Shown: positions 1 to 64,000 of the stretch, in pieces
Layout of the letters: the number at the start of each line of letters is the position of its first letter
How positions within the stretch are numbered: position 1 is the first letter of the stretch
NCBI GenBank assembly: GCA_022768465.1
Contig: JALELZ010000026.1
Span: 1 to 64,000, forward strand
Source: Lachnospiraceae bacterium
GTDB taxonomy: Bacteria; Bacillota; Clostridia; Lachnospirales; Lachnospiraceae
Reading direction: 5' to 3'
DNA: 64,000 bases
The notes under the pieces: model-generated
Told to the model about the DNA's origin: nothing
The model's database searches: none
Seen by the model: only the letters and a program-made list of their open reading frames with translations
Translations under genes and position numbers: made by a program

Positions 1-1
1 A

Positions 2-1075
2 AGGACAACAGCCGGCTCACAAAGATGGCGATGTAAGAAGTGTTTGATGACTGTAACACCAAAAATTGATAATACATCAAAACAATTACAGATATTTTTA
101 AGGTGGTTGTTCGGTAAACAGAGTCAGAAAGAAATGATCGGAGATGGGCGAACATTCCGCAGAAAGACAGTCAGGTTTTGGGACATATGGCCTATGCCGC
201 CCAAAATAGAAGCATCCAGAGAGGTTGTATATGTTGATGGCATTTACATGGGGCGAAAAGCCTGCGTATTGATATGCTGCGACGATAAAAATGTACTAGG
301 CTGGTACTTATGCAGATATGAACATTCAGGGGCGTATAAGGCATTAATATCGCGTATAGCAGAACCGATAGTGGTCGTGTCTGACGGTGGTACAGGTTTT
401 GCAAAAGCATTGAAAAAAGTCTGGCCGAATACCAGACATCAGAGGTGTATATACCATGTGTTCAGTCAGGTGAAACGATATACGACAAGCAGACCCAAAA
501 CACCGGCCGGATCAGAGTTATATATACTCGCAAAAGATCTGTTGTATCTGGAAAAACAAGAGGAAATGCAGCAGTGGATATACAGATTCATTGATTGGAG
601 AGAAAAATATCATGAATTTCTAAGTCAAGTAACAGAGGATGAAAACGGACGATTCAGGCCAACACATGAAAGACTCCTAAAAGCTCAGAATTCACTTATT
701 AAACTAATTACAGAAGGAACAATGTTTACATATCTGGATGAAGCACTTCAATGTGAAATAGACAGTATCCCTGCTATGAATAACCTAATAGAAGGTGGGG
801 TCAATGCCCAGCTTAGAGCCATGCTGAGGGAGCATAGAGGATTGAATATAGAAAGAAGGATCAAAGCTGTATTTTGGTGGTGTTACATGCACTCACCGGA
901 TCCGCTGCCTGCAGCAGAAATATTGAAAGTAATGCCAACAGATAAAAGCATTACCGATATATACAATCGTTTTTCATCGAAGAAAAAACTTGATGGATCC
1001 ATTCCGACATGGGGTGACGCTATAGTGTGGAGTGAACTTCATAAATCTTCTGATTATCCTGAAATGTGGAATTAG
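2..1075 (+). CDS. IS1249-family transposase, 5' partial
   Basis: DDE-type transposase of the IS1249 group, which moves the element by cut or copy chemistry at its terminal repeats. The frame is open to the window edge: before the first internal ATG at 44 it reads the second half of a zinc ribbon (GSQRWRCKKC), as expected for the N-terminus of this family, so the true start is upstream. Motifs visible are the first catalytic Asp region (VVYVDGIYMGRK), the VVSDGGTGFAKAL block with the second Asp, RHQRCIYHVF, and a late Glu in NNLIEGGVNAQLR. The protein ends in WN at 1075 with no internal stop, so what is visible looks intact. Assignment to the family is confident; exact subgroup is from memory of motif similarity. 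Confidence 0.85.
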   Translation, partial: RTTAGSQRWRCKKCLMTVTPKIDNTSKQLQIFLRWLFGKQSQKEMIGDGRTFRRKTVRFWDIWPMPPKIEASREVVYVDGIYMGRKACVLICCDDKNVLGWYLCRYEHSGAYKALISRIAEPIVVVSDGGTGFAKALKKVWPNTRHQRCIYHVFSQVKRYTTSRPKTPAGSELYILAKDLLYLEKQEEMQQWIYRFIDWREKYHEFLSQVTEDENGRFRPTHERLLKAQNSLIKLITEGTMFTYLDEALQCEIDSIPAMNNLIEGGVNAQLRAMLREHRGLNIERRIKAVFWWCYMHSPDPLPAAEILKVMPTDKSITDIYNRFSSKKKLDGSIPTWGDAIVWSELHKSSDYPEMWN

Positions 1076-1090
1076 AGTAATTATCAAAAA

Positions 1091-1215
1091 TCCTTCCGTT
1101 GCTTGTTTATATTACATCTGACAATTGTTGCAGTGTCAAGGCTGCTTTGCACCATAGGCTTTGGCCTTGACACTGCACAATATGTCAGATATGTGACTTC
1201 CAAGCAACGGAAGGA
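1091..1215. repeat. Nested inverted repeat (large hairpin) behind the transposase
   Basis: Three arm pairs nest perfectly. Outer: 15 bp TCCTTCCGTTGCTTG (1091-1105) against its exact complement at 1201-1215. Middle: ATCTGACA (1116-1123) against 1183-1190. Inner: 13 bp GCAGTGTCAAGGC (1130-1142) against 1164-1176. The structure is 125 bp with a loop of about 21 nt. It lies between the transposase stop and the proposed IS end. It could insulate the element from transcription, or be a separate small palindromic element. Confidence 0.85.
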
Positions 1216-1263
1216 TTACATTAATTTAACGATATGTCACCAACACTTTTTGTCCTATAACCC

Positions 1264-1490
1264 GAATTCATAGTACTACCTGCCTTTCCTGTTCATTCCG
1301 GATTCGTCCTTGAGCGTTTTTACCGATTTTTATAATACATATGAAAGTTAGAATATGTGCCTATTAAAAACAATATAGTACTTGCCATAATCTTAGCCTT
1401 ATGCCATGGTAAGGAAAGGGAGATAGAGGCTTGGCATATAATGAACTTGTGAAAAACTTCGAGCGCATACGTGAGTATTGGAGGATAATT
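1264..1490. other. Intergenic region upstream of the enhancer-binding protein
   Basis: About 230 bases between the proposed IS end and the regulator gene. I see no gene. A TTG codon at 1431 is in frame with the regulator, but the ATG at 1491 has the better ribosome binding site. No convincing promoter was recognised. Confidence 0.4.
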
Positions 1491-3611
1491 ATGAACTATA
1501 AAACAAATATCATCTGTGAATACGGATCTTATCGTAGCGTTGATCCAGAACATACTTTACCACAACTTGCCTGGAGGCTTGACACAAGCTTGCCAATACT
1601 TGGTGGGGAGATACTTGTTCGCGTAGAGTGCATAAATTTAAATTCCGCAAGCTTTAATCAAATCAAATTGGAATCAAACGATGAACCGTTCAAGGTAATT
1701 CAAAGAATTCAAAATATTGTTGCTACGAGGGGAAAGATGCACAATCCGGTAACCGGATCCGGAGGTACACTTTCGGGAATTGTAGAGCAGGTGGGATCGG
1801 AGCATCCGGATTTTGGAAAGACATTTGTGGGAGAGCGGATCTGTACGTTGTTTTCTCTGTCTACAACTCCTTTGATTATTGAAAGTGTAAAGAGTATCAA
1901 TATGAGGACGGGACAGTTGGACATAGAGGGGCACGCGATATTATTTCCAAGCAGTCTATATGCCAGAATTCCAGATTGGTGTCCTGCGAAGTTGTGCGTA
2001 TCTGCATTGGGGGATGCCGGATCCACATATGAGACATATCGCTTATGTAAGCCGGGCATGAATGTTCTGATTGTCGGAGCGTATGAAACTGTCGGCATGC
2101 TGTGTCTGGTAGCAGCAAGGAATAAGATAGGGAAAAGTGGTCACATTGTTGCTGTATTAACAGGACAAAAGAAGCTTTCAAGTGTGAGAGGCCTTGAAAT
2201 GGCTGATGAAATTTTGATTGAAGAACTGGAAGATCCGTTCAGGGCTTATAAAGATGCAAAAGAAAAATTGAATAACATGAGTATAGATCTAACTATTGAT
2301 TGTACTTGCATTCAAGGATCGGAAATGTTTGGCGTACTAATGACAAAGCAAAATGGATCGGTTTATTATACCAGTCCTGCCGCAAATTATTCTGCCGCTG
2401 CACTTGGAACAGAAGGTGTAGGAAAAGAATTAGATCTTCAATTGTATCGGGGATATATTAATGGCCATGTCGCATTTTGTATTAAGTTGCTTGAGGAAAA
2501 CCCGAAGCTTATTCAAGTGCTGCGCGAAAGGTATGAGGATCAAAGTCAGGTATTCCATTTAAATGCTGTTCAACAGGGGGAACTTGCAGAAATCCCAGGA
2601 ATAGAATTAGTGATTAAAGACACCGGAATGAAAAATATTCTGGAACTGGCAAAACGTATTGCGATTTATGATACTTCTGTCATCATATATGGAGAGACTG
2701 GAACGGGAAAAGAGCTTGTAGCCGACATTGTAAATCGGTATAGTCATAGATTTGGTAAGCCTTATCTAAAGATAAACTGTTCAGCGATTCCTGAAAACTT
2801 AATTGAAGCAGAATTATTCGGATATGAATCAGGCAGTTTTACAGGAGCACTTAAAACTGGTCATAAAGGTTTTTTTGAGATTGCAGATAACGGAACCTTA
2901 TTTTTAGATGAAATAGGTGAGATTCCTATTGCCGAGCAGGCTAAGCTTTTACGAGTTCTACAATCAAGGGAAATCATAAGAGTAGGAGGAACTAAACCAA
3001 TTCCGGTAGACGTAAGAATTATATGTGCAACTAATCGTAATCTCTGGAAAATGGTTGAAGAAGGCAGTTTCAGAGAAGACCTGTACTATAGATTAAATGT
3101 AATAGATATTATGGTTCCGGCGCTTAGAAACAGAAAAGAAAGTATACCGGACCTGGCGGACATGTTTCTTAGGCGGTATAACGGTAAATTTGGGATGCAC
3201 AAAAGATTTTCTGATCACGCATTAGAGATGCTTTCTGAGTACAATTGGCCAGGAAATGTGCGTGAGATGGAAAATATGATTCAAAGACTTCTGTTGGCAA
3301 CTGATGAGAATGTTATCACACAACAGATGCTTGTCAGGGAATTTGGAAAGACAGGATATAAAAGTAAAGAAATACAGGAGAGGGGGATATGGAACCACGA
3401 TAATAAACAACAGGTTCATGAAGGAAATGAAAGAAATGGAAGACAAAAAAGGTTGATACCGGAAGAAGAATTCCGCGAAGCTGCATTGCATTGCTCTTCC
3501 ACCAGGGAATTGGCAACTGCTCTGGGTATCAGCCAGACCACGGCCTCAAGGAGATTGAAAACGCTTGGTATTGTCCTTAAAAATCCTTGGACTAACAAAA
3601 GAACCGAATAA
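1491..3611 (+). CDS. Sigma-54 enhancer-binding regulator with KDD-like sensor domain
   Basis: 706-residue transcription activator. Residues about 1-375 resemble L-erythro-3,5-diaminohexanoate dehydrogenase (lysine fermentation): CEYGSYRSVDPEH at the start, SASFNQIK, RGKMHNPVTGSGG, VDIEGHAILF-like DIEGHAILF. The nucleotide-binding glycine loop is altered (GAYETVG, 196-202), so it is probably a ligand sensor rather than an enzyme. Residues about 380-620 are a sigma-54 AAA+ domain: Walker A GETGTGKE (401-408), GSFTGA loop that contacts sigma-54 (448-453), Walker B LFLDEIGE (about 470). A C-terminal helix-turn-helix (RELATALGISQTTASRRLK, about 668-690) binds DNA. Start chosen at ATG 1491 because GGAGG lies 6 nt upstream. 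It sits directly before a -24/-12 promoter, the expected target. The ligand is unknown. Confidence 0.88.
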   Translation: MNYKTNIICEYGSYRSVDPEHTLPQLAWRLDTSLPILGGEILVRVECINLNSASFNQIKLESNDEPFKVIQRIQNIVATRGKMHNPVTGSGGTLSGIVEQVGSEHPDFGKTFVGERICTLFSLSTTPLIIESVKSINMRTGQLDIEGHAILFPSSLYARIPDWCPAKLCVSALGDAGSTYETYRLCKPGMNVLIVGAYETVGMLCLVAARNKIGKSGHIVAVLTGQKKLSSVRGLEMADEILIEELEDPFRAYKDAKEKLNNMSIDLTIDCTCIQGSEMFGVLMTKQNGSVYYTSPAANYSAAALGTEGVGKELDLQLYRGYINGHVAFCIKLLEENPKLIQVLRERYEDQSQVFHLNAVQQGELAEIPGIELVIKDTGMKNILELAKRIAIYDTSVIIYGETGTGKELVADIVNRYSHRFGKPYLKINCSAIPENLIEAELFGYESGSFTGALKTGHKGFFEIADNGTLFLDEIGEIPIAEQAKLLRVLQSREIIRVGGTKPIPVDVRIICATNRNLWKMVEEGSFREDLYYRLNVIDIMVPALRNRKESIPDLADMFLRRYNGKFGMHKRFSDHALEMLSEYNWPGNVREMENMIQRLLLATDENVITQQMLVREFGKTGYKSKEIQERGIWNHDNKQQVHEGNERNGRQKRLIPEEEFREAALHCSSTRELATALGISQTTASRRLKTLGIVLKNPWTNKRTE

Positions 3612-3625
3612 TACAGAAAAGCATA

Positions 3626-3660
3626 TGAGTCTATATAAAAACGGATTCGAATTAGACTCA
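3626..3660. promoter_or_regulatory. Inverted repeat, candidate upstream activating sequence
   Basis: TGAGTCTA (3626-3633) and TAGACTCA (3653-3660) are perfect 8-bp arms separated by 19 nt. They lie about 170-200 bp upstream of the -24/-12 promoter, a normal distance for an enhancer site of the adjacent activator. A second candidate is the direct repeat GTTAGAT at 3747-3753 and 3757-3763. Function is inferred from position only. Confidence 0.35.
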
Positions 3661-3705
3661 AAAACAACTCGGTTTACATGACTCAACTATTATAAGGTAA
3701 ATAAA

Positions 3706-3746
3706 AACAGCACCTTCTGAATGCATTCAGAAGATGCTGTTTTTTT
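3706..3746 (+). terminator. Rho-independent terminator after the regulator gene
   Basis: AACAGCACCTTCTGAA (3706 onward) pairs with TTCAGAAGATGCTGTT with a single G-T wobble, followed by a run of seven T from 3740. It separates the regulator transcript from the sigma-54-controlled operon. Confidence 0.85.
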
Positions 3747-3825
3747 GTTAGATAGTGTTAGATTTGTGAATCCAAGTTTAGCCTTAATGACAAAAATGAA
3801 GATAATTTGAATAGAACTTTGATTT

Positions 3826-3841
3826 TGGCACGATACATGCT
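3826..3841 (+). promoter_or_regulatory. Sigma-54 (-24/-12) promoter
   Basis: TGGCAC (3826-3831), five bases, then ATGCT (3837-3841). The invariant GG (3827-3828) and GC (3839-3840) are separated by exactly 10 nt as in the consensus TGGCAC-N5-TTGCW. Transcription would start near 3852, about 36 nt before the CoA-transferase ATG. The gene for a sigma-54 activator lies immediately upstream. Confidence 0.85.
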
Positions 3842-3887
3842 CATTAAAAGGTAGAGGCGTTACAAAACATACAGAAAGGAACAATTT

Positions 3888-5105
3888 ATGGGCGATACTT
3901 TTGTAAAATCAGAACTTAATGAGAAGCCTTTAACCGGGGTAGTTGTTTTGGACCTTAGTCAAGCATATGCTGGACCGTTCTGCACAATGCACATGGCCGA
4001 TCAGGGCGCAACCGTTATTAAGATTGAAGTGCCAGGAAGGGGCGACCAGTCTCGAACCTGGGAGCCGGTCAAGGAAGGGAAAAGCGCATATTTCAGTTAT
4101 ATTAATCGAAATAAGTATGGTCTCAGCCTTAACCTAAAAGCGGAAGATGGAAAAGAGATCTTTAAAAAACTTGTGAAAAAAGCTGATGTTGTTATTGAGA
4201 ACTTCCGTGTTGGAACTATGGATAAGCTTGGCCTTGGGTATGACGTGCTGAAAGAGACCAATCCTAGTATTATTTACGCACAAATTACCGGTTTCGGTCT
4301 AAATAACAGGTTAGCAATGCGCCCTTGTTATGACCCGATAGCACAGGCGATGGGCGGAATAATGAGCATCACAGGCTTTGACGGACAGCCTACAAAAATC
4401 GGGCCGGCAATCGCAGATAGTGTTTCTGGCACCTATATGTCGGCAGCAATTGCAATGGCGCTTTATCAGAGAGCAAAGACCGGAATGGGAAGATATATTG
4501 ACGTTTCAATGCTTGATACAATTTTCTCTCTCTTGGATAGTGCGGTCCCTGAGTATACCTACAAGGGAAATGTTTCTAAACCTAACGGCAATGATGATTT
4601 GTCTATTGCGCCATTTGGTTCCTTTGTGGCTAAGGACGGTCAATTCATGCTGGCTTGCGGTTCAGATAAATTCTTCAATAGCTTTTGCGAGCTGATGGGG
4701 AATCCTGCCCTGGCTGAAGATCCTCGTTTTTGTGAGAACTCAGGTCGTGTTCAGAACACACCGGAGCTGAAACCGATCATCAATGCTTGGACTTCGCAGC
4801 ATACATTGGATGAACTGGAGGAGATGATCGTCGGTGCCGGTATTCCGTTTGGCAGAATCCAGAATGTGAAGGATCTTTGTGAAATGGATGTGATCCGAGA
4901 GAGAAACATGCTTTGGGAAATAGACGATCCATTCCTGGGAGAAAAAATCATTGTACCAGGAACGCCAATCAAAATGCACGGCTGTGCGGATGCACCTCAA
5001 AGACCGGCTCCGATGATTGGTCAACATACATCTAAGATTCTTTCAGAAATGCTGGGTATGGGAGAAAAAGAACTGGAAGAACTTAGAAATAACGGAGTCA
5101 TTTGA
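3888..5105 (+). CDS. CaiB/BaiF family (class III) CoA transferase
   Basis: 405 residues, normal length for family III CoA transferases, cytosolic enzymes that move CoA between acyl groups. The N-terminal signature GVVVLDLSQAYAGPFCTM is followed by IKIEVPGRGD, the IENFRVG region and the block with the expected catalytic aspartate, CYDPIAQAMGG (Asp149). C-terminal G-Q-H and leucine-rich ending are typical. First gene behind the -24/-12 promoter, RBS GAAAGGAAC. With the thiolase downstream it probably activates an organic acid as its CoA ester for beta-ketothiolysis; the acid is not identifiable. Confidence 0.9.
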   Translation: MGDTFVKSELNEKPLTGVVVLDLSQAYAGPFCTMHMADQGATVIKIEVPGRGDQSRTWEPVKEGKSAYFSYINRNKYGLSLNLKAEDGKEIFKKLVKKADVVIENFRVGTMDKLGLGYDVLKETNPSIIYAQITGFGLNNRLAMRPCYDPIAQAMGGIMSITGFDGQPTKIGPAIADSVSGTYMSAAIAMALYQRAKTGMGRYIDVSMLDTIFSLLDSAVPEYTYKGNVSKPNGNDDLSIAPFGSFVAKDGQFMLACGSDKFFNSFCELMGNPALAEDPRFCENSGRVQNTPELKPIINAWTSQHTLDELEEMIVGAGIPFGRIQNVKDLCEMDVIRERNMLWEIDDPFLGEKIIVPGTPIKMHGCADAPQRPAPMIGQHTSKILSEMLGMGEKELEELRNNGVI

Positions 5106-5143
5106 ACTAATGTCCATAAGATTAAGCTGATAAGGAGGGACAA

Positions 5144-6322
5144 ATGAGAGAGTGTGTAATTGTTTCAATGGTAAGGACGCCTGTGGGAAGAGTCGGCGGC
5201 GGATTGTCTTCAATTTCCGCAGCTGACCTCGGTGCTATGGCAATACGGGAAGCAGTTAGGCGTGCCGACATTGATCCAGTCACCATTGATGATGTGATCT
5301 TCGGCAACATTTTAAATAACGACTGGCAGAACATCGCGAGAGCATCGGCATTGGCAGCAGGGCTGCCTATGTCCGTACCTGCAATCAAGGTCGACCGTGA
5401 GTGTGCCTCCGGTGCTAATGCTGTTGTATTCGGATCCATGGCTGTGCAGACCGGTTTCTATGATATCGTGGTCTGTGGCGGTGTGGAAAGCGATTCGACC
5501 CGTCCATGGGTCATGGCTAAGCCGAAGAGGGCGTTCCAGGTTCCTTGCCCGGATATGTTCTACGATCCGCCTTCAGTTACGGATGAAATCGGCGAGTGTC
5601 CAATGGTTGATACTGCCCAAAATGTCGGTGAGAAGTTCGGCATGACGAGAGAAGAGTGCGATGAGTTTGCGCTTCGCTCCCATGAGCTTGCAGAGGCTGC
5701 CTGGAAGAGGGGATTTTTTGATGAGAGCACGATGGAAATCGAGGTTCCACAGAGAAAGGGTGATCCGATCCGTGTCAGGAAGGATGAGACGATCCGACCG
5801 CAGACGACCATGGAATCTCTCGGCAAACTGAAGCCGGTTGCGTATAGGGGTGACCTCGTTACAGCCGGCAATAGCTCCCCGCTTTGCGACGGTGCGGCTG
5901 CGCTCGTGATGATGGAAAAAGAGACTGCAGAAAAGTTGGGTCTGAAACCCATCGGTAAGGTAACAGGTTATGCGGTTGCGGGCGTACATCCGCATTTCAT
6001 GGGCATGGGTCCGATGGAAGCAACTCCGAAGCTCCTGAAGAAGATCGGTCTGAAGTTGGATGATATCGACGTCATTGAGATCAATGAAGCCTTTGCGGCG
6101 CAGGCGGTTCCATGCTGCAGAGAACTCGGTTTTGATATGAACAAGGTCAATGTAAACGGCGGAGCGATTGCTCTTGGTCATCCGATGGGCGGCACCGGTG
6201 CAATCCTGACAATCAAGGCGCTGGATCAGCTGCGTGACATGGGAAAGAAGAACGGCCTTGTGACCATGTGTATCGGCGGCGGACAGGGCATAGCCATGCT
6301 GATAGAAAATATGAGATTTTAA
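5144..6322 (+). CDS. Acetyl-CoA C-acetyltransferase / thiolase
   Basis: 392 residues, typical thiolase length. Catalytic nucleophile Cys87 in DRECASGANAV, His346 in GGAIALGHPMGGTGA and Cys376 in MCIGGGQGIA are all present, together with NEAFAAQAV. The enzyme would cleave a 3-ketoacyl-CoA or condense acetyl-CoA units. RBS AAGGAGG before the ATG; 38 nt after the CoA-transferase gene. Base composition is somewhat higher in GC than flanking genes. Confidence 0.93.
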   Translation: MRECVIVSMVRTPVGRVGGGLSSISAADLGAMAIREAVRRADIDPVTIDDVIFGNILNNDWQNIARASALAAGLPMSVPAIKVDRECASGANAVVFGSMAVQTGFYDIVVCGGVESDSTRPWVMAKPKRAFQVPCPDMFYDPPSVTDEIGECPMVDTAQNVGEKFGMTREECDEFALRSHELAEAAWKRGFFDESTMEIEVPQRKGDPIRVRKDETIRPQTTMESLGKLKPVAYRGDLVTAGNSSPLCDGAAALVMMEKETAEKLGLKPIGKVTGYAVAGVHPHFMGMGPMEATPKLLKKIGLKLDDIDVIEINEAFAAQAVPCCRELGFDMNKVNVNGGAIALGHPMGGTGAILTIKALDQLRDMGKKNGLVTMCIGGGQGIAMLIENMRF

Positions 6323-6341
6323 AAAGAAGGTGAGGTACAAA

Positions 6342-7367
6342 ATGAGAGTTGCATTTTTAGGAGCCGGATCGTTGGGACTGATATCAGGCGCGTTGATAAC
6401 ACGCAGAGGATATGATTGCACACTTATTGACGTGAATAGACCACATGTTGATGCATTAAATCAGAATGGAGCAAAGATTGTTGGACTTTATGAAGCGGTA
6501 ATTCCTGTAAAAGCTACCATCCCAGAAGAGGCAGAAGGCATCTTTGATGTGATTTTCTTACAAGTAAAACAGATGGATATGGCTGATGCATTGGCAGGAG
6601 TGAAAAAAAACATTGGTCCGGAAACAGTGATTGTAACATTGGAAAACGGCTTACCTGAGGATAAAGTAGCTGCAATAGTTGGACGCGAACATGTAATCGG
6701 TGGAAGCGTTTATCATGGTGCAAGATATATTTCACCTGGTGTTTCAGAACTTACAACTGAGTTCTCTGCCATGCATCATTATATTGGTGAGTTAGATGGT
6801 TCAATTACTCCAAGGTTGAAGGCTATTGCCAACATTTTAGAAAGCGTGGGAGCTGTTAGCATCACTGATGATATATATGGTATTAAGTACACTAAGCTTG
6901 CTATGAATGCAACGATAAGTGGAATGTCAGCCAGCTTGGGCTGCACATTTGGAGAAGCGTTAGAAAACTATGATGGTATGAGGTGCATGCTGTATATAAG
7001 TCAGGAAGCTGCAAAGGTTATGGAGGCTAAGAAGATTAAGCCTATCGATATGGAAGGCTATTGTCCTGAGGTAAAAAACTTCAGCTTCAGCACTATCGAT
7101 GAGATGTGGGAGTGCGAGAAGGGTCTCAGGAAAATGATCCTATTAAGCTATAACGAGATAGCCAGTATGTTACAAGATATCCGTTTAGGTAAGACCAGAT
7201 GTGAAATTGATGATTTAAACGGAAAGGTAGTGCAAGATGCAAAGGAGTTTGGCATACCAGTTCCTTTCAATGAGACAGTTGTATATATTGTGAAAAAAAT
7301 TCTGAAAAAAGAACTTGAACCATGCATGGAAAATTTAAAATTCTTTAGTATTCCTGAGTTGAAGTAA
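6342..7367 (+). CDS. Ketopantoate reductase (ApbA/PanE)-like dehydrogenase
   Basis: 341 residues. N-terminal Rossmann fold RVAFLGAGSLGLISG with GxGxxG, a catalytic-type Lys region (IKYTKLAMNATI) and an ApbA C-terminal helical domain with a CEIDDLNGKVV segment. Family members reduce 2-keto or 3-keto acids with NAD(P)H; 2-dehydropantoate is the classic substrate, but the position in a CoA-transferase/thiolase operon argues for a pathway-specific hydroxyacid or ketoacid. Start at ATG 6342, with RBS AAGAAGGTGAGG upstream; a GTG at 6330 is in frame but inside that RBS. Confidence 0.85.
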   Translation: MRVAFLGAGSLGLISGALITRRGYDCTLIDVNRPHVDALNQNGAKIVGLYEAVIPVKATIPEEAEGIFDVIFLQVKQMDMADALAGVKKNIGPETVIVTLENGLPEDKVAAIVGREHVIGGSVYHGARYISPGVSELTTEFSAMHHYIGELDGSITPRLKAIANILESVGAVSITDDIYGIKYTKLAMNATISGMSASLGCTFGEALENYDGMRCMLYISQEAAKVMEAKKIKPIDMEGYCPEVKNFSFSTIDEMWECEKGLRKMILLSYNEIASMLQDIRLGKTRCEIDDLNGKVVQDAKEFGIPVPFNETVVYIVKKILKKELEPCMENLKFFSIPELK

Positions 7368-7407
7368 AAGAATATGTGTAAGCTTGGACATTAGAGAGGG
7401 AGAAAAC

Positions 7408-8859
7408 ATGAGTAATGAAATATTGAACCTCGCGGAAAATGAAATATTGAACCCCGTGGAAAATGAAATATTGAACCCCGTGGAAAATGAGCAGTTGGAG
7501 CTGAAAGGTTCGTATAATCGAGCACTTATAAAACTTATAATTACAGCAACGTTTGGAATCATTATCTTTTTTGTCAATTTTAATGGAGCACCGGTTTTTA
7601 ACTATCTATACAAAGATATTTTCCTTAATAAAATTATTGGAAGCAGGGCAGCTTTCATTGTGGGGATTATTCCTCCGCTGATGCTCGTAGGAAATATTTT
7701 TGGAAAGAACTTTGCAAAAGAAGGATCATTTTTATATAACTACTTTAAGGATGACAAACCTCTTCATTTTGCAATGTACCTTATCTCAACTATTTTCAGT
7801 GCTGCATACTATTTTCATATCGACCTACCGATTCTTAATCTCATATGGACTCCTGAGGTGGGCGATGTAATGATTGGTGACACGCTCCATACTGTAATTG
7901 CAATCAGCCCTATAGCCATGGCAGTGTTGCCGTTGCTTGCTTCCTATGGCTTGCTCCATATTGTAGGCGGATTGATGGAACCTTTGATGAGACCAATCTG
8001 GAAGACACCGGGTAAGAGTGCTCTGGATATGGTCACATCAATTGTAGGAGCAGCTGTCGTTGGTATTTTGCTGACATCAAATCTTTATAAAAGAAAGGAG
8101 TATACCAACAAAGAATCATTCTTTATTGCTACTAATTTCAGTTTGAACTCGGTAGGATATTGTACATTTCTAATTACTTACTGTGGTCTCATAAGTCATT
8201 TTGGACCAATGTTCATTATATATTTCTTGCTTACCTTTGTTATGTCAATCATAATTGTAAGAATACCGCCAATAAGTAAATATCCGGATGTATATGTTGA
8301 TGGTGAGGTACAGACAGAAGAAATGCGTCAGGAAAATCTGCACTATAGCAAGGCGCAGCTGAAGAAAGCACTTGATGCTGGAGTGAAACAGGCTGACGGT
8401 AGCGGAAATGTTTTCAAAGACATTTTATTCGGATTTCTTGGTGGTTGTAAAGTAGTTACCGGGCTTGTTCCTATGATGATGTGTATAGGTTGTATAGGAC
8501 TTATTATCAGTAACTATACTCCGATAATGGGATGGCTTGGAGCGCCTCTGACTCCGTTACTTACTTTTCTGCATATTGAAGAGGCCGGAACTGCAGCCCA
8601 GGCAATTTTACTTGGTGGAGTGGACCTATTCCTTCCTTCAGTTATGATTGCGCCTGTGGCGAGTGAAGCAACAAGATTTTTTGTTTGTATTGTTTCATTA
8701 CTTCAGATTTTGTATATCTCAGAGACAATACTTCCTGTATATTTCTTCGGTATTCCTTGTAAATTTATGGATATTGTGATTCTGTTTGTAGAAAGAACAC
8801 TGATTGCTATTCCGTTAGTTGCCGCAGTTACGCATATCATGTACACGTTTGTGTGGTAA
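7408..8859 (+). CDS. YjiH-family membrane protein with nucleoside-recognition/Gate domain
   Basis: 483-residue polytopic membrane protein. A soluble N-terminus carries three copies of an 8-residue repeat, then about ten hydrophobic segments are visible, such as FGIIIFFVNFNGAPVF, AAFIVGIIPPLMLVGNIF, AVLPLLASYGLLHIVGGLMEP and VTGLVPMMMCIGCIGLIIS. GVDLFLPSVMIAP and the C-terminal region fit the Gate-type family to which E. coli YjiH belongs. Substrate is unknown; as the only transporter in the operon it probably imports the growth substrate. Start at ATG 7408 with GAGAGGGAG upstream, preferred over TTG 7384. Confidence 0.75.
   Translation: MSNEILNLAENEILNPVENEILNPVENEQLELKGSYNRALIKLIITATFGIIIFFVNFNGAPVFNYLYKDIFLNKIIGSRAAFIVGIIPPLMLVGNIFGKNFAKEGSFLYNYFKDDKPLHFAMYLISTIFSAAYYFHIDLPILNLIWTPEVGDVMIGDTLHTVIAISPIAMAVLPLLASYGLLHIVGGLMEPLMRPIWKTPGKSALDMVTSIVGAAVVGILLTSNLYKRKEYTNKESFFIATNFSLNSVGYCTFLITYCGLISHFGPMFIIYFLLTFVMSIIIVRIPPISKYPDVYVDGEVQTEEMRQENLHYSKAQLKKALDAGVKQADGSGNVFKDILFGFLGGCKVVTGLVPMMMCIGCIGLIISNYTPIMGWLGAPLTPLLTFLHIEEAGTAAQAILLGGVDLFLPSVMIAPVASEATRFFVCIVSLLQILYISETILPVYFFGIPCKFMDIVILFVERTLIAIPLVAAVTHIMYTFVW
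7414..7485 (+). repeat. 24-bp tandem repeat, three copies
   Basis: Three in-frame 24-bp units (7414-7437, 7438-7461, 7462-7485), the last two identical, encode the repeating peptide NEILNPVE at the N-terminus of the YjiH-like protein. Copy-number change would alter the protein by 8 residues without breaking the frame. Confidence 0.95.
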
Positions 8860-8894
8860 TAATAAGCTTATTCAAAAATAGTTTTTATATTCAG

Positions 8895-8933
8895 ATGCAC
8901 GGAACACCTGTAACTCAGGGTTCTGTGCATTTT
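8895..8933 (+). terminator. Hairpin, possible weak terminator or attenuator
   Basis: ATGCACGGAAC pairs with GTTCTGTGCAT around a short loop, followed by only TTTTGG. The T tract is short, so it may be a processing site or attenuator between the transporter gene and the VOC gene. Confidence 0.5.
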
Positions 8934-9074
8934 GGAAGGAAAGAAGAAAAGAGTCTTTCAAAAGGAATGCGTTGATATACTAAGAAAAAGTCGTTACATT
9001 TTAATTAGGTTCATATAGAGGCGGATTATTTTGGAGAAGATTATTAATTCAGCAAAGAACACGGAGGACACACT

Positions 9075-9488
9075 ATGCAAAACATGAAGGCATTTAGTGG
9101 CATTCATCATATTGCTCTGAAATGTGGTGACGCGGAAGAATATGTAAAGGTCATCGGTTTTTACAGAGACACTCTCGGACTTGAGACAGTACGCAGCTGG
9201 GGCACCGGTGATGATGCCGGATGTATGCTCAGTGCTGGAAGCGATATCGTAGAGATTTTTGCGACAGGTAAGATCATGGATGGAATCGGTGGACTCAATC
9301 ACTTTGCATTTGAAACAAATGTTGCGGAAGATGTCGATACCTGGATCGAAATTGTGAGGAGTGAAGGATACACAGTGACTCAGGAGGCTGAAGACGAGAC
9401 GATTTGTTCGGATCCGCCCATGTCGATCCGGTGTGCTTTCTTTACCGGACCGTTGGGTGAGACAATAGAGCTGTTTTATGTCTATTAA
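9075..9488 (+). CDS. VOC-family (glyoxalase/epimerase-like) protein
   Basis: 137 residues with the two beta-alpha-beta-beta-beta halves of the vicinal oxygen chelate fold. Likely metal ligands are His in IHHIALK, His in LNHFAFE and Glu in GETIELFYVY, as in glyoxalase I and methylmalonyl-CoA epimerase. RBS GGAGG 8 nt before the ATG. A 215-nt gap with a hairpin separates it from the operon, so it may be cotranscribed or independent. An epimerase or lyase step in the same catabolic pathway is plausible, not shown. Confidence 0.8.
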   Translation: MQNMKAFSGIHHIALKCGDAEEYVKVIGFYRDTLGLETVRSWGTGDDAGCMLSAGSDIVEIFATGKIMDGIGGLNHFAFETNVAEDVDTWIEIVRSEGYTVTQEAEDETICSDPPMSIRCAFFTGPLGETIELFYVY

Positions 9489-9561
9489 AGCAGATTGAAC
9501 AAGACATTTGCCTGCATCGTTACTTTCTGCAGATATTAACAGATTGAAAGAGATAAAGAGC

Positions 9562-9708
9562 TCATATTGAGAGCTGTTTGATGCTGGTATTTAAGTATGC
9601 TTTGCCGATAGTATGCCCTTCTGTATATTGGTCAAAATCAGGTATTCTTACGCAATAGTAATCTTCATATTCTTGAATATAAACAGGGTACACAAGTATA
9701 TCTTTCAT
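9562..9708 (-). pseudogene. Truncated HicB-family antitoxin remnant
   Basis: Reading leftwards from the ATG at 9708 gives MKDILVYPVYIQEYEDYYC and then VRIPDFDQYTEGHTIGK, clearly homologous to the prophage HicB-like protein at 13579-13848 (about 80 percent DNA identity over the first 97 bp). Similarity stops after about 35 codons and a stop follows at codon 49, half the usual length. It lies outside the prophage, so it is probably a relic of an earlier element. The rest of 9489-9881 is AT-rich with no other gene seen. Confidence 0.75.
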
Positions 9709-9881
9709 ATCAATAACTCTCTAACAGCTAACTATACTATACGCATCACAATGCGTATTATCAATAAGAGGCAATGGGAATCATTAATAAAAAAGCTCCC
9801 ATTTATTCCTAATATTAATATCTGTGTATACGTTTAAATCAGGCCTTTTGGCTCTTAATATATAATATTTATTTATCAAAG

Positions 9882-10550
9882 CTATTTGCTTTTAAGCAAC
9901 TCAAAATGATTACGGTTTGTCTTCAGCAATCCTTCCCTTTGCAGTTTTGAAAGCTCTACAGACATTGCTGCACGATCAACACACAGAAAGTCAGCAAGCT
10001 GCTGACGGTCAAAAGAAATGTCAAAGGACAGAGAAGCATGTCTGATAGATTCAGAAGATAAATAGGATAAAAGCTTTTCTCTGGTCGTTCGTTTGCTGAC
10101 ATGAGTGATTTTACCATTTAAGATCAGGATCCTGTTCGCCAGTACGCTGACAAGATTACGAATCAGCTTCAGATGATGATCACAGGCGGTCGGGCAAGAA
10201 ACTAACAGACGCTTAACATTTAAAAACAATATTTCGCAATCTGTTTCCGCCACAACACTGATATTTAAGACTGCACCCGGATTTGAGGCATAGGGTTCTC
10301 CGAAAAAGTCTCCAACAGAGCATTTGGATAATATATTGCGCTGCCCCCAAAGGTCCTCCTGAATTATCAATACTGAACCGCTTAGCACAAGCCCCATAAC
10401 TTCTGTGGAGTCTCCTGCTCTGAAAATATATGAACCACGAGGTCTGAAGATTTTGGAAGCATTTACACAATAAAGAATAGACAGGATTTCATTATCATTA
10501 AGCCCTGTGAAAAAAGGACAGCTTCTTAAAATTGGTAAATATTTTTCCAT
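9882..10550 (-). CDS. Crp/Fnr-family transcription regulator
   Basis: 222 residues. Cyclic-nucleotide-binding fold at about 10-130 (PRGSYIFRAGDSTEVMGLVL, VGDFFGEPYA) and a winged helix-turn-helix near the end (RQQLADFLCVDRAAMSVELS). No N-terminal Fnr-type cysteine cluster is seen, so the effector is unclear. Start at ATG 10550 because AGGAGC precedes it by 6-7 nt; an upstream TTG is less likely. Divergent from the ferredoxin relic, a pairing commonly seen in anaerobic Clostridia where such regulators control redox or nitrosative-stress genes. Confidence 0.88.
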   Translation of the reverse strand: MEKYLPILRSCPFFTGLNDNEILSILYCVNASKIFRPRGSYIFRAGDSTEVMGLVLSGSVLIIQEDLWGQRNILSKCSVGDFFGEPYASNPGAVLNISVVAETDCEILFLNVKRLLVSCPTACDHHLKLIRNLVSVLANRILILNGKITHVSKRTTREKLLSYLSSESIRHASLSFDISFDRQQLADFLCVDRAAMSVELSKLQREGLLKTNRNHFELLKSK

Positions 10551-10649
10551 AAAAATGCTCCTATTGTTCGAAATCAAACATACAAGTTAGATATATCATA
10601 CTATGATTAGGCCACAAAAGCAAAAATATCTGCAATGGAGGAAAATCAG

Positions 10650-11001
10650 ATGATTCGTAAGATTATTTATATTGACGAAGATAAATACACCGTATTTTGA
10701 CGGAGCAAAATTACTTATTGTAGCAGACTGTGCTGCATATGCTTATGCAAATTTCCATCAGGAATTTATTCGTGGCAAGGTGACATTGGTGGGCTGCCCT
10801 AAGCTTGACGGTGTAAATTATAGTGAAAAGCTGACGGAAATATTGCGAAATAACGAAATCAAGAGTGTTACAGTCGTACGCATGGAGGTACCGTGCTGCG
10901 GAGGGCTGGAAATGGCTGTAAAGACAGCACTGCAGGCCAGTGGTAAGTTTATTCCTTGGCAGATAGTCACTATCTCGATCGATGGAAAAATTATTGATTA
11001 A
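10650..11001 (+). pseudogene. 4Fe-4S ferredoxin gene with internal deletion
   Basis: A good RBS (GGAGG 10637-10641) and ATG at 10650 begin MIRKIIYIDEDK, the usual N-terminus of a ferredoxin that sits next to Crp regulators. It then runs straight into NTPYFDGAKLLIVADCAAY, which belongs about 140 residues further on in intact homologues, but in another frame; the first frame stops at TGA about 50 nt in. The cysteine-rich iron-sulfur domain is missing. The C-terminal part (VVRMEVPCCGGLEMA) is intact. The residual frame could be translated from TTG 10672, giving a cluster-less protein. Comparison with homologues is from memory. Confidence 0.75.
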
Positions 11002-11088
11002 ATGTTTATATAGCCGGAACTGAATGATTATCAGTTTCGGCTATTTTCATCCGATAAACAAATTAGAGTATCTTTAAAGGATTGGGGG

Positions 11089-11152
11089 TTTTAGCGCAGC
11101 CCTTATATAGCTTGCTAAAACGGCTGAAAGCCGCATGAAATGGGCGTTTTAG
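11089..11152. repeat. Repeated CTAAAACG/CGTTTTAG motifs beside attL
   Basis: TTTTAGCGC (11089-11097), CTAAAACG (11115-11122) and GCGTTTTAG (11144-11152) form overlapping inverted repeats. A related GCGCTAAAACCC occurs just outside the right att site (53633-53644). They may be host hairpins or arm-type sites of the integration reaction. Confidence 0.4.
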
Positions 11153-11191
11153 ATAGGTTGATATTAGAATGTATTGTTGTGTATTATTCGA

Positions 11192-11228
11192 AATTATATG
11201 GTTTCATTAGTAACACATTAGTAACAAA
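11192..11228 (+). repeat. attL: 37-bp prophage boundary repeat
   Basis: A 37-bp sequence identical to 53593-53629, directly abutting the stop codon of the integrase gene. It includes an internal 11-bp tandem repeat (CATTAGTAACA twice). Same orientation at both ends, integrase adjacent: the standard configuration of an attachment core. No tRNA gene is at the site. Confidence 0.9.
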
Positions 11229-12398
11229 TTAAAGAAAATCTGAGACTTTTATTTTTTCAATCTCAAGTCTTAAATCTTCAAGCTCTCTATGCCCATAAAC
11301 TGCATTAGTGACATCTTCAAATACATGTCCGAGCATACGCTTTTTATCGTTCTCTTTAACATTATATTTATCGCAGAGCATGGCAAAGGTGTGACGGGTG
11401 TCATGCGGTGTGTGGTAGGTCATGCCGTGAGCTGCACAATATTTCTTGATATCTTTTCGCAGTATTTGCGGAGTACCGATAAGTTTTTTGTCCCTGCGGA
11501 GGCGCTTTTTTACAAGCGGAATGATAGCGGAATGCATCGGCACGATCCGGACCTTACTTGTTTTAGTTTTCACGCCGCCTTCAAAATATGCTTCTTTGAC
11601 ATTTATTTTCGCTACACCATATTCGGAGACTCGGTGCCCGGAGAATATCATGATAAGCAGCATCTCAGCCGTAGGATCATCTTTATCCTTCCAAAGCTGT
11701 TTGATCTCATCGATTGAAAAAGGTACACCGTGCTCATCATCATCGGGCTTACGAATCGATACACGCTTAGAATAGTCCTTGTCGATATACTCCATGAGCT
11801 CCGCATAATTAAACACCTGCTTGATCAGTGTGACCATGAGCTCAAGCGATGAGTGCTTAAGCGGACAATCGTCTATGACCTTCTGCAGGTCAGCATAACG
11901 CAGATCCGCAATAAGCCTATCATGTAGAGGGCTTACATTCTTAAACGCTGCTTTTGTTGAATTAATGGTTGATACTGAATACTGCTTTTTAGACTTTTCA
12001 AATTTATCAATAAAGTATTCGTGATAGACTTCCGCGAAGGTCTTTTTGATTTCAGCTTCTTCTCCCGTGATACGCTGCGTGATAAGGGCATAGTTATTAA
12101 GCATGCCGCGTATAAGCTCTGACATGTTTTCAGCTGCTTCTTTCGGCTCTGAGCCTATATCAATATGATTCTCCATGCCAGGCGTGTACGTGCCCGCATT
12201 GTAGGCCGTAAGGATGGCAAATCCCTTATACCAACTGTCAACATAGCACAGCGGTTTCGGTCTGATCGGGCAGCCGTTAATGTCGAGCCCCTGGGACGTG
12301 GCCTGCACGCAATACGGATTCCTTCTGTTGCCTGGCAGCTTCCTTATGCTGCCAAAGCCTGCAGGCAGCTTCGGATATTTCTTTTTCTTTTGTGCCAT
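11229..12398 (-). CDS. int: Tyrosine-recombinase integrase
   Basis: 389 residues. N-terminal arm-binding and SAM-like core-binding domains, then a catalytic domain with all residues: Arg256 (SGHRVSE), Lys282, His332 and Arg335 (PHDTRH), His358 (LGH) and Tyr368 (AVYGH). It catalyses integration and excision at the adjacent att core. RBS AAAGGAGG precedes the ATG. Its 3' end touches attL, as in many temperate phages of Bacillota. Confidence 0.95.
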   Translation of the reverse strand: MAQKKKKYPKLPAGFGSIRKLPGNRRNPYCVQATSQGLDINGCPIRPKPLCYVDSWYKGFAILTAYNAGTYTPGMENHIDIGSEPKEAAENMSELIRGMLNNYALITQRITGEEAEIKKTFAEVYHEYFIDKFEKSKKQYSVSTINSTKAAFKNVSPLHDRLIADLRYADLQKVIDDCPLKHSSLELMVTLIKQVFNYAELMEYIDKDYSKRVSIRKPDDDEHGVPFSIDEIKQLWKDKDDPTAEMLLIMIFSGHRVSEYGVAKINVKEAYFEGGVKTKTSKVRIVPMHSAIIPLVKKRLRRDKKLIGTPQILRKDIKKYCAAHGMTYHTPHDTRHTFAMLCDKYNVKENDKKRMLGHVFEDVTNAVYGHRELEDLRLEIEKIKVSDFL

Positions 12399-12427
12399 AG
12401 TGACCTCCTTTCCTTTATTGAGTGGTT

Positions 12428-12481
12428 ATTTCCATTTTGGAAATGACTACACAAATCATCTTCTTGACGTCACGAAAATGA
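12428..12481. promoter_or_regulatory. Palindromes upstream of the integrase gene
   Basis: ATTTCC-N5-GGAAAT (12428-12444) and a TTGACGTCAC-type element (about 12463-12472) lie 30-80 bp upstream of the integrase start. The second is a degenerate relative of the TTGACGTCAA palindrome repeated around the hicB gene. Probably operators; inferred from position and repetition. Confidence 0.45.
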
Positions 12482-12553
12482 TATAGCATTTATCAATGCG
12501 CAAAAATCGCGTGTTGTTTTGGTAAACCCATCGAATTCGAGGGGTTTAGAACT

Positions 12554-13423
12554 TTATTCATCATCTTCGTTTTCTATTAATGATGCCGATGTGTTTATCA
12601 TCTCTATCAGAGCATTGTTAAGCTGTTCGGCATTTTTAGCAGTGATTACAGGCTTACCTGTTTTTCTTTCAATGTCCTTGCGTGCATTGCCGGCAATCTC
12701 TCCGCCGCTTCGAGCCACCTTTTTATTTGTAGCGAGTCCTTCAGGATTGTGGACTTTTGTAAGTTCTGTAGTTGTGGCTTCGGCAAGCATATTAAGAGCA
12801 AGCTTAAGTGTGCTCATGTTATCTCTGAGATTTTCCTTTTTTAAGCCCTTGAGGTCTTTATATTCTCTTGTGTCCATACCCGACCATGCTTTTGTGACTT
12901 CATTCGTGAGTATGGCGTATTCTTTTCCTTCCTTTACACCGTGAGACTTCCAGGCATCTGTTAATTCTTTGCGTGCTCTGATAGTCTGCAATCGCTGGTT
13001 GATCCAGTCGGCATCGTATCCTTTACGCGCATAGGCTTCAAGTGCTCTGTTGATGGTAAGCTCAGGATCTATATCTTCCTCTATGCGCTCACGACCTACC
13101 ATAGCAAGCCATTGCTTGAATGGTTCAGCCTTTGGGGACGGGATGGACTGGATGATACGCAAAAGCTGTTCAGTATCTGCTACGTCAGTTTTATATCGCT
13201 TACCGTCTTTTGGAGACTTTAATTTCAGTTGGTGACAATTTGTCACCGTCTCATTTCCTTCGTCTTTGAGACGTTGTTTAAGTTTATTCCAATATTTACG
13301 GCTATCTGTACTTTCAGACAGCACGCCAACAACATCAACTATAGAGAAGTACCATTTCTCATTCTCAGCATCCCATGCTGTGCGAATTTTCTGATTTTCA
13401 AAAAGCTGTATTTTATCGTTCAT
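12554..13423 (-). CDS. BRO-N domain phage antirepressor-like protein
   Basis: 289 residues. The N-terminal BRO domain (IRTAWDAENEKWYFSIVDVVGVL, then SRKYWNKLKQRL) is a DNA-binding module of phage antirepressors and DNA-damage-inducible D proteins; the C-terminal half (KKVARSGGEIAGNARKDIE) matches the DinD/BRO-C type. It probably counteracts the repressor or regulates lysogeny. Start at ATG 13423 with AGGAG 5 nt upstream, preferred over a start 15 nt earlier. One copy of the GTGACAATTTGTCAC dyad lies inside the coding sequence (13232-13246). Confidence 0.85.
   Translation of the reverse strand: MNDKIQLFENQKIRTAWDAENEKWYFSIVDVVGVLSESTDSRKYWNKLKQRLKDEGNETVTNCHQLKLKSPKDGKRYKTDVADTEQLLRIIQSIPSPKAEPFKQWLAMVGRERIEEDIDPELTINRALEAYARKGYDADWINQRLQTIRARKELTDAWKSHGVKEGKEYAILTNEVTKAWSGMDTREYKDLKGLKKENLRDNMSTLKLALNMLAEATTTELTKVHNPEGLATNKKVARSGGEIAGNARKDIERKTGKPVITAKNAEQLNNALIEMINTSASLIENEDDE
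13232..13246. promoter_or_regulatory. GTGACAATTTGTCAC operator-like dyad, copy 1
   Basis: 15-bp dyad with 6-bp perfect arms, inside the antirepressor gene. The same dyad, with one C/T change allowed, recurs at 13568, 13895 and 14926, always in the lysogeny arm. Confidence 0.6.
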
Positions 13424-13448
13424 AGTTTCTCCTATCATTTAAGCGTTG

Positions 13449-13516
13449 CGATTTTCCTGGTATTAGGAAAATCGTAGATTTCTAACCGTATGCAATTACA
13501 TACGTTTAAAACGGTT
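13449..13516. promoter_or_regulatory. Nested palindromes upstream of the antirepressor
   Basis: A perfect 10-bp inverted repeat CGATTTTCCT / AGGAAAATCG (13449-13474), then CGTATG-N6-CATACG (13487-13504) overlapping AACCGT / ACGGTT (13484-13489 and 13511-13516). They lie 26-95 bp upstream of the antirepressor ATG and probably form its operator region or hairpins in its leader. Confidence 0.6.
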
Positions 13517-13543
13517 GTAGAGGATTTCTCGGTATCTGAATAT

Positions 13544-13582
13544 CATTTTGTTGACGTCAACAAAATGGTGACAATTTGTCAC
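13544..13582. repeat. 39-bp composite palindromic repeat, copy A
   Basis: A perfect 24-bp palindrome with core TTGACGTCAA (13544-13567) fused directly to the dyad GTGACAATTTGTCAC (13568-13582). The same 39-bp unit, one base different, recurs at 13871-13909, so the two copies bracket the hicB-like gene. The hicB stop codon lies inside copy A. Confidence 0.9.
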
Positions 13583-13848
13583 GGTTTCATTTTTTTCAGT
13601 CGAAAATCAGCGTCTATCATATAGAGTTTTTCATTCCCTTCAGGTGAAGAATCCACAGAAAACGGAGCAGGAATTTCTTTTCCTTCATCTTCGTAATATA
13701 TGACAAGTGATGAAATACAATCTTTTGCCATCATCATTGCTTCATTAAGGGTATGACCTTCCGTGTATTGCTCGAGGTCAGGAATACTTACGCAATAGCA
13801 GCCTTCACATTCTTGAATATAAACAGGGTAAGCAAGTGTATCTTTCAT
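13579..13848 (-). CDS. HicB-family antitoxin-like protein, no HicA partner
   Basis: 89 residues with the HicB partial RNase H-like fold: YPVYIQECEGCYCVSIPDL, EQYTEGHTLNEAMMMAK, CISSLVIYYEDEG. HicB proteins neutralise HicA mRNA-cleaving toxins. No HicA is encoded next to it. A helix-turn-helix or RHH tail is not obvious. RBS AAGGAGG upstream of the ATG. It is flanked by 39-bp direct repeats and has a truncated relative on the host side at 9562-9708. It may block a host HicA, or be a decayed TA pair. Confidence 0.8.
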   Translation of the reverse strand: MKDTLAYPVYIQECEGCYCVSIPDLEQYTEGHTLNEAMMMAKDCISSLVIYYEDEGKEIPAPFSVDSSPEGNEKLYMIDADFRLKKMKP

Positions 13849-13870
13849 AAATACCTCCTTAAGCTACTAT

Positions 13871-13909
13871 CATTTTGTTGACGTCAACAAAATGGTGACA
13901 ATCTGTCAC
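13871..13909. repeat. 39-bp composite palindromic repeat, copy B
   Basis: Same orientation and structure as copy A: 24-bp palindrome 13871-13894, then GTGACAATCTGTCAC 13895-13909. It lies 22 bp upstream of the hicB start codon, a natural operator position. Confidence 0.9.
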
Positions 13910-13918
13910 CGGTTGAAA

Positions 13919-13960
13919 AACAAAAACAAAAAGACCTTGAGAATTTCTTCCCAAGGTCTA
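13919..13960 (-). terminator. Terminator downstream of the NYN gene
   Basis: On the minus strand AGACCTTGG pairs with TTCTCAAGGTCT (arms at 13933-13940 and 13952-13959) and is followed by TTTTTGTTTTTG. An adjoining ATGCAAT / ATTGCAT pair (13961-13967, 13991-13997) extends the fold. Confidence 0.8.
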
Positions 13961-14035
13961 ATGCAATCAGGCACGCTGGTCATTCGCTTTATTGCATGTT
14001 TATATTAACATGACTGAAGAAGAAATTCTACAACA

Positions 14036-14734
14036 TCAGTGTGCAAAACGATTTTTTACCGAAGGTGTTCGTATTCCGTCAATATGCTCGTATAAATCAG
14101 GTCTTATTGTCGATCGCATTGGGTCAAGTATAAAGTCAATCCCTTCTCTGCGGGCTTGCTTTGCCGCCGGAACAAAGTCGCTGTCACCCGAAATCAGGAT
14201 TATTTGATTTACTTGCTTTTTGAAGGAAAGTGAAGCGATATCAACACCAATTCGCATGTCAACGCCTTTTTGTTCCATATGGAGCTCCATATCATGCATT
14301 GAAGCATCATCAATATTTAAACTTCCAGATAAAAGCCTTTTTGTGGCATCTGCAGTAAAATGATACGCAAGTTGATTATCATTTATGTTGCCTAAACGCA
14401 ATGCAAGTTTTCTTTGATGTTTAAGCTCCGATAAAAAGCTATTCATCCAAATATATGCTTCGCTGTCTTTAAGCTTAATAGTCTTTTTTGTGATTGGGTT
14501 GTAGATATTCTTATCAATAGGAGGGCAATCATAATAAAAGATCCTATACAGATATCTATTTTCATAGTTATCTCTTAAATGAAGCATGCAATAGTGATAG
14601 AGCTCTTTTGATCGTGCTTTTGGATCAAGCTCGCCCCAAAGATTTTTAGCTCTTTTTCTATAAAAACCTCCATCAACTAATATTGCGGTTGAAATATTAT
14701 GCTTATAGTTTGTTTTGTCAAAACTGTTATTCAT
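14036..14734 (-). CDS. NYN-domain (LabA/DUF88-like) nuclease
   Basis: 232 residues with a PIN-like NYN fold. Acidic residues expected for a metal-dependent RNase are present: Asp21 in AILVDGGFY, Asp159 and Asp165 in KGVDMRIGVDIA, Asp184 and Asp186 in ISGDSDFVPAA. RBS GGAGG before the ATG. It is transcribed with the lysogeny genes, between terminators, so it is probably expressed in the lysogen. Such proteins in prophages are candidates for RNA-targeting superinfection immunity or abortive defence, which is inference. Confidence 0.85.
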   Translation of the reverse strand: MNNSFDKTNYKHNISTAILVDGGFYRKRAKNLWGELDPKARSKELYHYCMLHLRDNYENRYLYRIFYYDCPPIDKNIYNPITKKTIKLKDSEAYIWMNSFLSELKHQRKLALRLGNINDNQLAYHFTADATKRLLSGSLNIDDASMHDMELHMEQKGVDMRIGVDIASLSFKKQVNQIILISGDSDFVPAAKQARREGIDFILDPMRSTIRPDLYEHIDGIRTPSVKNRFAH

Positions 14735-14756
14735 GCAACCTCCATATAAACGAAAA

Positions 14757-14812
14757 AACCTTAGGTTTCGTGGCTTCCCTTATCATGGGAGGACTACTAC
14801 CTAAGGTTTACT
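14757..14812 (-). terminator. Terminator between repressor and NYN gene
   Basis: On the minus strand AAACCTTAGGT pairs with ACCTAAGGTTT and is followed by TTTTTT; the loop contains a second stem (CTCCCATGATAAGGGAAG). The large structured loop may make it part of a regulatory leader for the NYN gene. Confidence 0.75.
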
Positions 14813-14925
14813 TTTTATGCTACAAGCCGAAGCTTGTATATAACAAATACAATAAAAACGGGTAATAGTCAATCCTTTTCATGAATTGTATTTAAATAAA
14901 ACTTTTTTCCTGGCGTCGTCAACCC

Positions 14926-14940
14926 GTGACAATCTGTCAC
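14926..14940. promoter_or_regulatory. GTGACAATCTGTCAC operator-like dyad, copy 4
   Basis: Dyad located immediately after the repressor stop codon, preceded by GGCGTCGTCAACC, a decayed form of the TTGACGTCAAC palindrome seen in the 39-bp repeats. So the composite order is kept here as well. Confidence 0.6.
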
Positions 14941-14943
14941 GCT

Positions 14944-15606
14944 TTACATCCGGATAAGCGATTGAAAAAACAGCGCCTTTCCTATGACGTATACTCCGTC
15001 AAGCTCATCATCACGGTATATAAGAGGTGCGTATTTGGGATTTTCCGCAATGAGCTGCAGTGTGCTTGTCTCCGGATAGAAGTAAACTCTTTTAAGCGTG
15101 ACCTCATCGCCTATTGCAACTACAGCTATCTCTCCGTTCTCGACATGGCTGCACTGCTTAACAAAAATAAGGTCGCCGTCATATATCCTGGCATTAATCA
15201 TCGAGTCACCTTTAGCGGTGAGACAGTAATCAGCATCTATATCTTCATCAGCTAAAACATAGCTGTCATGTTCTTCATTGGCAAATATGGGAGTACCGCA
15301 GGCGACAGTGCCGAGCATGGGAATAGGTTTTTTATGAACATCAGAGAGTCGGGTAAGACCGTAGTCCTCTGGAGTGCGTGAAGAACGATTATGAGCTTCA
15401 ATCAAATCCGACTTATTAATATTAAAATAATTAGCAAGAAGCTGAACCTTGCCCATTCTTGGAAGTGCAACGCCTTGGCACCATGTGTTAAAAGTCTGTG
15501 GCGATACGCCTATAGCATCAGCTATTTCCTTCTGACTCTTCTGTGATTGTGAAATATAATATCTAAGGTTCTTTACGAATATCTTTTTCTGATCTTGATC
15601 TGTCAT
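14944..15606 (-). CDS. S24/LexA-type phage repressor
   Basis: 220 residues. N-terminal helix-turn-helix (QKEIADAIGVSPQTFNTWCQG, about 25-45) and a C-terminal self-cleaving peptidase: scissile bond in VACGTP (Cys103-Gly104), Ser135 in KGDSMIN and Lys172 in VTLKRV. RecA-stimulated cleavage would release lysogeny after DNA damage. Start at ATG 15606, RBS GAGGTG; a GTG 9 nt upstream is less likely. Divergent from the cro-like gene across the operator region. Confidence 0.93.
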   Translation of the reverse strand: MTDQDQKKIFVKNLRYYISQSQKSQKEIADAIGVSPQTFNTWCQGVALPRMGKVQLLANYFNINKSDLIEAHNRSSRTPEDYGLTRLSDVHKKPIPMLGTVACGTPIFANEEHDSYVLADEDIDADYCLTAKGDSMINARIYDGDLIFVKQCSHVENGEIAVVAIGDEVTLKRVYFYPETSTLQLIAENPKYAPLIYRDDELDGVYVIGKALFFQSLIRM

Positions 15607-15702
15607 TTTAATCACCTCATAAGCAATAAAGAGTTGTATTTACATCATATAAGAAAAAATCAAAATTCACAACTAAAAATAAAAAATAATTTGATTTTAG
15701 TA

Positions 15703-15731
15703 TTGACATCAAATTAAATTTGATTTATACT
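15703..15731 (+). promoter_or_regulatory. Early promoter (pR-like)
   Basis: TTGACA (15703-15708), exactly 17 bp, TATACT (15726-15731): near-consensus sigma-70 promoter for the cro-like gene and early operon. The 17-bp operator fills the spacer, so repressor binding would occlude RNA polymerase. Confidence 0.9.
15708..15724. promoter_or_regulatory. Repressor/Cro operator O1
   Basis: Perfect 17-bp palindrome ATCAAATT-A-AATTTGAT. Identical copy at 15967-15983. Half-sites AATTTGAT (15689-15696) and AATCAAAATT nearby probably complete an operator array between repressor and cro. Confidence 0.88.
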
Positions 15732-15766
15732 CTGGGTATCAATTTTGAAAGAAATGAGGTGATAAA

Positions 15767-15976
15767 TTGGCAAAAATTCAGATATCATTAGCAGCTGCCA
15801 GAGTTAACGCTGGTCTCACTCAAGATGATGTGGCAAAGGCTTTAAAGCTTAGTAAACAGACCATTGTTAACTGGGAAAAAGGAAAAAGCGAGCCTAGCAT
15901 AAATCAAGGCAGAATGCTTTCAGATCTTTACAAAATCCCTATGGATTATATTTTTTTGCCTATTAAATCAAATTAA
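15767..15976 (+). CDS. Cro/C1-type helix-turn-helix regulator
   Basis: 69 residues, almost entirely a helix-turn-helix of the XRE type (LTQDDVAKALKLSKQTIVNWE). Starts at TTG with RBS GAGGTGA. First gene of the rightward early transcript, where Cro is expected. The second operator copy overlaps its stop codon. Confidence 0.88.
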   Translation: MAKIQISLAAARVNAGLTQDDVAKALKLSKQTIVNWEKGKSEPSINQGRMLSDLYKIPMDYIFLPIKSN

Positions 15977-15983
15977 ATTTGAT
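15967..15983. promoter_or_regulatory. Repressor/Cro operator O2
   Basis: Second identical copy of the 17-bp palindrome, across the 3' end of the cro-like gene. It could act as a roadblock or loop-forming auxiliary operator. Confidence 0.85.
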
Positions 15984-16020
15984 TAAAGGCATAGCATAAA
16001 AAAAGAAAGGAGTGGAGACT

Positions 16021-16230
16021 ATGAACGAGGCTAAATGCGAGCGCGTCCCGATCAAGGTCGCTGCTGAGGTATTGGGAGTATCGGTCTTATGCGTTCAGGA
16101 ACGCATGAGGCGAGGCATTTACCCGATCGGTCAGTTTATAAGCAAGAAGCAAAGCGGTAAGCGATACGACCGCTTTGAGATATACAAGCCTAAGTTAGAG
16201 GCCTTTATAGGGAAGGAGCTAAAACTTTGA
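16021..16230 (+). CDS. Small helix-turn-helix / excisionase-like protein
   Basis: 69 residues: VPIKVAAEVLGVSVLCVQERM resembles a MerR/excisionase-type helix-turn-helix. Early gene after cro. AAAGGAG 8 nt before the ATG. A role in excision or early control is plausible. Confidence 0.65.
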   Translation: MNEAKCERVPIKVAAEVLGVSVLCVQERMRRGIYPIGQFISKKQSGKRYDRFEIYKPKLEAFIGKELKL

Positions 16231-16376
16231 AGATCATAAATTATGCAGCGGGTTTCATTTTCGCTGTGTCGGGCTGCATGCTCGACTCGGACATGTGGGT
16301 TGGAGCATTAGCAATGGTAATAGCATCCGGGCTGTGGCTCACAGCCGCAGGGATTAAAGGAGGTTATTTGACATGA
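16227..16376 (+). CDS. Small membrane protein, 49 aa
   Basis: TTG start at 16227 overlaps the preceding stop (TTGA); AAGGAG lies 7 nt upstream. Two hydrophobic stretches (YAAGFIFAVSGCML and VGALAMVIASGLWLTAAGI) predict a two-helix membrane protein. The stop overlaps the next start (ATGA). Not recognised. Confidence 0.65.
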   Translation: MKIINYAAGFIFAVSGCMLDSDMWVGALAMVIASGLWLTAAGIKGGYLT

Positions 16377-16690
16377 ACAATAACATTGCAAAAGCCGTAA
16401 GGCTCTACGACAAGGCAATGACACTCATTAAAGAGGCTCAGGAGATATTTAAGGAGGAAGGCATAACAGTTGGCGAACCAAGTTCTAATTATTACAGAGG
16501 CATGGAAGAATGGGAGGCTCAGTGTTTCCGAGGAATAAAGAACTTCGAGAGCAATGCGAAAAAAGTAAAAGATAGGCCGCCTATGTTCAAGGGCTTTGCG
16601 ATTGATAAAAACGCCGGTCATATAAAGGTCGGCAAGATGAACTTTTTCCAGTTAAAGGACGTAAAAGAAGATGGACTTTATCTTAAATAA
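16373..16690 (+). CDS. Phage early protein, 105 aa, unknown
   Basis: RBS AAAGGAGG, start overlapping the previous stop. Charged, soluble, helical N-terminal half (ALKLYDKAMTLIKEAQ-like: AVRLYDKAMTLIKEAQEIFK). No family recognised. Confidence 0.7.
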   Translation: MNNNIAKAVRLYDKAMTLIKEAQEIFKEEGITVGEPSSNYYRGMEEWEAQCFRGIKNFESNAKKVKDRPPMFKGFAIDKNAGHIKVGKMNFFQLKDVKEDGLYLK

Positions 16691-16767
16691 AAATGAAAAA
16701 GAGCCTGCGGCAACAGACTCAATTTCATCGTTAATGTTAAGAACTTAATTTACAAGGAGATTATAAC

Positions 16768-17277
16768 ATGAAAAACACTGACAACACAACATTGTTTGAC
16801 CTCACGGGGACATTATTGAGGCTGTATGAAATGATGGATGATCCTGACATCGAGCCTGATGTTCTGATCAACACAATGGAAGCAGTCGAGGGAGAGTTTG
16901 AAGCTAAGGCAGACGGATACGCCGCTGTAATGGCAAAGCTCACCGGAGACATGGAAATGATAATGGCTCAGGAAAAGAGACTGTACAGTCGCAGGAAAGC
17001 CATTGAGAGCAATATTAAGCGTATGAAGGAACATCTTCAGGAGTCTATGGAGATAACGGGCAAGACGAAATTTAAAACAACATTGTGGAGCTTTGGCATT
17101 CAGAACAATCCGGCATCGCTCGTATTAGATACAGACGATGTGGACAGCCTTCCAAGCGGTTACATCAAGGTCACGAAAGACTTTGATAAGGCGGCTATCA
17201 AAGAAGCCATAAAGAACGGAGTCAACTTTAACGGCATCGCACATTTAGAGCAGACAAGGGGGCTGAGAATCAGATGA
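16768..17277 (+). CDS. Siphovirus Gp157-family protein
   Basis: 169 residues, the usual length of the Gp157 family found in early regions of Gram-positive phages; role in replication or phage resistance is not settled. Long coiled-coil from about 45 to 100, then the conserved region TTLWSFGIQNNPASLVLD and LPSGYIKVTKDFDKAAIKEA. RBS AAGGAG. Overlaps the next gene by 4 nt. Confidence 0.88.
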   Translation: MKNTDNTTLFDLTGTLLRLYEMMDDPDIEPDVLINTMEAVEGEFEAKADGYAAVMAKLTGDMEMIMAQEKRLYSRRKAIESNIKRMKEHLQESMEITGKTKFKTTLWSFGIQNNPASLVLDTDDVDSLPSGYIKVTKDFDKAAIKEAIKNGVNFNGIAHLEQTRGLRIR

Positions 17278-17729
17278 GAAGAAAACAGCAGGTCGCAACA
17301 ACAGATTCGATGCGTGAGACGGTTCTCAAGCTCTTTGATAAGGGCTGTGATGCCGCGGAGATATCAGAAGTATTGGAGATTTCCTACACTTCAATCAAAA
17401 GAATAATTGCTGCTATAAAAACCGCAAGAAGCAATGACCTTGAGACCATTAAAGAATATAAATCCAACTATTTATATACCGAACCTAACTGGAAGTGGGC
17501 AAAGGCTAAGTTCAATATTGTGGAGAGCGAGGAGCCCGAAGAACCCGAAGAAGAATGCAACACATGCTTTGATATACCGACACTCGTTAAGCAGAACGAG
17601 ATATTGCTTGTTGAAACAAGACTGTTAAGAGAACTTCTTGAGGGCGAACTTAAAAAAGTCAATACAGCGCTTACAACTATATTGGAATGTTGGGGCGCTG
17701 ATACTGAGGATAGAAAAAATGATGGCTGA
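17274..17729 (+). CDS. Helix-turn-helix protein, 151 aa
   Basis: N-terminal helix-turn-helix (LKLFDKGCDAAEISEVLEIS, then YTSIKRIIAAIK) like a resolvase-type recognition helix; acidic middle (ESEEPEEPEEECN) and helical C-terminus. Unknown role in the early region, between Gp157 and ERF. Confidence 0.65.
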   Translation: MRRKQQVATTDSMRETVLKLFDKGCDAAEISEVLEISYTSIKRIIAAIKTARSNDLETIKEYKSNYLYTEPNWKWAKAKFNIVESEEPEEPEEECNTCFDIPTLVKQNEILLVETRLLRELLEGELKKVNTALTTILECWGADTEDRKNDG

Positions 17730-17823
17730 CGAAGAACGTATGGAGGCATACGCAGATAGCAAAACATTAGATAAAAGCACGGCGCAGCGCATGCGTCTTG
17801 CGTGGATAGAGGAAGAATCATGA
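17719..17823 (+). CDS. Very small early protein, 34 aa
   Basis: ATG at 17719 overlaps the end of the previous gene, GAGGAT upstream; stop overlaps the next start (ATGA). Sequence begins MMADEERMEAYADSK. Tight overlaps on both sides favour a real gene; not recognised. Confidence 0.5.
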   Translation: MMADEERMEAYADSKTLDKSTAQRMRLAWIEEES

Positions 17824-18524
17824 CAATATATGAAAAGCTTTCAGCAGTACAGACTACGCTAAAGGCACCGAAAGGACAGTACAACGACTACGGTAATTTC
17901 AAGTACCGTAGCTGTGAAGATATCTTAGAAGCCGTAAAGCCACTTTGTGCTGCCAATAAAGCAATAGTGATGCTCACAGATACAGTGGAGCTGATAGGCA
18001 ATAGATACTATATCAAAGCATTTGTAACCTTCAGGGATCTTGAGTCAGATGCTGAAATAACATCAACAGCATACGCAAGAGAGGACGAGTCAAAGAAAGG
18101 CATGGACGGTTCGCAGGTAACCGGAGCGGCAAGCTCATACGCTCGTAAATATGCTTTGAACGGTCTTTTCTGTATCGACGACACAAAGGATTCTGACACG
18201 AATGAAATGAGGGTGGAGCTCGAAGCGAGAGCAGCACAGAGTCAGACAAGGCAGACGCAGAGAACGACACAGAAGCAGACTGCAAAGCAACCACAACCTT
18301 ATGAGGTTAATAATCCGACAGCCAAAGACGTTCAGGCATTAGCTAAAGAGGTCAACGAAAATCTTGAGACAAAAGCCAGACTCATAGCTTATTGGAACAA
18401 GATGAGCAAGCACGGTCAGCGTGCAATCCTTGACGGATACAAAATAAAGGCAATAGAAGAGCTTACTCCTGGCATGTGCGACCATTGGAGCAATTGCCTT
18501 AAGGCTAAGAACATAGCATTTTAA
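17820..18524 (+). CDS. erf: ERF-family single-strand annealing recombinase
   Basis: 234 residues. ERF core with GQYNDYGNFKYRSCEDILEAVKP-type N-terminus (GNFKYRSCEDILEAV), ITSTAYAREDESKKGMDGSQ and TGAASSYARKYALNGLFCIDD, the family signature. Promotes annealing of single strands during phage recombination and replication, together with SSB just downstream. A glutamine-rich linker leads to a small C-terminal domain. Confidence 0.92.
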   Translation: MTIYEKLSAVQTTLKAPKGQYNDYGNFKYRSCEDILEAVKPLCAANKAIVMLTDTVELIGNRYYIKAFVTFRDLESDAEITSTAYAREDESKKGMDGSQVTGAASSYARKYALNGLFCIDDTKDSDTNEMRVELEARAAQSQTRQTQRTTQKQTAKQPQPYEVNNPTAKDVQALAKEVNENLETKARLIAYWNKMSKHGQRAILDGYKIKAIEELTPGMCDHWSNCLKAKNIAF

Positions 18525-18534
18525 AGGAGAAAAT

Positions 18535-19029
18535 ATGAATAAAGTAATTTTAATGGGCAGAATCGTTAGAGATCCTGATATTAGATACACACAAGGTGCT
18601 GAGCCTATGTGTGTTGCAAGATATACACTTGCGGTCGACCGAATAAGAAGAGCTAACGGACAGAATGAAGCGGACTTTATCAATTGTATAGCCTTTGGAA
18701 AGGCTGCGGAGTTCGCTGAGAAGTTCCTTGTGCAGGGCACAAAGATCGTTATAAGCGGTCGTATACAGACGGGTAGTTATACCAACAAGGAAGGGCAGAA
18801 GGTATACACGACGGACGTTGTTATAGAGGCTCAGGAGTTTGCAGAAAGCAAAGCAGCTTCCGAAAACCGTTCGAACGGCTCGGGCAGCAGCTATGGCGGC
18901 GGTTATGGCAATAACGGAAATTCCGGAAGCTATAACGACGGCGGACGTCAGGCTGATTATTCTTCATTAGTCGGCGAGGGCTTTATGAACATTCCTGAGG
19001 GAGTGGAAGACATCGGACTTCCTTTTTAA
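18535..19029 (+). CDS. ssb: Single-stranded DNA-binding protein
   Basis: 164 residues. OB fold begins MNKVILMGRIVRDPDIRYT and continues RANGQNEADFINCIAFGKAAEF; Gly/Ser/Asn-rich linker; acidic tail ending DIGLPF, the interaction tip for replication proteins. RBS AAAGGAG. Works with the ERF protein. Confidence 0.95.
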   Translation: MNKVILMGRIVRDPDIRYTQGAEPMCVARYTLAVDRIRRANGQNEADFINCIAFGKAAEFAEKFLVQGTKIVISGRIQTGSYTNKEGQKVYTTDVVIEAQEFAESKAASENRSNGSGSSYGGGYGNNGNSGSYNDGGRQADYSSLVGEGFMNIPEGVEDIGLPF

Positions 19030-19032
19030 CCA

Positions 19033-19581
19033 ATGACAGAGTACAAGGCTATACAAAAGAGCATTTCGACGGATTATGAGTCCGGCAAAAGGCTCATAAC
19101 CTACGAGATACAATCAGGAGATTCACCTGAAAGCCTTGAAGCTTGTAAAAACAAAGTCTTAAGGCTGACGGTGAAGCAGTGGAAGGATAAAAGAAGTCTT
19201 GATGCAAATTCAATGTATTGGAAACTGTTAGGAGAATTAGCAAAAGCTTTAAAGATATCAAATGCATATTGCCACAATATTATGCTTAGAAGATATGGCG
19301 TAATTATTCCTGATATGTGGGTATATGTTCCAGATACAGACGAGAAAGCCAATGAAATTGATGAACAAACAACGTACCATTTATTGCCAACATCATCATT
19401 CAGTGGCGAGCTAAGAATATATTACATGCTAAAAGGTTCGAGTCAAATGGATAGTTGTGAGTTCTCAAGAGTACTTGAAGGTCTGATAGAAGAATGCAAT
19501 CAATGTGGGATAGCTACTATAAATCCCAAAGATATGGAGATGTATTTCAATGGAAAAATGGAAACCGATAAAGGGGTATGA
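19033..19581 (+). CDS. NinB-like phage recombination/replication protein
   Basis: 182 residues. The block VKQWKDKRSLDANSMYWKLLGELAKAL resembles the conserved motif of NinB-type recombination proteins (recombination mediators); position after ssb agrees. The 3' end is overlapped by the HNH gene, which may have been inserted here. Assignment is tentative. Confidence 0.55.
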   Translation: MTEYKAIQKSISTDYESGKRLITYEIQSGDSPESLEACKNKVLRLTVKQWKDKRSLDANSMYWKLLGELAKALKISNAYCHNIMLRRYGVIIPDMWVYVPDTDEKANEIDEQTTYHLLPTSSFSGELRIYYMLKGSSQMDSCEFSRVLEGLIEECNQCGIATINPKDMEMYFNGKMETDKGV

Positions 19582-20089
19582 ACAATACCTTATAAGCAGT
19601 GAGGGCAGAGTTTACAGCACTAAAAGTAATAAAATCATAAAACCTGCTAATAATAACCAAGGTTATCTTAGGGTTGTGCTTAATCCAGGGAAAAAATTTT
19701 ATTTTGTTCATCGCCTTGTTGCTGAAGCTTTTATTGATTCAACAGGAAAAAGCAGGGAAATGGTAAATCATAAAGATTTTAATCCACATAATAACAGTGT
19801 TGAAAATTTAGAATGGGTAAGTCGGGCTGAAAATATGAAATACTCAGCTGATCGAGGAAGATTTAAAAAGACTTCATCATGGCGAACAAAAATACACAAT
19901 AGTCTTGTGAACTCAATGGGAAAACCAATTATATGCATTTGTCCTGATGGAACAACAAAAGAATACCCATATATTCTTGCTGTAAAGAAGGATGGTTTTA
20001 GACCTGGAGATGTGTGTAGATGTTGCAAAGGGAATAGAAAGACACATAAAGGATGTAAATGGAAATATGAAGAGCATCATGCAAGATGA
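19550..20089 (+). CDS. NUMOD4/HNH free-standing homing endonuclease
   Basis: 179 residues. NUMOD4 motif at the N-terminus (EKWKPIKGYEQYLISSEGR), HNH_3 nuclease (FVHRLVAEAFI, VNHKDFNPHNNSVENLEWVS), then a NUMOD1-like DNA-binding repeat (GTTKEYPYILAVKKDGFRPG). AT-richer than neighbours and overlapping both adjacent genes, typical for an invasive homing gene that cuts alleles lacking it. No intron is evident. Confidence 0.88.
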   Translation: MEKWKPIKGYEQYLISSEGRVYSTKSNKIIKPANNNQGYLRVVLNPGKKFYFVHRLVAEAFIDSTGKSREMVNHKDFNPHNNSVENLEWVSRAENMKYSADRGRFKKTSSWRTKIHNSLVNSMGKPIICICPDGTTKEYPYILAVKKDGFRPGDVCRCCKGNRKTHKGCKWKYEEHHAR

Positions 20090-20348
20090 AAGGCGCTGTT
20101 ATATATGCGGTTCGCCGTATTGGACGGAATCACATCATATTTATGGAGGTAACAAAAACCGCAAGAACAGCGATAAACACGGGTTCACTTGTTGGCTATG
20201 TGAGGCTCATCACAGAGGCATATACGGAGTTCACGGCAGAGAGGGAAAGTTCATAGACGAAAAGCTAAAACGTGAATGCCAGGCTAAATATGAGCTTACA
20301 CACAGCCGTGAAGAGTTCGTGAAGATTATAGGGAAGAATTATTTATGA
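20079..20348 (+). CDS. Small HNH-like zinc-binding protein
   Basis: 89 residues: CYICGSPYWTESHHIYGG and CWLCEAHHRGIYGVHG give two CxxC pairs and HH motifs of a compact HNH/treble-clef nuclease found in phage replication modules. ATG 20079 overlaps the end of the homing gene. Ends with a helical basic region. Confidence 0.75.
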   Translation: MQDERRCYICGSPYWTESHHIYGGNKNRKNSDKHGFTCWLCEAHHRGIYGVHGREGKFIDEKLKRECQAKYELTHSREEFVKIIGKNYL

Positions 20349-20572
20349 GTACGGACAAATCAAAAGCATCTCAGTGCAGAGACATATTAGCTTATCTGCA
20401 AAAAGGCAGCAGTATAACGCACATAGATGCGCTTAACATGTTCGGATGCGCAAGGCTAAGCGCCAGGATATGGGACTTAAGGCACAGCGGTTATCAGATC
20501 GTAAAAGAAATGATAACCAACAACGGCAAGAGATACGCTGCGTATCGATTAGAGGAGGACAGTAATGTATAA
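20345..20572 (+). CDS. Helix-turn-helix phage protein, 75 aa
   Basis: Winged-helix type motif: ILAYLQKGSSITHIDALNMF, then ARIWDLRHSGYQI. Common in phage early regions next to recombination genes; function unknown. Overlaps both neighbours by a few bases. Confidence 0.75.
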   Translation: MSTDKSKASQCRDILAYLQKGSSITHIDALNMFGCARLSARIWDLRHSGYQIVKEMITNNGKRYAAYRLEEDSNV

Positions 20573-20708
20573 GGTCAAAATAAGGCAGAATAACGACTGC
20601 ATCACCTACAAAGAAGAGACATTAGAAGGCATAGAGCCGCTAATGCAGGCGCTGCTCTTTAACGATCACGGCATATCGATAACGGTCGAGGCTGAGGATA
20701 ATGAGTAA
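20565..20708 (+). CDS. Small early protein, 47 aa
   Basis: ATG at 20565, RBS AGAGGAGGA. Begins MYKVKIRQNNDCITYKEE. Overlaps both neighbours by 8 nt, as expected of compact phage operons. Not recognised. Confidence 0.6.
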   Translation: MYKVKIRQNNDCITYKEETLEGIEPLMQALLFNDHGISITVEAEDNE

Positions 20709-21030
20709 ATATCACTCAACTAAGGTCACTAATCGTCACAGCAGATTTGACAGCCGTAAAGAATATCGAAGATATCTCGTCTTAGCCGATATGCAAAAGC
20801 GAGGCGAGATATCAAACCTCGAAAGGCAGGTGGAGTTTCTCTTAATACCATCACAGAAGGACGATAAAGGCAAGGTAATAGAACGAGCTGTAAAGTATAA
20901 GGCTGATTTCAGATACATGCAGAACGGCGCTGTAGTGGTCGAGGATGTAAAGGGAGTTAAGACTAAGGATTATATCATCAAGCGCAAGCTTATGCTTGAG
21001 CGGTTTGGGATAAGGGTGAAGGAGACATGA
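20701..21030 (+). CDS. DUF1064 endonuclease-like protein
   Basis: 109 residues. FDSRKEYRRYLVLADMQKRG, then YKADFRY and VVEDVKGVKTKDYIIKRKL, giving the E...D...E-x-K signature of a PD-(D/E)XK nuclease. Probably a branched-DNA or replication-linked nuclease. Confidence 0.85.
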   Translation: MSKYHSTKVTNRHSRFDSRKEYRRYLVLADMQKRGEISNLERQVEFLLIPSQKDDKGKVIERAVKYKADFRYMQNGAVVVEDVKGVKTKDYIIKRKLMLERFGIRVKET

Positions 21031-21036
21031 GGAAGT

Positions 21037-21681
21037 ATGAACGAGAGTTTTGTTTTTTATAGGAGCTTCCATGAGGCAGCAGAGAGGCTTAATGACGAGC
21101 AATACGGGAAAATCATGCGACTGCTTGCAGAATATGCCTTGAATGGCACAGAGCCGGAGGAAATGGATGCAGTAACAAAGCTTGCATTTACCTTGATGAA
21201 GCCTCAGATAGATGCAAACAGCCGCAGGCGTGAGAATGGTTCAAAGGGCGGAAAACCGAAAAATTCAGAACCTAACTCTAACCAAAGCGTAACCGAGAGC
21301 GAACCTAATGTAAATGCTAATGTAAATGTAAATGCTAATGTAAATAATAACGCGCGTGCGCGCGAGGAAGATTCCAAGGCTAATCTGACTGTTAAAGTGC
21401 AAAAAAGTCTTGATGAGTACTTTGACACCTTGGAGAAACTAAACCAAAGACCGCTGACTATGGCAAGAAGACAGAACATCGTAAAGAAACTTCTGTCGAT
21501 ATCTCAGGATGAACAAAAACAGATAGAGCTTATAGATACAGCGATAAAGAATGGGTGGCAAAACGTTTATTCTGAAAACAGTAAAGCAGAGGCAAAGAAA
21601 GAACGCTTTGGGATTCAGCGAAGCAATGACCTTGATAAGCTAATTGCTGCACAGACAGCTGCAAGCATCGAAGGAGGATAA
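21037..21681 (+). CDS. DUF6291-type replication-region protein
   Basis: 214 residues. N-terminal FVFYRSFHEAAERLNDEQYG, GSKGGKPKN segment, then an Asn-Val-Asn-Ala repeat and a helical C-terminus, the organisation of DUF6291 phage proteins, perhaps replication initiators. The linker is encoded by AATGTAAATGCT repeats (about 21307-21347) followed by an alternating CGCGCGTGCGCGCG tract (21351-21364). Confidence 0.7.
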   Translation: MNESFVFYRSFHEAAERLNDEQYGKIMRLLAEYALNGTEPEEMDAVTKLAFTLMKPQIDANSRRRENGSKGGKPKNSEPNSNQSVTESEPNVNANVNVNANVNNNARAREEDSKANLTVKVQKSLDEYFDTLEKLNQRPLTMARRQNIVKKLLSISQDEQKQIELIDTAIKNGWQNVYSENSKAEAKKERFGIQRSNDLDKLIAAQTAASIEGG

Positions 21682-22019
21682 TGAAAGGCAATTTAAAAAT
21701 GAGCGAGGAGCAAAAAGCCGAGTGGACGTATTGGACGACCTTGCTCATGAAGAGAGTAAAGAATTTAGACGATATCGAACTCGTCTCAGTTCCAGGCGAG
21801 AACTATGCATCTGAGCCGACACCGCTTGAGCAACGTATCATGGATCACTACAAGGGCGAATGTCGAGTGCTCGGAAAGTGTGCTAAGGCAATAGGCATTA
21901 AATACAATCGCATGTACCACTTGGTACACAAGCAAGCTAAGTGGCATGCAGATGAGAAAAAGGCACTGACTAAGCTGTTAGAGCTTACACCGGAAGAGAG
22001 GAGGCAATTCTTTGGTTAA
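21681..22019 (+). CDS. Phage protein, 112 aa, unknown
   Basis: Soluble, helical; C-terminal CAKAIGIKYNRMYHLVHKQ suggests a helix-turn-helix. Start overlaps the previous stop (ATGA-type TAATGA). No family recognised. Confidence 0.65.
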   Translation: MKGNLKMSEEQKAEWTYWTTLLMKRVKNLDDIELVSVPGENYASEPTPLEQRIMDHYKGECRVLGKCAKAIGIKYNRMYHLVHKQAKWHADEKKALTKLLELTPEERRQFFG

Positions 22020-22530
22020 CTTGTATAAAGCCGAATATGAGCGACAACATCCAAAGCGTGGGATGCTGTGGCTAAAGGTCTTAAGTATCATCATAGCGGT
22101 ATTGATCATGTTGTTAGTCGGCAGTTTAGATGCAAAGGCTGCTACAGCTACACAGACAGAGTATTCAGACATCAGCATAAGCGATGAGGAATATGAGCTG
22201 CTTAAAAGAATAGTGGCAGCAGAGAGCCAGACACAAGAGCTTGAAGGACGTAAGGCTGTAGTAGAGGTGATATTTAACCGTGTATTGTCTGACGAGTTTC
22301 CGGACAGCGTAAAGGGCGTATTAAGCCAAAAGGGACAGTTTAGCACTTGGAGCATGCGTAATGCATCGTGGGTAGTGCCTGAGCTTGCTACGGAGGCGAT
22401 AGAAGCTGTTAAAGAGGACGGCTGTACGGTACTGCCGGACACGGAGTATTTGTTCTTCAGTAGAGGCAAGAGCCGATACGCTAAGGACTATATCAAGATT
22501 CAGGATCATTGGTTCGGGAGGGCAAGGTAA
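22012..22530 (+). CDS. SleB-type cell-wall hydrolase
   Basis: 172 residues. TTG start with GGAGG. N-terminal transmembrane anchor (VLSIIIAVLIMLLVGS) and then the Hydrolase_2 domain: LKRIVAAESQTQELEGRKAV, VIFNRVLSDEFP, GVLSQKGQFSTW, EYLFFSRGKS. Such domains cleave peptidoglycan. Its place in the early operon, far from the lysis genes, is unusual; it may serve in entry-site remodelling or be a lysogenic trait. Confidence 0.85.
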   Translation: MVNLYKAEYERQHPKRGMLWLKVLSIIIAVLIMLLVGSLDAKAATATQTEYSDISISDEEYELLKRIVAAESQTQELEGRKAVVEVIFNRVLSDEFPDSVKGVLSQKGQFSTWSMRNASWVVPELATEAIEAVKEDGCTVLPDTEYLFFSRGKSRYAKDYIKIQDHWFGRAR

Positions 22531-22838
22531 TGGCTGACTGGGAATACAAAGATAATGCTGTTAAGAGACTGACAGACGAACTTAACAGAGCTTTTAATGC
22601 CGGAGTTCAAAGGGGATTTGCCCGTGCAAAAAAAGAGTATGGGCAAAAAAAAGGAATCGTAAAAATTACACGGTTATCACCAGAAAAACAAGCAGAGGTA
22701 AATGCTTCGTGGAATCATGCTTGGAATATAGATGCGTGGTGTGAGTGTGGCAGACCTTTGGAGCATCTTGCTCTTATTAATTTTTGCCCATTCTGCGGCA
22801 AGATTATAGAGATCAACAGAGATGGGGATGAGGCATGA
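22530..22838 (+). CDS. Zinc-ribbon phage protein, 102 aa
   Basis: Start at ATG 22530 overlaps the previous stop (TAATG). C-terminal CECGRPLEHLALINFCPFCG forms a zinc ribbon. N-terminal half is helical and charged. Function unknown. Confidence 0.65.
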   Translation: MADWEYKDNAVKRLTDELNRAFNAGVQRGFARAKKEYGQKKGIVKITRLSPEKQAEVNASWNHAWNIDAWCECGRPLEHLALINFCPFCGKIIEINRDGDEA

Positions 22839-22942
22839 AAATACTGAGCTACAAGTACATGTGCCTTGACAGTAAGGGCGGAGTTAACGGAAGCAAGTAT
22901 ATCAAAATTGAGGGTGGCAACACCTACGGAGCGGAGAGATGA
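22835..22942 (+). CDS. Very small protein, 35 aa
   Basis: ATG 22835 overlaps the previous stop (ATGA); its own stop overlaps the next start. Begins MKILSYKYMCLDSKGG. Kept because of the tight overlaps; unknown. Confidence 0.5.
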   Translation: MKILSYKYMCLDSKGGVNGSKYIKIEGGNTYGAER

Positions 22943-23634
22943 TAGCACATTGTATGTTTGAGCAATCCGGAACGTTCAAGAATGAATTTAAGAAACTCGG
23001 CATAGAAGCTTACGATTATGACCTTCAGGATGAGTTCGGAGAGACGGATTACAAGGTTGATCTGTTTGATGAAATCAAGAAAGCCTACGAAGGTTGGGAA
23101 AGCATCTTTGACCGTGTGGGGGGGGAGGACATCATAATGGCATTCTTTCCTTGCACGAGGTTTGAAGCGCAAATTTCAATAAGCTTTAGGGGTGAGGCAA
23201 CTCAGCAAAAGAAATGGACTGACTTGCAAAAACTACAGTACTGCATGAAGCTTCACAGTGAATTGCACATGTTATACGAGCGGCTTTGTCAGCTTGTAGT
23301 AGTGGCGGAGCGTAAAGAGTTGAAGATGGTTATCGAAAATCCATACACCCAGCCACATTATCTGACAACTTATTGGTGCATTAAGCCTACGGTGATAGAT
23401 AAAAACAGAACCGACAACGGTGATTTTTTTAAAAAACCGACACAGTTCTTTTTTATCAATTTGCAACCGAGTCAGAATCTTGTTTTTGAGCCTTTAGAGT
23501 ACACAGAGACAAAGGTCATATCAAAGGTGGCAGGAACAGACAAAACTACAAGGCAAACAGAGCGCAGCATGATGCATCCGCAGTACGCAAGGAGATTTAT
23601 TAAGCAGTACATACTGCCGAGGGAGAACGTATGA
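22939..23634 (+). CDS. Putative class I (DNA cytosine) methyltransferase-like protein
   Basis: 231 residues. FEQSGTFKNEFKKLGIEAYDYD resembles SAM-binding motif I-II of C5-type DNA methylases, MAFFPCTRFE corresponds to the PC motif IV, and IENPYTQPHYL to motif VI (ENP). Length is short and the Pro-Cys-Gln is altered, so activity is uncertain. A run of eight G (23118-23125) lies in frame at residues about 60-63. Confidence 0.55.
   Translation: MIAHCMFEQSGTFKNEFKKLGIEAYDYDLQDEFGETDYKVDLFDEIKKAYEGWESIFDRVGGEDIIMAFFPCTRFEAQISISFRGEATQQKKWTDLQKLQYCMKLHSELHMLYERLCQLVVVAERKELKMVIENPYTQPHYLTTYWCIKPTVIDKNRTDNGDFFKKPTQFFFINLQPSQNLVFEPLEYTETKVISKVAGTDKTTRQTERSMMHPQYARRFIKQYILPRENV
23118..23125 (+). repeat. 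G8 homopolymer in the methyltransferase-like gene
   Basis: Eight consecutive G, in the reading frame (codons GTG GGG GGG GAG). A change of one base would truncate the protein near residue 65-75. Long G runs are rare in this window; the others are at the start of tail-fibre genes. Confidence 0.95.
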
Positions 23635-23798
23635 CAATCGAAGAGTTTAGGGACGAACTGAGGCAATTGACAAGGGACGGGAAAGAAAAAGAGCTTGAAA
23701 ATCTTCGAAAAGAAAAGTCGCAAGAAATCAAGCAAAAGTTTGAAGCAATGAAGGAGGAATTTGAGAGGTGGAATCATGAAAACACCTATACCGATTAA
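23631..23798 (+). CDS. Small coiled-coil protein, 55 aa
   Basis: ATG overlaps the previous stop. Highly charged helix (TRDGKEKELENLRKEKSQ, then EIKQKFEAMKEEFERW). Unknown. Confidence 0.6.
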   Translation: MTIEEFRDELRQLTRDGKEKELENLRKEKSQEIKQKFEAMKEEFERWNHENTYTD

Positions 23799-23952
23799 AC
23801 CGTGTCCGAAGTGTGGAAGCGTGAAGATATGGCATGTACACAGCTTCCCTTCGGGCACATGGAGCATGATGTGCAGCGAGTGCAATTATTGCAGTAAAGA
23901 GCACAGACTACACCGTAAGGCTATAAGGAGATGGAATAAACGTTATGAATAA
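23776..23952 (+). CDS. Lar-like restriction-alleviation zinc protein
   Basis: 58 residues. PCPKCGSVKIWHVHS then CSECNYCSKEH and a C-terminal RKAIRRWNKRYE, the pattern of Lar-type proteins that protect phage DNA from type I restriction; zinc ribbon plus the conserved A-x-x-x-W-N-x-R. RBS GAGGTGG. Protective function is inferred. Confidence 0.65.
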   Translation: MKTPIPIKPCPKCGSVKIWHVHSFPSGTWSMMCSECNYCSKEHRLHRKAIRRWNKRYE

Positions 23953-24232
23953 GTGGCACAATTTGAAAAAGAACCCGGAGGACTTGCCTCCAAATGCCAA
24001 ACACTTAGGCGCATTTTGTCCGAAGTATGATGTTATGACTCAATATGGGAAGACTGTCGGATGGTACAATCCTGATCATAATGCATGGTTTATCCTGGTA
24101 TGGCGCTTCGTGCATCATAAACCGGAGATTGATTTTAAGAGAGGAGATATACCGCAGCTTCTTAAGTGCAATAAAGATTCAAATGCTGTGATTGCATGGA
24201 AAGAGATTGATGAATATGAGGAGGAGACATGA
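23945..24232 (+). CDS. Phage protein, 95 aa (DUF551-like ending)
   Basis: Begins MNKWHNLKKNPEDLPPNAK and ends NAVIAWKEIDEYEEET; the VIAWKEI ending is typical of DUF551-type phage proteins. Aromatic-rich middle. Unknown role. Confidence 0.6.
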   Translation: MNKWHNLKKNPEDLPPNAKHLGAFCPKYDVMTQYGKTVGWYNPDHNAWFILVWRFVHHKPEIDFKRGDIPQLLKCNKDSNAVIAWKEIDEYEEET

Positions 24233-24507
24233 CCTACAAAGAAGCTAAAGATAACCTTGAGGAATATAGGAATAATTGCGCAGGCGAATTAGATGAAAAA
24301 ACATTAAAAACAATAGGGCGTGCAATAGATGCACTCGAAAGGAAAGACCCATGGGCGCCGGATGTATATGGTGACGGCTATGCAGATGGAGAGATGGTGT
24401 ATGACATGTGGAAATGCCCTAACTGCGGACAGTCGTATGAGTTAGACCATGATGAATATTATTATTGCCTTACGTGCGGTCAGGCTATTGATTGGTCGGA
24501 TTATTGA
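24229..24507 (+). CDS. Zinc-ribbon phage protein, 92 aa
   Basis: C-terminal CPNCGQSYELDHDEYYYCLTCG is a clear zinc ribbon. Start overlaps the previous stop (ATGA). Unknown role. Confidence 0.65.
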   Translation: MTYKEAKDNLEEYRNNCAGELDEKTLKTIGRAIDALERKDPWAPDVYGDGYADGEMVYDMWKCPNCGQSYELDHDEYYYCLTCGQAIDWSDY

Positions 24508-24527
24508 GTAACAGAGAAGGCAGCAGA

Positions 24528-24743
24528 ATGAGAGAAATAATAGACTATTTAAACAATATGTCGCTCTTTGAAAAAACTGTATTTGTTTGGTTCGGACTAA
24601 TGTGCATGATTGCTTTAACAACATTTAGATATTATTTAAAAAAGCCATCAGATATTAATATTTACTTTATAACTTTTACTATTACTGGATTAGTGATTAC
24701 AGTTGGGTGCGTGATAGGGTATCTATGTGGGTGTCTAATTTGA
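24528..24743 (+). CDS. Small membrane protein, 71 aa
   Basis: Start at ATG 24528 with AGAGAAGG upstream. Two predicted transmembrane helices: TVFVWFGLMCMIALTTF and FITFTITGLVITVGCVIGYL. AT-richer than neighbours. Unknown. Confidence 0.6.
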   Translation: MREIIDYLNNMSLFEKTVFVWFGLMCMIALTTFRYYLKKPSDINIYFITFTITGLVITVGCVIGYLCGCLI

Positions 24744-24750
24744 GAACAAT

Positions 24751-24879
24751 ATGAGAGAGCTAATAGGCTTGTGGATTGTAGCTATGGCAATAACCATATT
24801 TGTAAGGGGAGGAACAATATTAGCTATGTTATTAATCGGGGCGTATCTGATTAGGAGGATGAGACATGACAAATTTTGA
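24751..24879 (+). CDS. Small membrane protein, 42 aa
   Basis: Begins MRELIGLWIVAMAITIFVRG and continues with a second hydrophobic stretch TILAMLLIGAYLI. Follows the previous gene by 7 nt and overlaps the next. Unknown; possibly forms a pair with the preceding membrane protein. Confidence 0.5.
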   Translation: MRELIGLWIVAMAITIFVRGGTILAMLLIGAYLIRRMRHDKF

Positions 24880-25153
24880 AGCTATAGGAGTGCTTAAGGA
24901 CAAATTTTCAAATGTAGATATCGGTGATAGGTCTCAGGCTGAAGTCTTTCAAGAAGCGTTCGACAAAGCGAGAGATGCGCTTGTGAAACTTGATCTTATC
25001 AAAACTCACGGTTGTGCTGTTTGTTCCATGTCCAAGGAGTATGACTGTAACGGCTGCGCGTTCTTGACGGTTGACGAGGGGAAAGACCCTTGCAGGATGT
25101 GCATGAGGAACTGTAAGGATTATTTTAGGAGGGCAAAGAAAAATGCAGATTAA
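24866..25153 (+). CDS. Cysteine-rich phage protein, 95 aa
   Basis: Helical N-terminus and a C-terminal cluster CAVCSMSKEYDCNGCAF, CRMCMRNCKDYFRR, likely binding two zinc ions. RBS TAGGAGG. Unknown role. Confidence 0.65.
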   Translation: MTNFEAIGVLKDKFSNVDIGDRSQAEVFQEAFDKARDALVKLDLIKTHGCAVCSMSKEYDCNGCAFLTVDEGKDPCRMCMRNCKDYFRRAKKNAD

Positions 25154-25574
25154 ATTTACTTTAGATCCAGGTGCTTACGCACCTGAGAAGGCACACGAGG
25201 CAGATGCAGGATATGACCTGAGAGCGATAGAGGATGCAACAGTAGGAAGCCGCTACGGTGCGATAGACGGAGTAATATTTGACACGGGAGTACATGTCGA
25301 GATACCAAAGGGCTATGTTGGTTATGTACAGAGCAAAAGCGGTCTGAATGTAAGGTACGGTATTATCTGCCCTACAGGCACAATCGACAGCGGTTATACC
25401 GGAAGTATCAAGGTAAAGCTCTATAGCCTAAGACCTGATTCGTACAAGATATGCAAAGGAGACAAGATAGCACAGCTTATCATTCAACCGTTAGCTGATA
25501 CGGAGCTTGTGCAGGTTGATAGCTTAGAAGAGACGGAAAGGGGCAACAATGGCTTTGGAAGCACAGGAAGATAA
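25143..25574 (+). CDS. dut: dUTP diphosphatase
   Basis: 143 residues. All five trimeric dUTPase motifs: AGYDLRA (1), QSKSGL (2), GTIDSGYTGSIKV (3), GDKIAQLII (4) and RGNNGFGSTGR (5). Removes dUTP to keep uracil out of phage DNA. RBS GGAGGGCAAAG; overlaps both neighbours. Confidence 0.95.
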   Translation: MQIKFTLDPGAYAPEKAHEADAGYDLRAIEDATVGSRYGAIDGVIFDTGVHVEIPKGYVGYVQSKSGLNVRYGIICPTGTIDSGYTGSIKVKLYSLRPDSYKICKGDKIAQLIIQPLADTELVQVDSLEETERGNNGFGSTGR

Positions 25575-25695
25575 GAAATGTGTTAACTGCAAGTACGGTG
25601 ATCCTGAATCGTTTGATGCTTGTTGGAATGCTGACAGCCCATACTGTTGCGATTGGGCACCGGATGATACTTGCGATAAGTGGGAGGCGAGATAA
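25549..25695 (+). CDS. Small cysteine-rich protein, 48 aa
   Basis: ATG 25549 inside the dut 3' end. Begins MALEAQEDKKCVNCKYG, continues CWNADSPYCCDW and CDKWEAR; five to six cysteines suggest zinc binding. Unknown. Confidence 0.55.
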   Translation: MALEAQEDKKCVNCKYGDPESFDACWNADSPYCCDWAPDDTCDKWEAR

Positions 25696-25819
25696 TGGAG
25701 ATTGTTGTTAGTTTTATAAGCATAATCGCAAAAGACTGTAAATAAATCAATAATTAAATAAACATGAAAGGAGGCGAAAGCTCCGGCCGGGCTAAGTGAT
25801 ATCAGGCTTTCTTTCATTT

Positions 25820-28342
25820 ATGACATATCAAGAGTTTTTAAACAGTAAAGTTGAGCTTGCTGAGAAATCAGGCTTTGACGTAAGACCTGAAGAAATAAAC
25901 CCAGCACTTAAACCACATCAGAGAGATGCTGTTATATGGGCACTTAAGGGCGGTCGAAGAGCGTTATTCGAAAGCTTTGGACTTGGCAAAACAGTGCAGG
26001 AAATAGAGTTTGTACATCAGGTAGTTAAACATAAGGGCGGTAAAGGGCTTATAGTTCTTCCACTCGGAGTAAAGCAGGAATTTACAAGAGATGCTAAGGA
26101 GTTGTTAGGCTATTCTGCACCGCCTTATGTAAGGACCATGGAAGAAGCTAAAGCAGCTGATGCCGATATCGTGATAACTAACTATGAGAGAGTAAGAGAC
26201 GGCGATATAGATCCTAAATACTTTATAGCAACGAGCCTTGATGAAGCATCTGTATTGAGAAGCTTCGGCTCAAAAACGTATCAGACGTTTTTAGATAAAT
26301 TTAAAGGCGTACCGTATAAGCTTGTTGCAACGGCAACACCGTCACCGAATAAATACAAAGAACTCATCCATTACGGCGGATATCTTGAGGTAATGGACAC
26401 AGGTCAGGCGCTTACAAGGTTCTTTCAGCGTGACAGTACAAAAGCTAATAACCTTACGCTTTATCCTAACCAGGAAGATGAGTTTTGGACATGGCTCGGC
26501 AGTTGGGCGCTGTTCATTACAAAGCCGAGTGATATTAACAAAGAATACAGCGATGAAGGCTATAACCTACCGCCGCTCAAGGTCAATTGGATAGAGCTTC
26601 CGATAGAGTATGGAAACGCCGAAGATAAAAACGGACAGATAGCACTGTTCACGGAAGCAGCGGCAGGATTAAAAGACGCAGCAACTGTTAAGCGTGAGAG
26701 CATGGAAGCACGTATCCGTAAGGCTAAAGAAATAGTAGACAGTTCACCTGATGACAGCTTTATCTTATGGCATGATCTTGAAGCAGAGCGCCACATGATA
26801 AAACAGATGATACCTGAAACAGTCGATATATACGGCTCAATGGATTATGACGAAAGAGAACGCCGTGTAATAGACTTTTCAGAAGGCAAGACAAGACTGT
26901 TTGCGACAAAGAAAGAGCTTTCGGGCTCAGGCTGTAACTTTCAGAAGTATTGTCATAGAGAGATATTTGTAGGTATAGATTATGAGTTTAATGACTTTAT
27001 TCAGGCTATACACCGCTGTTATAGATTTCTTCAGAGCAAAGATGTTGTTATAGACATTATTTACATGGAGAACGAAAGAGAGATAAAAGAGGCGTTACTT
27101 AAGAAATGGGAAAATCACGACCACATGGTTGCAAAGATGGTCGAGATAGTAAGGAAATATGGTCTTAATAACGCAGGTATCACAGAGATCATTAAAAGAA
27201 AGATGGGAGTAGAGGCCGTGAGAGTAGAAGGCAAACGATACACATGCGTGCACAATGATTGCGTTGAAGAAACAAAGCGCATGGAGTCAAACAGTATAGA
27301 TCTTATTCATACGTCAATACCATTCAGTAATCATTATGAGTACAGCGCCAATTATAACGACTTTGGACACAATGAAAACACTGATAAGTTCTTTGAACAG
27401 CTTGACTATCTTTCACCTGAGCTCTTAAGAGTGCTTAAGCCCGGAAGAGTAGCAGCTATTCATGTAAAGGACCGTGTATTGTTTGGAAATGCTACGGGCA
27501 CCGGAATGCCAACAATGGAGCCGTTTCACGCTCAGTGCATCATGCATTACATGAAACATGGTTTTCAGTATTTCGGAATGATAACGGTAGTCACGGACGT
27601 TGTAAGGGAAAATAATCAGACATATCGTCTTGGATGGACTGAACAGTGCAAAGATGGCACTAAGATGGGAGTAGGCTGCCCTGAATACATCCTGTTATTC
27701 AGAAAGCTGCCGACAGACAGAAGCACAGCATATGCTGATACACCAGTTACAAAAACTAAGGAAGAATATACACGCGCACAGTGGCAGATAGATGCACACG
27801 GCTTCTGGAGGGCAAGCGGTGACAGGCTCATAAGTAAAGATGAAATACTTAAGTTCCTTGAAGAGGTGCCAGTTAGAAACCTGCAAAAGGTGTACAGACA
27901 GTATAGCCGTGATACTGTATATGACTATGAACAGCATGTGAAGCTTGCGAAAGACCTCGATAAGGATGGGCACCTTCCCGCAACGTTTATGGTAGTAGCG
28001 CCAGGTTCATGGAATGATGACGTATGGGATGATATCAACCGCATGCGCACACTTAATGCCAATCAGAAGCGCAGAGACTTACAAATGCACGTATGCCCGT
28101 TACAGCTTGAGATAGTGGAGCGTATTATAAATCGTTACAGCAACAAAGATGACCTTGTATATGACCCATTCGGAGGGCTTATGACAGTACCAATGACAGC
28201 GGTCAAGATGGGGCGCAGAGGATATGGCTGCGAACTTAATCCTGATTACTTTAGAGACGGTGTAAGCTACTGCGAAGCGGCTGAGAATGACATAGACACA
28301 CCGACACTGTTTGACTTCATAAACGAGGAAGAGAAAGAATAA
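25820..28342 (+). CDS. SNF2-like helicase / DNA methyltransferase fusion
   Basis: 840 residues. Residues 1-450: superfamily 2 helicase with NPALKPHQRDAVIWALKGG, Walker A in FGLGKTVQE, the DEAH-equivalent SLDEASVL, TATPSPNKY and a C-terminal motif VI region (FNDFIQAIHRCYRF). From about 470: an N4/N6-amino methylase of permuted order, target-binding motif TSIPFSNHYEYS first and SAM motif DPFGGLMTVPMTAVKMGRR near the end. It could modify phage DNA against restriction. Start: ATG 25820 opens the conserved N-terminus (MTYQEFLNSKVELAEKSGF) but lacks a Shine-Dalgarno; GTG 25796 is coupled (GTGA) to an 11-codon leader at 25763-25798 that has one. Confidence 0.88.
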   Translation: MTYQEFLNSKVELAEKSGFDVRPEEINPALKPHQRDAVIWALKGGRRALFESFGLGKTVQEIEFVHQVVKHKGGKGLIVLPLGVKQEFTRDAKELLGYSAPPYVRTMEEAKAADADIVITNYERVRDGDIDPKYFIATSLDEASVLRSFGSKTYQTFLDKFKGVPYKLVATATPSPNKYKELIHYGGYLEVMDTGQALTRFFQRDSTKANNLTLYPNQEDEFWTWLGSWALFITKPSDINKEYSDEGYNLPPLKVNWIELPIEYGNAEDKNGQIALFTEAAAGLKDAATVKRESMEARIRKAKEIVDSSPDDSFILWHDLEAERHMIKQMIPETVDIYGSMDYDERERRVIDFSEGKTRLFATKKELSGSGCNFQKYCHREIFVGIDYEFNDFIQAIHRCYRFLQSKDVVIDIIYMENEREIKEALLKKWENHDHMVAKMVEIVRKYGLNNAGITEIIKRKMGVEAVRVEGKRYTCVHNDCVEETKRMESNSIDLIHTSIPFSNHYEYSANYNDFGHNENTDKFFEQLDYLSPELLRVLKPGRVAAIHVKDRVLFGNATGTGMPTMEPFHAQCIMHYMKHGFQYFGMITVVTDVVRENNQTYRLGWTEQCKDGTKMGVGCPEYILLFRKLPTDRSTAYADTPVTKTKEEYTRAQWQIDAHGFWRASGDRLISKDEILKFLEEVPVRNLQKVYRQYSRDTVYDYEQHVKLAKDLDKDGHLPATFMVVAPGSWNDDVWDDINRMRTLNANQKRRDLQMHVCPLQLEIVERIINRYSNKDDLVYDPFGGLMTVPMTAVKMGRRGYGCELNPDYFRDGVSYCEAAENDIDTPTLFDFINEEEKE

Positions 28343-28347
28343 TTAAC

Positions 28348-28467
28348 ATGAGCAGTGATACAAGATTCAACCTTTATGAGCGACTTTATAATAAAATAAG
28401 AGTGCCACCTATCAGAAAGATATTAGTTGTGTTGGGTTGGTTAAACAGAAGATTTAAGAAGCATTAA
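28348..28467 (+). CDS. Very small basic protein, 39 aa
   Basis: Begins MSSDTRFNLYERLYNKIR and ends LNRRFKKH. Directly follows the methylase gene; weak RBS. Unknown, low support. Confidence 0.4.
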   Translation: MSSDTRFNLYERLYNKIRVPPIRKILVVLGWLNRRFKKH

Positions 28468-28493
28468 ACACTATATCGAAATCGAGGGAGCAG

Positions 28494-28913
28494 ATGACCG
28501 CAAAAGAATATTTGAAACAGATTAGAGCTTTGAACCGACAAATAGATAACATGATCGAAGATCTTAGCATGACAAGAGAGCTTGCTACAAAAACATCGGT
28601 AGGCGAACAGAACCCTGATAAAGTACAGACAAGCGGTATAAATGATAAGGTCAGCAAGTTAGTATCATACATGGTAGATCAGGAAAGAGCTATAAATGAA
28701 AAGATAGATGAGTACATCGATTTGAAGGCTAAAATAATAAAAGAGATCAATCGCCTTGAAAAGAAGGTTCACAGAGATATACTTTTCGAAAGATATATTT
28801 TATTTAAGCCTTATCAGAAGATAGCAAAAGACTTATCATACAGCGAGAAGTATATACTTAACCAACATGGAGAAGCTTTAATCGAATTTCAGAGAAGATA
28901 TGGAACAATGTGA
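28494..28913 (+). CDS. DUF1492/ArpU-like late transcription regulator
   Basis: 139 residues. Begins TAKEYLKQIRALNRQIDNMI, long helical part, and C-terminal sigma-70 region 4-like helix-turn-helix (LFKPYQKIAKDLSYSEKYIL). This family sits at the early/late border of Gram-positive phages and is thought to switch on late genes; the terminase genes follow. Confidence 0.85.
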   Translation: MTAKEYLKQIRALNRQIDNMIEDLSMTRELATKTSVGEQNPDKVQTSGINDKVSKLVSYMVDQERAINEKIDEYIDLKAKIIKEINRLEKKVHRDILFERYILFKPYQKIAKDLSYSEKYILNQHGEALIEFQRRYGTM

Positions 28914-28953
28914 GTTTTTCATGTGATATAGTGTACGATGAAGAAAGTAATAC

Positions 28954-28990
28954 AACAGCACTTGGGATTAAGTCTCGGGTGCTGTTTTTT
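28954..28990 (+). terminator. Terminator between early and late regions
   Basis: AACAGCAC and GGTGCTGTT form an 8-bp stem followed by TTTTTT, directly upstream of terS. May be the target of antitermination by the late regulator. Confidence 0.75.
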
Positions 28991-29013
28991 ATGCCTGGAA
29001 GGAGGTTGTTACT

Positions 29014-29451
29014 TTGAACCCACAAAGAAAGAAGTTTTGTCGTGAGTATGCCAAAAGTGGCAACGCTACTCAGGCAGCGTTAAAAGCGGGATATTCTGAG
29101 AAGTCGGCAAGGGCGCAGGGCGCGAGGTTGTTGACAAAAGTAGACATTATTGAGGAATTAGCACGATTAGCAGAGAAAACAAAAGGAAAAACAGAGCGTG
29201 ATATCATGGATGCCGCCGAGATGCAGGAAACGCTCACAAAGATAATCCGACAGCAAGCCACAGAGGAAAACATAGTTATTGACAGCGAAGGAGCTTTAAA
29301 GAAGATAGAAAAGCAACCGTCAATTAAAGACATGATATCCGCTATAGATAAGCTTGCAAGGATGCAGGGAGCATATAAAGATAAGGTGGAAGTCGGCGGA
29401 GCTATTCCGATAGTTCTATGTGATGACGTAAAGGCTGAAGATGACAGTTAA
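29014..29451 (+). CDS. terS: Terminase small subunit
   Basis: 145 residues of the Terminase_2 family: NPQRKKFCREYAKSGNATQA and ALKAGYSEKSARAQGARLL form the N-terminal DNA-binding helix-turn-helix; oligomerisation helices follow. Recognises the packaging site and hands DNA to the large subunit. TTG start with GGAAGGAGG. Overlaps terL by 11 nt. Confidence 0.92.
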   Translation: MNPQRKKFCREYAKSGNATQAALKAGYSEKSARAQGARLLTKVDIIEELARLAEKTKGKTERDIMDAAEMQETLTKIIRQQATEENIVIDSEGALKKIEKQPSIKDMISAIDKLARMQGAYKDKVEVGGAIPIVLCDDVKAEDDS

Positions 29452-30672
29452 GCGCGTCAGTCTTCAGGCAATGATAGGCGGCGGTTATGCGGACTTTTGG
29501 ACAAATAAAAGCCGTTATAGAGTGGTGAAGGGTTCAAGAGGCTCAAAGAAGTCAAAGACTGCCGCCCTTAATCGTATAACACGCATCGTGCAATATCCTG
29601 AAAGCAATTATCTTTGTGTAAGGAGATACGCAAACACTTTGAGAAACTCAATATACAGTGATACTAAATGGGCAATAAGTCGATTGGGCTTAGATGCCTT
29701 TTTTATTGCACTGTATCGCCGATGGAAATCATATATATCCCAACCGGGCAAAAGATACTTTTCAGAGGTTTGGATGAAGGTACAAAAGTTACATCAATAT
29801 CAGTTTCAAAGGGCGTTCTTAATTTCGTTGATATAGAAGAGGCATACGAGATTGATGAAGATGATTTTGACAAGCTCGATATGTCTATTCGTGGAGAAAT
29901 GCCGGAAGGCTATTTTAAGCAAATCACGCTCTTATTTAATCCATGGAGCGCTAATAGTTGGCTTAAAAAGCGTTTTTTTGATGATCCTGACGAAAACACT
30001 TTTATAAAAACTACAACATACGAGTGCAATGAGTGGCTCGATGATGCTGACCGCCGTGTATTTGAGCTTATGCGTATCAAGAACCCACGCAGATACCAAA
30101 TAGAGGGTTTAGGCGAATGGGGTATTGCTGAAGGTCTTATTTATGAAAATTGGGTAGTGGAAAACTTTGACGTTGAAGCGCTGAGAAAAACAACAACGGC
30201 AGCATTTGGATTAGACTTCGGTTTTACGGACCCAACAGCCTTTATAGCAATGCTTGTAGATAAGCAAAACTACACGCTGTACATCTTTGATGAATGGTAT
30301 AAGACGGGCGTAACTAACAAAGATATTGCACAGTATCTGATTCAAGCGGGCTATGCAGGGCAAAGAATTATATGCGATTCTGCAGAGCCTAAATCAATAC
30401 AAGAGCTTAGAGATCACGGCATAAATCATGCAGAAGGTTCGCGCAAGGGCAAAGACTCCGTTAATCACGGTATTCAGCTGATACAAGGCTACAAGATAGT
30501 TATAATGCCGCACTGCAGGGAATTTATAAAAGAAATATCTAATTACTGTTGGGCAAAAGATAAAGCAGGTAAAGCAACGGATAAACCCGAACATGAGTTT
30601 TCACACAGCATGGATGCTATGCGTTACGGCTTATCAAAGACGTTGGTAGGAGATGCATACAGCTTTGACTAA
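29441..30672 (+). CDS. terL: Terminase large subunit, frameshifted in this sequence
   Basis: PBSX-type packaging ATPase/nuclease, about 410 residues when joined. Frame 1 covers residues 1-88 with Walker A GSRGSKKSKT (31-40). The second frame continues from YCTVSPMEIIY: Walker B VDIEEA (about 130-135), nuclease acids in GLDFGFTDP (Asp259), CDSAEP (Asp313) and SMDAMRY (Asp392). The junction is a T6 run (29699-29704): adding one T gives a continuous protein. Either a real 1-nt loss, which would disable packaging, or a base-calling error. Frame 1 alone stops at 29836. Confidence 0.9.
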
Positions 30673-30862
30673 GAAAAAGAAACCCGATCATAGGGGCGTA
30701 AAGAGAACAAAAAAATATTATGAGATGATTGACGGTAATATGACAAATCATCCGGTTGCGTTCTGCACTCGATACAACGGAGCTCTTACAAAAGGTATGA
30801 TGCACACTCACGGATGCAGTGACCGCAACTGCTGCAGGTTAGAAAAAAGAGAGTTTGAATAA
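30653..30862 (+). CDS. Small cysteine/histidine-containing protein, 69 aa
   Basis: Basic N-terminus (LTKKKKPDHRGVKRTKK) and C-terminal GMMHTHGCSDRNCCRLEKRE, possibly zinc-binding. Found between terminase and portal. Not recognised; start position uncertain because the RBS is very close to the ATG. Confidence 0.55.
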   Translation: MHTALTKKKKPDHRGVKRTKKYYEMIDGNMTNHPVAFCTRYNGALTKGMMHTHGCSDRNCCRLEKREFE

Positions 30863-30881
30863 TAAAGATGATACGAGGTGA

Positions 30882-32387
30882 ATGACAGTGCTGCAACTTG
30901 GCGGTATAGAGACAAAGAAAATAAACGAGATCGTCAACCGTGGCGCACAGAGGCTTGATGACATAGAGTTTCTTGAAAGGGAGCTTAGAACGTTTTTATC
31001 GTCTCGTGAGCGTTACGCCATGATTGACGGTGACAGATACTATGACTATGAGCAGTTTATACAGCATAAAAAGCGAATGGTAATAGGCGCAGACGGAGAA
31101 CTGACAGAAGATAGAAACCTGCCAAACCATAGGCTGACCGATAATCAGTATGGTTATATGGTAGATCAGAAGGTCAATTATCTGCTTTCAAAGCCGCTCA
31201 CGTTCAAGACAGAAAATGCCGAATATGCGGAAGCTTTAAAGAAGGTATTCAATAAGCAGTTCCATAAGACATTGAAAAACATTGGCAAGGACAGCTACAA
31301 CGGCGGTATAGGTTGGATATACCCATACTATAACGAAAATGGTGAATTTAAGTTTAAACGCTTTAGGCCGTGGGAAGTGCTGCCGTTCTGGAAGGATGAG
31401 GAACACACAGAGCTTGATTTTGCAGTAAGAGTATACGAACAAACGGGCTACAAAGGCACCGAAAGTGTCGTATACACGTTTGTGGAGGTTTATGACACTA
31501 AAGGCATACACGTATTTGAGTATGACAGAAAGAAGAACATACTAACACCTGATTACGCAACGTATTACTTTGAAATGCCTAACCTGAACGAGGGTGATGA
31601 GGAAATCATCGGGTATAACTGGAACAGAGTGCCGCTCATTCCGTTTAAATCAAATAACTACGAGATACCACTATTAAAGAAATGCAAATCGCTTCAAGAC
31701 GCAGTTAACCACATTTTATCAAGCTTTGCTGACGGAATGGAGGAAAATGTAAGCGGCAACACTGTGCTCGTAATAAAGAACTATGACGGTGAAAACTTAG
31801 GAGAGTTCCGAAGAAATTTAACGCAGTATAAGGCCGTAAAGGTGCGCACGATAGACGGAGCGGACGGCGGCATAGACAGCCTGCAGATAGAAGTTAACTG
31901 TGAGAACTATAAGACCATACTTAAGGAGCTTAGGCAGGCTATCATAAGGAATTGCCGAGGTTATGATGTTGATGAGCTAAAAAGCAACGGCGCGCCGAAT
32001 GAAATGACCATCAAATCTGTTTATTCAGACATTGACCTGGATGCAAACGAGATAGAAACAGAGTATCAGGCAAGCTTTGAACAGCTTCTGTGGTTTGTTA
32101 ATCAGCATCTTATAAATATGGGTCAGGGAAACTTCACGAACGAAGATGTTGAGATCATATTTAACCGTGACATGATGGTTAACGAGTCACAGATCATTGC
32201 CGATATTAATGCATCAAGCAATATTCTGTCACAAAAGACACTTATTGCAAATCATCCGTATGTTACCGATGTTGATGCAGAGCTTGAACAGATTGAAGAT
32301 GAAGCTCAAAAGAACATGGAAGCTTATGGTTTCCCTTACGGTGAAAGTGAAGGAAATGAACCGACAGACGGTGAAATAGATGAATAA
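30882..32387 (+). CDS. Portal protein (SPP1 gp6-like)
   Basis: 501 residues, typical length. FLSSRERYAMIDGDRYYDYE and HRLTDNQYGYMVDQKVNYLLSKP at the N-terminus and IGYNWNRVPLIPFKSN, ILSSFADGMEENVSG in the middle match Gram-positive portal proteins, the dodecameric ring through which DNA enters the head. RBS GAGGTGA. Confidence 0.93.
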   Translation: MTVLQLGGIETKKINEIVNRGAQRLDDIEFLERELRTFLSSRERYAMIDGDRYYDYEQFIQHKKRMVIGADGELTEDRNLPNHRLTDNQYGYMVDQKVNYLLSKPLTFKTENAEYAEALKKVFNKQFHKTLKNIGKDSYNGGIGWIYPYYNENGEFKFKRFRPWEVLPFWKDEEHTELDFAVRVYEQTGYKGTESVVYTFVEVYDTKGIHVFEYDRKKNILTPDYATYYFEMPNLNEGDEEIIGYNWNRVPLIPFKSNNYEIPLLKKCKSLQDAVNHILSSFADGMEENVSGNTVLVIKNYDGENLGEFRRNLTQYKAVKVRTIDGADGGIDSLQIEVNCENYKTILKELRQAIIRNCRGYDVDELKSNGAPNEMTIKSVYSDIDLDANEIETEYQASFEQLLWFVNQHLINMGQGNFTNEDVEIIFNRDMMVNESQIIADINASSNILSQKTLIANHPYVTDVDAELEQIEDEAQKNMEAYGFPYGESEGNEPTDGEIDE

Positions 32388-34116
32388 TGCAAAGTATTGG
32401 GAGGGGCGTTTTCAACAGCTCGAAAAAAGCCGACATTCAGATAACGGCAATAAATATAGAGAAATAGAAAAACAGTTCATGCGGTCGCAGCAAGCTATTG
32501 AAAATAAAATCAATGCTTGGTACGGCCGTTTTGCTTCCAATAACGGCATTACATTAGAAGAAGCAAGAAAGATGCTTAATTCTTCGGAACTTGAAGAGCT
32601 TAAGTGGGATGTAGATGAATATATAAAGGCGGGCAAAAAGAATGCTCTGACTAAGCAGTTCAAAAAGCAGCTTGAAAATGCATCTGCTAAATATCACATA
32701 AACAGACTAGAAGCGATAAAGCTTCAAACACAGATGGAGTGTGAAAAGCTCTATGGAAATTTCACAGATGCTTTAGATGAGTATATCAAAAGCCAATATA
32801 CGGATACATATTATAAAACAGCTTTTGAAATTCAAAAAGGATTAGGCTACGGCCACAGCTTGGAGCGCATTAACAGCGATATGCTCGAACAGATAGCTAA
32901 TAAGCCGTGGGCTGTAGACGGTAAGAACTTTAAAACCCGACTTGGTGAGTCAAAAGTTAAGCTCATCAATAATGTGCATAACAGTCTGACACAGATGTGT
33001 CTTATGGGTACTAATCCCGAACAAGCAATAAGAACGCTTGCAAAGACCATGCAGGGAGACAGAGGAAGAGCCGGAAGGATAATAATGACAGAGTCGGCTT
33101 ATTTCTCACAGAACGCACAGAAAAGGTGTTTTAACAGCCTTGGAGTTGAAGAGTATGAAATAGTCGCAACGCTTGACTCAAGGACATGTGGAGAGACTTG
33201 CGCAGGTCAGGACGGTGAGCATTACCCTATGAAGATGTTCGAACCCGGCGTGACCGCTCCGCCGTTCCACCCGCGCTGCCGTTGCTGTACAGCTCCATAC
33301 TTTAATGATGAATGGTCTAAGGGAGAACGTGCTGCACGTGATGAAGATGGAGAGACTTATTATGTGCCGTCTGATATGAAATATAACGATTGGCACAAAG
33401 CATTTGTAAGGAACGATACGTCAAGTTTACAGCCTACCAAAAGAAGTGCTATAATAAAACCAAAGCCATTAAGTGAAAAAGCAAAAGATATTATAGACGC
33501 TTGCAAAAACAATAATATTGAATACAATGAGGTACAACCGTTAAATATGCCACTTACTACAGACGAAATTATAGAGCGCTTGGGTGGTGGAGATGAAACA
33601 GACGGTTCATGTTCATCACTTGCGTTTGCATATATCGGAAACAGGAATAGCCTAGATGTACTTGATTTTAGAGGCGGCAGAAGCTGCGATTTCTTTAGCA
33701 GAAATCATAATATAATTAAAATATGCGATTTAGACGATGTTATGAGTTATGTTGAGTCGGATTATAACGATTATAAAGCTATTAACCGTTTGCTAAAGAA
33801 TGTTGAGGAAGATAAGGAGTATTATTTTGCTACAGGACGGCATGCGGCCATAATCAGAAAAAATAAAAATGGTTATGAATATCTTGAATTGCAGACAGTT
33901 AATGACAATGGTTTCAAACATCTTAATAATAAAATTTTAAAAGAACGATTTGGTTGTCAAAAAAGCCATACAATATCAGGGTTTAAGGTTACTGCCGATA
34001 ATATGCTGATAGACATAAGCTCTTTAGCCGGTAACGAGGACTATAAAACCATTTTGGGATATATTAATACATCAAGCGCTAAGCAAATGAAAGGTGTAAA
34101 CGGATATGCTAAGTGA
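32380..34116 (+). CDS. MuF-type minor capsid protein with C-terminal papain-like toxin-like domain
   Basis: 578 residues. Residues about 180-310 are the Phage_Mu_F head morphogenesis domain (GRIIMTESAYFSQNAQKRCF, DSRTCGETCAGQDGEHYP, PPFHPRCRCC). The C-terminal about 200 residues are a separate, AT-richer module with a possible catalytic triad Cys411 (TDGSCSSLAFAYIGN), His488 (TGRHAAIIRK) and Glu503/Gln505 (YLELQT), a papain/NlpC-like pattern. Such tails on MuF proteins are known polymorphic toxins delivered with the phage head. The small genes directly behind it may encode immunity. Toxin activity is inferred. Confidence 0.82.
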   Translation: MNNAKYWEGRFQQLEKSRHSDNGNKYREIEKQFMRSQQAIENKINAWYGRFASNNGITLEEARKMLNSSELEELKWDVDEYIKAGKKNALTKQFKKQLENASAKYHINRLEAIKLQTQMECEKLYGNFTDALDEYIKSQYTDTYYKTAFEIQKGLGYGHSLERINSDMLEQIANKPWAVDGKNFKTRLGESKVKLINNVHNSLTQMCLMGTNPEQAIRTLAKTMQGDRGRAGRIIMTESAYFSQNAQKRCFNSLGVEEYEIVATLDSRTCGETCAGQDGEHYPMKMFEPGVTAPPFHPRCRCCTAPYFNDEWSKGERAARDEDGETYYVPSDMKYNDWHKAFVRNDTSSLQPTKRSAIIKPKPLSEKAKDIIDACKNNNIEYNEVQPLNMPLTTDEIIERLGGGDETDGSCSSLAFAYIGNRNSLDVLDFRGGRSCDFFSRNHNIIKICDLDDVMSYVESDYNDYKAINRLLKNVEEDKEYYFATGRHAAIIRKNKNGYEYLELQTVNDNGFKHLNNKILKERFGCQKSHTISGFKVTADNMLIDISSLAGNEDYKTILGYINTSSAKQMKGVNGYAK

Positions 34117-34315
34117 TTTCTATAAAAATGAGGATACTGATCAAATATGGTGGGTAGATGAGATCGGCACTTATGGAAAACATTTATTTAGTTTTGATAA
34201 AAAAGAGATATTTAATTTATTTGCCGACTATCCTTGGAAATTGACTCCGGAGCAGAAAGAAATCTTTGACCGCGAAAATCCGTACTGGAAAGAATTTTTC
34301 AAAGATAGACAGTAA
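34106..34315 (+). CDS. DUF7675-like small protein, candidate immunity protein
   Basis: 69 residues: FYKNEDTDQIWWVDEIGTYG, FSFDKKEIFNLFADYPWKLT, RENPYWKEFF. The start lies inside the last codons of the MuF-toxin gene, so both are translationally coupled. Acidic and aromatic-rich, as many immunity proteins. Family name is from memory; immunity role is inferred from coupling. Confidence 0.65.
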   Translation: MLSDFYKNEDTDQIWWVDEIGTYGKHLFSFDKKEIFNLFADYPWKLTPEQKEIFDRENPYWKEFFKDRQ

Positions 34316-34331
34316 AGGCGACGGCAGTGCT

Positions 34332-34547
34332 ATGATCAAAAAACAGATAGAGAATGAGCAAGTTAAGGAACTGAAAAAATACATACCACATATCGAGGAG
34401 TTGATTCAGGCAGATGATGTGCAGGAGCTATTGGATGCCATTGACGATGTAATAGTGAATGATATTCTTGGGAACAATGATGAACCCACAGAACTCGGAA
34501 TCAGTCTTCAACAGATATATGATTCGATTAATAACATGAACCTTTAA
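34332..34547 (+). CDS. Acidic helical protein, 71 aa
   Basis: Begins MIKKQIENEQVKELKKYIPH and continues ELIQADDVQELLDAIDDVIV. Fully helical and acidic; 16 nt after the preceding gene. Second candidate immunity or accessory gene of the MuF module. Confidence 0.6.
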   Translation: MIKKQIENEQVKELKKYIPHIEELIQADDVQELLDAIDDVIVNDILGNNDEPTELGISLQQIYDSINNMNL

Positions 34548-34564
34548 AGTAATCCGAGACGGGG

Positions 34565-34580
34565 CCGCTTTATAAAGCGG
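34565..34580. repeat. 16-bp perfect palindrome
   Basis: CCGCTTTATAAAGCGG, perfect 8-bp arms without a loop, no T tract. Lies in a small gap after the accessory gene; operator or transcript end stabiliser are possible. Confidence 0.6.
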
Positions 34581-34653
34581 GGATAAAAAAGGTGCACGGA
34601 ATGATGCTAATAGTAAGTGATTATGACAAAAAAATGATGGCTGAAACTCAAAA

Positions 34654-34773
34654 ATGGCTATATACATCGGTGAAGATGGTTGGTGTCATTTGAAAGAAGA
34701 TGCGCCTATTGAGATTAAGAAACATCATGAAAAAATGAGAAAATTATACGCAAAGTATTCTGCTTTCATGTAA
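34654..34773 (+). CDS. Very small protein, 39 aa
   Basis: Begins MAIYIGEDGWCHLKEDAP, ends LYAKYSAFM. No clear RBS. Part of the accessory block after MuF; unknown. Confidence 0.4.
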   Translation: MAIYIGEDGWCHLKEDAPIEIKKHHEKMRKLYAKYSAFM

Positions 34774-34783
34774 GGTGATTTTT

Positions 34784-34942
34784 ATGGAAAATAACGAAAT
34801 TGAATATCTTATTCATGATGATACTGCATCTTATAAGCCGTTACCGGAAATGACAGAAGAATTAAAAGCTGCCCGAAAAGAGTATTTTAAGTGGTTTCGT
34901 GAGCATAAAGATGAGCTACTAAGAAATGCCACAATAGCATAA
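34784..34942 (+). CDS. Small protein, 52 aa
   Basis: RBS AAGGTGATTTTT. Begins MENNEIEYLIHDDTASYKP; acidic N-terminus, basic helical C-terminus (KYFKWFREHK-like). Unknown accessory gene. Confidence 0.5.
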   Translation: MENNEIEYLIHDDTASYKPLPEMTEELKAARKEYFKWFREHKDELLRNATIA

Positions 34943-34952
34943 GTATTTAAAG

Positions 34953-34977
34953 GGAGTCGTAAATACGGCTCTTTTTT
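34953..34977 (+). terminator. Terminator inside the head module
   Basis: GAGTCG and CGGCTC pair across TAAATA, followed by six T. Unexpected within a late operon; marks the end of a separately expressed accessory cassette. Confidence 0.7.
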
Positions 34978-35002
34978 ATTGCAGTTTTATAAAGGTGATT
35001 AC

Positions 35003-35371
35003 ATGATAAAGAAAATATGTGATGTGTCAGAAGGGCATCTATTCTATACCACAGAGGGTAGAAGAAAACCACTTGCCGATTTTAGCGGAGAAGTGCAGAT
35101 ACATGAAGAGCAGGAACTTGTGTCAATTCTTGGATGTATCCACAAGGGAACCAAAAAGCTTTACGCGAGAATACTTCTTTGTAATGACATAAAGTATAAA
35201 ACCGATACAAATATTTATGATTACATGTGTTTTGACGCTTTGGGAACAGTAAATGATAGACCAGTAGTATTCAGCGGTTTAACACTTGTGGATTCAGATC
35301 CTGAAAATAACACATTATCCTTTGAAATTAATGATAAAGCTCTGATAGAAAAGATTTTAAAGTGTTCTTAA
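35003..35371 (+). CDS. Phage protein, 122 aa, paralogue of the next gene
   Basis: Start ATG 35003 with AAAGGTGAT. Mostly beta-strand-like (HLFYTTEGRRKPLADFSGEV, LYARILLCNDI). Shares order of elements with the next protein: a short N-terminal strand, a GRR-x-x-L segment, I-x-x-x-E-x-E-L/D-I-V-x-I-x-G, then Y-x-A-R/A-I. Unknown; may be a duplicated capsid-decorating or accessory protein. Confidence 0.6.
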   Translation: MIKKICDVSEGHLFYTTEGRRKPLADFSGEVQIHEEQELVSILGCIHKGTKKLYARILLCNDIKYKTDTNIYDYMCFDALGTVNDRPVVFSGLTLVDSDPENNTLSFEINDKALIEKILKCS

Positions 35372-35392
35372 CGGTGAAAAAGGGATGTTTAA

Positions 35393-35779
35393 ATGAACAG
35401 AACGACATTAATAAAAACAATTGAAGGGCGAAACAGCCGTATTTTCATTTTAAGAAACGGCAGGCGTTCACAGCTTTCAGAATGTGGCCTTGAAATTAAA
35501 ATCTATGAGGATGAAAAGGACATTGTTACAATCGGCGGCAGCGGATTATTCAAGAAATATCATGCGGCGATAGCTGTGTGCGGTGACATCAATGACAAGG
35601 TAGACATATCTGACCTGGATATAGGATATTTAGAAATACAGACAGACATAGAAACCGGATATAACGAGTATGAGCGAATATTGCTTGATAAAATCGCTGT
35701 AGTCGAGCTTAGTAATATCGGAAAATGGAAGTTTGATATTTTAGATACAAAAACAGTAAAGCGTTTACTAAATATGTAA
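35393..35779 (+). CDS. Phage protein, 128 aa, paralogue of the previous gene
   Basis: RIFILRNGRRSQLSECGLEI and KDIVTIGGSGLFKKYHAAIA align with the preceding protein, so the pair arose by duplication. Unknown role between the MuF and scaffold genes. Confidence 0.6.
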   Translation: MNRTTLIKTIEGRNSRIFILRNGRRSQLSECGLEIKIYEDEKDIVTIGGSGLFKKYHAAIAVCGDINDKVDISDLDIGYLEIQTDIETGYNEYERILLDKIAVVELSNIGKWKFDILDTKTVKRLLNM

Positions 35780-35781
35780 GC

Positions 35782-35808
35782 AAAGCACTCTTTATAGGGT
35801 GCTTTTTT
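35782..35808 (+). terminator. Terminator after the paralogue pair
   Basis: AAAGCAC pairs with GTGCTTT across TCTTTATAGG and runs into TTTTTT. Second terminator inside the head gene cluster. Confidence 0.8.
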
Positions 35809-35821
35809 AGTGGGTGAAATC

Positions 35822-35941
35822 ATGGAATGCGGATATTTTTATATGAAAGCTGTACACGCCACTTCAGGTGCCGTGGTGTATGTGCCGTGGTGTTGGAAGA
35901 GCGGAAAAGAATGCAGCAATTGCAAGAGACGTAAGGGCTGA
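35822..35941 (+). CDS. Very small cysteine-containing protein, 39 aa
   Basis: Begins MECGYFYMKAVHATSGAVV and ends KECSNCKRRKG; RBS AGTGGGTG. Unknown. Confidence 0.45.
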   Translation: MECGYFYMKAVHATSGAVVYVPWCWKSGKECSNCKRRKG

Positions 35942-35959
35942 TTAATGGTCTTTATTTTT

Positions 35960-36030
35960 GTGGCTATGGTGTAATGGCAGCACATGAGGTTTTGATCCTC
36001 AGAGTAAAGGTTCGAGTCCTTTTAGCCGTG
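35960..36030 (+). tRNA. tRNA-Gln (UUG)
   Basis: Cloverleaf can be drawn: acceptor GTGGCTA with TAGCCGT (two G-U pairs), D arm GTG-TAATGGCAG-CAC, anticodon stem TGAGG/CCTCA with loop TTTTGAT (anticodon TTG), T arm AAAGG-TTCGAGT-CCTTT. 71 nt, CCA not encoded. The D region and GGTTCGAGTCC are strongly tRNA-Gln-like. It lies inside the structural gene cluster. Confidence 0.85.
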
Positions 36031-36110
36031 TTCGTCATGAAAAGACGCAAAAACATAAACCTTTGTCCGTGTACAGAAACACGAAAAAATAATGAAAGGA
36101 TGTAACAAGG

Positions 36111-36713
36111 ATGAAAAAGGAAGAACTGATGAAAATTGAAGGCATGACAGATGCTATTGCAGATGCTGTCGAGGCGGTTGTCGGAGATGAGCTTAAAAAC
36201 TATATCCCAAAGTCAAGATTTGATGAAGTGAACGAAGCCAAGAAGAAGGCTGAAGCACTCATTAAGGAGCGTGATAAACAGCTTGAAACTATCAAAAACG
36301 CATCGGGAGACACAGAAACATTAAAGAAGCAGATTGAAGACCTGCAAGCTGATAACAAGAAAGCAAAAGCAGACTACGAAGCATCTATCAAAGCGCTACG
36401 CGTTGACAATGCTGTGAGCGCTGCCATATCAGCTGCGGGAGGCAAGAACACAATAGCTATAAAAGCGCTTTTAAAAGATCTCGATAAGGCTGAACTTAAT
36501 GATGACGGCACTGTCAAAGGTCTTGATGAGCAGATAAAAGCCCTTGTGAAGTCAGATGCTTATCTTTTTGAGTCCAATAGTAACAATACAAAGCCTTCAG
36601 GCGCAAGCCCTGCAAGAGGCAATGAAAATAAGCCAATCGCAAAGCAGGACTTTTCAAAAATGACCTATGAAGAGCTTGCTGCATACATGGAAGCAAATCC
36701 TGATGTAGAGTAA
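36111..36713 (+). CDS. Phage scaffolding protein (GP20-like)
   Basis: 200 residues, strongly helical and charged: YIPKSRFDEVNEAKKKAEAL, coiled coil to about 95, then SAAISAAGGKNTIAIKALL and a C-terminal MTYEELAAYMEANPD. Matches capsid scaffolds located just before the major capsid gene. Confidence 0.9.
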   Translation: MKKEELMKIEGMTDAIADAVEAVVGDELKNYIPKSRFDEVNEAKKKAEALIKERDKQLETIKNASGDTETLKKQIEDLQADNKKAKADYEASIKALRVDNAVSAAISAAGGKNTIAIKALLKDLDKAELNDDGTVKGLDEQIKALVKSDAYLFESNSNNTKPSGASPARGNENKPIAKQDFSKMTYEELAAYMEANPDVE

Positions 36714-36735
36714 TTTTAAGAAAGGAATATAAAAA

Positions 36736-37851
36736 ATGGCAAAGTTTGATTCTAAAACATTTAATCCTGAAGCATTCGGAAAGTATATGACTGCTATTCC
36801 GAACGTAAAGCTTAACAAGCTTAGAGAGTCTCGTGCAGTAGTAGGTGATGAGAGACTTAGAGAAACCTTTAAGAACAATTCACAGACAGGAACAGTATAT
36901 GCAACTATTCCATACTTCGGACTTCTTGGCGGTGAAGCTCAGAACTATGACGGTGTGAACGACCTTACTCCGGAGACAACAACAACCTATGATCAGGGCG
37001 TATTTACATACGGCAGAATGAACGGATGGACAGAGGCTGACTTTTCATATGATGTTACCGGCGGAACTGACTTCATGGCAAACGTAAGACGTCAGATCAA
37101 TGATTATTGGAACAGTATAGATCAGGATGTGCTTCTTTCTATCTTAAAGGGCATTTTCGGTATGAGTGCTACAGGCACAAACAAGGTAAAGGAAGCAAAT
37201 GCGGAATTTGTAGAGGCTCATACTCTTGATATCTCCGCAGAAGGCGCTGAGCATACTACAGAGGCTATGTGTATGTCAGCCACTACACTTAACACAGCAA
37301 TACAAAAGGCTTGTGGTGACAATAAGTCAAAGTTCAGCCTTGTATTCTGCCATTCAAGCGTTTCAACAAACCTTGAGAACTTAAAGCTCCTCACATACCT
37401 TAAGTACACTGATGCAGAAGGTATAGAGCGTGATCTTGCAATGGGAACATGGAACGGTAGAATCGTTGTTATTGATGACTCTCTCCCTTATGAGGTCGTA
37501 CCTGCTGTAGAGGCCAATGAGGGCGGCGGAATTAAGGCTCAGGATGCATACACAAAGTACACTACATACATCCTTGGTGAGGGCGCTATCGGCTTCGAGG
37601 ATGTCGGTGTAAAAGTACCTTATGAAATGTCACGTGACCCTAAGACACGCGGCGGCGTAGATACACTTATTTCACGTAAGAGAAATGCTGTATCTGTAGG
37701 CGGTGTATCATATACAAAGGCGTCACAGGCAACAAACAGCCCTACAAACGCAGAGCTTGAGAACGGTAAGAACTGGACTCTTGTAAATGACGGTAAAGCG
37801 GCTATACCGCACAAGGCTGTGCCTATTGCTCGTATCATCTCACGTGGCTGA
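36736..37851 (+). CDS. Major capsid protein
   Basis: 371 residues, directly after the scaffold gene, RBS AAAGGAAT. MAKFDSKTFNPEAFGKYMT start; GGTDFMANVRRQINDYWNSI and the C-terminal GVKVPYEMSRDPKTRGGVDT, LISRKRNA are typical of this group of HK97-fold capsid proteins. Forms the icosahedral shell. Confidence 0.9.
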   Translation: MAKFDSKTFNPEAFGKYMTAIPNVKLNKLRESRAVVGDERLRETFKNNSQTGTVYATIPYFGLLGGEAQNYDGVNDLTPETTTTYDQGVFTYGRMNGWTEADFSYDVTGGTDFMANVRRQINDYWNSIDQDVLLSILKGIFGMSATGTNKVKEANAEFVEAHTLDISAEGAEHTTEAMCMSATTLNTAIQKACGDNKSKFSLVFCHSSVSTNLENLKLLTYLKYTDAEGIERDLAMGTWNGRIVVIDDSLPYEVVPAVEANEGGGIKAQDAYTKYTTYILGEGAIGFEDVGVKVPYEMSRDPKTRGGVDTLISRKRNAVSVGGVSYTKASQATNSPTNAELENGKNWTLVNDGKAAIPHKAVPIARIISRG

Positions 37852-37871
37852 TTGAAAAGGGGGTGTGTTGA

Positions 37872-38276
37872 GTGGCTGATATACTCAACAATGCTGATGG
37901 ATCATTTTATAAAATGGTCTGTCAGCGCCTTAGCTCCCTCGGGCACGAAGTAACGGGGGACGGAGAGTGGATAATAAACTTCCTGATTGATAAGACATTC
38001 AATCACATCAAAACCGTATGTAACATTAAGGACATACCCGATGCATTGACACAGATAGCATGTGATATGGTTGTAGGCGAATATCTCAGTCAGTTGTTTG
38101 TCAGTGGCAAGCTTACGGATATAGAGATAGAACAGACCTTGCAGAGCATAAGCATGGGAGATACTTCTATGACCTACTCAAACGGCGAGGATAACGCCAC
38201 AGCCTTCAGGGCATGGCTTGACAGCTTAAAAAATAAGGATGGTGAACTTGTATGCTTCAGGTGCTTAAGGTGGTAA
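37872..38276 (+). CDS. Head-tail connector protein
   Basis: 134 residues, mostly helical (DGEWIINFLIDKTFNHIK, ALTQIACDMVVGEYLSQL), as in gp6/gp15-type connectors that extend the portal. GTG start after AAAGGGGGTG. Overlaps the next gene by 25 nt. Confidence 0.75.
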   Translation: MADILNNADGSFYKMVCQRLSSLGHEVTGDGEWIINFLIDKTFNHIKTVCNIKDIPDALTQIACDMVVGEYLSQLFVSGKLTDIEIEQTLQSISMGDTSMTYSNGEDNATAFRAWLDSLKNKDGELVCFRCLRW

Positions 38277-38620
38277 GAAAGCACTATGAAACGCTTTACA
38301 CGGACACATGCACGATATCAGCTTATGAAAAAATCAGAAATGAGGACATGTCAACAGAGCTTAAAGAAGTAGTGGTATGTGAAAATCAGCCGTGTAGGTT
38401 ATCGTTTCAATCAAAGGTAAATGCGAATGACACTGAAAGCGCATCTGCCACAGTGCAGACGATAGAGCTGTTCATTTCACCTGATATCGTTATTAAGCCA
38501 GGTTCGAGCATTGTAGTCACGCATGAGGGGCGCACGGTCAAATACAAAAACAGCGGAGTACCTGCGGTACATCCGACACATCAAGAGATCATTCTTGAGC
38601 TTAATGAGGAGTGGGCTTAA
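38252..38620 (+). CDS. Head closure / minor capsid protein
   Basis: 122 residues with beta-rich content (YETLYTDTCTISAYEKI, TVQTIELFISPDIVIKPGS). By position between connector and gp10-like gene it corresponds to the SPP1 gp16-type head-closure protein. Confidence 0.7.
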   Translation: MLQVLKVVRKHYETLYTDTCTISAYEKIRNEDMSTELKEVVVCENQPCRLSFQSKVNANDTESASATVQTIELFISPDIVIKPGSSIVVTHEGRTVKYKNSGVPAVHPTHQEIILELNEEWA

Positions 38621-39075
38621 TGAGTGCTAATTACGATCAGCTAAAAGCGTTCCGTGATAAGTTTTCAAAGGTCACTGATACACAAAAGGACCTTTTTATG
38701 GAAGAGTGCCTGAAAGAGCTTGCCGCAAGGCTTTTGGCTAAAGTCATTAAGCGAACACCTGTAGGTGTATATCCGAGCGGCTCAGACAAGACCGGTGGAA
38801 CGCTGCGAAGAGGTTGGACGGGCGGCGAAAAGAATAACGCTTTAAATTATGCAGAGAATCTTAACGTCAATCATTTCGGAAATATCTACACGATTGAGAT
38901 AATCAATGACGTTGAGTATGCGCCGTATGTTGAATATGGCCATCGTACAAGAGGCGGTAACGGGTGGGTGAACGGAAGGTTCATGCTTACGATATCTGAA
39001 AAAGAGGTAAGGGAAGCAGCTCCCGCAATACTTGAGGCAAAGATAGAAAAATGGTTAGCGGGGTTATTAAAGTGA
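38620..39075 (+). CDS. HK97 gp10-like tail completion protein
   Basis: 151 residues. LAKVIKRTPVGVYPSGSDKT, GGTLRRGWT and NDVEYAPYVEYGHRTRGG are hallmark motifs of the gp10 family that attaches tail to head. ATG 38620 overlaps the previous stop. Confidence 0.88.
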   Translation: MSANYDQLKAFRDKFSKVTDTQKDLFMEECLKELAARLLAKVIKRTPVGVYPSGSDKTGGTLRRGWTGGEKNNALNYAENLNVNHFGNIYTIEIINDVEYAPYVEYGHRTRGGNGWVNGRFMLTISEKEVREAAPAILEAKIEKWLAGLLK

Positions 39076-39485
39076 TAAATAAGATAATTTCAGCCATTTG
39101 CAAAGCCTTACACAACGAATTTGGCTATGAAGTTTATAAAGAACGCATTGAACAAGGTTTGAAAGAGCCTTGTTTTTTTGTGCAGTCGGTGAGCCCGTCA
39201 AACGTGCCCACGATAACAGGAAGAAGACGCAGAGAATGCCAATACTCTATTGTTTTCTTCCCCGAAAGCGGAAAGCCGTATGAAGCCATAAATGCCGCAA
39301 TAGAGCGTTTGTATGATGCGCTTGAGATAATCACGGTCGATGATGTAAAAATCCGAGGAAAGGACATTGCGACGGCTGTAACGGATGATGTGCTTACATT
39401 TCTCATAACATATGACTTCTTTATGGTCAGCTTGGGCGAGGATGACAACATGGACGGTTACGAGATCGAACAAAGAGGTGAATAA
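39072..39485 (+). CDS. Tail terminator family protein (DUF6838-like)
   Basis: 137 residues. NKIISAICKALHNEFGYEVY, CFFVQSVSPSNVPTITGRRRR and YSIVFFPESGKP resemble minor tail/terminator proteins between gp10 and sheath in PBSX-type phages. Start taken as GTG 39072; ATG 39051 is also in frame. Confidence 0.75.
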   Translation: MINKIISAICKALHNEFGYEVYKERIEQGLKEPCFFVQSVSPSNVPTITGRRRRECQYSIVFFPESGKPYEAINAAIERLYDALEIITVDDVKIRGKDIATAVTDDVLTFLITYDFFMVSLGEDDNMDGYEIEQRGE

Positions 39486-39658
39486 TGGCTACAAGGAAAA
39501 ATAAGATCGCGTTGTTCACAAAAGAACAGCTTATACATTCAACTAAATATAAACATAAAATCGACATGTTAAATGCGCTGCTTGATCCTGCGAAAACATA
39601 TACGCATGAAGAAGTTGACGCTCTTATTTCTAAACATTTGAAAGGAAAGGTGAAATAA
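39485..39658 (+). CDS. Small protein before the sheath gene, 57 aa
   Basis: Begins MATRKNKIALFTKEQLIHST and ends LISKHLKGKVK; helical and basic. Such a small gene commonly precedes the sheath gene in related phages. Both ends overlap neighbours. Confidence 0.7.
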   Translation: MATRKNKIALFTKEQLIHSTKYKHKIDMLNALLDPAKTYTHEEVDALISKHLKGKVK

Positions 39659-40959
39659 TGGCTTTAGGTGGTGGAACATTTACGACCATGAACAAGGTTT
39701 TACCGGGGACATATATCAATTTTGTCTCAGCTGCATCTGCTTCTGCAGTGCTTGCGGACAGAGGCATTGTAACAATGCCGTTAGATATTGATTGGGGTCC
39801 TGATAATGAGATCTTTACAGTGACAAAGAATAAGTTCATCAGTGAGTCAATGGCTATCTTCGGATATGCTTATGATGAACCTGAGCTTAAGGGGCTTAGA
39901 GATCTTTTCATAAATGCACAAACAGGATACTTCTATAAGCTCACGAGCGGCGGTGCAAAAGCATCGAACACATACGCTACAGCAAAATACTGTGGAAAGC
40001 GCGGAAATGATTTAAAGATCGTGATCACTGCGAATGTAGACGATGAATCTAAGTTTGATGTAGCTTTGTATATGGGCACATCAAAGATAAACAGTCAGAC
40101 TGTTAAGACGGCGGCAGAGCTTGCGGATGATGCCTGGGTAACTTACAAGAAAGAAGCCTCAATCGCTCTTACGGCAGGTGAAGCACTCACGGGCGGTACT
40201 AACGGCAGCGTGACAGGCTCATCACATCAGGCTTACTTATCTCTTATCGAGTCTTACGCATTTAATACAATGGGTGTTGCTATTACAGATGAGGCCGAAA
40301 AGAAGATATATGCGGCATTCATTAAGCGTCTCAGAGATACAGTCGGAGCGAAAGCACAGGTTGTGCTTTATAACTGTGCGGCTGATTATGAGGGCGTTAT
40401 TAATGTCAAGAACTCTGTTGTTGATACAAACGAAGCAAGTATCGTTTATTGGGTGACAGGTGCCGAGGGCGGATGTGCTGTCAATGCATCATGCTCAAAT
40501 AAGATATATGACGGTGAGTTTAGCGTTAATGCAAACTATACACAGCTTCAGCTTGAGGACTGTATCACATCAGGCGAGCTTGTGCTGCATAAGGTCGGCG
40601 ATACTATCAGAGTGCTTTCAGACATCAATTCACTCGTCACAGAGACAGAAGATAAGGGCGAAGTATTTAAGGCAAATCAGACTGTCAGAGTGTGCGATCA
40701 GATCGCAAATGATATTGCTGCACTTTTTGCTTCTAAGTATTGCGGTCAGATACCTAACGATGCTGACGGCCGTACATCCCTTTGGGCTGATATCGTAAAG
40801 CAGCATGCAGAGCTAATGAATATCAGAGCTATTGAAGGCTTCTCCGATGGCGACGTAGTAGTATCCGCAGGCAATACAAAGAAGGCTGTAGTAATAACCG
40901 ATAAGATCACACCGGTTAATTCTATGGAGCAGATCTATATGACTGTAACGGTCAATTGA
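39658..40959 (+). CDS. Tail sheath protein
   Basis: 433 residues, XkdK-like. GGGTFTTMNKVLPGTYINFV at the start, RGIVTMPLDIDWGPDNEIFT, and C-terminal ISAFEGFSDGDVVVSAGN-like AIEGFSDGDVVVSAGNTKKA and VNSMEQIYMTVTV are typical. Forms the contractile outer tube, so the phage is a myovirus. Confidence 0.95.
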   Translation: MALGGGTFTTMNKVLPGTYINFVSAASASAVLADRGIVTMPLDIDWGPDNEIFTVTKNKFISESMAIFGYAYDEPELKGLRDLFINAQTGYFYKLTSGGAKASNTYATAKYCGKRGNDLKIVITANVDDESKFDVALYMGTSKINSQTVKTAAELADDAWVTYKKEASIALTAGEALTGGTNGSVTGSSHQAYLSLIESYAFNTMGVAITDEAEKKIYAAFIKRLRDTVGAKAQVVLYNCAADYEGVINVKNSVVDTNEASIVYWVTGAEGGCAVNASCSNKIYDGEFSVNANYTQLQLEDCITSGELVLHKVGDTIRVLSDINSLVTETEDKGEVFKANQTVRVCDQIANDIAALFASKYCGQIPNDADGRTSLWADIVKQHAELMNIRAIEGFSDGDVVVSAGNTKKAVVITDKITPVNSMEQIYMTVTVN

Positions 40960-40976
40960 TGAAAGAGGTATGTTAA

Positions 40977-41450
40977 ATGAATAAAAATGTATTTAATCCT
41001 AAGGACGCTCAAAGCGCTAAGAATGCAACGCTGTTTGTTACGATCGGCAAGAGACGTTATGCGATGCTTAACGCTAAGGATTTTGAAGCGAAGGCCACAG
41101 TATCGACCGCGGATGTTCCGAGACTTGGCTGCATGATCATGGGCAAGAAGCCTACAGGACTTGAAATCAAGCTTTCAATGACTGTTTATAAGTGCAGTGA
41201 TATGTTTGATGATATCATCGAGTCATATAAGGAGACGGGTATCCTTCCGGTGTTCGACTGTCAGGTAACAAGTGAGGACGGAACTACAAATATAGGAAAG
41301 TCCACAAAGGTGTATAAGGACTGTATCATTGACGGTGAAGTGCTGTTATCAATGTTCGATGCAGCGGGAGAGTTTATTGAACAGTCTATAGAGGCTTATG
41401 CAATGGACTATTCTACTTCGGACAAGTATACAGAGCCATCATATATGTAA
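40977..41450 (+). CDS. Tail tube protein (XkdM-like)
   Basis: 157 residues. RRYAMLNAKDFEAKATVS, KKPTGLEIKLSMTVYKCSD and a C-terminal EQSIEAYAMDYSTSDKYTEP match tube proteins following the sheath gene. Assembles the inner tube. Confidence 0.92.
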   Translation: MNKNVFNPKDAQSAKNATLFVTIGKRRYAMLNAKDFEAKATVSTADVPRLGCMIMGKKPTGLEIKLSMTVYKCSDMFDDIIESYKETGILPVFDCQVTSEDGTTNIGKSTKVYKDCIIDGEVLLSMFDAAGEFIEQSIEAYAMDYSTSDKYTEPSYM

Positions 41451-41509
41451 TAACCAATCAGGGGAGCTTAAAAGGCTCCCTTTAATATTGCTTAGAAAAA
41501 GGTGAAATA

Positions 41510-41941
41510 ATGGGAGATTTAAAGCTTTTCCTTAAAGGAAATAAGAAATCAAGAGGCACTACAAAGTATGCAGCGACTTCTACTCTTTGTGATGAGAACG
41601 GCAAGCCACTTGAGTGGGAGATCAAGCCGCTTACTACAGCGGAGAATGATGACATAAGGGATTCTTGCACTTATGAAGTTCCTGTAGTCGGCAAGCCTAA
41701 CATGTTTAGAACTAAGGTAAATACTACAAAGTACATTGCAAAGATGATAACTCATTCAGTTGTATTTCCGGACCTTAATGATACAGAGCTTCAGGACTCT
41801 TATGGAGTAATGACACCTGAAGAGCTTGTTAAGACTATGGTCGATATTCCGTCAGAGTATGATGATTTTGCGTCATTCATACAGACATACAACGGCTTTG
41901 ACACATCTCTTGATGATAAGGTGGCAGAAGCAAAAAACTAA
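41510..41941 (+). CDS. Tail assembly chaperone, short form (XkdN-like)
   Basis: 143 residues. Begins MGDLKLFLKGNKKSRGTTKY; WEIKPLTTAENDDIRDSCTY is typical. It binds the tape measure during tail assembly. Terminates at TAA 41939-41941 immediately after the slippery heptamer A AAA AAC. Confidence 0.9.
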   Translation: MGDLKLFLKGNKKSRGTTKYAATSTLCDENGKPLEWEIKPLTTAENDDIRDSCTYEVPVVGKPNMFRTKVNTTKYIAKMITHSVVFPDLNDTELQDSYGVMTPEELVKTMVDIPSEYDDFASFIQTYNGFDTSLDDKVAEAKN

Positions 41942-42114
41942 TTAAAAGCGGTGAAGCTGATTCTAACTATGCTTATTACCTGTTTCACAAGCATTCAATG
42001 CTTCCGTCAGAATATTGCGCATTGCCACTCGAAGAAAAAGCATTTCTGATAGCAGCAATTGACATAAAGATCGAGGCAGATAAAGAAGCTGAACGAAAAG
42101 TGAAAAGGAAGTGA
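41510..42114 (+). CDS. Tail assembly chaperone, -1 frameshift long form
   Basis: At A-AAA-AAC (41932-41938), in the zero frame GCA AAA AAC TAA, a -1 slip continues into CTA ATT AAA AGC GGT GAA and adds 58 residues (LIKSGEADSNYAYYLFHKHS, PSEYCALPLEEKAFLIAAID...) to 42114, 6 nt before the tape measure ATG. This mirrors gpG/gpGT of lambda and equivalents in many tailed phages. The extension has no start codon or RBS of its own. Confidence 0.88.
41932..41938 (+). promoter_or_regulatory. Programmed -1 ribosomal frameshift site
   Basis: Canonical slippery heptamer A AAA AAC positioned one codon before the zero-frame stop. No strong downstream hairpin is obvious. Confidence 0.9.
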
Positions 42115-42120
42115 TAATAC

Positions 42121-44112
42121 ATGGCAGGAATAAGAACGAGTATAGAGATCACAGATAGGATCACGGCACCGCTTAACCACATGATGAATGCGCTTAACAT
42201 GACTGTTGGTGCATTTGATAAAGTAAATGAACATTCTCATATAGATTTAAAGCTTGGAAACATACAAGAAGAGCTTTCACAAGCAGGAGCAGGATTTAAG
42301 CAGCTTGGTGATGAGATAGAAAAGGCAAAAAATAAGCAGAATGATTTTAATAAAAAGGCAAATGAAGGCGTTAGCGCATTAGCAAACATCGGAACGTCTT
42401 TAATGTCGGCAATCGGTGCTTATATGTCTTTTCAGGCAGTGTCAAACACTATTGGCCACGCTATTGACTATGCATCCGATCTTGTTGAGGTTCAAAACGT
42501 TGTTGATGTCACATTTGGAGAGTCGTCGGCAGCTATAGATGAATGGGCGAAAACAACACTTGACGCTTTCGGAATGTCTGAGCTTGCATCGAAAAGATAT
42601 GCGGGAACCATGGGAGCAATGCTCAAGTCTATGGGCAATACGGGAGCCGCAGTTGATGAGATGTCGGTAAACTTAACTCAGCTTGCGGGAGATCTGGCAT
42701 CTTTCTATAACCTTGATACAGATACCGCATTCGATAAGATACGTTCGGGTATTTCAGGCGAAACAGAGCCTTTAAAACAGCTCGGTATAAATATGAGTGT
42801 TGCCAATCTTAATGCATACGCTCTTAGCCAGGGACTTACCCTAACATATGACAAGATGGATGCAGCTTCTCAGTCGGTACTTAGATATAACTACCTTATG
42901 AGCGTTACAGCCGATGCACAAGGTGACTTTGCAAGGACACAAGACAGCTTTGCCAATCAGGTCAGACTTCTGCAGGGTTCATGGGAGAACTTCACGGGAA
43001 CGCTTGCCACAAACGTCTTGCCGGTGCTGACGTTTATCATAGCTTCGCTTAATAATTTCATGGCAACGCTGCAAAACAATGCGAATGTATTAGGGCCTAT
43101 ACTATTAGGCGTGCTTACCATACTCGGACTTTACACTACGGCACTTATAACGCTCACAGCCGTTAAAGGCGCATTAGCTGCGGCAGAAGCTATACATACC
43201 GCATTTACTACAGCATGGAGCGTTGCAACATTTACCGCTACAGCTGCACAGAGCGGCCTTAACGCGGCTTTGCTTGCATGTCCTATCACATGGATAATAA
43301 TGGCAATCGTGGCGCTTATAGCCCTGATAATCGCTATATGCCAGTGGATAGCAAACGCTACAGGTGTTGCATCATCGTGGTTCGGTGTTATGACGGGCGG
43401 TATAAATGTAATAATCGTAGGCTTTCAGAACTTTTTGAGCGCTGTCGGTATCGTATGTGAGAACATGGCAATAGCGTTTGGTAATTCTATAGCTAACATA
43501 AAGTCATTCTTTTACAGCTTACTTGCTACAGCAACAAGCGTAATCGCTCAGATTGCTAATAAGCTTAATGCATTGCCATTCGTCAATATAGACGTAGCCG
43601 GGCTTAATGCTGCCGCAGATAGTTTTTCAGCGAAAGCACAAGCGGCTCAGGAAAGCAAGAAAGAATACAAAAACCCAGGCTCGGCGTTCAAAAGCGGATG
43701 GGCGAAAGAAGCTTTCAGTTCAGGGTCAGCATGGGGAGACGGTATTGCAAAATCTGTATCAGATAAGATAAGCAATCTGGGAAATATGGCAGGTGGTGGC
43801 GCAACTGCAACGTACAACACCGGAAATGCTACGCTTGATAATATTCAAGCGGGTGTAGATAATGCCGCAGGCTCTTCTGGAAAGACAGCAAGCAATACAT
43901 CTAAAATGGTTGATGTATCAGATGAGCAGATAAAGTATTTACGAGATATCGCAGAACAGGAAGCTATAAACAGGTTTACTACAGCGCAGATCTCCGTAAA
44001 TATGACAAACAATAACAATGTATCAAAAGACATGGATCTTGACGGTATGATCTCAAGTCTTACCGAAGGTGTTCGCGAAGCAATGGAAGCAGCGGCAGAA
44101 GGGGTGGAATAA
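42121..44112 (+). CDS. Tail tape measure protein
   Basis: 663 residues, short for a tape measure, implying a short tail. Helical and Ala-rich: RTSIEITDRITAPLNHMMNA start, FQAVSNTIGHAIDYASDLVE, ASKRYAGTMGAMLKSMGN, hydrophobic segment ILGLYTTALITLTAVKGALA and ACPITWIIMAIVALIALIIA. Sets tail length and is injected with DNA. Confidence 0.92.
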   Translation: MAGIRTSIEITDRITAPLNHMMNALNMTVGAFDKVNEHSHIDLKLGNIQEELSQAGAGFKQLGDEIEKAKNKQNDFNKKANEGVSALANIGTSLMSAIGAYMSFQAVSNTIGHAIDYASDLVEVQNVVDVTFGESSAAIDEWAKTTLDAFGMSELASKRYAGTMGAMLKSMGNTGAAVDEMSVNLTQLAGDLASFYNLDTDTAFDKIRSGISGETEPLKQLGINMSVANLNAYALSQGLTLTYDKMDAASQSVLRYNYLMSVTADAQGDFARTQDSFANQVRLLQGSWENFTGTLATNVLPVLTFIIASLNNFMATLQNNANVLGPILLGVLTILGLYTTALITLTAVKGALAAAEAIHTAFTTAWSVATFTATAAQSGLNAALLACPITWIIMAIVALIALIIAICQWIANATGVASSWFGVMTGGINVIIVGFQNFLSAVGIVCENMAIAFGNSIANIKSFFYSLLATATSVIAQIANKLNALPFVNIDVAGLNAAADSFSAKAQAAQESKKEYKNPGSAFKSGWAKEAFSSGSAWGDGIAKSVSDKISNLGNMAGGGATATYNTGNATLDNIQAGVDNAAGSSGKTASNTSKMVDVSDEQIKYLRDIAEQEAINRFTTAQISVNMTNNNNVSKDMDLDGMISSLTEGVREAMEAAAEGVE

Positions 44113-44777
44113 TGGCATATAAAGTTTATTTTGGAAATATCTTATTTCCCGTAACGCCATCAAAGATCAGCGTTAAGATCGCCAATCAGAATAAGACCTA
44201 CAATCTTATCAATCAAGGCGAGATAAATGTGCCAAAGACTGCAGGTCTTACAGATGTTGAGCTTGAGTTGTTACTTCCGAATACCAAGTATAAGTTCGCT
44301 GTTTATAAAAACGGGTTCAAGAAAGCAAGCTTCTTTTTAGGGAAAATTGAAAATCTTAAAAAGAAGAAAAAGAGCTTTCAGTTTATTGTTACAAGGACAC
44401 TGCCACGCGGCAGTGTTCCTGGTACGAATCTAAAGGTAACGCTTGAGGACTATACCATAAAGGAAGATGCAACAAACTACGGCACCGACATGGTTGTGTC
44501 TGTGAAGCTGAAACAGTATCGAGCATACGGAACTAAGACAGTCACAATAAAAGAAGATGATTCTTCTAACACTGTCAGTAAGACTGAAAACAGGGAGGTC
44601 GACTCTACAAAAGAATCTCCAAAGACTTACACTGTTAAAAAGGGTGATTGTTTATGGAACATTGCAAAGAAGCTATATGGTAATGGCGCAGATTATACGA
44701 AGATATTAGAGGCTAATAAAGATAAGATAAAGAACCCTAATCTTATCTATCCTAACCAAGAACTAACGATACCATAA
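44112..44777 (+). CDS. LysM-domain tail protein (XkdP-like)
   Basis: 221 residues. N-terminal FGNILFPVTPSKISVKIANQ, and a C-terminal LysM (TYTVKKGDCLWNIAKKLYG, YTKILEANKDKIKNPNLIYP) that may bind peptidoglycan. Directly overlaps the tape measure stop (TAATG). Baseplate hub-associated. Confidence 0.92.
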   Translation: MAYKVYFGNILFPVTPSKISVKIANQNKTYNLINQGEINVPKTAGLTDVELELLLPNTKYKFAVYKNGFKKASFFLGKIENLKKKKKSFQFIVTRTLPRGSVPGTNLKVTLEDYTIKEDATNYGTDMVVSVKLKQYRAYGTKTVTIKEDDSSNTVSKTENREVDSTKESPKTYTVKKGDCLWNIAKKLYGNGADYTKILEANKDKIKNPNLIYPNQELTIP

Positions 44778-44790
44778 AGGCGGTGATTAA

Positions 44791-45747
44791 TTGATTGAGC
44801 TTTTGATACAAAATAAGAACACGATCTATTATCCTGCCGTTCTCGATGATGTTAAGGTCGTTACAGAGCGCTCAGGCAGTGCAGGAAAACTTACATGCAG
44901 CTTCATGAATGACAGTAGCCTTGATATAACCGAAGGCAACGCCATAAGGCTGAAGGTTGACGGTCAGAATGTGTTCTATGGCTTTATATTCACAATAAAG
45001 CGAACAGAAGGCGATACGATATATATTACAGCATATGATCAGTTAAGGTATCTGAAGAATAAGGATACTTACGTTTATACCAAAACGGCAACAGAGCTCA
45101 TAAGGACAATTGCCAGTGATTTCAACCTGCAATGCGGAGATCTTGCCGATACGGCTTATACGATACCGTCAAGAGTAGAAGATAAGAAAACACTTTTTGA
45201 TATCATACAGAACGCTTTATATCTGACATTGTCAAATACAGGCAAAATGTATGTGTTATATGATGATTTTGGAAAAATCGCACTTAAAAGCCTTGAAGAA
45301 ATGAAGGTCAACATTCTCATTGATGCTGAAACAGCTCAATCTTATGAATATTCATCATCGATAGATACTAACACATACGATCAGATAAAACTTATATATG
45401 ATAATAAAGAAACCGGTAAACGAGAGGTATATATCACAAAAGACAGTTCTCACATTAATGAATGGGGCTTATTGCAGTATCTCGACACTGTGCAAAAAGG
45501 CGAAAACGGTAAATCTAAAGCTGACTCACTTTTAAAGCTCTATAATGCCAAAACAAAGAGCCTGACAGTTAAAGATGCGTTTGGGGATATCCGAGTGCGC
45601 GGCGGTTCATTGGTAATAGTTCAGCTTGAGTTAGGTGATATAAAGCTTCAAAACTTCATGCTTGTTGAAAGCTGCACACATACCTTCAGCGAAAGCGAAC
45701 ACTATATGACGTTAAAGCTTAGAGGAGGTGCTATAAACAGTGCCTGA
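44791..45747 (+). CDS. Baseplate hub protein (XkdQ/YqbQ-like)
   Basis: 318 residues of the gpD-like hub family: VVTERSGSAGKLTCSFMND, GNAIRLKVDGQNVFYGFIFT, TAYDQLRYLKNKDTYVYT. TTG start with GGCGGTGAT. The family is sometimes labelled hydrolase, but no catalytic motif is evident. Confidence 0.88.
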   Translation: MIELLIQNKNTIYYPAVLDDVKVVTERSGSAGKLTCSFMNDSSLDITEGNAIRLKVDGQNVFYGFIFTIKRTEGDTIYITAYDQLRYLKNKDTYVYTKTATELIRTIASDFNLQCGDLADTAYTIPSRVEDKKTLFDIIQNALYLTLSNTGKMYVLYDDFGKIALKSLEEMKVNILIDAETAQSYEYSSSIDTNTYDQIKLIYDNKETGKREVYITKDSSHINEWGLLQYLDTVQKGENGKSKADSLLKLYNAKTKSLTVKDAFGDIRVRGGSLVIVQLELGDIKLQNFMLVESCTHTFSESEHYMTLKLRGGAINSA

Positions 45748-46093
45748 TTACAATGAATTATTAAAAGTGATGAAACAAGCAGCTAAAGAACAGAACAAGG
45801 CGGGAGCACCGTCAACGGTCTGTTTTGGCGTAGTGGTAAGCACAGCACCTTTGCAAGTGCAGGTAGATCAGCGCTTTATCATTGGAAGCGACAATCTTAT
45901 AGTTCCGCAGCATCTGACAAACTACAGTGTGAACGTCTCTATAAGCGGTTCTACAGCCGAAAGCGAAGGGCATGCACATAAGTTAGGCGCTCACGTTATA
46001 ACGATAAATAACGGGCTGAAAAACGGCGACAAAGTAGTTATGGTAAGCCAGGATGGCGGGCAAAAGTATTTGATAGCCGATAGGGTGGTGTAA
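45740..46093 (+). CDS. DUF2577 baseplate protein (XkdR-like)
   Basis: 117 residues. Contains STVCFGVVVSTAPLQVQVDQ and DKVVMVSQDGGQKYLIADR, an OB-like spike/hub fold. GTG start, overlapping the previous gene by 8 nt. Confidence 0.85.
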   Translation: MPDYNELLKVMKQAAKEQNKAGAPSTVCFGVVVSTAPLQVQVDQRFIIGSDNLIVPQHLTNYSVNVSISGSTAESEGHAHKLGAHVITINNGLKNGDKVVMVSQDGGQKYLIADRVV

Positions 46094-46095
46094 TT

Positions 46096-46500
46096 ATGAT
46101 ACCTGCAGTAAATGACATATTGACGCATGATATTGAGCTTGTGAGCTATCCATCACAAACACATAAGATGCACCTTGATTCACAGACGATATCAGGTTTT
46201 ATTGACGGAAAAGAGTCAGTAAAGCAAATGATATATAAAATACTGAACACAGAGAGATATGAGTATATAGCTTATACATGGAACTTCGGGCTATACACAT
46301 CGGATTTATTCGGAGAAGATTACGACTACGTATGTGCAGAGCTTGAAAGACGTATCACTGAAGCTCTGCTTTTTGATGATCGTATTAACGGTGTGGAAGG
46401 TTTCGAATTTTCTTTGCAGGAAAGAAATAAGGTACTTTGTACTTTTTCAGTAAACACTACATTTGGAACAATTGACAGCGAAAAGGCGGTGAATTTCTAA
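46096..46500 (+). CDS. DUF2634 baseplate protein (XkdS-like)
   Basis: 134 residues: SQTHKMHLDSQTISGFIDGK, VKQMIYKILNTERYEYIAYT, ELERRITEALLFDDRI, resembling gp25-type wedge proteins (lysozyme-like fold without activity). Confidence 0.87.
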   Translation: MIPAVNDILTHDIELVSYPSQTHKMHLDSQTISGFIDGKESVKQMIYKILNTERYEYIAYTWNFGLYTSDLFGEDYDYVCAELERRITEALLFDDRINGVEGFEFSLQERNKVLCTFSVNTTFGTIDSEKAVNF

Positions 46501-46501
46501 A

Positions 46502-47557
46502 ATGACATATGATGAAATAATGGAGCGCATGTTGTCAAATGTGCCTGATAGCTATGATAAGAGGGAGGGATCTATCATCTGGGATGCTTTAAGCCCCGCA
46601 GCGATAGAGCTTAACAACTTGTACATGGAATTTGAGTCCATGCTAAATGAATCATACGGAGATACTGCGACAAGAGAATATCTTATAAGGATATGCGCGG
46701 AACGTGGCGTAAAGCCTTATAGCGCCTCACAAACGGTCGTTAAAGGCGTGTTCACTCCACCAAGCTTAGACATTCCAATCGGTTCTCGTTTTAACAATGC
46801 TGTGGCTTCCTATGTTGTTACAGAGAAGATATCAGACGGAGTATATAAGCTAAAGTGCGAAACGGCGGGAACTATCGGAAATCAATATACTGGAACAATA
46901 ATCCCAATCGGTTACATAGAAGGGCTTGAGACAGCTAAAATCGAAAGCATTCTTATATATGGAGAAGATGTTGAGGAAACGGAACATTTACGCACACGAT
47001 ATATGAACAGCTTTGACGAGAGAAGCTTTTCAGGCAACAGACACGACTATATAGAGAAGTGTGTGGCAATATCCGGTGTCGGAGCATGCAAGGTAGAGGC
47101 TGTATGGAACGGTGGCGGAACGGTCCGACTTACGATATTGGATTCTGAATATGGAGTAGCTTCAGAGGAACTTATTAATAAGGTTAAGTCTGAATTTGAT
47201 CCTAACAGTGACGGTATGGGCGACGGATTAGCGCCTATTGGCCATATAGTGACTGTCAGAAGCGCTGAGGGCATCAATATCAATATCACTACAAATATTA
47301 CATTTGAAAGTGACTATTCATGGGACACTCACAGGACTCAGATAGAAAACGCTGTTAAGGCTTATCTTTTAAGCATCTGTGAAGGCTGGCAAGCGAACGA
47401 CAATATCATCGTAAGAGTATCTCAGATAGAAGCTAAGATACTTGATGTTGACGGCGTTATTGATATCGCAAATACAAAAATAAACGGCAGCACCGAGAAT
47501 TTAGCCCTTACAGAGTTTCAGGTGCCTGTATTCGGGGGTGTAAGCGGTGAAGCGTGA
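46502..47557 (+). CDS. Baseplate J-like (gp47) wedge protein (XkdT-like)
   Basis: 351 residues: DEIMERMLSNVPDSYDKREG, IWDALSPAAIELNNLY, RICAERGVKPYSASQTVV, RIGDGLAPIGH-type GMGDGLAPIGHIVTV. Forms the baseplate wedges that trigger contraction. Confidence 0.93.
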   Translation: MTYDEIMERMLSNVPDSYDKREGSIIWDALSPAAIELNNLYMEFESMLNESYGDTATREYLIRICAERGVKPYSASQTVVKGVFTPPSLDIPIGSRFNNAVASYVVTEKISDGVYKLKCETAGTIGNQYTGTIIPIGYIEGLETAKIESILIYGEDVEETEHLRTRYMNSFDERSFSGNRHDYIEKCVAISGVGACKVEAVWNGGGTVRLTILDSEYGVASEELINKVKSEFDPNSDGMGDGLAPIGHIVTVRSAEGININITTNITFESDYSWDTHRTQIENAVKAYLLSICEGWQANDNIIVRVSQIEAKILDVDGVIDIANTKINGSTENLALTEFQVPVFGGVSGEA

Positions 47558-48098
47558 TATTGATATCTCAAAGTACTTGCCACCGTTCATGACGGAATAT
47601 AAAGAGCTCGCAAGAGTCCTTGAGACAGAAAATAAGGAATTGCAGAGCCTTGAAAATAAGCATTGGAAAGCTATCGACAACCGTTTCATTTCATCTTGCG
47701 ATGAAGAAGGTATTTCAAGATATGAAAAGCTCTTAAGTATCACTCCGCTCAGTAATGATACTTTGGATGATAGAAAGGCAAGAGCTATTGCAAAATGGAA
47801 CAGAGTACTTCCGTATAATTATGAATACCTTAGGAAGCAGCTTGAAATGATGTGCGGTATCGATGGGTTCAGTATTGATTTTAGTCATATAAACGAATAT
47901 CTGATGACGGTAAAGATAGCGCTCACGTCAAAGAATGCTTTTAATGATGCCGTGAAAATGGTTGAGGAAATCGTTCCTGTAAATCTCTTAACTACGGTAA
48001 TGATTATGTATAATCAGCATATGACAATTAAGCATTTGAAACATTCAGAGCTTAAGACATTCACACATGATCAGATCAGAAATGAACCAAATATTTAA
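47547..48098 (+). CDS. DUF2313 baseplate protein (YmfQ/XkdU-like)
   Basis: 183 residues: ISKYLPPFMTEYKELARVLE, RFISSCDEEGISRYEKLL, DDRKARAIAKWNRVLPYNYE. GTG start, overlapping gene J by 11 nt. Confidence 0.88.
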   Translation: MKRDIDISKYLPPFMTEYKELARVLETENKELQSLENKHWKAIDNRFISSCDEEGISRYEKLLSITPLSNDTLDDRKARAIAKWNRVLPYNYEYLRKQLEMMCGIDGFSIDFSHINEYLMTVKIALTSKNAFNDAVKMVEEIVPVNLLTTVMIMYNQHMTIKHLKHSELKTFTHDQIRNEPNI

Positions 48099-48129
48099 GA
48101 TATGCTGAAAGAACAGCGAGGTAAATATT

Positions 48130-48513
48130 TTGAAATTTACAGAGTTTTTAAAACTTAAAAAGCCCGAACAGACAGATTTCTATAATGTCGATGATTTTAA
48201 TGAAAATGCAGACGCTATAGACGAAGAACTGTCAAAGATGAATCGAAAACTGACGCTTACCTTTACGGCTGCCGGGTGGAGCGATACGGCACCTTTCACA
48301 CAGTCGGTCACAGCTGCGGAAGTGACAGCAACAGACAGACCCGAAAGATGGTTTGACTATCCTGCATCCGCCGGAGAGGATTTTGATTATGATAAATACT
48401 CGGAAGAAACGAGCTATGTGACGTATTGCGAGACAGGCGCAGGAACGATAAAAGCGGTGTGTAAAAAGGATAAGCCAACAATGGACATCGTCATCGTGTT
48501 CAAAGGCTATTGA
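48130..48513 (+). CDS. Tail fibre base protein, 127 aa
   Basis: KFTEFLKLKKPEQTDFYNVD and DFNENADAIDEEL at the N-terminus is the standard opening of Gram-positive myovirus tail-fibre proteins. Short, so it probably forms the fibre base carrying the following variable proteins. TTG start. Confidence 0.75.
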   Translation: MKFTEFLKLKKPEQTDFYNVDDFNENADAIDEELSKMNRKLTLTFTAAGWSDTAPFTQSVTAAEVTATDRPERWFDYPASAGEDFDYDKYSEETSYVTYCETGAGTIKAVCKKDKPTMDIVIVFKGY

Positions 48514-48526
48514 TGGAGGTGGACAA

Positions 48527-49143
48527 ATGTCAAAATGCTTATTCCAACCTGGGGGGGGGGACTCAGCAAGTCCAAACTTAAGGCTGTAACAGCTAAAGCC
48601 ACAGATGTGCTTAGTGGCAAGGTCATAGTAGATAAAGACGGCAATCCTTTAACGGGAACAATAGAGTCAAAGGACGGTCAGACTATCACACCGACCACAG
48701 CGGCGCAGACTGTAGCATGCAACGGTAAATACATGACGGGGGATATAAAAGTAAACGGTGACAGCAACCTTGTAGCAAGGAATATTCTTAGCGGTAAGAC
48801 AATATTCGGTGTGGCAGGGACAGCCCAAAAATTTGGACATACTAAGTTCGCAATAGCCGCGAGTTCAACATCAAAAGTATATGATTATTATCCAAACAAA
48901 ACTAGAAGCTTTTATCCAGCCACAGTCAATTGTGGTTTCAATCCGATTATATATGGTTATGTGTGCTATACAGCAACGTCATATAATGGAATTGTAAACA
49001 ACTATGGTACTTTCAGAACTGCAGTAGGCAGCACACAATATGATGTTCTAATAAACGGAAAATTAGTTAGTGGAACATCATTATATTTACCATGCGGAAC
49101 AACAGGAAAAACATTAGATGGCGGCGCGGCAGGGTATTATTAA
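48527..49143 (+). CDS. Variable tail-fibre/adhesin protein A, out of frame through a G10 tract
   Basis: RBS GGAGGTGG, ATG 48527, reads MSKCLFQPGGG and then the G10 tract (48551-48560) shifts it into a stop at 48587. With 8 or 11 G it would continue as LSKSKLKAVTAKATDVLSGK... to 49143, as in the tract-free paralogue at 49733. Conserved N-terminal anchor (GKVIVDKDGNPLTGTIES, GKYMTGDIKVNG) and a unique C-terminal tip (aromatic/Gly-rich) fit a receptor-binding protein. In-frame ATG 48535 lacks an RBS. Confidence 0.8.
48551..48560 (+). repeat. G10 homopolymer, candidate contingency tract
   Basis: Ten consecutive G, 24 nt after the start codon of a tail-fibre gene, in a genome of moderate GC. Slippage during replication would switch the frame. 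Confidence 0.95.
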
Positions 49144-49154
49144 TGAGGTGAAGT

Positions 49155-49358
49155 ATGTTTGAAATAAGTGGAAAAGGTATATTTGTGGGTGAAGCTGATG
49201 TTGCATTAGGCATGGCATTTGCTGAAAAGATAAGAAATGAAGGCTTTGCGGTAAACATTACTAAACAGCATAACCTTTTCAAAACCGACGATATCATAGA
49301 CAAAAAAGCCTATGTTGTAGAGTTCAGCTCTGCAAGCAATAACGTGTTTTTCAATTGA
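49155..49358 (+). CDS. Small protein, 67 aa, unknown
   Basis: RBS GAGGTG. Begins MFEISGKGIFVGEADVALGM; EKIRNEGFAVNITKQHNLF. Between fibre genes; may be a fibre accessory or chaperone. Not recognised. Confidence 0.6.
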   Translation: MFEISGKGIFVGEADVALGMAFAEKIRNEGFAVNITKQHNLFKTDDIIDKKAYVVEFSSASNNVFFN

Positions 49359-49477
49359 TTAGATTTTGAAAGTAACGTATAATCAGACATGAGCTACCAA
49401 TAACGGTAGGCGGTTAGTTCTCTGAATAATAACATAAGCGCTTTACGGCAACTATGTTTATTAGAAGGAGGCGGCTT

Positions 49478-49564
49478 ATGGTTACGTTCAGCGATTTAAT
49501 AGCGTTTACGCTTATGATTGCTACAATCATTAAGATTGTTTATGACATAACTAAAAACCACTAA
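49478..49564 (+). CDS. Holin-like type I toxin peptide, 28 aa
   Basis: RBS GAAGGAGGCGG. Begins MVTFSDLIAFTLMIATIIKI, followed by VYDITKNH: a single transmembrane helix with a short charged tail, like putative holin-like toxins and TxpA/BsrG/Fst peptides. Followed by a terminator. Confidence 0.75.
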   Translation: MVTFSDLIAFTLMIATIIKIVYDITKNH

Positions 49565-49593
49565 TCGCCCGCTCAAAGATGATTAGTGGTTTT
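49553..49593 (+). terminator. Terminator of the type I toxin mRNA
   Basis: AAACCACTAATC pairs with GATTAGTGGTTT, then TTT. The stem begins inside the toxin stop codon region. The pairing also could serve an antisense transcript. Confidence 0.8.
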
Positions 49594-49732
49594 TATAAAT
49601 CATTAAAATTTTGAGCTAACCGTCTATCGGTAGCTCTTTATATGCTGATTATAAGAGAATGAGGCAAATTTGTCAAATGCAGGGAGTGGCGAAAGCTGCT
49701 TCTTTTTTGTATTAAAAGAAAGGAGCTGAGAT

Positions 49733-50302
49733 ATGGCAAAATGCTTATTCAGCGGCAGCGGAGGGCTTCCGAAGTCACTGCTTGAACAGATCACAGCGGG
49801 TGCAGGCGATGTCCTTGCAGGAAAGGTCATAGTAGGTGCTGACGGTGAGCCTTTGACGGGTACGATCGAGGTTAAAGCCGGTCAGACCGTAACACCTACA
49901 CCGAACACACAAACGATAGCGTGCAAGGGCAAATACATGACGGGAGATATCGTCATAAACGGCGCGAATATTTTTAAAGTTGCGAGCGGGACTGTTAATA
50001 GCAGTGGCGGCACGTCCGACATTCAATTTAAAAATAACAGCACAAACCAAACAGCATTTAGCCAAAAATTCACAATACATCTATCAGGTTTCAAAGCGGT
50101 ATTTGCTGTAGCCTGGCATAACTTAAGTGCAGGGATGACAGGATTTTCCACAGGGTTAAGCAATTGTTGCATCGGGGATAATTATGCAACATATACGGTT
50201 ACAAATAACGGTGTTTTTTCTAATAGCCAAATTGTTTTACCTGCATATAAGACAACAAAGACAGGTACTCATTCTATCCAATATTGGGTATATGGATATT
50301 AA
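49733..50302 (+). CDS. Variable tail-fibre/adhesin protein B (no G tract)
   Basis: 189 residues. Begins MAKCLFSGSGGLPKSLLEQI, then the shared anchor GKVIVGADGEPLTGTIEVKA and GKYMTGDIVINGAN, and its own C-terminal tip. In frame because AGCGGCAGCGGAGGG replaces the poly-G. RBS AAAGGAGC. Serves as the reference for the two interrupted copies. Confidence 0.8.
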   Translation: MAKCLFSGSGGLPKSLLEQITAGAGDVLAGKVIVGADGEPLTGTIEVKAGQTVTPTPNTQTIACKGKYMTGDIVINGANIFKVASGTVNSSGGTSDIQFKNNSTNQTAFSQKFTIHLSGFKAVFAVAWHNLSAGMTGFSTGLSNCCIGDNYATYTVTNNGVFSNSQIVLPAYKTTKTGTHSIQYWVYGY

Positions 50303-50330
50303 GCATTCAACATAAAGAAAGGAAAGCGAA

Positions 50331-50696
50331 ATGAAAGCATTAGTTATATACGACAGCACAGGCATTATTTATAACATCATCTATGGCCGTGAGGATATTC
50401 CGGAAGGTCTCGAAAGCTCAGCGATAATATTGGAAATACCCGCAGATATGAGGCTTCTCTCAATCGATGTTACGGACCCTAAGAACCCTAAGCCTATATT
50501 TGATGTTCAGCCAGGAACAGCGGTTGCAATGCTCAAAGAGGAAATGGCATCAAATAAGGCTGACACTGATGCGTCTATCAGTATGCTCACTGAGACCATG
50601 GACAGCCTTCTTACCGACTTCATCCCTTCGATTTTAGCTGGGTCTGAAGAGACCGAGACACCGCCAGCAGAAAATGTACAGACAACAGATAAGTGA
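50331..50696 (+). CDS. Phage tail-region protein, 121 aa
   Basis: Begins MKALVIYDSTGIIYNIIYGR; DVQPGTAVAMLKEEMASNKA and a helical C-terminus. A common companion of fibre genes in Clostridia phages; perhaps fibre assembly or XkdX-like. Function unknown. Confidence 0.65.
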   Translation: MKALVIYDSTGIIYNIIYGREDIPEGLESSAIILEIPADMRLLSIDVTDPKNPKPIFDVQPGTAVAMLKEEMASNKADTDASISMLTETMDSLLTDFIPSILAGSEETETPPAENVQTTDK

Positions 50697-50705
50697 GGTA
50701 TTTAA

Positions 50706-51337
50706 ATGGCAAAGTGTCTATTCCAACCTGGGGGGGACTCAGCAAGGCTAAGCTAAAAGCGGTCACTGCAGGCGCAGGAGACGTCTTAAAAGGCAAAGTT
50801 ATAGTTGATGCTAATGGTAATCCACTAACCGGAGTCATCGAGTCAGGTGAAGGTCAGACTATCACACCGACCACAGCGGCACAGACCGTGTCATGCAACG
50901 GTAAGTACATGACGGGTGACATTAAGATAAACGGAGATAGTAACCTTGTGGCCGCAAATATAGTAAGTGGAAAATCCATATTCGGTGTGGCGGGTAACGC
51001 AAGAAAATATGGATTTATTAATAAGTGGGCAAACACCGGTTCAACAGCAGGATTTCGAGATGTTGCGGATAAAGCAACATATAATAAGTATTATGTAGAA
51101 GCAGCGAACATAGGCTTTACGCCGGAGTCATGCTATGCGATATATAATACAGGAAATGGAACCGTCCGCGTTACCGGATATATTTATAATCCATATACTT
51201 ACTTCGGAACATATGTCGTAGCAGGTGATCGTGATTACAAAGCAACATCTTATGCCGGTTCGTTTTCATCCAGTCTATTGCGAATCCCGGTATATACGTC
51301 AGGTGGTAATAATATTTTAGCCGCCGGATATTACTAA
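50706..51337 (+). CDS. Variable tail-fibre/adhesin protein C, out of frame through a G7 tract
   Basis: RBS GAGGT, ATG 50706, reads MAKCLFQPGG then the G7 tract (50730-50736) leads to a stop about 12 codons later. With 8 G it continues LSKAKLKAVTAGAGDVLKGK... to 51337. The anchor shares near-identical DNA with copy A (for example GGTCAGACTATCACACCGAC); the C-terminal tip is different. An in-frame GTG at 50693 lies inside the Shine-Dalgarno and is not a good start. Confidence 0.8.
50730..50736 (+). repeat. G7 homopolymer, candidate contingency tract
   Basis: Seven consecutive G at the same position relative to the start codon as the G10 tract of copy A. Eight G would restore the frame. Confidence 0.95.
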
Positions 51338-51345
51338 GGTAACTG

Positions 51346-51369
51346 TCACTCGAAAGAGTGATTTTTTTA
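51346..51369 (+). terminator. Terminator after fibre gene C
   Basis: TCACTC-GAAA-GAGTGA stem with a stable GAAA tetraloop, followed by seven T. Confidence 0.85.
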
Positions 51370-51396
51370 TATTTTCAAATAAAGAAAGGAACAAAA

Positions 51397-51573
51397 ATGA
51401 TGGTAACTTTTATTGCGATGATGATCGAGTCAGAGGCTGCAAAGTCAATTGAAGCAGGAAAGAGAAAGTACAGAGCGTATTTTGTAAAGACTAAGATATA
51501 CGCAAGATACAAGGCAGACGTAGACAGCATCCTTACCATTGACGGATACGAGGACTGCATCGTAACTGAGTGA
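51397..51573 (+). CDS. Small protein, 58 aa
   Basis: RBS AAAGAAAGGA. Begins MMVTFIAMMIESEAAKSIEA; KYRAYFVKTKIYARYKADVD. Common small gene before holins in related phages; unknown. An inverted repeat TTGATAGGG / TCCCTATCAG follows at about 51584-51610. Confidence 0.6.
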   Translation: MMVTFIAMMIESEAAKSIEAGKRKYRAYFVKTKIYARYKADVDSILTIDGYEDCIVTE

Positions 51574-51635
51574 AATGCAAGGTTGATAGGGGCGTTAAAG
51601 TCCCTATCAGCCGTATTTGTATCTAAAGGGAATGC

Positions 51636-51977
51636 ATGAGAGAATTTATATTACATTGGTGGCTTCAGGCGATATTTGCGGTCGTACTCAGCGCTATCGG
51701 TTATATAGTGCAGAAGCTGTCTAAAAAGTTTAATCAGGAAGTCACAGAGAATGCCGCAATGAAAACGGCGATGATTGCAATATTGCACGACCGCCTTTTT
51801 CAGCTGTGCCAGACATACATCAAGTTGGGATATATACCTATTGATGATGCTGAAAGAATTCTCGATAACTTAGACATGCTGTACAGTGCTTATTCGGCAC
51901 TTGGTGGCAACGGTACGGGCACCGCACTTTATAATAGAGCTAAAGCATTACCATTAAGAGCAGCGGTCTGTGAATGA
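51636..51977 (+). CDS. Holin-family-like membrane protein, 113 aa
   Basis: One N-terminal transmembrane segment (WWLQAIFAVVLSAIGYIVQ) and a soluble helical part (TAMIAILHDRLFQLCQTYIK). Similar proteins are placed with holins of Gram-positive phages. Position just before endolysin supports a lysis role. Confidence 0.7.
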   Translation: MREFILHWWLQAIFAVVLSAIGYIVQKLSKKFNQEVTENAAMKTAMIAILHDRLFQLCQTYIKLGYIPIDDAERILDNLDMLYSAYSALGGNGTGTALYNRAKALPLRAAVCE

Positions 51978-52002
51978 CAGCTATTTTTTATAGGGGATAA
52001 AA

Positions 52003-52185
52003 ATGAACGAGATAATATCTAAGCTTGCAAAGCTTATAGACGTAAAGAGTCTTGTAACGCTTATATTAACATCCGGATTTATGTTTCTATCGATAACCGG
52101 AGGTGTAACGGGGCAGGAGTTCCTTACTATCTTCACAATAGTAATAGGCTTCTATTTCGGCACGCAGTACGAGAAAAATCGATAA
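52003..52185 (+). CDS. Small holin-like membrane protein, 60 aa
   Basis: Two hydrophobic helices (SLVTLILTSGFMFLSITGGV and EFLTIFTIVIGFYFG) with a charged C-terminus (TQYEKNR), typical of a class II holin or holin partner. Directly upstream of endolysin. Confidence 0.7.
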   Translation: MNEIISKLAKLIDVKSLVTLILTSGFMFLSITGGVTGQEFLTIFTIVIGFYFGTQYEKNR

Positions 52186-52209
52186 GACTTCTTAAAAAGG
52201 AGAAACAAA

Positions 52210-52941
52210 ATGATCGTACACGCGAGTATATCTGAAAACGGTAACGCAGGTTGGGACGGTAAGGCGAAAACGGGAGATCAGTCTGGAAGAGAAGTGTGCA
52301 CACGCACATGGTACAACAAAGGTTGGAACGTGGTACTTCGTCATAACGATATAAACATCGCTAAAAAGGCCGTAGAGCTTGCCGTGAAGCTTGCTAACAG
52401 TAATCTTGTAGGCTATGACCAAAGCGAGCGCAACACGCTGTATAAAGCGCTTAAGGCATGTAAATTTGATGTTGATGCGTACATCAGAAGCGGCAAGAAG
52501 ACAGAAACGGACTGCAGCGCATTCGTTTATGCAGTGTATGCGTGTCTTATAAAGTCCATGCGTTATGACGGCAATGCACCGACTACACGAACGATGCGTG
52601 CAATGTTTAAGAAACACGGCTTCACAGAGCTGAAAGACATTAAGTACCGCATCACTGATAAGAACCTTAGAGCGGGTGATATAATGCTTTTGGAAGGTCA
52701 TCATGTCGCTATGGAAGTGACTGACCATGAACCTGAGCGCACCGTGTCAACGTTCTATCCTTCATACACGGGTCAGTCAGGATCTATAGTTGACGCATTG
52801 GCAGCTGTCGGAGAAAAGGACACGAGCCTTACACACCGCCGCAGGATTGCAGTCACTAACGGCATAGATCCGTCAGATTCGTATAAAATGAATATAGAGC
52901 TTCTTAAGAAGCTTAAAAAGGGCATGCTTATAAAGCGATAA
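52210..52941 (+). CDS. Endolysin with NlpC/P60-like amidase domain
   Basis: 243 residues. Begins IVHASISENGNAGWDGKAKT and GREVCTRTWYNKGWNVVLRH; catalytic Cys in TETDCSAFVYAVY and His in EGHHVAMEV suggest a papain-like peptidoglycan hydrolase. A short C-terminal NIELLKKLKKGMLIKR may be a wall-binding remnant. No signal peptide, so release depends on the holins. Confidence 0.85.
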   Translation: MIVHASISENGNAGWDGKAKTGDQSGREVCTRTWYNKGWNVVLRHNDINIAKKAVELAVKLANSNLVGYDQSERNTLYKALKACKFDVDAYIRSGKKTETDCSAFVYAVYACLIKSMRYDGNAPTTRTMRAMFKKHGFTELKDIKYRITDKNLRAGDIMLLEGHHVAMEVTDHEPERTVSTFYPSYTGQSGSIVDALAAVGEKDTSLTHRRRIAVTNGIDPSDSYKMNIELLKKLKKGMLIKR

Positions 52942-52944
52942 TGA

Positions 52945-52980
52945 AAAGGGTTGGGCGATATGCTCAGCCCTTATTTTTTT
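52945..52980 (+). terminator. Terminator of the late operon
   Basis: AAGGGTTGGGC and GCTCAGCCCTT form a stem around GATAT, followed by ATTTTTTTTT. Confidence 0.88.
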
Positions 52981-52992
52981 TATATTTTTAAA

Positions 52993-53038
52993 ATAGTACG
53001 AAATATGCATTGACATAGTACGAAATATGTAATATAAT
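52993..53038 (+). promoter_or_regulatory. Consensus promoter with duplicated 15-bp operator
   Basis: TTGACA (53010-53015), 17 bp, TATAAT (53033-53038): perfect sigma-70 consensus. ATAGTACGAAATATG occurs twice, at 52993-53007 and 53015-53029, with a 22-bp period, one upstream of and one inside the promoter. The ribbon-helix-helix protein of the operon is the likely autorepressor. Confidence 0.9.
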
Positions 53039-53102
53039 AAAGACAGTTAAGGAAGCAACATCAACTTAATGAATAATGGGCAAGCATAGAAAGGAGAGTT
53101 CC

Positions 53103-53243
53103 ATGGATGAAGAAATGAACGTAGGCGAATTACTTAAGGAAACGGCAGAAGAAAATCAGACCAGGAAGATACTTGAGATCTTGAACGAATGTAAAGACCT
53201 GGCTGAAGCCAAAGAAAGAGTAAAAGCCCTACTTAATAAGTAA
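53103..53243 (+). CDS. Small acidic helical protein, 46 aa
   Basis: RBS AAAGGAGAG. Begins MDEEMNVGELLKETAEENQT; ends KALLNK. First gene behind the consensus promoter, expressed independently of the late operon. Unknown; perhaps antitoxin- or immunity-like. Confidence 0.6.
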   Translation: MDEEMNVGELLKETAEENQTRKILEILNECKDLAEAKERVKALLNK

Positions 53244-53343
53244 GGCCTTGGAAAAACAGAACGGGCGGCGGACTTGCCAAAGCCGCCCTAAACTGTAAAA
53301 CGTATTATACACCGTTTGGCAAGAGAAGGGAAGAAGGCAGTAA

Positions 53344-53532
53344 ATGCCAAAGGAAGAAAAAGAATTTGATCAGATAAAATATCAGAACGAATACAAGAAG
53401 AAAAATTATGACCGTATGGAACTGCTTGTTCCTAAGGGCGAAAAAGCTCTTATTAAGGAAGCGGCAGCAGCCTTAGGGCAAAGCGTTAACGAATTCGTCT
53501 ATTCAGCGGTAAAAGAAAAATTGATTAAATAA
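53344..53532 (+). CDS. Arc-type ribbon-helix-helix DNA-binding protein
   Basis: 62 residues: YDRMELLVPKGEKALIKEAA and ALGQSVNEFVYSAVKEKL fit the strand-helix-helix fold of Arc/CopG repressors. Together with duplicated sites in the upstream promoter it is probably self-regulating. A GGCGGCGGAC... GCCGCC hairpin lies just upstream (about 53264-53290). Confidence 0.8.
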   Translation: MPKEEKEFDQIKYQNEYKKKNYDRMELLVPKGEKALIKEAAAALGQSVNEFVYSAVKEKLIK

Positions 53533-53537
53533 GCATG

Positions 53538-53568
53538 AAAGCACGGTTTTTTTTGCCGTGCTTTTTAT
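53538..53568 (+). terminator. Terminator at the right end of the prophage
   Basis: AAAGCACGG pairs with CCGTGCTTT across a T-rich loop and runs into TTTT. Insulates the last phage operon from attR and the host. Confidence 0.8.
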
Positions 53569-53592
53569 GTTAAAATCAGTCATATTGTAAAC

Positions 53593-53629
53593 AATTATAT
53601 GGTTTCATTAGTAACACATTAGTAACAAA
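53593..53629 (+). repeat. attR: 37-bp prophage boundary repeat
   Basis: Identical to 11192-11228, same orientation. Right border of the prophage. 53630-53791 holds no gene; a TATAAT-like box at about 53738 probably belongs to the promoter of the next host gene. Confidence 0.9.
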
Positions 53630-53791
53630 AGAGCGCTAAAACCCTTATTTTAAGCCAAAATAATCTTAAAGTATCTTTAAAAATCATCTCACATCTAACT
53701 CTTATCATTTATTACACAATCCCTGAATGGTATAATTACATAAATATTTAAAAGAATCTATCTTTACAGGCGGTAATCAGGAGGCAGAAGG

Positions 53792-54604
53792 ATGAAAGCA
53801 GTAATTCTTGTGGATAACAATGGAACAGAGTGCCTTACCGGAGAATGGGGGCTGTGCGTGTATATTGAGACTGAAGCGGCTGATATTCTGTTAGATACCG
53901 GTGCTTCAGCATTATTCATTGAAAATGCCAAAAAGTTAGGAAAGGATCTTAAAAAGGTTGATGCGGCTGTACTGTCTCACGCTCACTGGGATCATGCCAA
54001 TGGCATAGCTGATTTTTTAAATGTCAACAGCAGAGCGAAATTTTATCTTCGTAAGCCGATTGCGCCTAACTGCTATTCCTATGAGGATGACGAGTATAGT
54101 TATATCGGCATTCCTGAAAATGTTATGAGCGATTATGCTGACAGAATTGTTCTTGCTGAGGGCGATGTGACAATTGCACCGGGAGTTTATCTTATTCCAC
54201 ATAAGACAGCAGGATTAGAACAGATCGGAATCAGAGAGAATATGTTTCTTAAAACGAAATACGGTTATAAGCCGGATGATTTTGCTCATGAGCAGAGTCT
54301 TGTTATAGAAACTCCAAAGGGAATTGTGATCTTCAACAGCTGTTCTCATGGAGGAACAATGAATATCTTACGGGAGGTTGAAGAAACACTTTCTGGAAAG
54401 AATATCTATGCACTTATCGGCGGATTTCATTTATATAATAAGACAGAAGACGAGGTCAGGGCCGTAGGCAGAGCGCTTAGGGAATACGGAATTAAGTTTG
54501 TCTGCACCGGACACTGCACCGGATATGAGGCATATGCGATTCTGAAGGAAGAGCTTGGAGAAATACTTCATCCTATGTACTGCGGTATGGAGATTGAGAT
54601 TTAA
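53792..54604 (+). CDS. MBL-fold metallo-hydrolase
   Basis: 270 residues. Metal-binding SHAHWDHANG (H-x-H-x-D-H), further His in NSCSHGG and TGHCTG. The C-terminal GGFHLYN and order of motifs resemble the 7,8-dihydropterin-6-methyl-phosphate-synthase-like branch of the metallo-beta-lactamase superfamily. Substrate unknown. RBS AGGAGG. Confidence 0.85.
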   Translation: MKAVILVDNNGTECLTGEWGLCVYIETEAADILLDTGASALFIENAKKLGKDLKKVDAAVLSHAHWDHANGIADFLNVNSRAKFYLRKPIAPNCYSYEDDEYSYIGIPENVMSDYADRIVLAEGDVTIAPGVYLIPHKTAGLEQIGIRENMFLKTKYGYKPDDFAHEQSLVIETPKGIVIFNSCSHGGTMNILREVEETLSGKNIYALIGGFHLYNKTEDEVRAVGRALREYGIKFVCTGHCTGYEAYAILKEELGEILHPMYCGMEIEI

Positions 54605-54639
54605 GCTGATTTTTTAGCCATTGAAGCGAGATATTTATA

Positions 54640-55671
54640 ATGAGAATAATTAAAAGCGATAATTTTGATAAATTTGTATGCTCTGCCGGGGCCTGTCCTA
54701 CGAGCTGCTGCTCCGGCGGATGGCAGATTATGATAGATGATAATTCCATCGATAAATATACTAAGGATACCGGAGACGGTAAGCTTAACAAGAGACTTGC
54801 CGAAGGGGTGGATCTTGTTGAACGGTGCTTCACGCAAAAAGGAAATAATTGCTACATGCTTGATAAAGACGGACTTTGTTCAATACAAAGGGCATTGGGT
54901 GAAGAGGCATTGTGCGATACCTGCAGGATATATCCGAGACATGTCGAAGAATTTCGAGGCATTAGAGAATGGTCACTGTCGCTTTCATGTCCGGAGGCGG
55001 CTAGGCTGATACTTGGCAATAAAGACAGACTTGATTTTGTTATTGAAGATACGGATGAACCTGAAAATGATGCCGAATACGAGGATTTTGATGATGATCT
55101 TTACTTCCTGCTTTTTAATGCAAGAGACAGGATATTCGATATCATTCAGAGCAGAGAGCTTTCCTTTAAGGACAAGGCTGAGCTCATAACAGCCTATACA
55201 GCAGGAATACAGGAATGCATAGATAATGAACGATTTGACATCCTGCAGGCTTTTATCGAGGATATGCATGAAATCGATGGATTAACAGAAGTTGATTATA
55301 ATGCCCTGAATAAAGATATGTTCAGTATACTGTTTGATCTGGAGCTTCTGAGCCCCGAGTGGAAGGGTATTCTGGAGAATACATGGAAGGCCTGGGATGA
55401 TGATATCAGGCTTACAGCTAAGGAAGAGCTTCAGGCTGAACAGCTCCTTATGTTCTGGACATATACTTATTTTTGCGGAGCTGTTTATGACGGCTGGGTG
55501 TTTTCCAAGGCGAAGCTTGCCATATGCTGTACATGGTGGATATTTGAAATCAACAAGGCAAATGATTTTAATGGCGGCATAATTGAGGCTGCCTACAGAT
55601 TCGCAAGAGAAATAGAACATTCCGATGAAAATCTTAATGCGCTTGAGGAATATTTTATGATGAGAGGCTGA
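54640..55671 (+). CDS. fliB: Flagellin lysine-N-methylase-like protein (FliB)
   Basis: 343 residues. Cysteine-rich YkgJ-like cluster: CSAGACPTSCCSGGWQI, CYMLDKDGLCSIQRALGEEA, LCDTCRIYPR, SLSCPEAARL, the hallmark of FliB proteins that methylate lysines of flagellin, thought to bind an iron-sulfur cluster or metal. No flagellar genes are in the window. 35 nt after the hydrolase gene; likely cotranscribed. Confidence 0.88.
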   Translation: MRIIKSDNFDKFVCSAGACPTSCCSGGWQIMIDDNSIDKYTKDTGDGKLNKRLAEGVDLVERCFTQKGNNCYMLDKDGLCSIQRALGEEALCDTCRIYPRHVEEFRGIREWSLSLSCPEAARLILGNKDRLDFVIEDTDEPENDAEYEDFDDDLYFLLFNARDRIFDIIQSRELSFKDKAELITAYTAGIQECIDNERFDILQAFIEDMHEIDGLTEVDYNALNKDMFSILFDLELLSPEWKGILENTWKAWDDDIRLTAKEELQAEQLLMFWTYTYFCGAVYDGWVFSKAKLAICCTWWIFEINKANDFNGGIIEAAYRFAREIEHSDENLNALEEYFMMRG

Positions 55672-55840
55672 GCATAATGACTGTTTAAGCTTTTTAGTTT
55701 TAATCAGGATAATGCTTATAATATCTTGAAAAATGACTGGTATTCCAAATCGTAATGAATATTGCTGACATACCTATATGGGTATGAGTGCGGTTTAGCG
55801 GCGGTTAACACTGTATAAAATTGTATAATTTAACTATGCG

Positions 55841-55877
55841 AAATGCTGTAATACATCGATATTACAGCATTTAATTT
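55841..55877 (+). terminator. Hairpin terminator upstream of the MFS gene
   Basis: AAATGCTGTAAT and ATTACAGCATTT form a 12-bp perfect stem around ACATCGAT, followed by AATTTTTA. Either terminates the preceding transcript or sits in the MFS leader; the MFS ATG is 20 nt away. The rest of 55672-55840 holds no gene that I can see. Confidence 0.75.
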
Positions 55878-55891
55878 TTAGAGGTGGTTAA

Positions 55892-57223
55892 ATGCGCCAA
55901 AATGATAGTCAGATTATACATGGCAGTGTGAGTGCGGCAGCAGCTGTACAGTCGCATCCTTATTTAAGGATTCACAGAAAAAAAATGCATTATGCCTGGG
56001 TCATCTGTATTGCCTGTACACTCATGATGTATTGCAACAGCGGCATAACGGACGGTATGTTTTCGGTATATTCTCCGTTCATTCTTGAAAAATACAGCAT
56101 CAGCAATACACAAATATCATTATTGATGACTGTGAAATCGGTGTCGTCACTGCTTGCAGTGATCTTCAGCGGTATTTACTATAAAAGATATTCACTTCGT
56201 ATAGGCGGGCTTGCGGCAACGATACTATGCGGTTCAAGCTTTGTAGTATTCGGATTTGCTGACAGAATGCCGATTTTTCTGCTGGCATCCGTTATGCTCG
56301 GGCTAGGCAATGGTTTAGGAACGAATATCCCGATAACGATGCTCTACGGGTTGTGGTTTAATGAAAAGCGTAAGCTTGCCATGAGCATAACAACTTTTGC
56401 CGGAAGCATTGGACTTATAGGACTTCCGCAGCTTATAACTCATATAATTGAAGGCGCTTCAATGCGTACCGCTTTTCTTATGAATGCGGCCCTGGTTTTT
56501 GCAGTAATGCTGATAGTGTTTGCAATAATGAGGAACAAGCCTGAGGACATGGGGCTTAAGCCTTACGGAGCCGGAACAGAACAGCCTAAAGATATAAATG
56601 CTTCTGAATCTAAATATGCTGAAAAGGCTGACGAAAGAGAATTAAGCAGACACGACTGGTTATTCCTGGCTCCATCCTGTGTTGCTATAGGAATTATATG
56701 CTGCACAAGCTACAGCTTCTTTACATTATTCCTTAAAAATGAAGGTGTGTCGTCTGCAGTAATAGCAGGCCTGCTTACTGTAACAGGTGTCTCTGTCGGA
56801 GCCGGAAAGCTGAGCTACGGATGGCTTGCAGATAGATTTGGCTCATACATATGCAACAGAATATATTTTGGAGCCCTAATATCCGGAATAACGCTGCTGA
56901 CGTTATGTGCACATAATAAACATATTTTGTTTATCGCCACCGTGCTTATGGGATTTGGCTCACCGCTCGGAAGCGTCGGATTTGTTTCATGGGCATGGGA
57001 TCTCGGAGGACATATGAGTGCAGAGGCTATAAGAAAAATGCAGATAGCACTTTATGTCGGAATGATGGCCTTTAGTTTTATTCCTGGTGTGGTAGCGGAT
57101 CTTTGCGGAGGTTCGTACAGAGGTATGTATATGCTGTATGCAATTCTCGGAATACCTACATTTCTTGCAATACAATATCTCTACAGAAGAAAAGGTCTTA
57201 GTAAGATAAGACAATCAATGTAA
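55892..57223 (+). CDS. MFS transporter, OxlT-like
   Basis: 443 residues with 12 expected transmembrane helices. HYAWVICIACTLMMYCNSG at the start, FSPFILEKYSISNTQISLL-type VYSPFILEKYSISNTQISLL, GLGNGLGTNIPITMLYGLWF and the central loop of about 50 hydrophilic residues. N-terminal pattern fits the oxalate:formate antiporter subgroup; substrate unknown. RBS GAGGTGG. Confidence 0.82.
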   Translation: MRQNDSQIIHGSVSAAAAVQSHPYLRIHRKKMHYAWVICIACTLMMYCNSGITDGMFSVYSPFILEKYSISNTQISLLMTVKSVSSLLAVIFSGIYYKRYSLRIGGLAATILCGSSFVVFGFADRMPIFLLASVMLGLGNGLGTNIPITMLYGLWFNEKRKLAMSITTFAGSIGLIGLPQLITHIIEGASMRTAFLMNAALVFAVMLIVFAIMRNKPEDMGLKPYGAGTEQPKDINASESKYAEKADERELSRHDWLFLAPSCVAIGIICCTSYSFFTLFLKNEGVSSAVIAGLLTVTGVSVGAGKLSYGWLADRFGSYICNRIYFGALISGITLLTLCAHNKHILFIATVLMGFGSPLGSVGFVSWAWDLGGHMSAEAIRKMQIALYVGMMAFSFIPGVVADLCGGSYRGMYMLYAILGIPTFLAIQYLYRRKGLSKIRQSM

Positions 57224-57288
57224 ATGAAAACAGCCCAAACTGTAATAATTGCAGCTTTGGCATATACCGGATATCCCCCTATAAAAAT

Positions 57289-57320
57289 AACTGCCGTCGG
57301 CTTAATGGCCGTCGGCAGTT
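57289..57320. terminator. Bidirectional terminator between convergent genes
   Basis: AACTGCCGTCGGC pairs with GCCGTCGGCAGTT across TTAATG. A-rich on the left and T-containing on the right, so it can serve both the MFS gene and the convergent SNF transporter gene. Confidence 0.75.
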
Positions 57321-57349
57321 ATGCTTTTATCTATTATATTATTTCTATA

Positions 57350-58687
57350 TTATTTCCATGCGAATGTGAGCATTCCGTAGATGTAGATGAAGATTATTGC
57401 TGCAGGAGCTACATACTTAAATATAGGCTTCATCCATGGCTGTATCTTGAGACCCTTTCCTGTGTTGGCTTCAGCTACGAAATTATCCCAGCCCCATCCA
57501 AACTTGTTGCAGCAGAAAAGCGCAAGTATAAGAGAACCAATAGGAAGTATATTGTTGGAAACTATGAAATCCCAGAAATCCAACCATGCAGTGCCTTCAG
57601 CAAACGGCTGGAAATGGAACACACTGAATCCTAAAGCTGTGGTAAGTGCAAGCAGGAATACGCAGATACCGCATATCAGGCAGCCCTTTGGACGTGACCA
57701 GCCTGTGAGCTCACGAAGCATTGCAAGTATGTTCTCACATACGCCTAAAACTGTTGACATAGCGGCGAATATCATGAACATAAAGAACAGTGTTCCCCAG
57801 ACACGTCCGCCTGCCATGTTGTTGAATACGCTTGCCATTGTGTCGAAAAGCAGACTTGGACCGGCGTTTACAGCAAGACCGTAGCTTGAGCAGGCAGGGA
57901 AAATGATGAAGCCTGCAAGTATTGCGACAACGGTATCAAGCACGATTACATTTACAGATTCTCCGAGCAGTGAGTGATCCTTGTCAATATAGCTTCCGAA
58001 GATGGCCATGCCTCCCATACCGGTAGACAGTGTAAAGAAGGCTTGGTTCATGGCGCCGACTATAACACTTCCGTCGATTTTTGAAAAATCAGGTGTGAGG
58101 TAAAATGCAAGACCTTCAGCAGCTCCGCCAAGTCTTACGCAGTGCACGGCCAGTACCACCATGAGTACCAAGAGAGCTGTCATCATATATTTTGTGATGC
58201 GCTCAAGGCCGCTTTGAAGATCCTTACTGAGTATAAAGAATGCAACTGCCACAGTGACAAACAGGAATACTACATTTATTGTAGGATTGCTTATCATCTG
58301 AACAAAACCAAAGGACTCGTTTGTGCCTGTAAGGAACTTTACAAAGTAGTAAATGATCCAGCCTGTAACTACAGTATAGAATGCCATCAGGGAAATATTT
58401 CCTATTAAGCATACCCAACCGTACAGATCCCAATGCTGTCCCGGCTTTTCGAGCTTTTTATACATGCGTATAGGGCTTGCCTGCGAAGCACGTCCTACTG
58501 AAAATTCCATGACCATAGCCGGCATTCCGAGCAGTATCAGACAGATGATATAGACTAACATGAAGCTTCCGCCTCCGTTTTGTCCGCACATCCATGGGAA
58601 CTTCCAGACATTGCCGCAGCCGATAGCGCAGCCTGCCGACAGCATTATAAAGCCCATTCGGCTTCCGAGTCTCTCACGACCATTCAT
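57350..58687 (-). CDS. Sodium-dependent neurotransmitter-symporter family (SNF/NSS) transporter
   Basis: 445 residues. Begins MNGRERLGSRMGFIMLSAGC and AIGCGNVWKFPWMCGQNGG, the conserved TM1 sodium/substrate site; GMPAMVMEFSVGRASQ, FFTLSTGMGGMAIFGSYI (TM6) and FFMFMIFAAMSTVLGV (TM8) follow. Eleven or twelve helices. Imports amino acids with sodium. Divergent from the LysR gene. Confidence 0.93.
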   Translation of the reverse strand: MNGRERLGSRMGFIMLSAGCAIGCGNVWKFPWMCGQNGGGSFMLVYIICLILLGMPAMVMEFSVGRASQASPIRMYKKLEKPGQHWDLYGWVCLIGNISLMAFYTVVTGWIIYYFVKFLTGTNESFGFVQMISNPTINVVFLFVTVAVAFFILSKDLQSGLERITKYMMTALLVLMVVLAVHCVRLGGAAEGLAFYLTPDFSKIDGSVIVGAMNQAFFTLSTGMGGMAIFGSYIDKDHSLLGESVNVIVLDTVVAILAGFIIFPACSSYGLAVNAGPSLLFDTMASVFNNMAGGRVWGTLFFMFMIFAAMSTVLGVCENILAMLRELTGWSRPKGCLICGICVFLLALTTALGFSVFHFQPFAEGTAWLDFWDFIVSNNILPIGSLILALFCCNKFGWGWDNFVAEANTGKGLKIQPWMKPIFKYVAPAAIIFIYIYGMLTFAWK

Positions 58688-58714
58688 AATGATTACGCTC
58701 CTGTTGATATTAAT

Positions 58715-58825
58715 AAAGGATATCGTTAATGTTATGTCTCATATCCTTTTCCATTCTTACAATAATACGTTCATGCATAGTATTTGTAAAATTGATGATA
58801 ACACGATATAATAACGAAAATATCG
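58715..58825. promoter_or_regulatory. Inverted repeats between the SNF and LysR genes
   Basis: AAAGGATAT (58715-58723) with ATATCCTTT (58741-58749), and CGATAT (58804-58809) with ATATCG (58820-58825). The second matches the spacing of LysR T-N11-A boxes. Likely binding sites for the divergently encoded LysR protein. Confidence 0.5.
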
Positions 58826-58869
58826 ATTCTGTATTTCTGAAAATGCATAAAAAAGAGGCAGGCACAATC

Positions 58870-59751
58870 ATGGATATAAATGTTCTCAAAACCTTTGTAG
58901 CAGTGTGTGAATACGGAGGATTTTCGGCAGCAGGAGAAAAATTAGGATATACGCAGTCAACGGTTTCATCACAGATAAAACAGCTTGAAAAAGAGTTCAA
59001 TGTGGTGCTTTTTGACAGACTCTATCACAGGATCATTCTTACAGAGGCAGGAAATACGGTTCTTAATTATGTGCGCGGAATACTTATCTCTCAGGAAAAG
59101 CTCATGTCGGAGCTGCACCATAAAGAGGACATAACAGGAGAACTGCATCTTGCTATGGCAAGCTCTGTATGTGCACGATTTTTTGAATATGACTATTTAG
59201 GCTTCCACGAACGATTCCCGGGAATAAAGCTTACGATAACCGAAGCAGGTACAGAACAGATGTTCAGTATGTTAAAGAAAAATGAGGCAGACCTCGTTTT
59301 AACCTTAGACAGTCATATTTATGACTCGGAATTTGAAATATGTGCTGAATGTGAAGAAAGAGTCAATTTTGTAGCTGCCGCAGAGCATCCTCTTACAGAA
59401 TTCAAGGAGCTGAGCATAGAAGACATTTTAAATAAAGAATTCATTCTGACTGAAAAACATATGAGCTATCGAAGGATACTTGATGAAGAGCTTGCATCCA
59501 GATCTCTTGAAATTACACCCACGCTGGAGCTTGGCAATACGGTGCAAATCTGTAATATTGCCTCGAATAGCAGGATGATTGCATTTCTTCCTGAATATAT
59601 AACAGAAGGCTACATTTCCTCAGGGCAGCTTAAAACTCTTCCCGTCAGGGATTGCAGTGTTTCTGTGTGGACACAGCTGCTTGTTCATAAGAATAAATGG
59701 CATTCGCCGGCGCTTAATTCCTTAATAGATTATTACAGGCAGCTTATATAA
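58870..59751 (+). CDS. LysR-family transcription regulator
   Basis: 293 residues. N-terminal winged helix-turn-helix (NVLKTFVAVCEYGGFSAAGE, LGYTQSTVSSQIKQLEKEF) and a periplasmic-binding-like effector domain (GELHLAMASSVCARFFEYDY). Start at ATG 58870 matches the family N-terminus; an upstream in-frame ATG would add 47 atypical residues. Probably regulates the divergent amino acid transporter. Confidence 0.92.
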   Translation: MDINVLKTFVAVCEYGGFSAAGEKLGYTQSTVSSQIKQLEKEFNVVLFDRLYHRIILTEAGNTVLNYVRGILISQEKLMSELHHKEDITGELHLAMASSVCARFFEYDYLGFHERFPGIKLTITEAGTEQMFSMLKKNEADLVLTLDSHIYDSEFEICAECEERVNFVAAAEHPLTEFKELSIEDILNKEFILTEKHMSYRRILDEELASRSLEITPTLELGNTVQICNIASNSRMIAFLPEYITEGYISSGQLKTLPVRDCSVSVWTQLLVHKNKWHSPALNSLIDYYRQLI

Positions 59752-59863
59752 TACTTTAGACTTATGTAAGGAATAGTGCACAGTTTAGACACAGCTTCCA
59801 TGTTATAATCCTGATACATAAAACATAATCGATTGGTTATATCGAAGGGAGAAAAAGTTTATT

Positions 59864-60598
59864 ATGAAGAGAAAAATCGTTTTAGTTGCGACATGTGCAT
59901 CATTAGCGCTTATGACAGCAGCTTGCGGAAATAAAGCTGACACAAATAAGACAGAAGCAGAGACAACTGTTGAGGCATCAGTTGAATCTGAGGCAGATGA
60001 TGAAACTGATGAAGCATTAGATGCTGATACAGAGGCAAGTGATTACTACACTAAGACACCTGTACAGAGTTTCGGAACCATCGAGTCAGTTGATGCAGAG
60101 ACAGGTTCGATCAGCGTAAATACTATCGTTAAGGGCGAAGCTGAGGATGGATCAGAGGACAGCACAGAAGAGATCATCTTTAATTCTATCGCAGGCGTAC
60201 CGATCATTGATGCTGCTACAGGACTTCCTGTTGAGCTTGACGAGCTTGAAAGCGGATCAAATGTATTTGTATGGGGCGGAGATGCTATGACAATGTCTCT
60301 TCCTGCACAGACAAATCTTCAGGCTATGATAGTGAATATTCCGGCAGATGCACCGGCACCGACTTATGTAGTTGTTAAGGGACTTGAGTGGAGCAAGGAT
60401 GATACAGATGTTACTATCACAGATCAGGATGGTAATGTATGGCATGCTGACAGCGCTGCTCACGTATCACCTTATACAACAAAGCAGATCGTTCGTCTTG
60501 AGGATATAACAAGCGGAAGCCGTCTGTTTGTATGGCCGTCTTCAGAGCCTGATGCTTCTGAGGGAGACGTAACAAAGATCGTTCTTATGAATGAATAA
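59864..60598 (+). CDS. Predicted lipoprotein, 244 aa
   Basis: Signal peptide with lipobox LMTAAC at residues 16-21 (RKIVLVATCASLALMTAAC), then an acidic Thr/Glu/Ala-rich linker and beta-rich domain (FGTIESVDAETGSISVNTIV, SGSNVFVWGGDAMTMS, GSRLFVWPSSEP). Exported and lipid-anchored. RBS GAAGGGAG; TATAAT at 59804-59809 may be its -10. Function unknown. Confidence 0.8.
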   Translation: MKRKIVLVATCASLALMTAACGNKADTNKTEAETTVEASVESEADDETDEALDADTEASDYYTKTPVQSFGTIESVDAETGSISVNTIVKGEAEDGSEDSTEEIIFNSIAGVPIIDAATGLPVELDELESGSNVFVWGGDAMTMSLPAQTNLQAMIVNIPADAPAPTYVVVKGLEWSKDDTDVTITDQDGNVWHADSAAHVSPYTTKQIVRLEDITSGSRLFVWPSSEPDASEGDVTKIVLMNE

Positions 60599-60644
60599 TA
60601 ACAGCATATATAAGTTGTAATTCCTAAAACTCCTTTTAAATAAA

Positions 60645-60683
60645 TGTAGCCGCCAAGGGGTTAAATAAGCCATTGGCGGCTGT
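60645..60683. terminator. Hairpin after the lipoprotein gene
   Basis: AGCCGCCAA pairs with TTGGCGGCT; poor T tract on either side. Lies between convergent genes. Confidence 0.6.
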
Positions 60684-60721
60684 ATGCGTATTATGTGCTT
60701 AGAAGTGAGTCTTAAAAATAA

Positions 60722-61081
60722 TTAGTAGCGATTCAACAACATATCTTCATGATCTATGTAATTAATTATTGCTCTTTCAACGGATGTATTAAGTGAAACA
60801 TCATTTTTTTTAGATATTATAGCAAGCCGCCTGTGAAGATCCGGTGCAATACGCACATTGAATGAGCCTTTATATGGCCTCTCAGGCTTGATATTACTTT
60901 CCTCACACATTTCAAGATAAGCATCCACAGAAGCATAAAAGTCAGACGTTAGGCTTTCTGCATCAATTCCTTCATATGATATGAGTGAGGTTATACCGAG
61001 GACCTTGCCGTAAAAAAGCATATCTTGTTGTGAAAATTCAACGCTTCCAACGTAGCCCTTATATTGCATAAAGTTATTCAT
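60722..61081 (-). CDS. hicB: HicB-family antitoxin with RHH domain
   Basis: 119 residues. N-terminal HicB fold (YKGYVGSVEFSQQDMLFYGK, ESLTSDFYASVDAYLEMCEE) and C-terminal ribbon-helix-helix (GSFNVRIAPDLHRRLAIISK, SLNTSVERAIINYI) that binds the operon promoter. Overlaps hicA by 4 nt, second in the operon. Confidence 0.9.
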   Translation of the reverse strand: MNNFMQYKGYVGSVEFSQQDMLFYGKVLGITSLISYEGIDAESLTSDFYASVDAYLEMCEESNIKPERPYKGSFNVRIAPDLHRRLAIISKKNDVSLNTSVERAIINYIDHEDMLLNRY

Positions 61082-61332
61082 ATAAGTCCCTCCTGCTCAA
61101 GTTTAAACAAAATCTGTTTTATCTGATATATCTTCAAAGTATTATTTGGATGAGGCTTATGCAGCATTATCGGTGAATAGAATTCGGATATATAGATAAT
61201 GCGCGAACCGCTGGTTTTTCCCTTGTTGGATCTTTTAAAGGAGAAATAGGATAATAATGAATCCATCTCATCTAAAGTGAAATCATGTGGCTTTGCTTTT
61301 AAGCGTTCAATTAACTTGTCTTTTTTACTCAT
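61078..61332 (-). CDS. hicA: HicA-type mRNA interferase toxin
   Basis: 84 residues. Double-stranded-RNA-binding-like fold: HDFTLDEMDSLLSYFSFKRS, GKTSGSRIIYISE, HKPHPNNTLKIYQIKQIL. The usual catalytic His of GSH is Arg here, but LHKPHP histidines are kept, as in the longer HicA subgroup. RBS AAAGGAT. Toxin first, antitoxin second. Confidence 0.82.
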   Translation of the reverse strand: MSKKDKLIERLKAKPHDFTLDEMDSLLSYFSFKRSNKGKTSGSRIIYISEFYSPIMLHKPHPNNTLKIYQIKQILFKLEQEGLI

Positions 61333-61663
61333 TCAGTATCCTTTCTTTAAATATACATGATTTTTTCTTAAATGCAACTAAAAATAGTTGCAAATTATAC
61401 GGCAAATATATCTCAGAAAGGAATAGTTCATGTATCTTTTATGATTTTTAATCCGGGAAAATTAAGAAATGAATTGTCTGGAATCAGAATAGCATTTAGA
61501 GGAGTGAAAGGTCAATATAATATATTTACAAGCAAAATCCTTCTACAGCTTAAATTATTCATATATTAAAAACTCTCATTGTAAATATTACGTTTTTTTT
61601 GATGAAATATTTACATATTAATAATCAAACCGTTTAAATAATCAAATATATTATAAGAGGTAA

Positions 61664-63010
61664 ATGCCTTTGCACAGCGTCAAATTCCTTAACGAAAAGC
61701 TTAGAGAAGCCCTTGTTGCAGTAATGCCGATCGTCGGTATAGTTCTTTTCCTGTGCTTCACTATAGCCCCTGTATCATCCAGCATACTTCTTTGCTTCAT
61801 TATGGGCGCAGCGCTCATTATTATCGGCATGATGTTTTTTACTTTAGGTGCCGAAATGGCCATGACACCTATGGGTGAAAGACTCGGTGCCGCTCTGAAG
61901 AAAAGTAATCATCTTATAATAATCGTCCTCGTCACATTTCTATTAGGATTTATTATCACCATTTCTGAGCCTGACCTACAGGTCCTGGCATCGCAGGTTC
62001 CGTCTGTACCGAATATGACGATCATTTTGTCTGTTGCCTGCGGCGTCGGTGTTTTTCTTGTCATAGCGCTTTTGCGTATGCTTTTTTCAATAGCACTTCC
62101 TTCGATACTTGTGACTTTCTATATAATCATTTTCATACTTGCCCGTTTCGTTCCTAACAGTTTCTGGGGTGTAGCCTTTGATTCCGGCGGTGTCACTACC
62201 GGACCTATGACAGTTCCTTTTATAATGGCTCTCGGCGTGGGTATATCTTCTATTCGAAGCGACCGCCATGCTGCTTCTGACAGCTTTGGTCTCGTAGCGC
62301 TCTGTTCGATCGGGCCGATACTGGCTGTACTGATACTGGGAATGCTTTTTAACCCCGATGAAACCGCTTATATGCCTCCGGCTATTCCTGATATACATAC
62401 CTCCACTGAGCTTTTTGAGCTGTTTGCAAAAGGACTTCCTATCTATATAAAGGAAATAGCTGTTTCTCTTTTTCCTATCGTACTGTTCTTTTTTATTTTT
62501 CAGCTGATAGTTTTAAAGCTTTCAAAGAAAACGCTTATAAAGATCACTATCGGTCTTGTTTACACCTATACCGGACTTGTTCTTTTCCTTACAGGTGCAA
62601 ATGTCGGATTTATGCCTGCCGGTAATTATCTCGGCAAAGAATTAGCGACAGGAAGTACATCCTGGCTGCTTATACCCGGCTATGCTATCGCACTCGGAAT
62701 TTCCTTTTTTGTGCCGAAACTTTATACCGCTATAGCATTTGACTCCGGCGGAGTTGCCTCGGGTCCTATGACTGCCGCCTTTCTTCTGCCTTTAGCGCAG
62801 TGGGCGTGCATCGCAGTAGGCGGCGACATAGTTGCCGATGCATTCGGTGTCGTAGCTATGGTAGCAATGACGCCTCTTATAACCATTCAGATAATGGGAC
62901 TTGTATCTCAGATCAAATTAAGACAGTCCATCTCTGATGAAGCTGCCGCATTTGCAGGCTTTTCTTCCGAATTCGATGCACTCCCTGAGGATGCGATCAT
63001 TGAGCTTTAA
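61664..63010 (+). CDS. DUF1538 membrane protein
   Basis: 448 residues made of two homologous halves, each with the signature FDSGG: AFDSGGVTTGPMTVPFIMAL and AFDSGGVASGPMTAAFLLPL. About 12 helices. DUF1538 proteins are putative transporters commonly followed by a P-II-like gene, as here. The 61333-61663 gap is AT-rich with no gene I can support. Confidence 0.9.
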   Translation: MPLHSVKFLNEKLREALVAVMPIVGIVLFLCFTIAPVSSSILLCFIMGAALIIIGMMFFTLGAEMAMTPMGERLGAALKKSNHLIIIVLVTFLLGFIITISEPDLQVLASQVPSVPNMTIILSVACGVGVFLVIALLRMLFSIALPSILVTFYIIIFILARFVPNSFWGVAFDSGGVTTGPMTVPFIMALGVGISSIRSDRHAASDSFGLVALCSIGPILAVLILGMLFNPDETAYMPPAIPDIHTSTELFELFAKGLPIYIKEIAVSLFPIVLFFFIFQLIVLKLSKKTLIKITIGLVYTYTGLVLFLTGANVGFMPAGNYLGKELATGSTSWLLIPGYAIALGISFFVPKLYTAIAFDSGGVASGPMTAAFLLPLAQWACIAVGGDIVADAFGVVAMVAMTPLITIQIMGLVSQIKLRQSISDEAAAFAGFSSEFDALPEDAIIEL

Positions 63011-63130
63011 TTATGAAGCTTAATATACGCATTTCATGCATTTGTCCTTCGGAAAGCATTAGATCACTGAAATATAACATTAGCAAAAGTTGAATATCAC
63101 ATAAATTAAGACTGAAGAGAAAATAATAAT

Positions 63131-63846
63131 ATGAATGATCTCTATTGGATGATAACTATAACAGACAGACACAGTACTGACAGGTTTATCGATTTTTATG
63201 ATAAATACGGAGCCTCCGTAAACTTTGTCAGTGTCGGACGAGGAACGGCCGCCAGTGAAGTCCTCGACTTTCTTGGACTTGATATAACCGAAAAGTCTGT
63301 AATTTTTTCAACTGTTACTCATAAAGTATGGAAGGCAATACGATACGGACTTCAAAACCGCATGCGCATAGATGTACCCGGTACCGGAATCGCCTTTATC
63401 ATACCGTTTTCAAGCATAGGAGGAAAAAGGCTCTGGTAGCACTTACCTGCGGGCAGGAATTTATAAAAGGAGAAGAATCTGTTTTGAAGGATACTAAATA
63501 CGAGCTTCTTGTAGCTATTACAAATCAGGGATACACGGATCTTGTTATGGATGCGGCACGTTCAAAGGGTGCAGGCGGCGGCACGATCATTCACGCAAAA
63601 GGAACCGGAGTTAAAAAAGCAGCTCATTTCATGGGAGTTTCGCTCGCCACAGAAAAGGAGATCGTGCTTATAGTTGCAAAGGCCACAGAAAAAAGTGCTA
63701 TTATGAATGCTATTATGGATAACACCGGTGCCGAATCAAAGGCTAAAACACTTGTATTCTCACTGCCTGTAACCGAAACTGCCGGTATGAGATTGATTGA
63801 AGAGGAATTTTCGGAAACAGCGGAGTCTGAGGATACCGATAAATAA
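63131..63846 (+). CDS. P-II-like regulatory protein, frameshifted in this sequence
   Basis: About 238 residues when joined. First frame: DLYWMITITDRHSTDRFIDF, to GTGIAFIIPFSSIGGK, then stop at 63439. Second frame: KALVALTCGQEFIKGEESVL, ITNQGYTDLVMDAARSKGAG, GTIIHAKGTGVKKA, the P-II-like half. The junction is an A5 run (63424-63428); one more A joins both parts in the expected way. Probably regulates the DUF1538 transporter encoded upstream. Confidence 0.82.
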
Positions 63847-63923
63847 TTCTTCCTATACTTACTAAAATAAGAATTTATCAAATATTTTCTCATTTTTTAT
63901 AACATTTTTATCATTTTCAGTTT

Positions 63924-63952
63924 GGAACGCAGCATCCCGCGTTCCTTTTTTT
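63924..63952 (+). terminator. Terminator after the P-II-like gene
   Basis: GGAACGC and GCGTTCC around AGCATCCC, followed by seven T. Confidence 0.88.
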
Positions 63953-64000
63953 GATAATATTTTCTTATTTTTAGATATAATATATAACTTTTTATCTCTT

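What the first reader, a model, noticed from the sequence alone, without database searches (positions are those of the whole stretch)
48527..51337. Paired tail-fibre genes with G10 and G7 tracts: candidate phase-variable receptor binding
Three paralogous fibre genes share an N-terminal anchor and differ in their C-terminal tips. Two carry a poly-G run exactly 24 nt after the start codon (G10 at 48551, G7 at 50730); the third has a non-repetitive Gly/Ser segment of the length that 8 G would encode. As sequenced both G-tract genes are out of frame and would give peptides of about 20 residues or fewer; G8 (or G11) restores each. Slipped-strand changes during replication would give a phage population expressing different fibre tips, a host-range bet-hedging system without a reverse transcriptase or invertase.
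Basis: partly seen in the sequence, partly recalled or inferred. Interest (0 to 1): 0.88.

Follow-up and report, generated by a model that had tools for sequence, protein, structure and literature searches.

The report
Prophage fibre genes with G-run switches
A temperate phage carries three related tail-fibre genes, two of them put out of frame by runs of G of the kind that other phages use as random on/off switches, so virions from one lysogen may differ in their fibres; switching of these two genes was not observed directly.

Summary
Genes A (ATG 48527) and C (ATG 50706) carry G10 and G7 after eight codons and are out of frame as sequenced (20 and 16 residues); paralogue B (49733-50302) is intact without a tract. 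They follow the baseplate genes of an apparently complete temperate, contractile-tailed prophage. Beyond the tracts A and C are open and under purifying selection against each other (dN 0.14-0.15, dS 1.3-2.4). The tract falls on a conserved glycine motif of the fibre anchor; 30 distinct homologues with that motif use mixed Gly codons (longest G run 5), so the pure tracts are peculiar to this prophage. No reverse transcriptase or serine recombinase was found in the genome. A second prophage of the same bacterial family has the same plan with unrelated anchors (one fibre gene without tract, two with), and one of its tracts differs in length between two otherwise identical sources, leaving the gene open in one and broken in the other. 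Best explanation: slipped-strand phase variation of two fibres beside a constant one. It works like the published polyG switch of Campylobacter Fletchervirus phages, here in temperate phages of another host group. Length variation of the window's own tracts could not be tested (no reads, no close relative).

The parts
48130..48513 (+). Small gene just before the fibres; relatives have a homologue directly before their fibre gene
   Evidence: 30% identity, E 1e-8, to the gene before the MGKIWMPGGGGG-type fibre in L030
48527..49143 (+). Fibre gene A, out of frame at its tract as sequenced
   Evidence: Start conserved with B and C; anchor found by the model of the relatives at E 6.9e-15
48551..48560 (+). 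G10 tract of gene A
49733..50302 (+). Fibre gene B, intact, no tract
   Evidence: 189-residue ORF; model of the relatives E 1.2e-13
50706..51337 (+). Fibre gene C, out of frame at its tract as sequenced
   Evidence: Model of the relatives E 9.2e-13; 199 open codons after the tract
50730..50736 (+). G7 tract of gene C
46502..47557 (+). Baseplate wedge gene (phrog_6)
   Evidence: 47.4% identical to the phiC2 tail protein
47547..48098 (+). Tail protein gene (phrog_521)
11229..12398 (-). Integrase, showing that the phage is temperate
   Evidence: PF00589 E 1.7e-6; phrog_1 E 8.5e-33

Best explanation
A, B and C are paralogous fibre (or fibre-tip) genes of a temperate contractile-tailed prophage. 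B is constant. A and C are contingency genes: a pure G tract on the glycine motif behind the start codon gains and loses bases by slipped-strand mispairing when the DNA is copied. In most copies translation from the conserved start then ends after about 20 codons; in a minority the whole fibre is made. Virions from one lysogen would carry B alone, or B with A and/or C. Shown: the tracts, the loss of frame, the open and selected downstream sequence, the tract-free paralogue, no reverse transcriptase or serine recombinase, and a length-variable fibre tract in a second prophage with the same plan. Inferred: that these two tracts vary, that the products are on the virion, that their tips bind receptors.
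For: Frames and tracts; dN 0.14-0.15 against dS 1.3-2.4 over 90 anchor codons; 193 and 199 open codons after the tracts; the glycine motif of 30 distinct homologues has no G run above 5, and GGG is 38 of 466 Gly codons in 25 intact prophage genes, so the pure tracts are unusual; same M-[SA]-K-C-L-F start in all three genes. Second prophage: in L107 one fibre gene without tract and two with; around the second tract L190 is identical (150 of 150 and 400 of 400 bases) but the tract differs by one in length, and the gene is open for 451 residues in L107 and stops after 54 in L190. No PF00078 or PF00239 match.
Against: No reads, and no close relative to compare tract lengths. 0 of 30 homologues of this anchor has such a tract. 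Both A and C are off, so no expressed state of either was seen. G7 is at the low end of tracts called hypermutable (7-11 G in a passage of PMC9311878). Fibre function rests on place and homology: no Pfam or PHROG family matches, and no fold could be predicted.
Confidence: 0.68

Rival explanations
1. Assembly or sequencing error in the G runs; both genes are really in frame and always made.
For: Long G runs are error-prone, and the draft's sequencing method is unknown (my general knowledge).
Against: 25 prophage genes used for codon counts have no internal stop, and a T7 at 29973 (residue 102 of the ORF) lies in frame inside the terminase match. The wider control is weak: 11 of 22 other homopolymers of 7 or more lie in ORFs of 100 aa or more that run through them, but the two tracts pass that same test. 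G7 is a modest run, yet it is out of frame too.
Confidence: 0.11
2. Recent irreversible loss: both genes were switched off by slippage and are now dead in this lineage.
For: Both are off; B may suffice.
Against: No other lesion in either gene; long purifying selection on both. Pairwise dN/dS cannot exclude a very recent loss.
Confidence: 0.09
3. The DNA is constant; polymerase slippage or ribosomal frameshifting at the G run makes some full-length fibre.
For: Both tracts leave the same frame offset; runs of G can let polymerases and ribosomes slip (recalled).
Against: RNA around the tracts is not unusually stable (z 0.18 and 0.59); the tract of C is short for it (my judgement).
Confidence: 0.07
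4. Translation starts at a second codon (ATG 48535 in A, GTG 50714 in C) that is in frame with the anchor as sequenced, so both genes are on, perhaps weakly.
For: These codons exist and open the whole anchor frame.
Against: In A the codon is 15 nt from GGAGG, against 7 nt for the first ATG. The codons arise from the Lys-Cys codons. C has only GTG. B uses the other frame, and three of the four A/C differences before the tract are synonymous in it.
Confidence: 0.05

Closest known systems
PolyG phase-variable receptor-binding proteins of Campylobacter Fletchervirus phages (Sorensen et al. 2021, Cell Rep 35:109214; paper not seen, known from passages in PMC11959909, PMC10579305 and PMC8766974)
   Same: G tract inside a phage host-recognition gene; no dedicated enzyme; a mixed phage population is expected
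   Different: Those phages are Campylobacter myoviruses of the genus Fletchervirus; this is a prophage with integrase and repressor in a low-GC genome of another group, with a paired set of paralogues beside a constant one and the tract on a conserved glycine motif
Invertible fibre segments: Gin of Mu, Cin of P1, Rin shufflon of bifidobacterial prophages (passages in PMC6109161)
   Same: Alternative fibre tips behind a shared N-terminal part, in temperate phages
   Different: Those need a recombinase and inverted sites; no serine recombinase in the genome, and only four inverted pairs of 15-18 nt here, none framing the tips
Diversity-generating retroelement of Bordetella phage (reference seen; otherwise recalled)
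   Same: Diversifies a phage tip
   Different: Needs a reverse transcriptase; none in the genome
MGKIWMPGGGGG-type fibre genes of related phages in IMG/VR and in genomes of the bacterial family
   Same: Anchor with glycine motif; in L030 also the same kind of preceding gene
   Different: Mixed glycine codons, frame open through the motif, no tract
Fibre pair of L107/L190
   Same: One fibre gene without tract and two paralogues with G tracts in the anchor, in the tail module of a prophage of the same bacterial family; one tract differs in length between sources
   Different: Different anchor family; tract some 45 codons into the gene, not eight

Membership tests
PolyG phase-variable phage receptor-binding protein | Homopolymeric G tract of 7 or more inside the reading frame | tested here: met
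   G10 and G7
PolyG phase-variable phage receptor-binding protein | Change of tract length moves the gene in and out of frame | tested here: met
   By the reading frames alone
PolyG phase-variable phage receptor-binding protein | Tract length varies within a population or between isolates | not testable with these tools
   No reads and no close relative for this prophage; seen once in the parallel fibre gene of L107/L190
PolyG phase-variable phage receptor-binding protein | The product is a virion protein that binds a host receptor | not testable with these tools
   Position after the baseplate genes and homology only
PolyG phase-variable phage receptor-binding protein | Belongs to the Fletchervirus phages in which it was described | tested here: not met
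   Prophage with integrase and S24-type repressor; phiC2-like baseplate protein
Diversity-generating retroelement | Reverse transcriptase | tested here: not met
   PF00078: no match in the own genome; control rings in 3 of 14 genomes
Invertase-driven fibre switch | Serine recombinase, or a recombinase next to the fibres | tested here: not met
   PF00239: no match; control rings in 10 of 14. The tyrosine recombinase of the prophage is its integrase, some 36 kb away
MGKIWMPGGGGG-type fibre anchor | Start, glycine motif and ITAGAGDVL-GKVIVD-type anchor | tested here: met
   Model A3 finds A, B and C at E 6.9e-15, 1.2e-13 and 9.2e-13
Programmed -1 ribosomal frameshifting | Stimulating RNA structure behind the slippery run | tested here: not met
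   z 0.18 and 0.59 over 106 nt; pseudoknots not examined

The most novel reading that the evidence does not exclude
PolyG contingency switching is a general habit of phages well outside Campylobacter that arose more than once: in paired fibre genes beside a constant fibre (this prophage; L107/L190 with an unrelated anchor), in a virion-like gene (L175) and in phage DNA methyltransferases (L174, L177, L181). In this prophage the second start codon could add a weak third level of expression.
Probability: 0.4. Interest if true: 0.76.

Novelty: new variant of a known kind. Interest (0 to 1): 0.62.

Why it matters
A 2025 review calls the use of phase variation by Fletchervirus phages an exceptional case (PMC11959909, passage). 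An enzyme-free switch in fibres of temperate phages of another host group would let a prophage hedge its host recognition while it sits in the chromosome. It would also mean that consensus assemblies and gene callers score such genes as broken. It can be tested with accurate reads that may already exist.

Tried and rejected
Close relatives of the anchor or prophage: IMG/VR by protein and profile and by N-terminal DNA pattern (0 stretches); GTDB contigs (none, four distant); 60 relatives, 24 of them of the same genus (none in the genus, one hit in another family); family genomes; phage records (one weak hit, baseplate only). All are too distant to compare tract lengths.

Tract in homologues: 0 of 30. 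Six IMG/VR stretches match a WMP-plus-G7 pattern; by eye none carries the anchor. Of the homologues, L036 is broken some 45 codons in, by a frame change against L032 that is not at the motif.

I had compared only the first tract; the second differs in length. The odds of the best explanation went from 0.6 to 0.68 for this, the rivals down, the novel case from 0.3 to 0.4 and the interest from 0.56 to 0.62.

Full report
What is there. The window lies in a 1.86-Mb, 33-contig draft genome. A prophage runs from about an integrase (11229-12398, -) and an S24-type repressor (14944-15615, -) through terminase, portal, major head protein, tail sheath, tape measure and baseplate genes to about 53.5 kb: a temperate phage with a contractile tail. 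Its baseplate protein is 47.4% identical to that of Clostridioides phage phiC2.

The fibre genes. After the baseplate wedge gene (46502-47557), a tail protein gene (47547-48098) and a small gene (48130-48513) come three paralogues: A (ATG 48527), B (49733-50302) and C (ATG 50706). The small gene is homologous (30%, E 1e-8) to the gene just before the MGKIWMPGGGGG-type fibre gene in L030. No Pfam or PHROG family matches the fibres, so 'tail fibre' rests on place and homology.

The tracts. A has G10 at 48551-48560 and C has G7 at 50730-50736, each after eight codons; the sequenced frames from the two ATGs end after 20 and 16 residues. After the tracts come 193 and 199 open codons. One other G run of the window reaches 7 (G8 at 23118, inside an open ORF). 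A second-order Markov model expects 0.275 G/C runs of 7 or more per 64 kb and gave none of 10 or more in 200 runs; the shuffle test is less extreme (1 of 100). The genome has seven runs of G8 or longer, three of them G10; 7 of 25 genomes of the genus hold a G10.

Which frame is real. A, B and C all encode M-[SA]-K-C-L-F from their ATG. Of the four A/C differences before the tract three are synonymous in that frame, and B is intact in it. Second start codons open the sequenced frame (ATG 48535, GTG 50714), but in A the codon is 15 nt from GGAGG against 7 for the first ATG. A weak third expression state is not excluded.

Selection. Over 90 anchor codons A and C differ at 74 of 270 bases, 50 of them at third positions; dN 0.144 and dS 2.42 (NG86), or 0.151 and 1.29 (YN00). 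The downstream frames were kept by selection long after the genes parted. This speaks against old pseudogenes, not against a very recent loss.

The tract is peculiar to this prophage. Outside the own genome the model of the relatives' N-termini finds 33 distinct rows; 30 have the glycine motif and 3 do not (L042, L044, L165). In the 30 the longest G run within 40 nt of the motif is 3 to 5, and the frame runs through the motif in each; one, L036, is broken further on, not at the motif. In these motifs GGG is 18 of 137 Gly codons; in 25 intact prophage genes it is 38 of 466. Third positions are identical between A and C in the four codons before and the three after the tract, against 40 of 90 overall. 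Another run of nine lies further on, so local gene conversion is as good a reason as selection on the DNA.

Artefact. The 25 genes have no internal stop, and a T7 lies in frame inside the terminase match. Of 22 other homopolymers of 7 or more 11 lie in ORFs of 100 aa or more that run through them and 11 do not; but the two tracts themselves pass this test, because their open frame reaches upstream of the tract, so the control says little. Only reads can settle it.

Other switches. No reverse transcriptase (PF00078) and no serine recombinase (PF00239) in the genome; five tyrosine recombinases, of which the one in the prophage is the integrase. Inverted repeats of the region are four pairs of 15-18 nt, three of them imperfect, none framing the tips. 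RNA around the tracts is not unusually stable.

A second prophage with the same plan. L107 (6478 bases of genome G064, same bacterial family) was found through the tail protein next to the fibres. It has a fibre gene without tract (3503-5008, -) followed by two with G tracts in the anchor (1890-3485 and 513-1868, -). The latter two share 60 of 80 N-terminal residues and only about a quarter of the distal part; the first resembles them distally (31%); both tract genes match a tail-fibre PHROG (phrog_4492). L190, a 36.6-kb IMG/VR contig, holds the same pair. The first tract is of equal length in both (148 of 150 bases before and 400 of 400 after identical), the gene open for 531 residues in both. 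The second differs by one in length with 150 of 150 and 400 of 400 flanking bases identical: the gene is open for 451 residues in L107 and stops after 54 in L190. This is what a switching fibre gene would look like, though an error in one assembly cannot be excluded. The anchor is unrelated to that of A, B and C as far as seen (different sequence, tract some 45 codons in). Among 348 family genomes searched with it 4 had a match.

Further parallels. A pattern scan of IMG/VR (GGAGG, ATG, x, Lys, 9-21 nt, G8 or longer) gave 14 stretches. Three hold one gene with G11, G8 and G13 (L174, L177, L181); I call it a DNA methyltransferase from its DPPY motif, recalled, no family search. L177 and L181 are identical over 300 nt before the start and at 681 of 684 positions after the tract; L174 at 229 of 300 and 668 of 684; the gene is open from the start in one of the three. 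In L175 a G10 29 nt after an ATG separates the start from a 490-residue open frame related to a virion protein (phrog_23208, E 7.6e-7). The other ten were not followed up; several stop soon in all frames.

What is known. Passages in PMC11959909, PMC10579305 and PMC8766974 describe Fletchervirus phages whose receptor-binding proteins vary through polyG tracts (Sorensen et al. 2021, not seen). A passage in PMC9311878 credits Pseudomonas and Bordetella phages with polyG tracts, citing Ceyssens 2009 and Sorensen 2021; I think this is a slip of citation but could not check. The present case works like Fletchervirus by anatomy and is not filed as a member. Nine searches listed no report of such a switch in a temperate phage, judged by titles and abstract openings; several lists were cut (20 of 246), and the library lacks most subscription journals.

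Verdict. Phase variation of two fibres beside a constant one, 0.68; assembly error 0.11; recent loss 0.09; slippage in expression 0.07; second start codons 0.05.

Noticed in passing
L174, L177, L181 (IMG/VR contigs 3300006143_000149, 3300027374_000264, 3300006204_000352): Methyltransferase-like phage gene with G11, G8 and G13 28 nt after its ATG; L177 and L181 are otherwise nearly identical; open from the start in one of the three. Candidate phase-variable phage DNA methyltransferase.
   Followed up: partly
L107:513-5008 (-) and L190:2001-4207: Second prophage with one tract-free and two tract-bearing fibre genes; the second tract differs in length between the two sources and breaks the gene in one.
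   Followed up: partly
L175:9849-11362: 161-kb phage contig: G10 29 nt after an ATG, then a 490-residue open frame out of register, related to a virion protein; no near match among phage records.
   Followed up: partly
L028:2574 and L030:4859: Between a fibre gene and the next gene, G7 in one contig and G9 in the other with 60 of 60 and 40 of 40 flanking bases identical; the run lies where the ribosome-binding site of the next gene would be.
   Followed up: no
G000:C22:105952-105961 and G000:C29:117350-117359 (own genome): Two more G10 runs, both between genes: one in T10G10 between two regulator-like ORFs, one before an ORF with a lipoprotein-like start. Possible contingency loci of the host.
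   Followed up: no
L201 (G005:C5:25514) and L197 (G002:C24:55): In two genomes of the genus: G10 directly after a lipoprotein-like signal sequence, out of register with the ORF behind it; G11 near a contig end in an ORF that I take, by recall, for a polysaccharide pyruvyltransferase.
   Followed up: no
window 49478-49595: 28-residue peptide weakly like Hol-Tox (PF16935, E 0.0087, below the cut-off) between fibres A and B, with a perfect 15-nt inverted repeat at its end: possible type I toxin unit.
   Followed up: no
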